From positions 1-11,518 of the forward strand of contig CAMAWS010000051.1 of the NCBI GenBank assembly GCA_945861845.1: DNA of 11,518 nt, read 5' to 3'. Of this stretch, positions 1-11,518 are shown piece after piece. Within the stretch, counting starts at the first letter, position 1. Each line of letters begins with the position of its first letter. The notes under the pieces were generated by a model. The model made no database searches, had not been told where the DNA came from, and saw only the letters and a program-made list of their open reading frames with translations. This DNA is from Candidatus Sulfopaludibacter sp. SbA3. Lineage in GTDB: Bacteria > Acidobacteriota > Terriglobia > 20CM-2-55-15. Position numbers and translations under genes: made by a program.

Positions 1-95
1 TTGATTCGACCCAAGGTGAGTGCCACCAGAATTCCAAAGGCGCTCCCGATCAGGGCCGCCGGAAAAAACATCAGTACTCCAAGAGTCCAGTCCAT
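1..95 (-). CDS. N-terminus of an unidentified membrane protein, cut by the left edge
   Basis: Read on the minus strand from an ATG at 95-93, the frame stays open to the window edge for 31 codons. It begins MDWTLGVLMFFPAALIG and continues with SAFGILVALTLGRI. Nearly all residues are hydrophobic or small, as expected of one or two N-terminal transmembrane segments. The family cannot be told from this fragment. Upstream of the start there is only AGGT, almost touching the ATG, so the ribosome-binding site is weak. The gene is divergent from the barrel protein that starts at 202. Other frames over these 95 bases are also open, so the call rests on the membrane-like composition alone. Confidence 0.45.
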   Translation of the reverse strand, partial: MDWTLGVLMFFPAALIGSAFGILVALTLGRI

Positions 96-187
96 ACCTG
101 AACATCATAGACCCTGCGCCGTCCAACGGGTCTCCCGGATCCAAGCTAAGGCGCGGGTGTGGAGCAGGTATTTGGACGCGCAGGCCC

Positions 188-193
188 TATAAT
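188..193 (+). promoter_or_regulatory. -10 element of the barrel-protein gene, probably giving a leaderless mRNA
   Basis: A perfect TATAAT lies 8 nt before the ATG at 202. Transcription starting 7-8 nt after the hexamer would put +1 at or next to the start codon. No purine-rich Shine-Dalgarno precedes the ATG (the spacer is TACCTGCG). No good -35 is seen at 16-18 nt; TTGGAC at 172-177 is only 10 nt away, too close for a standard sigma-70 promoter. Confidence 0.5.
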
Positions 194-201
194 TACCTGC
201 G

Positions 202-2460
202 ATGAAAACGTTATTTAATACTGCAATTATTCTGATCTTCTTATCAGTAGCCCAGGCTCAAGATATACAGCGTCCAGTAGTCGAGATACCCAAAGTCGAT
301 CGCGCTCCCCGGCTGGAAGAATTCCTCGATATGAAGCTGCCAGCGGAATGGGAGGGGCGGCTTGCCCATGTAACGGGGTTGCTTCAGCGGCAGCCAAGGG
401 ATGGCGAGGCGTCAAGCCAGCGCACTGATGTCTACCTCGGCTACGACAACGACTTCATTTACGCTGTGTACATCTGCTTCGATACGGATCCATCCGGGGT
501 GCGGGCGCGCATGAATCCGCGCGGCATCACCGAAGGGGACGACTGGGTTCACCTGGTGCTGGACACGTTTAACGACCAGCGGCGGGCTTATGTTTTCAGT
601 TCAACCCCAGTGGGCGTGCAGTGGGACTCCCTGTGGACCGAAGGACCCGGAGGAGATCCGGCTTTCGACACGCTGTGGTACAACCAGGGCAAATTGACAG
701 ACCAGGGCTTCGTCATATCGCTGGCGATCCCTTTCAAGAGCCTGCGGTTTCCTCCGGGTTCAGAGCAGAAGTGGGGAATCATGTTCGGCCGCAATATACC
801 GCGGCTGAACGAGCAAGCGTTCTGGCCGAGCTATTCGAGCCGGGTGGAAGGACGGCTGAACCAGGAAGGCACGCTGATCGGGTTGCGAGACATCACGCCC
901 GGACGAAACATCCAACTCCTGCCGTTTACCGGGTTTCGTTCGTTTCGCGCGCTGGACCAGCGCGACCCACTCCGTCCCAATTTCAACACGGACCGCTCCG
1001 CCACGGATGCAGGGCTGGACGCGAAGATTGTCTTGAAAGGCAGCCTTGTTGCCGATATCGCCGTCAATCCGGACTTCAGCCAGGTGGAGTCGGACGAACC
1101 ACAGGTAACAACGAATCAGCGATTCGAAGTCTTCTTTCCGGAAAAGCGGCCTTTCTTCCTCGAAAATGCAAATATCTTCCAGACACCGATAAATCTTGTC
1201 TTCACGCGCCGAATCGCCGAGCCGCAGTTCGGCGGGCGCCTGACCGGGAAGGCAGGAGCATTTACAATTGGCGCCCTCGTTGCGGATGACCAGTCGCCGG
1301 GAAAGCGGGTATTGGAGGGCAATCCGGCGTTCGACAAGAGGGCGCGATTCGGTATCCTTCGCGTCAGCCGCGATTTTCTGAGTCAGTCGAGCTTCGGCAT
1401 TATCTTCACGGACCGCGCCTTCCAGTCCACATTCAATCGCGTTGGCGGCGTTGACGCGCGAGTCAAACTGAACCGAACCTGGGTAACGCAATTCCAGGCA
1501 GTGACCAGTACAACGCGTTTCAGCGATGGCACGCGCCGCTCCGGGCCTGCCTATGAAGCCAGGCTCACACGCGCGTCGCGGCAGCTCAATTTCAATTTGA
1601 ATTACACCGACCGCAGCGCGGGATTCGTGACACTGGCGGGATTCAATCCCAGGACCGACATTCGCAACGTGAATACGACGGCGAGCTACGCGTTCAGGCC
1701 GGAGCGGAAATACTGGATTGCGATGACGCCAAACATTAACGTCAATCACGTGGTGGGCCGCGACGGGACGCGGCTGGAGGCGACCTACGTGCCGGGCATT
1801 ACCTGGGAATTCGCCGGCCAGACATTTCTTGAGATCTACCACAAGACAGAAGGTGTCGGGCTGCGGCCGGGAGAAGCGCGCGTCGCGGCAGCGCGCGATT
1901 TCAACCGTCACACGGCCGGCGGCGCTTTCAGGACCATGGTTGTTTCACAGATCCAGCTCGATGCCAAACACTACCGGGGCTCCGAGATCAATTACAACCC
2001 TGAACCAGGGCGGGAACCTACGCTGGAAAACTGGGTCAACACCGACTTCCTGATAACCGTGCGCCCGACCCGGCAACTGAGCATCTCAAACCGCTACTTC
2101 TTCACCAGGCTTGGCGATCGCGCGACCGGGGCCACGATCTTCAACGATCATATTGTGCGTTCCCGCTGGAACTTCCAGTTCACACGCGAGCTCTCGGTGC
2201 GGATGATCCTGCAATACAGCTCGGTGCTCACGAATCCGCAGCTTACAAGCCTGGAAAGCCGGAAGGGGATCAACACGGACCTACTGTTCGCTTATCAGGC
2301 CAATCCATGGACGGCGCTTTACGTCGGATACAACAGCAACGCGCAGAACATCGAACTGGTGCCGACGGCGGCCGGATCCAGGGTCGTCCGCACTCCAACC
2401 GGATTCATCAATGACGCCCATCAGTTTTTTGCGAAATTCTCGTATTTAGTTCGTTTCTAA
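202..2460 (+). CDS. Secreted CBM9-like plus DUF5916-type outer-membrane beta-barrel protein
   Basis: A 752-residue exported protein. Residues 1-19 form a signal peptide: basic K2, a hydrophobic core, and the cleavage motif AQA before Q20. Residues about 25-215 look like a carbohydrate-binding family 9-type beta-sandwich, with segments such as TDVYLGYDNDFIYAVYICFD, GDDWVHLVLDTF and FVISLAIPFKSLRF. At about residues 311-325 is FFPEKRPFFLENANIF, typical of DUF5916 proteins. From there to the end, alternating polar and aromatic strands suggest an outer-membrane barrel, and the final residue is Phe (SYLVRF), the usual outer-membrane assembly signal. The ligand is unknown; family members are often annotated as hydrolases, but no catalytic residue can be pointed to. 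It ends 34 bp from the convergent ApbE fusion gene and appears to be a single-gene unit. The start is secure because the signal peptide follows it directly. Confidence 0.88.
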   Translation: MKTLFNTAIILIFLSVAQAQDIQRPVVEIPKVDRAPRLEEFLDMKLPAEWEGRLAHVTGLLQRQPRDGEASSQRTDVYLGYDNDFIYAVYICFDTDPSGVRARMNPRGITEGDDWVHLVLDTFNDQRRAYVFSSTPVGVQWDSLWTEGPGGDPAFDTLWYNQGKLTDQGFVISLAIPFKSLRFPPGSEQKWGIMFGRNIPRLNEQAFWPSYSSRVEGRLNQEGTLIGLRDITPGRNIQLLPFTGFRSFRALDQRDPLRPNFNTDRSATDAGLDAKIVLKGSLVADIAVNPDFSQVESDEPQVTTNQRFEVFFPEKRPFFLENANIFQTPINLVFTRRIAEPQFGGRLTGKAGAFTIGALVADDQSPGKRVLEGNPAFDKRARFGILRVSRDFLSQSSFGIIFTDRAFQSTFNRVGGVDARVKLNRTWVTQFQAVTSTTRFSDGTRRSGPAYEARLTRASRQLNFNLNYTDRSAGFVTLAGFNPRTDIRNVNTTASYAFRPERKYWIAMTPNINVNHVVGRDGTRLEATYVPGITWEFAGQTFLEIYHKTEGVGLRPGEARVAAARDFNRHTAGGAFRTMVVSQIQLDAKHYRGSEINYNPEPGREPTLENWVNTDFLITVRPTRQLSISNRYFFTRLGDRATGATIFNDHIVRSRWNFQFTRELSVRMILQYSSVLTNPQLTSLESRKGINTDLLFAYQANPWTALYVGYNSNAQNIELVPTAAGSRVVRTPTGFINDAHQFFAKFSYLVRF

Positions 2461-2494
2461 AAATTCCTGCCGAAGAAACGCAAAAGCCAGTGCG

Positions 2495-3946
2495 TTATGG
2501 AGCGGGAACATCTTCGCTATGTATGGAAAACCTCGCGGTCCACTCGGCCGTACTGCGAATTCCGACGCCACCTGCGCCTGACGGCACAAAGAATGTTGCT
2601 GCAAGGCTGTGTTCGTCCGCCCAGCGAATACCGGCATCCGGCCCCATGACATAAAGGGCCGTCGACAGGATATCGGCAACAATCGCACGTTGGTGCCATA
2701 CCGAAACAGCTACATCAGAAACAACAGGATGGCCTGTGCGGGGATCCAGAATATGGCCGATGCGCTGACCGTCACGGTAGAGATCATGTTCGGAGCCTCC
2801 ACTGGTGGATATCGATCCAGACGTCAACGCTACAGTCAGCACCGGCTTGCTGCGCTCGATGGGATGCGCCAGGTCTACGAGCCAGGCTCGGTGTGATGGC
2901 GGAATGCCATCCACGATAATCTGTCCCCCCAGGTCTATGAGGAACGGCGTTGACGCGCGTTCGCGCGCATATTCCAGCACGCGATCGAGACCTTCGCCCT
3001 TTCCAAACGCCCCTACATCGATCGTAATGTCGCTCTCTTTGATCAATTGAAGAGCCTCAGAATTGAGGCGTAGGTGCTCCATCCCGGATCGACGCCGCGC
3101 CGACTGCAATTCCTGGCGTTGCGGCAGATGGCCGCTTCCATGAATATCCCACGCCTGGGTAAGCCTGCCGATGGCAGGATCAAAAGCGCCGTAGGTTTCC
3201 TTGTTCCAGAAAAAGAGGTCCTCGAAAAGGCGGACCAGTTGTCTATTCAGGGGAAACGGCACTCCGACTTGATGCTCATTCAACCTGCTGAATGTACTGT
3301 CGCTTCTCCAGGTGCTCAGTTCCTGTTCCGTGTTTTCAAGGATGCGGACAAAACTCTCCAACTGCTCAATTCCAGCGCGGCGGTCCACGTTGTAGGTCGT
3401 CAGGCTCGCCGCCGTGCCCATCAGGTGTACCTGGCGGGTGATTTCCGCAGTACCGCCTTGGCCGAAACTGATGCCCAGCAGCATGAAAAGAACGAGGGCA
3501 ATTGCACCTGCCGCCTTAACGGTCACTTCCAGGCGGATGCTGATCAACTGGTGGATGATGTACGTCAATAGAAACAGGCCGGAAGCCACGAGATGCGATA
3601 CGAGCGCAATCTTGTTGATGGTGGAATTGGTCACGACTTGCAACGCGTAACCCGAAACCACCATTGCCGGGAACGCGGCCAGCGAGACCAGGCCTGAACG
3701 GCGGTTATGAGAAGACGACGCGGCAAGTTTCTTTCGAACGTGGGTATTGATCATGAGTCCAAGGACAAAAACGAGGAAAGGCGCCGCAACAATATGAATG
3801 CCCAGCATTGCCGGTTGGAGGGGATGATTCACGACACTGAACGGGTCATCGGTCTCCATAAAATACTTCATCCAGAGATAGATGAACCCGCTCACGCTGA
3901 CAACGATCGTGGAGAGGTGTGAAAGCCACTTTTCGGCGGGGTTCAT
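2495..3946 (-). CDS. apbE: Membrane cytochrome-b-like domain fused to ApbE FAD:protein FMN transferase
   Basis: A 483-residue fusion. Residues 1-165 hold five predicted transmembrane helices (about 9-28, 44-66, 84-106, 112-136, 144-163). Positive loops at 69-83 and 132-144 place the N-terminus in the cytoplasm and the C-terminal domain in the periplasm. H10, H51, H118 and H132 lie in or beside helices and could bind heme b; the domain resembles DUF4405-type membrane cytochromes, but that is tentative. Residues about 170-475 are ApbE: LMGTAASLT (175-183), DPAIGRLTQAWDI (256-268), IDVGAFGKGEGLD (309-321), IDLGG (337-341), STSGGSEHDLY (380-390), HILDPRTG (398-405) and ADILSTALYVMG (424-435). D425 and T429 occupy the usual metal-site positions. 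ApbE transfers FMN from FAD to a Thr of exported FMN-binding proteins. The ATG overlaps the stop of the FMN-binding gene (ATGA), and AAAGGAG precedes it at 3950-3956. The ApbE assignment is firm; the electron-transfer role of the membrane half is inferred. Confidence 0.9.
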   Translation of the reverse strand: MNPAEKWLSHLSTIVVSVSGFIYLWMKYFMETDDPFSVVNHPLQPAMLGIHIVAAPFLVFVLGLMINTHVRKKLAASSSHNRRSGLVSLAAFPAMVVSGYALQVVTNSTINKIALVSHLVASGLFLLTYIIHQLISIRLEVTVKAAGAIALVLFMLLGISFGQGGTAEITRQVHLMGTAASLTTYNVDRRAGIEQLESFVRILENTEQELSTWRSDSTFSRLNEHQVGVPFPLNRQLVRLFEDLFFWNKETYGAFDPAIGRLTQAWDIHGSGHLPQRQELQSARRRSGMEHLRLNSEALQLIKESDITIDVGAFGKGEGLDRVLEYARERASTPFLIDLGGQIIVDGIPPSHRAWLVDLAHPIERSKPVLTVALTSGSISTSGGSEHDLYRDGQRIGHILDPRTGHPVVSDVAVSVWHQRAIVADILSTALYVMGPDAGIRWADEHSLAATFFVPSGAGGVGIRSTAEWTARFSIHSEDVPAP

Positions 3947-4494
3947 GGTCTCCTTTCCCCGGTAGTGACGCCCGTCACAACTCGGTCGATCGCAAGAATC
4001 CTCCGCACTGCGCGGGTCGTGGCGGCGCCGGTCAATGTAGCTCCGGCGATCGGCCGGATCGCCCGATCTATGTTCAATGCGTCATTTAGTGGTTTGCCGG
4101 CGAACTGCGCATACCAGGCCGGGGGAGGCTCGTATTCAGGAGGCTCGAGAAACGCGGTCACCTCGATCCGCTTTACGGCGCCTTTCTCGTCCAGGCAGAT
4201 CAGCAGGCTCTCCCGTTTGGTGCGGACCACATGGGTGTCGATGTACGCACGGCCCACTGCTTTTCCATCAGCCACGGCAAGATAACGAGCCACCAAAGCA
4301 GTCTCCACATCCGTACCGGCCAGCGCCCGGGCTGCCGCAATCTGTTCGTTCGTCAGGAACAGCCTTTCCGGGCGGATCGCCGCGCCCGGATAAACCTTTG
4401 CCAACGCTTCTTCGCGGCTCGCCTGTGAAAAACCGGAGACGGAAAGGACAAGCATCAGGCCGAAGACAAGTGCATACCACTTACGCCAGGTCAT
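3943..4494 (-). CDS. Exported FMN-binding-domain protein, predicted covalently flavinylated
   Basis: A 183-residue small exported protein. Residues 1-25 are a signal peptide (MTWRKW, hydrophobic core, SQA before S26); there is no lipobox Cys. The remainder resembles the FMN_bind domain of NqrC and RnfG: VGRAYIDTHVVRTK, LLICLDEKGAVKRIEV, FLEPPEY and the C-terminal AGATLTGAATTRAV. In NqrC/RnfG-type proteins the motif S/T-G-A-T-x-T carries FMN as a phosphoester on its last Thr; here that is T155, and the first motif residue is Ala150 instead of Ser/Thr. The likely modifying enzyme is encoded immediately downstream with a 4-nt overlap. The frame opens at 4554, but that start would lie 54 nt inside the porin gene; the ATG at 4494, 4 nt after the porin stop, leads straight into the signal peptide and is preferred. 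No Shine-Dalgarno is seen there, so translational coupling to the porin gene is likely. Confidence 0.85.
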   Translation of the reverse strand: MTWRKWYALVFGLMLVLSVSGFSQASREEALAKVYPGAAIRPERLFLTNEQIAAARALAGTDVETALVARYLAVADGKAVGRAYIDTHVVRTKRESLLICLDEKGAVKRIEVTAFLEPPEYEPPPAWYAQFAGKPLNDALNIDRAIRPIAGATLTGAATTRAVRRILAIDRVVTGVTTGERRP

Positions 4495-4498
4495 CACG

Positions 4499-5803
4499 TT
4501 AAAACGAGTAACCAAGCGAAATGTTGAATTGACCGAGTCCCGTCTTTGCAGCATTCCTGATCCATTGATAATCGGCCTTCACAGCCACGTTCTGGATGGG
4601 CAGAAACTGAAGTCCGGCGGTGTTGTACTTCCGATCCATGGCAGCGTTAGCGACAAAGCCTGCGGCAGGACGCTTCTGAGTGTTGAATTTCTCGAACCGA
4701 TAAAACGGAGTGAGAGCGGCTTCATATCGGGACTGCGAAAGAATGTTGTATCCAATCTGCAGATAACCGCCATCCATCCGTTCTGCAATCGCGTTTGCGC
4801 CCGTGAGGTTGCGCACCGCATTGAGTTCCGCAACATCGTCCAGACCGGTACGCGCAAGAAGGCCACGAAAGTCCACGCCTCTCATCTGAATTTGTGCATG
4901 AACTTCGCCAACGGTGGTTTTCACATCGAGCGGTCTTCCGCCGAGCGTGAACTGATCCTGATCGGAGCCTCCGAAATAGAACGATCCACCGACGAGGGCA
5001 CCCGGAACTGGCGTGGCGTCGAGCCGGCCGACGAATGCCGGATCGCTCATCCGCGCCCTGGATCCCCTTTGCCTTCCGCCACGCAGGCCATCGTTGCTGA
5101 ATCCGGCGGCGTTCATGCCATTGATGACATAGGCCCGGTAGCTGAATTTCCCGGCGTTGCCAACAACCCCAAAACCGTTCTCCCGCCAGGTTGAAGGAAT
5201 GATTCGGCTTTCGGTCTCGCTTCGGCGCGCGCCCAGGAACGCATTCGGCTCATGAAACTCGTTAGTCAGGCCCATCGGGACCAGCAGCAGGCCACCGCGA
5301 ATTGTCAGTGCGGGATGTGCAATGTAGTCGACGTACGCGAACTCTGCCCAGATCTCGTTGGCGTGCTCCAGTTCGACTTCGGAATTGAACAGGAATTTGT
5401 CGTTGAAGCGATAGCCGAAGTACAGGACCGCGCGGAGAAAATCCAACTGCGTCCCCTGGTTCCTTGTTCGTCCAGCCTGGTCTGCTGAGGCGAAATTCTC
5501 GTACAGCATTTCGCCGTAGCCAGCAATCGAAACGCCCCTCTGCTTTCGATAGACTGAGGCTGCGGAGAATCCAAGACCGCGGGCCCGGGCCTGGTCCGAG
5601 GTAACTTCAACTTCGGGCTCCCCGCTTCTTTGCTTCTCGACCTCTTCCGCCAGAACATCAACCTTCCGCCGCAATTCTTCCAATTCAGAAGCCTCGGTCT
5701 GCGGAGGCGCAGCCTGCCCCTGGAATGCCCAGGCATCGCCCGCGGCAAACAGTAAAAATGCAATAGACGACCTTGCGACCCACCTGAATAATAATTCCCT
5801 CAT
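4499..5803 (-). CDS. Outer-membrane porin, OprO/OprP-like, first gene of a Fur-box operon
   Basis: A 434-residue outer-membrane barrel protein. Signal peptide residues 1-26 end in AWA before F27. Residues about 38-60 (ELEELRRKVDVLAEEVEKQR) form a short coiled coil, as in several trimeric porins. From about residue 80 there are porin-like amphipathic strands. Recognisable segments are VSIAGYGEMLYENF, LDFLRAVLYFGYRFNDKF, LLLVPMGLTNEFHEPNAFLG, IIPSTWRENGFGV and YRAYVINGMN, which match the phosphate-selective porin O/P style. The last residue is Phe (ISLGYSF). Substrate preference cannot be read from the sequence; because the operon carries a Fur-type box, passage of an iron complex or other metal is more plausible than phosphate, but this is inference. 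AAGGA lies 5 nt before the ATG. The stop codon is 4 nt upstream of the FMN-binding gene, so the three genes form one operon. Confidence 0.8.
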   Translation of the reverse strand: MRELLFRWVARSSIAFLLFAAGDAWAFQGQAAPPQTEASELEELRRKVDVLAEEVEKQRSGEPEVEVTSDQARARGLGFSAASVYRKQRGVSIAGYGEMLYENFASADQAGRTRNQGTQLDFLRAVLYFGYRFNDKFLFNSEVELEHANEIWAEFAYVDYIAHPALTIRGGLLLVPMGLTNEFHEPNAFLGARRSETESRIIPSTWRENGFGVVGNAGKFSYRAYVINGMNAAGFSNDGLRGGRQRGSRARMSDPAFVGRLDATPVPGALVGGSFYFGGSDQDQFTLGGRPLDVKTTVGEVHAQIQMRGVDFRGLLARTGLDDVAELNAVRNLTGANAIAERMDGGYLQIGYNILSQSRYEAALTPFYRFEKFNTQKRPAAGFVANAAMDRKYNTAGLQFLPIQNVAVKADYQWIRNAAKTGLGQFNISLGYSF

Positions 5804-5926
5804 GATTGTCCTTCGACTTGGGAACGCGCCGGGGAGACGCGGTTACCAGTCCACTTCATCTATTCCCGCCATTTACCTGCCGCTTCAAATCTGTCCGAGG
5901 TCTTTCGTCTGAATCACAAACGACAG

Positions 5927-5941
5927 TGAAAATCATTTTCA
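5927..5941. promoter_or_regulatory. Fur-type box, perfect 7-1-7 inverted repeat
   Basis: TGAAAAT-C-ATTTTCA is an exact 15-bp palindrome with one central base and closely matches the known Fur 7-1-7 consensus TGATAAT-N-ATTATCA (one substitution per arm). A looser outer inverted repeat (AATCAC at 5912-5917, GTGATT at 5947-5952) is nearly concentric with it. The box sits at about +2 to +16 of the predicted porin-operon start, a position suited to repression by Fe-Fur. It is also 126 bp upstream of the divergent cyclase gene. Other Fur-family regulators (Zur, PerR, Mur) bind related palindromes, so the metal is not proven. Confidence 0.7.
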
Positions 5942-5949
5942 TTTGAGTG

Positions 5950-5979
5950 ATTGTGCCTTCCAGGGGAATCTGCAGTCAA
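5950..5979 (-). promoter_or_regulatory. Sigma-70-type promoter of the porin-flavin operon
   Basis: Read on the minus strand, TTGACT (5979-5974) is followed after 18 nt by CACAAT (5955-5950), matching the -35 and -10 consensus at 5/6 and 4/6. The start would fall near 5943, directly at the edge of the Fur-type box, with a leader of about 140 nt before the porin ATG. No clear hairpin was found in that leader. Confidence 0.5.
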
Positions 5980-6036
5980 CAGTATTTTGCAGAGCCGGAA
6001 ATCACGAGACCGGGAACTCACGGCCGGTCACTTCTG

Positions 6037-6042
6037 TATACT
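6037..6042 (+). promoter_or_regulatory. -10 element of the response regulator-cyclase gene
   Basis: TATACT (5/6 match) precedes the cyclase gene. The expected start is near 6049-6050, where an in-frame GTG (6050-6052) lies 18 nt upstream of the ATG at 6068. A leaderless GTG start adding VSHDPK to the protein is therefore possible. No convincing -35 is visible. Confidence 0.4.
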
Positions 6043-6067
6043 GCGTCGCGTGTCGCATGACCCGAAA

Positions 6068-7114
6068 ATGGCCAAGAAGATCCTAGTTGTGGACGACGAG
6101 ATCGCAGTTCGGTCCGTGATCAGGACCATGCTGGAAGGCGAGGGCTACGAGGTATTCGAAAACCGGACCGCAGAAGAAGCATTGCGGACCGCCACTGTGA
6201 ACGAAATCGACGCGTTTCTCCTGGATATCGACCTCGATGGCATGAGCGGACTTGAACTTTGCCGTGCACTGCGTCAGATGGAGCGGTACCGCCTGACTCC
6301 GATCGTTTTCGTCACCGGTCATCATGAAGGAAGCGCGCTGGAGGACGGGTTCAAAGCCGGGTGCAACGATTTCCTGTTGAAACCAATTCAAACCACGATC
6401 CTGCGGGTTCGACTGAGAGGCCACCTCGAGCGCATGGAATACATGTCAGAACTCGAAAGGGTGCGGCGGAATCTTAGCCGGTATGTTTCCACGCGTACGA
6501 AGGCGGTCGTTGAAAACTATTCCCGTACCGGGGAGCTACCGGCCCCCCAGGAGAACGACGTCTGTATCTGCTTCACCGATATCCGCGGTTTCACTGCGCT
6601 TTCCGAGGAAATGGAATCCCATGTACTGTTTTCGATCCTGAGCAAGTTTCTCGCCGAACAGGTGAAACTTGTGTATCAGTTCGGAGGCTACATCGACAAG
6701 TTTGGAGGTGACGGAGTGATGGCAATCTTCGACGGTCCCGACATGGCTGTTCGGAGTTGCCTTTGCGCACTGCGCGTCATTGAATCAGCAAGGATACTGA
6801 GCGAAGGTGAGGACGAGCGAGTTCGCCAGATCGGCATTGGAATACATATGGGCCGTGTGATTATTGGAAACATCGGATCGTCCGAGCATTTCGACTATTC
6901 CGTGATCGGAAGCTCAGTTAACCTGGCCGCACGTCTTTGCGGCGTTGCGGCTCCGATGACCGTGGTAGTTTCCGAGGTCGTGCGGGACGGCGCCCAACAC
7001 GATCCGGAACTGCAATTCCACGATCCCCAGCAGGTTCCTATTCGCGGATTCAGGCACTCGGTATCGGTCTACAAGCTCTCGCGTAGCCAGCCGGACATGG
7101 GGCCCGGCGAGTAA
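6068..7114 (+). CDS. Response regulator with class III adenylate/guanylate cyclase output
   Basis: A 348-residue cytoplasmic protein. Residues 1-120 are a receiver domain with the acidic pair D9/D10, phospho-acceptor D53 (LLDIDLDGMSG), T83 and K105 (LLKPI). A helical linker, about 121-160, connects to a class III cyclase domain (160-340). The catalytic set looks complete: metal-binding D171 (FTDIRGFT) and D215 (KFGGDGVMAIF), substrate-contacting K211, the DYSVIG segment from D276, and transition-state residues N285 and R289 (VNLAARL). The Lys favours ATP, so cAMP is the expected product, but specificity is a prediction. No partner histidine kinase is in the window. The ATG at 6068 has no Shine-Dalgarno; an in-frame GTG at 6050, 7 nt after TATACT, is the alternative start. 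The gene is divergent from the Fur-box operon and converges with the next gene, 14 bp away. Confidence 0.92.
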   Translation: MAKKILVVDDEIAVRSVIRTMLEGEGYEVFENRTAEEALRTATVNEIDAFLLDIDLDGMSGLELCRALRQMERYRLTPIVFVTGHHEGSALEDGFKAGCNDFLLKPIQTTILRVRLRGHLERMEYMSELERVRRNLSRYVSTRTKAVVENYSRTGELPAPQENDVCICFTDIRGFTALSEEMESHVLFSILSKFLAEQVKLVYQFGGYIDKFGGDGVMAIFDGPDMAVRSCLCALRVIESARILSEGEDERVRQIGIGIHMGRVIIGNIGSSEHFDYSVIGSSVNLAARLCGVAAPMTVVVSEVVRDGAQHDPELQFHDPQQVPIRGFRHSVSVYKLSRSQPDMGPGE

Positions 7115-7128
7115 CAGAAATGCGAATC

Positions 7129-7434
7129 TCAGGCCGTTGATCTCCACCACATTTTAAAGACCAATCCCTGGAATGCCGACGCCGCAATCAGAAGCGGGTC
7201 ATCAAGCCCGTAAACGGTGATAAAGAAAGGAGTGACACGGCGTATCAGGAGGATCAGCGCCATCGCAACCAAAACGTTGGCGCCAAGAAAGACGACGCTC
7301 GTTCCAATGCATTCCAGCGCCTCGACTGCGGCCCGGCGCAGTGAGCCTGTGGCCCCAGCGGCGAAACGGCGGGCGATCAGGTAAGCTGCAATGGAAGTCG
7401 CCAACACCAGGAACGCGCCAAACGCCTTATCCAT
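7129..7434 (-). CDS. Small membrane protein of unknown function
   Basis: A 101-residue protein with hydrophobic segments at about 4-20, 42-64 and 66-95, probably three membrane helices, ending KMWWRSTA. The loop around 21-36 (ARRF...SLRRA) is positive and likely cytoplasmic. I do not recognise a family. The frame opens at a GTG (7440), but the perfect GGAGG at 7441-7445 touches that codon and is 6 nt from the ATG at 7434, so the ATG is the start. The Shine-Dalgarno lies in the 14-nt gap after the YdcF-like gene, so the two are probably co-transcribed. A role in envelope biology would fit its neighbour, but nothing in the sequence shows it. Confidence 0.65.
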   Translation of the reverse strand: MDKAFGAFLVLATSIAAYLIARRFAAGATGSLRRAAVEALECIGTSVVFLGANVLVAMALILLIRRVTPFFITVYGLDDPLLIAASAFQGLVFKMWWRSTA

Positions 7435-7448
7435 GACCACCCTCCGAT

Positions 7449-8051
7449 TTAGATGTAACCCGCCATCCTGTAGTAAATGAGTGCCACGGATTCCTGCAAG
7501 ACCCTCGTCATGAGCCAGAGCCGGTCCTCGGGCGTGAACACTTCCGCGGGATACACATCCGAAGGCGCGGGCGAAACCTGGAAACCGGCCGCTTCAAACA
7601 CGCGCATTGCCCTGAGCATGTGCAGGGACTCGGTAACCAGCAAGATGTGGAGTGCGCGGCGGGGATGCAATAAACGGGCAATGCGCCTGGATTCCTCGCG
7701 AGTGGTGTTCGCATTACTTTCAAGCAGGATTGCGTCGGCGGGAATCCCAATGTCGCGGGCCAGGCGGGCGCGAACCTCGGCTTCGGGACCGCCGCCTGAA
7801 AAAACAATCAACGGCGCCAATCCGCGCTGATAGAGCCGCACGCCCTCAAAGGTTCTTCTCTGCGACTCTTCACCGAGCGACGTCACTCCGCTCATTCCGG
7901 CGGCAAGCACGACAATTGCTTCAGCGGAATCGATTGCGGCGGGGGGCGCCAATACCTGGCCGGCGCGGTTCCAGACTGGCGTGAAAGCGGAACCCGCGAG
8001 AAAGATGACCACGCCTAAACCCAACAATCGAGTTAAACGATTCCAACGCAT
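7449..8051 (-). CDS. YdcF-like DUF218 domain protein
   Basis: A 200-residue protein with one N-terminal hydrophobic segment (about 8-24), a membrane anchor or uncleaved signal, and a DUF218/YdcF alpha-beta domain (about 40-190). Typical blocks are AEAIVVLAAGM, GVRLYQRGLAPLIVFSGGG, LLESNANTTREESRRIARLL and LLVTESLHMLRAMRVFEAAG. Relatives include YdcF, SanA and ElyC, envelope-linked proteins with poorly defined biochemistry; a role in cell-envelope or peptidoglycan intermediate metabolism is the usual guess. No Shine-Dalgarno precedes the ATG. TATGCT lies 8 nt upstream (minus strand, 8065-8060), so it may be expressed from its own leaderless start, or by read-through from thrS, which ends 50 bp upstream. 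Confidence 0.85.
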   Translation of the reverse strand: MRWNRLTRLLGLGVVIFLAGSAFTPVWNRAGQVLAPPAAIDSAEAIVVLAAGMSGVTSLGEESQRRTFEGVRLYQRGLAPLIVFSGGGPEAEVRARLARDIGIPADAILLESNANTTREESRRIARLLHPRRALHILLVTESLHMLRAMRVFEAAGFQVSPAPSDVYPAEVFTPEDRLWLMTRVLQESVALIYYRMAGYI

Positions 8052-8101
8052 TGCGCCATAGCATAAAACAAAGGAACAACGGCGAGGGAGAACTCCAGTT
8101 A

Positions 8102-9883
8102 TTACTTTTTGCTTTCGACGGCCTGCTGCGCGAGAGCCAGGAATTCATCGACGGATTTCGATTTCAAGTCTTCGCCTGAGCGCAGCCGCACGGATACAGC
8201 GCCGTTTTCCTGTTCCCGATCGCCAACCACCAGCATGTAAGGAATCTTCTGAAGCTGTGCGTTCCGGATTTTTGCGTTCATCCGTTCGAAGCTCGAGTCG
8301 ATAACCACACGCAATCCAGCCGCGCTTAAACGAGCGCGGACATCTTCGCAGTAACCTGCATGCCGGTCGGCGATTGCAATCAGCACGACCTGCACGGGCG
8401 CCAGCCAAACTGGAAAGGCCCCCGCATAGTGCTCGATCAGAATGGCAATAAATCGTTCAAAGCTGCCGAAAATAGCCCGGTGGATTACGACTGGGCGATG
8501 CTCCGCGTTGTCGGCGCCAATGTATTTCAAATCGAAGTTTTCCGGCTGTGCGTAGTCCAGCTGAATCGTCGCGCACTGCCAGTTCCGGCCGATGGCGTCG
8601 GTAACGTCGAAGTCGATTTTCGGCCCGTAGAATGCGCCATCCTTTTCATTGAGCGTGTAAGCCATGCTTGCAGTTTGCAGCGCTGCCTTGAGCTGGTCCT
8701 CGGCATGGTCCCATGTAGCGACTTCGCCGAGGAAGTCATCCGGACGGGTGGAAAGCTTCGCCGTAAACGACAACCCGAAGTCGCCATAGATTCGCTGAAT
8801 CAGGCGAATCAGGCGCTCCACCTCTTCGCCAATCTGGTCCTGCGTAACGAAGCAATGCGCGTCATCCTGCGAGAACTGCCGAACGCGCGTCAAGCCGGAG
8901 AGCACTCCGGATGCTTCATTTCGATGCAGCGGAGTCTGCTCGTGATAGCGAATCGGCAGATCCCGATAGCTGCGCACATCGGTGGCATAGGTAAGAAAGT
9001 GACCGGGGCAGTTCATCGGTTTCATGCTCATCGTCTCGCCTTCCGATTCGATGAGAAACATGTTTTGACGATAGTGTTTCCAGTGTCCGGATCTCTCCCA
9101 TAACGCCTTGTTGTAAACGATAGGCGTCCTCACTTCCACGTAGCCTGCCGGGAAAAGCACGTCCCTCATATAGTTCGAGAGTGTGTTGTACAGGGTGGTC
9201 CCTTTCGGGAGCCAGAACGCCGCGCCGGGCGCCAGCGGATGGAAGGCAAACAGACCCAGTTCGCGTCCGAGTTTGCGATGATCGCGCTTCTTCGCCTCTT
9301 CGAGCCTCACGAAGTATTCTTCGAGCTCTTTCTGGGTATCGAAAGCGACGCCATATATCCGCTGCATCTGCTCGCGAGCCTGGTCGCCGCGCCAGTAGGC
9401 GCCGGAAACGCGCGTCAGCCGGAAGCTGGCGGGATCGATTTCATCGGTACACTCCACGTGGGGCCCCCGGCAAAGGTCGGTAAAACCGCCTGTCTTGTAG
9501 ACGCTGACTTCACTAACGCTTGCACCGACAAGGTTTGCATCTTCAAGATCTGCGACCGCTGTCGTGCCGCGGGTCGCCAGGTCCCTGAGAAGTTCCACCT
9601 TGAAGTCCTGGCTCATCTTGCCAAACACGTCAGCGGCTTCAGCCATGGGCAGTTCGGAGCGTTCGAAGCGAAGCTTCTGCTTCACCTTCTGGCGCATACG
9701 GCTCTCGATGCCTTGCAAATCCTCAGGGACGAGCGACCGGTTGAGGTGGACGTCGTAGTAAAAACCGTCTTCGATGACCGGGCCGACACCGAACCTGGCT
9801 TCCGGAAAGAGTTCCTGAATACTGGCCGCCATCAAATGGGCCAGCGAATGACGTTTTGTATCCAAGCGTTCATTTTTGGGCAT
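8102..9883 (-). CDS. thrS: Threonine--tRNA ligase lacking the N-terminal TGS domain
   Basis: A 593-residue class II synthetase that charges tRNA-Thr. It starts at the N2 editing domain: H12 and H16 (HSLAH) with C138 and H142 (LCRGPH) correspond to E. coli H73, H77, C182 and H186. The catalytic core carries zinc ligands C292 (MNCPGH), H343 (DDAH) and H468 (VIHRAIFGSFERF), spaced 51 and 125 residues apart against 51 and 126 in E. coli. The C-terminal anticodon-binding domain is about 495-590. Against the roughly 640-residue E. coli enzyme, the missing part is the first ~61 residues, exactly the TGS domain. An in-frame TAA at 9898-9896, five codons before the ATG, rules out a longer protein. Possible start signals are AGGG 6 nt before the ATG or the TAAAAT further up. 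The gene is inverted relative to infC. Confidence 0.97.
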   Translation of the reverse strand: MPKNERLDTKRHSLAHLMAASIQELFPEARFGVGPVIEDGFYYDVHLNRSLVPEDLQGIESRMRQKVKQKLRFERSELPMAEAADVFGKMSQDFKVELLRDLATRGTTAVADLEDANLVGASVSEVSVYKTGGFTDLCRGPHVECTDEIDPASFRLTRVSGAYWRGDQAREQMQRIYGVAFDTQKELEEYFVRLEEAKKRDHRKLGRELGLFAFHPLAPGAAFWLPKGTTLYNTLSNYMRDVLFPAGYVEVRTPIVYNKALWERSGHWKHYRQNMFLIESEGETMSMKPMNCPGHFLTYATDVRSYRDLPIRYHEQTPLHRNEASGVLSGLTRVRQFSQDDAHCFVTQDQIGEEVERLIRLIQRIYGDFGLSFTAKLSTRPDDFLGEVATWDHAEDQLKAALQTASMAYTLNEKDGAFYGPKIDFDVTDAIGRNWQCATIQLDYAQPENFDLKYIGADNAEHRPVVIHRAIFGSFERFIAILIEHYAGAFPVWLAPVQVVLIAIADRHAGYCEDVRARLSAAGLRVVIDSSFERMNAKIRNAQLQKIPYMLVVGDREQENGAVSVRLRSGEDLKSKSVDEFLALAQQAVESKK

Positions 9884-9892
9884 ACGATCCCT

Positions 9893-9898
9893 ATTTTA
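9893..9898 (-). promoter_or_regulatory. Possible -10 element of thrS
   Basis: TAAAAT (5/6 match) lies 9 nt before the thrS ATG on the minus strand, so transcription could start within a couple of bases of the start codon. No good -35 is seen 16-18 nt upstream; that space is occupied by the inverted repeat at 9906-9926. AGGG between the hexamer and the ATG could instead act as a weak Shine-Dalgarno on a longer transcript. Confidence 0.35.
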
Positions 9899-9905
9899 TT
9901 TGAAT

Positions 9906-9926
9906 TTCGAATCGCGCAGATTCGAA
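9906..9926. repeat. Perfect inverted repeat upstream of thrS
   Basis: TTCGAATC (9906-9913) and GATTCGAA (9919-9926) are exact reverse complements around a 5-nt centre (GCGCA). Each arm also contains the 6-bp palindrome TTCGAA, so the element can be read as a hairpin or as two direct operator half-sites 15 bp apart. It ends 22 nt upstream of the thrS ATG, over the spacer of the putative thrS promoter. It could be a protein-binding operator or, if transcription starts further up, an RNA hairpin. Confidence 0.6.
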
Positions 9927-10217
9927 CTATGTGAAAAGCGTCCGTTCCTTTTCGATCGTGGGCGCTTGTTTCCGGGGGTATATCGTGCCGGCGTACCCGG
10001 GGAGCGAGCTATTATCGTCGAATCTACCATGCGGATAGCCAGTCGCAGAGCCATTCTGAGGGGCTCGGGCGCCACAATGGCCGGACGTCAACCCTGTGGC
10101 CATGGAAGCCAGGATCAACGGGCCGGGCTGAGTATTCATTGCAGCGTGACGCATGGCCGTCAGCCTAACTGAAACACGGGTTTTCCACAAGTTGCGCGAA
10201 CCAAAAGCTAAGGTTCG

Positions 10218-10247
10218 TTGAAAAAAGGTGTTCTTCTTTGTTATCTT
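10218..10247 (+). promoter_or_regulatory. Promoter of the infC-rpmI-rplT operon
   Basis: TTGAAA (10218-10223) is followed after 18 nt by TATCTT (10242-10247), a moderate sigma-70 match. The start would be near 10254, giving a leader of about 35 nt that contains the Shine-Dalgarno at 10276-10281. A 6-bp inverted repeat with a 9-nt centre (10197-10217) abuts the -35 and could be an operator. The short leader leaves little room for an L20-type leader RNA before infC. Confidence 0.45.
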
Positions 10248-10275
10248 TAGCGTTTATCTCAACGGCAAATGTTTC

Positions 10276-10291
10276 AGGAGGCTAGGCCATC
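10276..10291 (+). promoter_or_regulatory. infC ribosome-binding site with AUC start codon
   Basis: AGGAGG (10276-10281) is followed after 7 nt by ATC (10289-10291). An in-frame TAG at 10283-10285 bars any start further upstream. The first GTG, at 10307, is 25 nt from the Shine-Dalgarno, too far. IF3 is known to reject non-canonical start codons, so an AUC start makes infC self-limiting, like the AUU start of E. coli infC. Confidence 0.85.
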
Positions 10292-10798
10292 GACAAAAAC
10301 ATAAGGGTGAACCATCGTATCCGGGCTCGGGAAATTCGTGTCATCGATGACGGTAATGAGCAACTCGGAATTATGACGCCTCAGCAGGCGATAAAGGTCG
10401 CTGAGGAACGGGGCCTGGATCTGGTAGAGGTCGCACCGACTGCGCAGCCTCCAGTTTGCAGGATAATGGATTATGGAAAGTACCTGTACCAGCTGAACAA
10501 GAAGCTTCACGAGGCAAAGAAACACCAGAAGAACATAACAGTCAAGGAAGTGAAGTTTCGACCCAACACGGATGATCACGACTATGAGTTCAAAAGGAAC
10601 CACATCATCCGGTTCCTCCAGCAAGGCGACAAGGTTAAAGCGACGGTATTTTTCAGAGGCCGCGAGATCGTTCACCAGAGTATCGGACGCGCATTGCTTG
10701 ATCGACTGGTAACGGAACTGGCTGAAATCGGCGCCGTCGAGGCCAGGCCCAAAATGGAAGGGCCGAATTTGATCGCAATATTTGCTCCAAAAAAGTAG
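10289..10798 (+). CDS. infC: Translation initiation factor IF-3, AUC start
   Basis: A 169-residue factor that binds the 30S subunit, prevents 50S joining and proofreads the start codon and initiator tRNA. From the ATC start the protein reads (M)DKNIRVNHRIRAREIRVI, matching the usual RVN...IRAREVRVI beginning of IF3. The N-domain (about 1-75) includes GLDLVEVAPTAQPPVCRIMDYGKY; the linker and C-domain follow, with KEVKFRPNTDDHDYEFK, GDKVKATVFFRGRE and the closing MEGPNLIAIFAPKK. A GTG at 10307 would give a 163-residue protein lacking the conserved IRV, and it is wrongly placed for the Shine-Dalgarno. The infC stop codon overlaps the rpmI Shine-Dalgarno, so the two are translationally coupled. 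IF3 autoregulation through the start codon is established in E. coli and inferred here. Confidence 0.97.
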   Translation: MDKNIRVNHRIRAREIRVIDDGNEQLGIMTPQQAIKVAEERGLDLVEVAPTAQPPVCRIMDYGKYLYQLNKKLHEAKKHQKNITVKEVKFRPNTDDHDYEFKRNHIIRFLQQGDKVKATVFFRGREIVHQSIGRALLDRLVTELAEIGAVEARPKMEGPNLIAIFAPKK

Positions 10799-10807
10799 GA
10801 AGAAGTT

Positions 10808-11002
10808 ATGAAGTTAAAAACGCACAAGGGCGCCGCAAAGCGCTTCAAGCTTACGGGAACTGGCAAAGTCAAACGGCGGCACGCATTCGCTCGTCATATT
10901 CTTACGAAGAAGTCTGCGAGCCGGAAAAGAAGACTGGGCAAGTCCGCTATAGCTACAGACGCGGATACTCCCAAGATTCTCGCAATGTTGCCATACGCCT
11001 GA
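10808..11002 (+). CDS. rpmI: 50S ribosomal protein L35
   Basis: A 64-residue, very basic protein of the large ribosomal subunit. It begins [20 protein letters not shown] and contains the family's [14 protein letters not shown] and KRRLGKS stretches. The length is the usual 64-66 residues. AGGAAG at 10797-10802 overlaps the infC stop codon and lies 5 nt before the ATG. It sits between infC and rplT, the standard order. The 108-nt spacer to rplT is longer than the gap to infC (9 nt). Confidence 0.97.
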
Positions 11003-11110
11003 TGTAGTCGCAGTAAATGAGCGGCTGCGAATGCAAGCCCGACGCGGAGCGTGAGCGCGACAGCGCGAAACCTCAGGAGACGGCGCAGCCATTAAGTAAG
11101 GAGTTACAGA
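11003..11110 (+). other. rpmI-rplT spacer with a hairpin and a possible 35-codon frame
   Basis: Just after the rpmI stop, TCGCAG (11008-11013) pairs with CTGCGA (11025-11030) around an 11-nt loop, with no T-run, so it is not an obvious terminator. An ATG at 11017 opens a 35-codon frame (MSGCECKPDAERERDS...) that ends at 11124, 14 nt inside rplT. It has no Shine-Dalgarno. AAGGAG at 11098-11103, 7 nt before the GTG, serves rplT. An L20-responsive structure is possible but not recognised. Confidence 0.35.
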
Positions 11111-11476
11111 GTGCCTCGAGTTAAACGCGGAACAAAACGGCATAATCGCCGGAAAAAGATATTAAAGCTTGCGAAGGGTTATTACCTGAGTAAGAGCAAG
11201 CTTTTCAAGTTTGCCAAGGAGTCGGTTCAGAAAGCGCTGGGCTACGCCTATCGCGACCGGAAAGCGCGGAAGCGCGATTTCCGGCGGCTTTGGATCATCC
11301 GCATTGGCGCGGCAGCACGGCAAAATGGACTAAACTACCATCAGTTCATCTTCGGGTTGAAGCAAGCCGGCGTCGACCTGGACCGCAAGGTTCTGGCAGA
11401 CATCGCCCTCAGCGATCCGACCGCTTTCACAAGTCTGGCGGAAACCGCCAAAACTGCCGTTACCAAGACTTCCTAA
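11111..11476 (+). CDS. rplT: 50S ribosomal protein L20
   Basis: A 121-residue basic protein that binds 23S rRNA early in large-subunit assembly and, in E. coli and B. subtilis, represses its own operon by binding a leader RNA. It starts at GTG with [20 protein letters not shown], followed by [37 protein letters not shown] and [17 protein letters not shown], all hallmarks of the family. AAGGAG 7 nt upstream fixes the start. The C-terminal tail after about residue 105 ([17 protein letters not shown]) is low-complexity and variable in the family. It is the last complete gene in the window; pheS often follows in other genomes but cannot be seen here. Confidence 0.97.
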
Positions 11477-11493
11477 AGCGTTGCGGCGCTCCC

Positions 11494-11518
11494 ATGGACG
11501 GGTTGCGCGCCCGTCCAT
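11494..11518 (+). terminator. Perfect inverted repeat after rplT, possible terminator
   Basis: ATGGACGGG (11494-11502) and CCCGTCCAT (11510-11518) are exact reverse complements around a 7-nt loop (TTGCGCG), a strong 9-bp GC-rich stem starting 18 nt after the rplT stop codon. The window ends at the last stem base, so a following T-run, a longer stem or an anti-terminator fold cannot be judged. Confidence 0.5.

Follow-up and report, generated by a model that had tools for sequence, protein, structure and literature searches.

A porin, FMN_bind, cytochrome b-like and ApbE gene unit with upstream Fur-type sites in Acidobacteriota

Flavinylation systems couple a membrane electron-transfer protein with a carrier modified by ApbE, and the membrane partners named in two surveys are of the NapH, MsrQ, PepSY, DsbD, NQR/RNF and DUF4405 types (PMC8238504, PMC10979944). 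The PepSY-like/DUF2271/DUF4198/ApbE systems comprise a membrane heme protein, an exported flavinylated protein and ApbE (PMC8238504), and heme is described in a PepSY-like protein (PMC10979944). These systems are linked to iron and Fur control, with a TonB receptor in some clusters; in Caulobacter, the DUF2271, DUF4198 and ApbE genes are tabled as iron-responsive and Fur-regulated (CC_3059-3063; PMC3751524). DUF4405 cytochromes are membrane heme-b proteins with conserved histidines encoded near apbE (PMC10979944; mSystems 2024, PMC11334425). They have six transmembrane helices, occur in Proteobacteria and Firmicutes and are often accompanied by a flavinylated flavodoxin (PMC10979944).

Here, we analysed a locus that shares features with both groups. 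The window is a whole contig of 11,518 nucleotides from the 3.31-Mb, 81%-complete genome of Candidatus Sulfopaludibacter sp. SbA3, and it carries an operon for a porin, an FMN_bind protein, a membrane domain and ApbE. Like the PepSY-like/DUF2271 systems, the operon appears to be tied to iron. However, PepSY_TM is replaced by a four-helix domain of cytochrome b type, DUF2271 by FMN_bind and the TonB receptor by a porin, and only ApbE is common to both; no PepSY_TM or DUF2271 domain was found in the window's operon by Pfam. The unit differs from the DUF4405 systems in having four helices rather than six and a porin. The word porin is absent from the main texts of the two surveys (PMC8238504, PMC10979944), and nothing recognisable as the four-gene unit appeared among the literature matches listed.

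Anatomy of the operon and its protein families

All genes of the operon lie on the minus strand. The porin gene (4499-5803) encodes a predicted outer-membrane protein with a predicted, coiled-coil-like N-terminal helix. The ATG of the FMN_bind gene (3943-4494) lies 4 nt past the porin stop, and the FMN_bind gene overlaps the following membrane-ApbE frame (2495-3946) by 4 nt (ATGA). The initial annotation had described three genes with these spacings, and their coordinates and strand were verified. Next to the operon, the window encodes a DUF5916 protein (202-2460), which adjoins the operon in a genome of the same genus too.

By its sequence, the product of 2495-3451 is certainly an ApbE (FAD:protein FMN transferase), scoring 205.9 bits against PF02424 with a cut-off of 25.6. 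The exported FMN_bind protein of the window scored 16.5 bits against PF04205, under the Pfam cut-off of 22, and all 20 family members searched matched this model at E <=0.1 (best 5.1e-7). The flavinylation motif is GA(T/S)x(T/S). The window protein carries AGATLT, and the pattern [AST]GA[ST][LIVM][ST] was present in 75 of 80 FMN_bind proteins, the other five being changed at one residue (VGATLT in three, LGATLT, AGGTLT). The protein is predicted to carry covalent FMN attached by ApbE.

The membrane domain (3452-3946) was modelled as four helices with a pLDDT of 94.6. Its helix 4 (residues 108-161) has a length that suits a bundle helix plus an anchor for ApbE. Five histidines (41, 51, 69, 118 and 132) are invariant (81/81 and 79/79), and the fold resembles a di-heme cytochrome b, with in-membrane histidine pairs conserved in the four-helix bundle. 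The model suggests that the domain is a di-heme four-helix cytochrome b of the b561 type, in which the conserved pairs would bind the hemes. Of the five-helix, histidine-containing domain fused to ApbE that had been proposed, the histidines and the fusion in the window stood, whereas the domain is modelled with four helices and is usually encoded by a separate gene. The domain and ApbE share one frame in only 3 of 81 loci (the window, L158 and L135), and a length-restricted protein search returned six fused proteins including the window's own; therefore, the fusion is an uncommon joining of two genes.

The domain shares the four-helix heme-b fold, the conserved histidines and H-x13-H in helix 4 with cytochrome b561/HyaC/CybB (PF01292) and cytochrome b6. 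Unlike cytochrome b561/HyaC/CybB, it is coupled to FMN_bind and ApbE, and the window protein gave no match to PF01292. This model was matched by 4 of 20 family members (best 2.8e-6) and was carried by 2 of the 120 relatives listed. Among the candidates scored, 1804 relatives of the membrane protein were obtained at E <=1e-8; any source name given to one of the 120 listed is hypothetical protein. Membership in DUF4405 (PF14358) was rejected, given four helices instead of six, a best E of 0.01 in 5 of 20 members and no match in the window domain. No MsrQ-, NapH- or DsbD-type model was among the matches listed for the window's proteins.

The porin was predicted to form 16 beta strands, and its best fold matches were pores of the OprP/OprO/PorB/OmpF type. 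No Pfam family was found below E 0.02 in four members, the only NCBIfam match (OmpX) was far below its cut-off (16.8 of 176 bits), and a PDB sequence search with the membrane-domain and porin profiles gave no convincing relative. The window porin differs from OprP/OprO/OmpF-type 16-strand porins in being a regular member of a redox operon. A conduit whose barrel is plugged by the FMN protein, and through which electrons traverse the outer membrane in the manner of MtrAB, would fit the joint presence of the porin and FMN_bind in 73 of 81 loci. MtrB, however, is a 26-stranded barrel around a multiheme protein. A 16-strand pore of the OprP/OmpF type therefore argues against an MtrAB-like conduit, and so does the lack of CXXCH in the porin, the FMN_bind protein and the membrane-ApbE protein of the window, which bears out the annotated absence of c-type heme motifs from the operon. 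We regard such a conduit as scarcely credible. Another possibility is that small flavins or other shuttles go through the porin and that iron is reduced outside the cell. A diffusion-pore fold and a porin gene near the membrane-domain gene in 73 of 81 loci are in line with this reading, but no flavin exporter was recognised in the unit and porins of such size are rather unselective, and we consider it improbable.

Conservation and variants of the unit

The membrane-domain profile matched 101 of 396 Acidobacteriota genomes, in 56 of 211 genera. For the comparison of gene orders, loci were taken from 40 of the 100 other genomes with the domain (mostly the better-scoring ones), from 54 named loci, from the window and from two loci of its family; these 97 loci were reduced to 81 by dropping copies with identical first 200 nt of the membrane-domain gene. 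FMN_bind adjoins the membrane domain in 80 of the 81 loci. The most frequent order was porin-FMN_bind-membrane domain-apbE (42 loci), followed by apbE-porin-FMN_bind-membrane domain (18), porin-FMN_bind-membrane domain (12), FMN_bind-membrane domain-apbE (5), FMN_bind-membrane domain (2) and porin-apbE-FMN_bind-membrane domain (1). In the remaining locus, where the membrane domain stands alone, the contig starts 165 nt before it. The synteny on which the initial annotation had proposed to check its reading is thus conserved in the phylum. Most of the named holders bear the label Acidobacteriota or that of one of its classes; five are assigned to Gemmatimonadota, and Planctomycetota, Verrucomicrobia and others are represented by single bins, although bin labels may be wrong.

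Several loci depart from the common arrangement. In four loci (L215:7837-8379, L216:239-847, L217 at about 8478-8966 and L218:5600-6355), a different membrane protein follows porin-FMN_bind; in L215-L217 this protein has YYRGSE and THxH motifs, and that of L215 has no Pfam match. In L132-L134 (L133:5085-6236), an SBP_bac_3 lipoprotein gene takes the place of the porin gene upstream of FMN_bind-membrane domain-apbE, and the same genomes encode a porin of this class elsewhere (L212-L214). The porins of L212-L214 and L228 stand without FMN_bind or the membrane domain. Since these variants exist and 37 of 69 testable operons lack a strict upstream site (see below), the parts appear exchangeable and the control not uniform. 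Among other neighbours, an exported TPR/CarboxypepD_reg protein is encoded directly 3′ of the membrane domain in 7 of 81 loci (L137, L141, L149, L151, L207, L210 and L211). The other neighbour clusters, which span up to 9 loci and are partly annotated, include an NHL-repeat protein in L194 and an OMP_b-brl protein in L147.

Fur-type sites and Fur-family genes

Upstream of the porin gene, the window carries a 7-1-7 palindrome, TGAAAATCATTTTCA (5927-5941), with no mismatched pair, as had been claimed of a perfect Fur-type box. It lies 8 nt downstream of a -10-like CACAAT (5950-5955, minus strand), which is separated by an 18-nt spacer from a -35-like TTGACT (5974-5979, minus strand), a geometry expected of an operator. 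The box is the sole match in the window to TGAWAATNATTWTCA at <=2 mismatches (0.04 expected per window; present in 8 of 200 shuffles) and the sole match at <=1 mismatch in the 3.31-Mb genome, which is 81% complete. In a genome of the same genus (G001), the promoter is kept, with TTGACA as the -35, and the box TTGAAATTGATTTTCAA has one mismatch. In another genus of the family, the boxes GAAATTGACAATGATTTTCAATTTC (G002) and GGAATTGACAATGATTTTCAATTTC (G005) lie 14 nt behind TTGACC-18-TATAGT. A chance palindrome is ruled out by this uniqueness in the genome and by the like box and promoter in the same-genus genome and the two genomes of the other genus.

The intergenic stretch with the box is shared with a divergent gene for a response regulator-adenylate/guanylate cyclase fusion (6071-7114). 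Since G002 and G005 keep the box before the porin and have a different upstream frame, the box is not a property of this divergent gene. Beyond it, a 103-aa small protein without a Pfam match (7129-7440) is retained in the same-genus genome.

To count such sites across related operons, a strict Fur-like site had to show 6 or more of the 7 palindromic pairs and 5 or more of the 6 positions of the TGA/TCA ends, and to lie within 500 nt upstream. Of the 81 operons, 69 were testable; 12 were excluded because the first gene was neither the porin gene nor apbE or because upstream sequence was missing. Strict sites were strongly enriched, as they occurred in 32 of 69 operons versus 12 of 1800 500-nt windows taken elsewhere in these loci (Fisher's exact test: p = 5e-40, with related loci treated as independent), and relaxed sites in 40 of 69 versus 79 of 1800. 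The 32 do not include the boxes that precede fur in L157 and L211. The sites vary in type (TGAAAATNATTTTCA, TGAGAATNATTCTCA, TGAGACTNAGTCTCA, TGAGATTNAATCTCA). Promoter-like sequences scoring at least 9 of 12 were found beside 25 of the 32 strict sites; the corresponding counts were 181 among 1600 shuffles and 16 among 1600 random stretches. The expectation that orthologous operons share the palindrome therefore held for 32 of the 69 and not for the other 37. The strict site was absent in all five loci of genus g109 and in three of the five loci labelled Gemmatimonadota. In g109, a conserved promoter element of the GGTCCTTGACAAATAGGACCAAT type was observed in L145, L147, L152 and, more weakly, L153; at <=3 mismatches it occurs once in each of three genomes, and the copy in G237 does not lie at the operon.

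Sister sites were sought in 13 genomes (G002 and G005 at <=2 mismatches, five and six others at <=1). Apart from those of the porin/FMN_bind/membrane-domain operon, 19 sites were found, and 11 of them adjoin iron genes, assigned by adjacency: feoB in G002, G005, G282 and G225 (in G225 with feoA), PepSY_TM in G002, fur-FTR1 in G260, TonB receptors in G429 (three) and G236 (one), and ferritin in G344, where the site lies between divergent frames. The feoB assignment in G005 rests on likeness to G002, and in L239 a further frame separates the site from the receptor frame, which starts some 600 nt away. Of the remaining eight sites, one is at an ABC binding protein, one at an OprB porin, and six are other or without assignment. 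At ferritin, feoB of G282 and the binding protein, the box lies inside the frame as called, and the true start is therefore probably later. The 99%-complete genome G002 has only three sites, at the porin/FMN_bind/membrane-domain operon, PepSY_TM and feoB. G067 and G086 have only the operon's site at <=1 mismatch, and G240 has no site at this threshold. A box with two mismatches lies before feoB in G001, a genome of the same genus as the window.

These sister genes bear on the likeness of the membrane domain to CybB, a superoxide oxidase, which might suggest a system against superoxide or oxidative stress. The identified genes at sister boxes in the 13 genomes are iron genes, with no peroxide gene recognised among them, and CybB, to our knowledge, requires neither a flavoprotein nor a porin; we consider a superoxide function very improbable.

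Fur-family genes are also linked to the unit itself. Such a gene is present in 12 of 81 loci, and all 10 that were scanned matched PF01475. In 11 of the 12 it lies upstream on the same strand; nine are no more than 1 kb from the unit, two others are about 2.6 kb off, and that of L135 is downstream on the opposite strand. About 0.5 would be expected by chance from two Fur genes per ~4-Mb genome and ~1 Mb of locus sequence, a crude estimate as related loci are not independent. Two Fur-family genes each were found in G000, G001 and G002, and two in the window's genome. In 4 of the 12 loci (L157, L206, L207 and L211), a Fur-like box stands immediately before the fur frame, as would suit an operon that begins with fur. 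Because the upstream enrichment, the sister sites at iron genes and the Fur-family genes combine, the TGAAAATCATTTTCA-type site is very likely a Fur operator, and an iron sensor very probably controls the operon.

Proposed function

The regulation and anatomy of the unit are well supported at the level of sequence. From the analogy with flavinylation systems and from the operator, we read its role as assimilatory: it is probably a Fur-repressed, flavin-based periplasmic ferric reductase. When iron is short, Fur would leave the operator beside the transcription start and the operon would be made. ApbE would load the exported FMN_bind protein with covalently bound FMN, and the putative di-heme cytochrome b would draw electrons, probably from quinol. 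In the predicted topology, electrons would pass from a cytoplasmic-side heme (His69/His132) to a periplasmic-side heme (His51/His118) and on to the covalent FMN. The porin may let in Fe(III) or ferric chelates; Fe(II) would then be produced by the reduced flavin and may be taken up by FeoB, the gene of which has a similar box in related genomes. The proposal of the initial annotation, an iron-responsive trans-envelope flavin redox operon, is supported by the synteny, the upstream Fur-type sites, the sister sites at iron genes and the Fur-family neighbours.

It is also conceivable that the flavoprotein is an iron-sparing replacement, a periplasmic carrier used with a non-iron substrate when c-type hemes are scarce, so that Fur control would be a matter of economy. 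The porin profile matched 142 of 396 Acidobacteriota genomes, paralogues and weak partial matches included. In all eight paralogue loci fetched (L220-L227), the porin forms an operon with a cupredoxin and a di-haem oxidoreductase, and in three of them a DtxR/Fe_dep_repress gene is nearby. These paralogues point to metal-linked periplasmic redox chemistry and equally allow for the iron-sparing reading, as if a single porin family worked with both a heme/copper and a flavin version. The interchange of flavins and cytochromes is discussed in PMC8238504. However, the membrane partner itself is predicted to bind two hemes, many sister boxes lie at iron-uptake genes, and the linkage to Fur-family genes (12 of 81) weighs for a ferric reductase instead. 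A regular tie to a different respiratory substrate would speak against the initial reading; none was seen, and among the partly annotated neighbour clusters no recognisable substrate enzyme was a constant partner. We therefore regard the replacement of c-type carriers as rather unlikely.

If the unit is an iron reductase, it offers a testable iron-uptake route for a soil phylum that is abundant and hard to grow, and it allows four gene families to be annotated. More tentatively, and with slightly less than even confidence, we suggest that it represents a further class of flavinylation-based transmembrane electron transfer, in which a di-heme four-helix cytochrome b, FMN_bind and ApbE are joined by a co-inherited porin and sometimes by their own Fur-family gene, and that this class is a main TonB-independent route of reductive iron acquisition in Acidobacteriota and some relatives.

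Porins outside the unit may respond to iron as well. In L251 (343-1497), a gene for an OprB-type porin has a Fur-like box with one mismatch, which suggests that Acidobacteriota have more iron-responsive porins.
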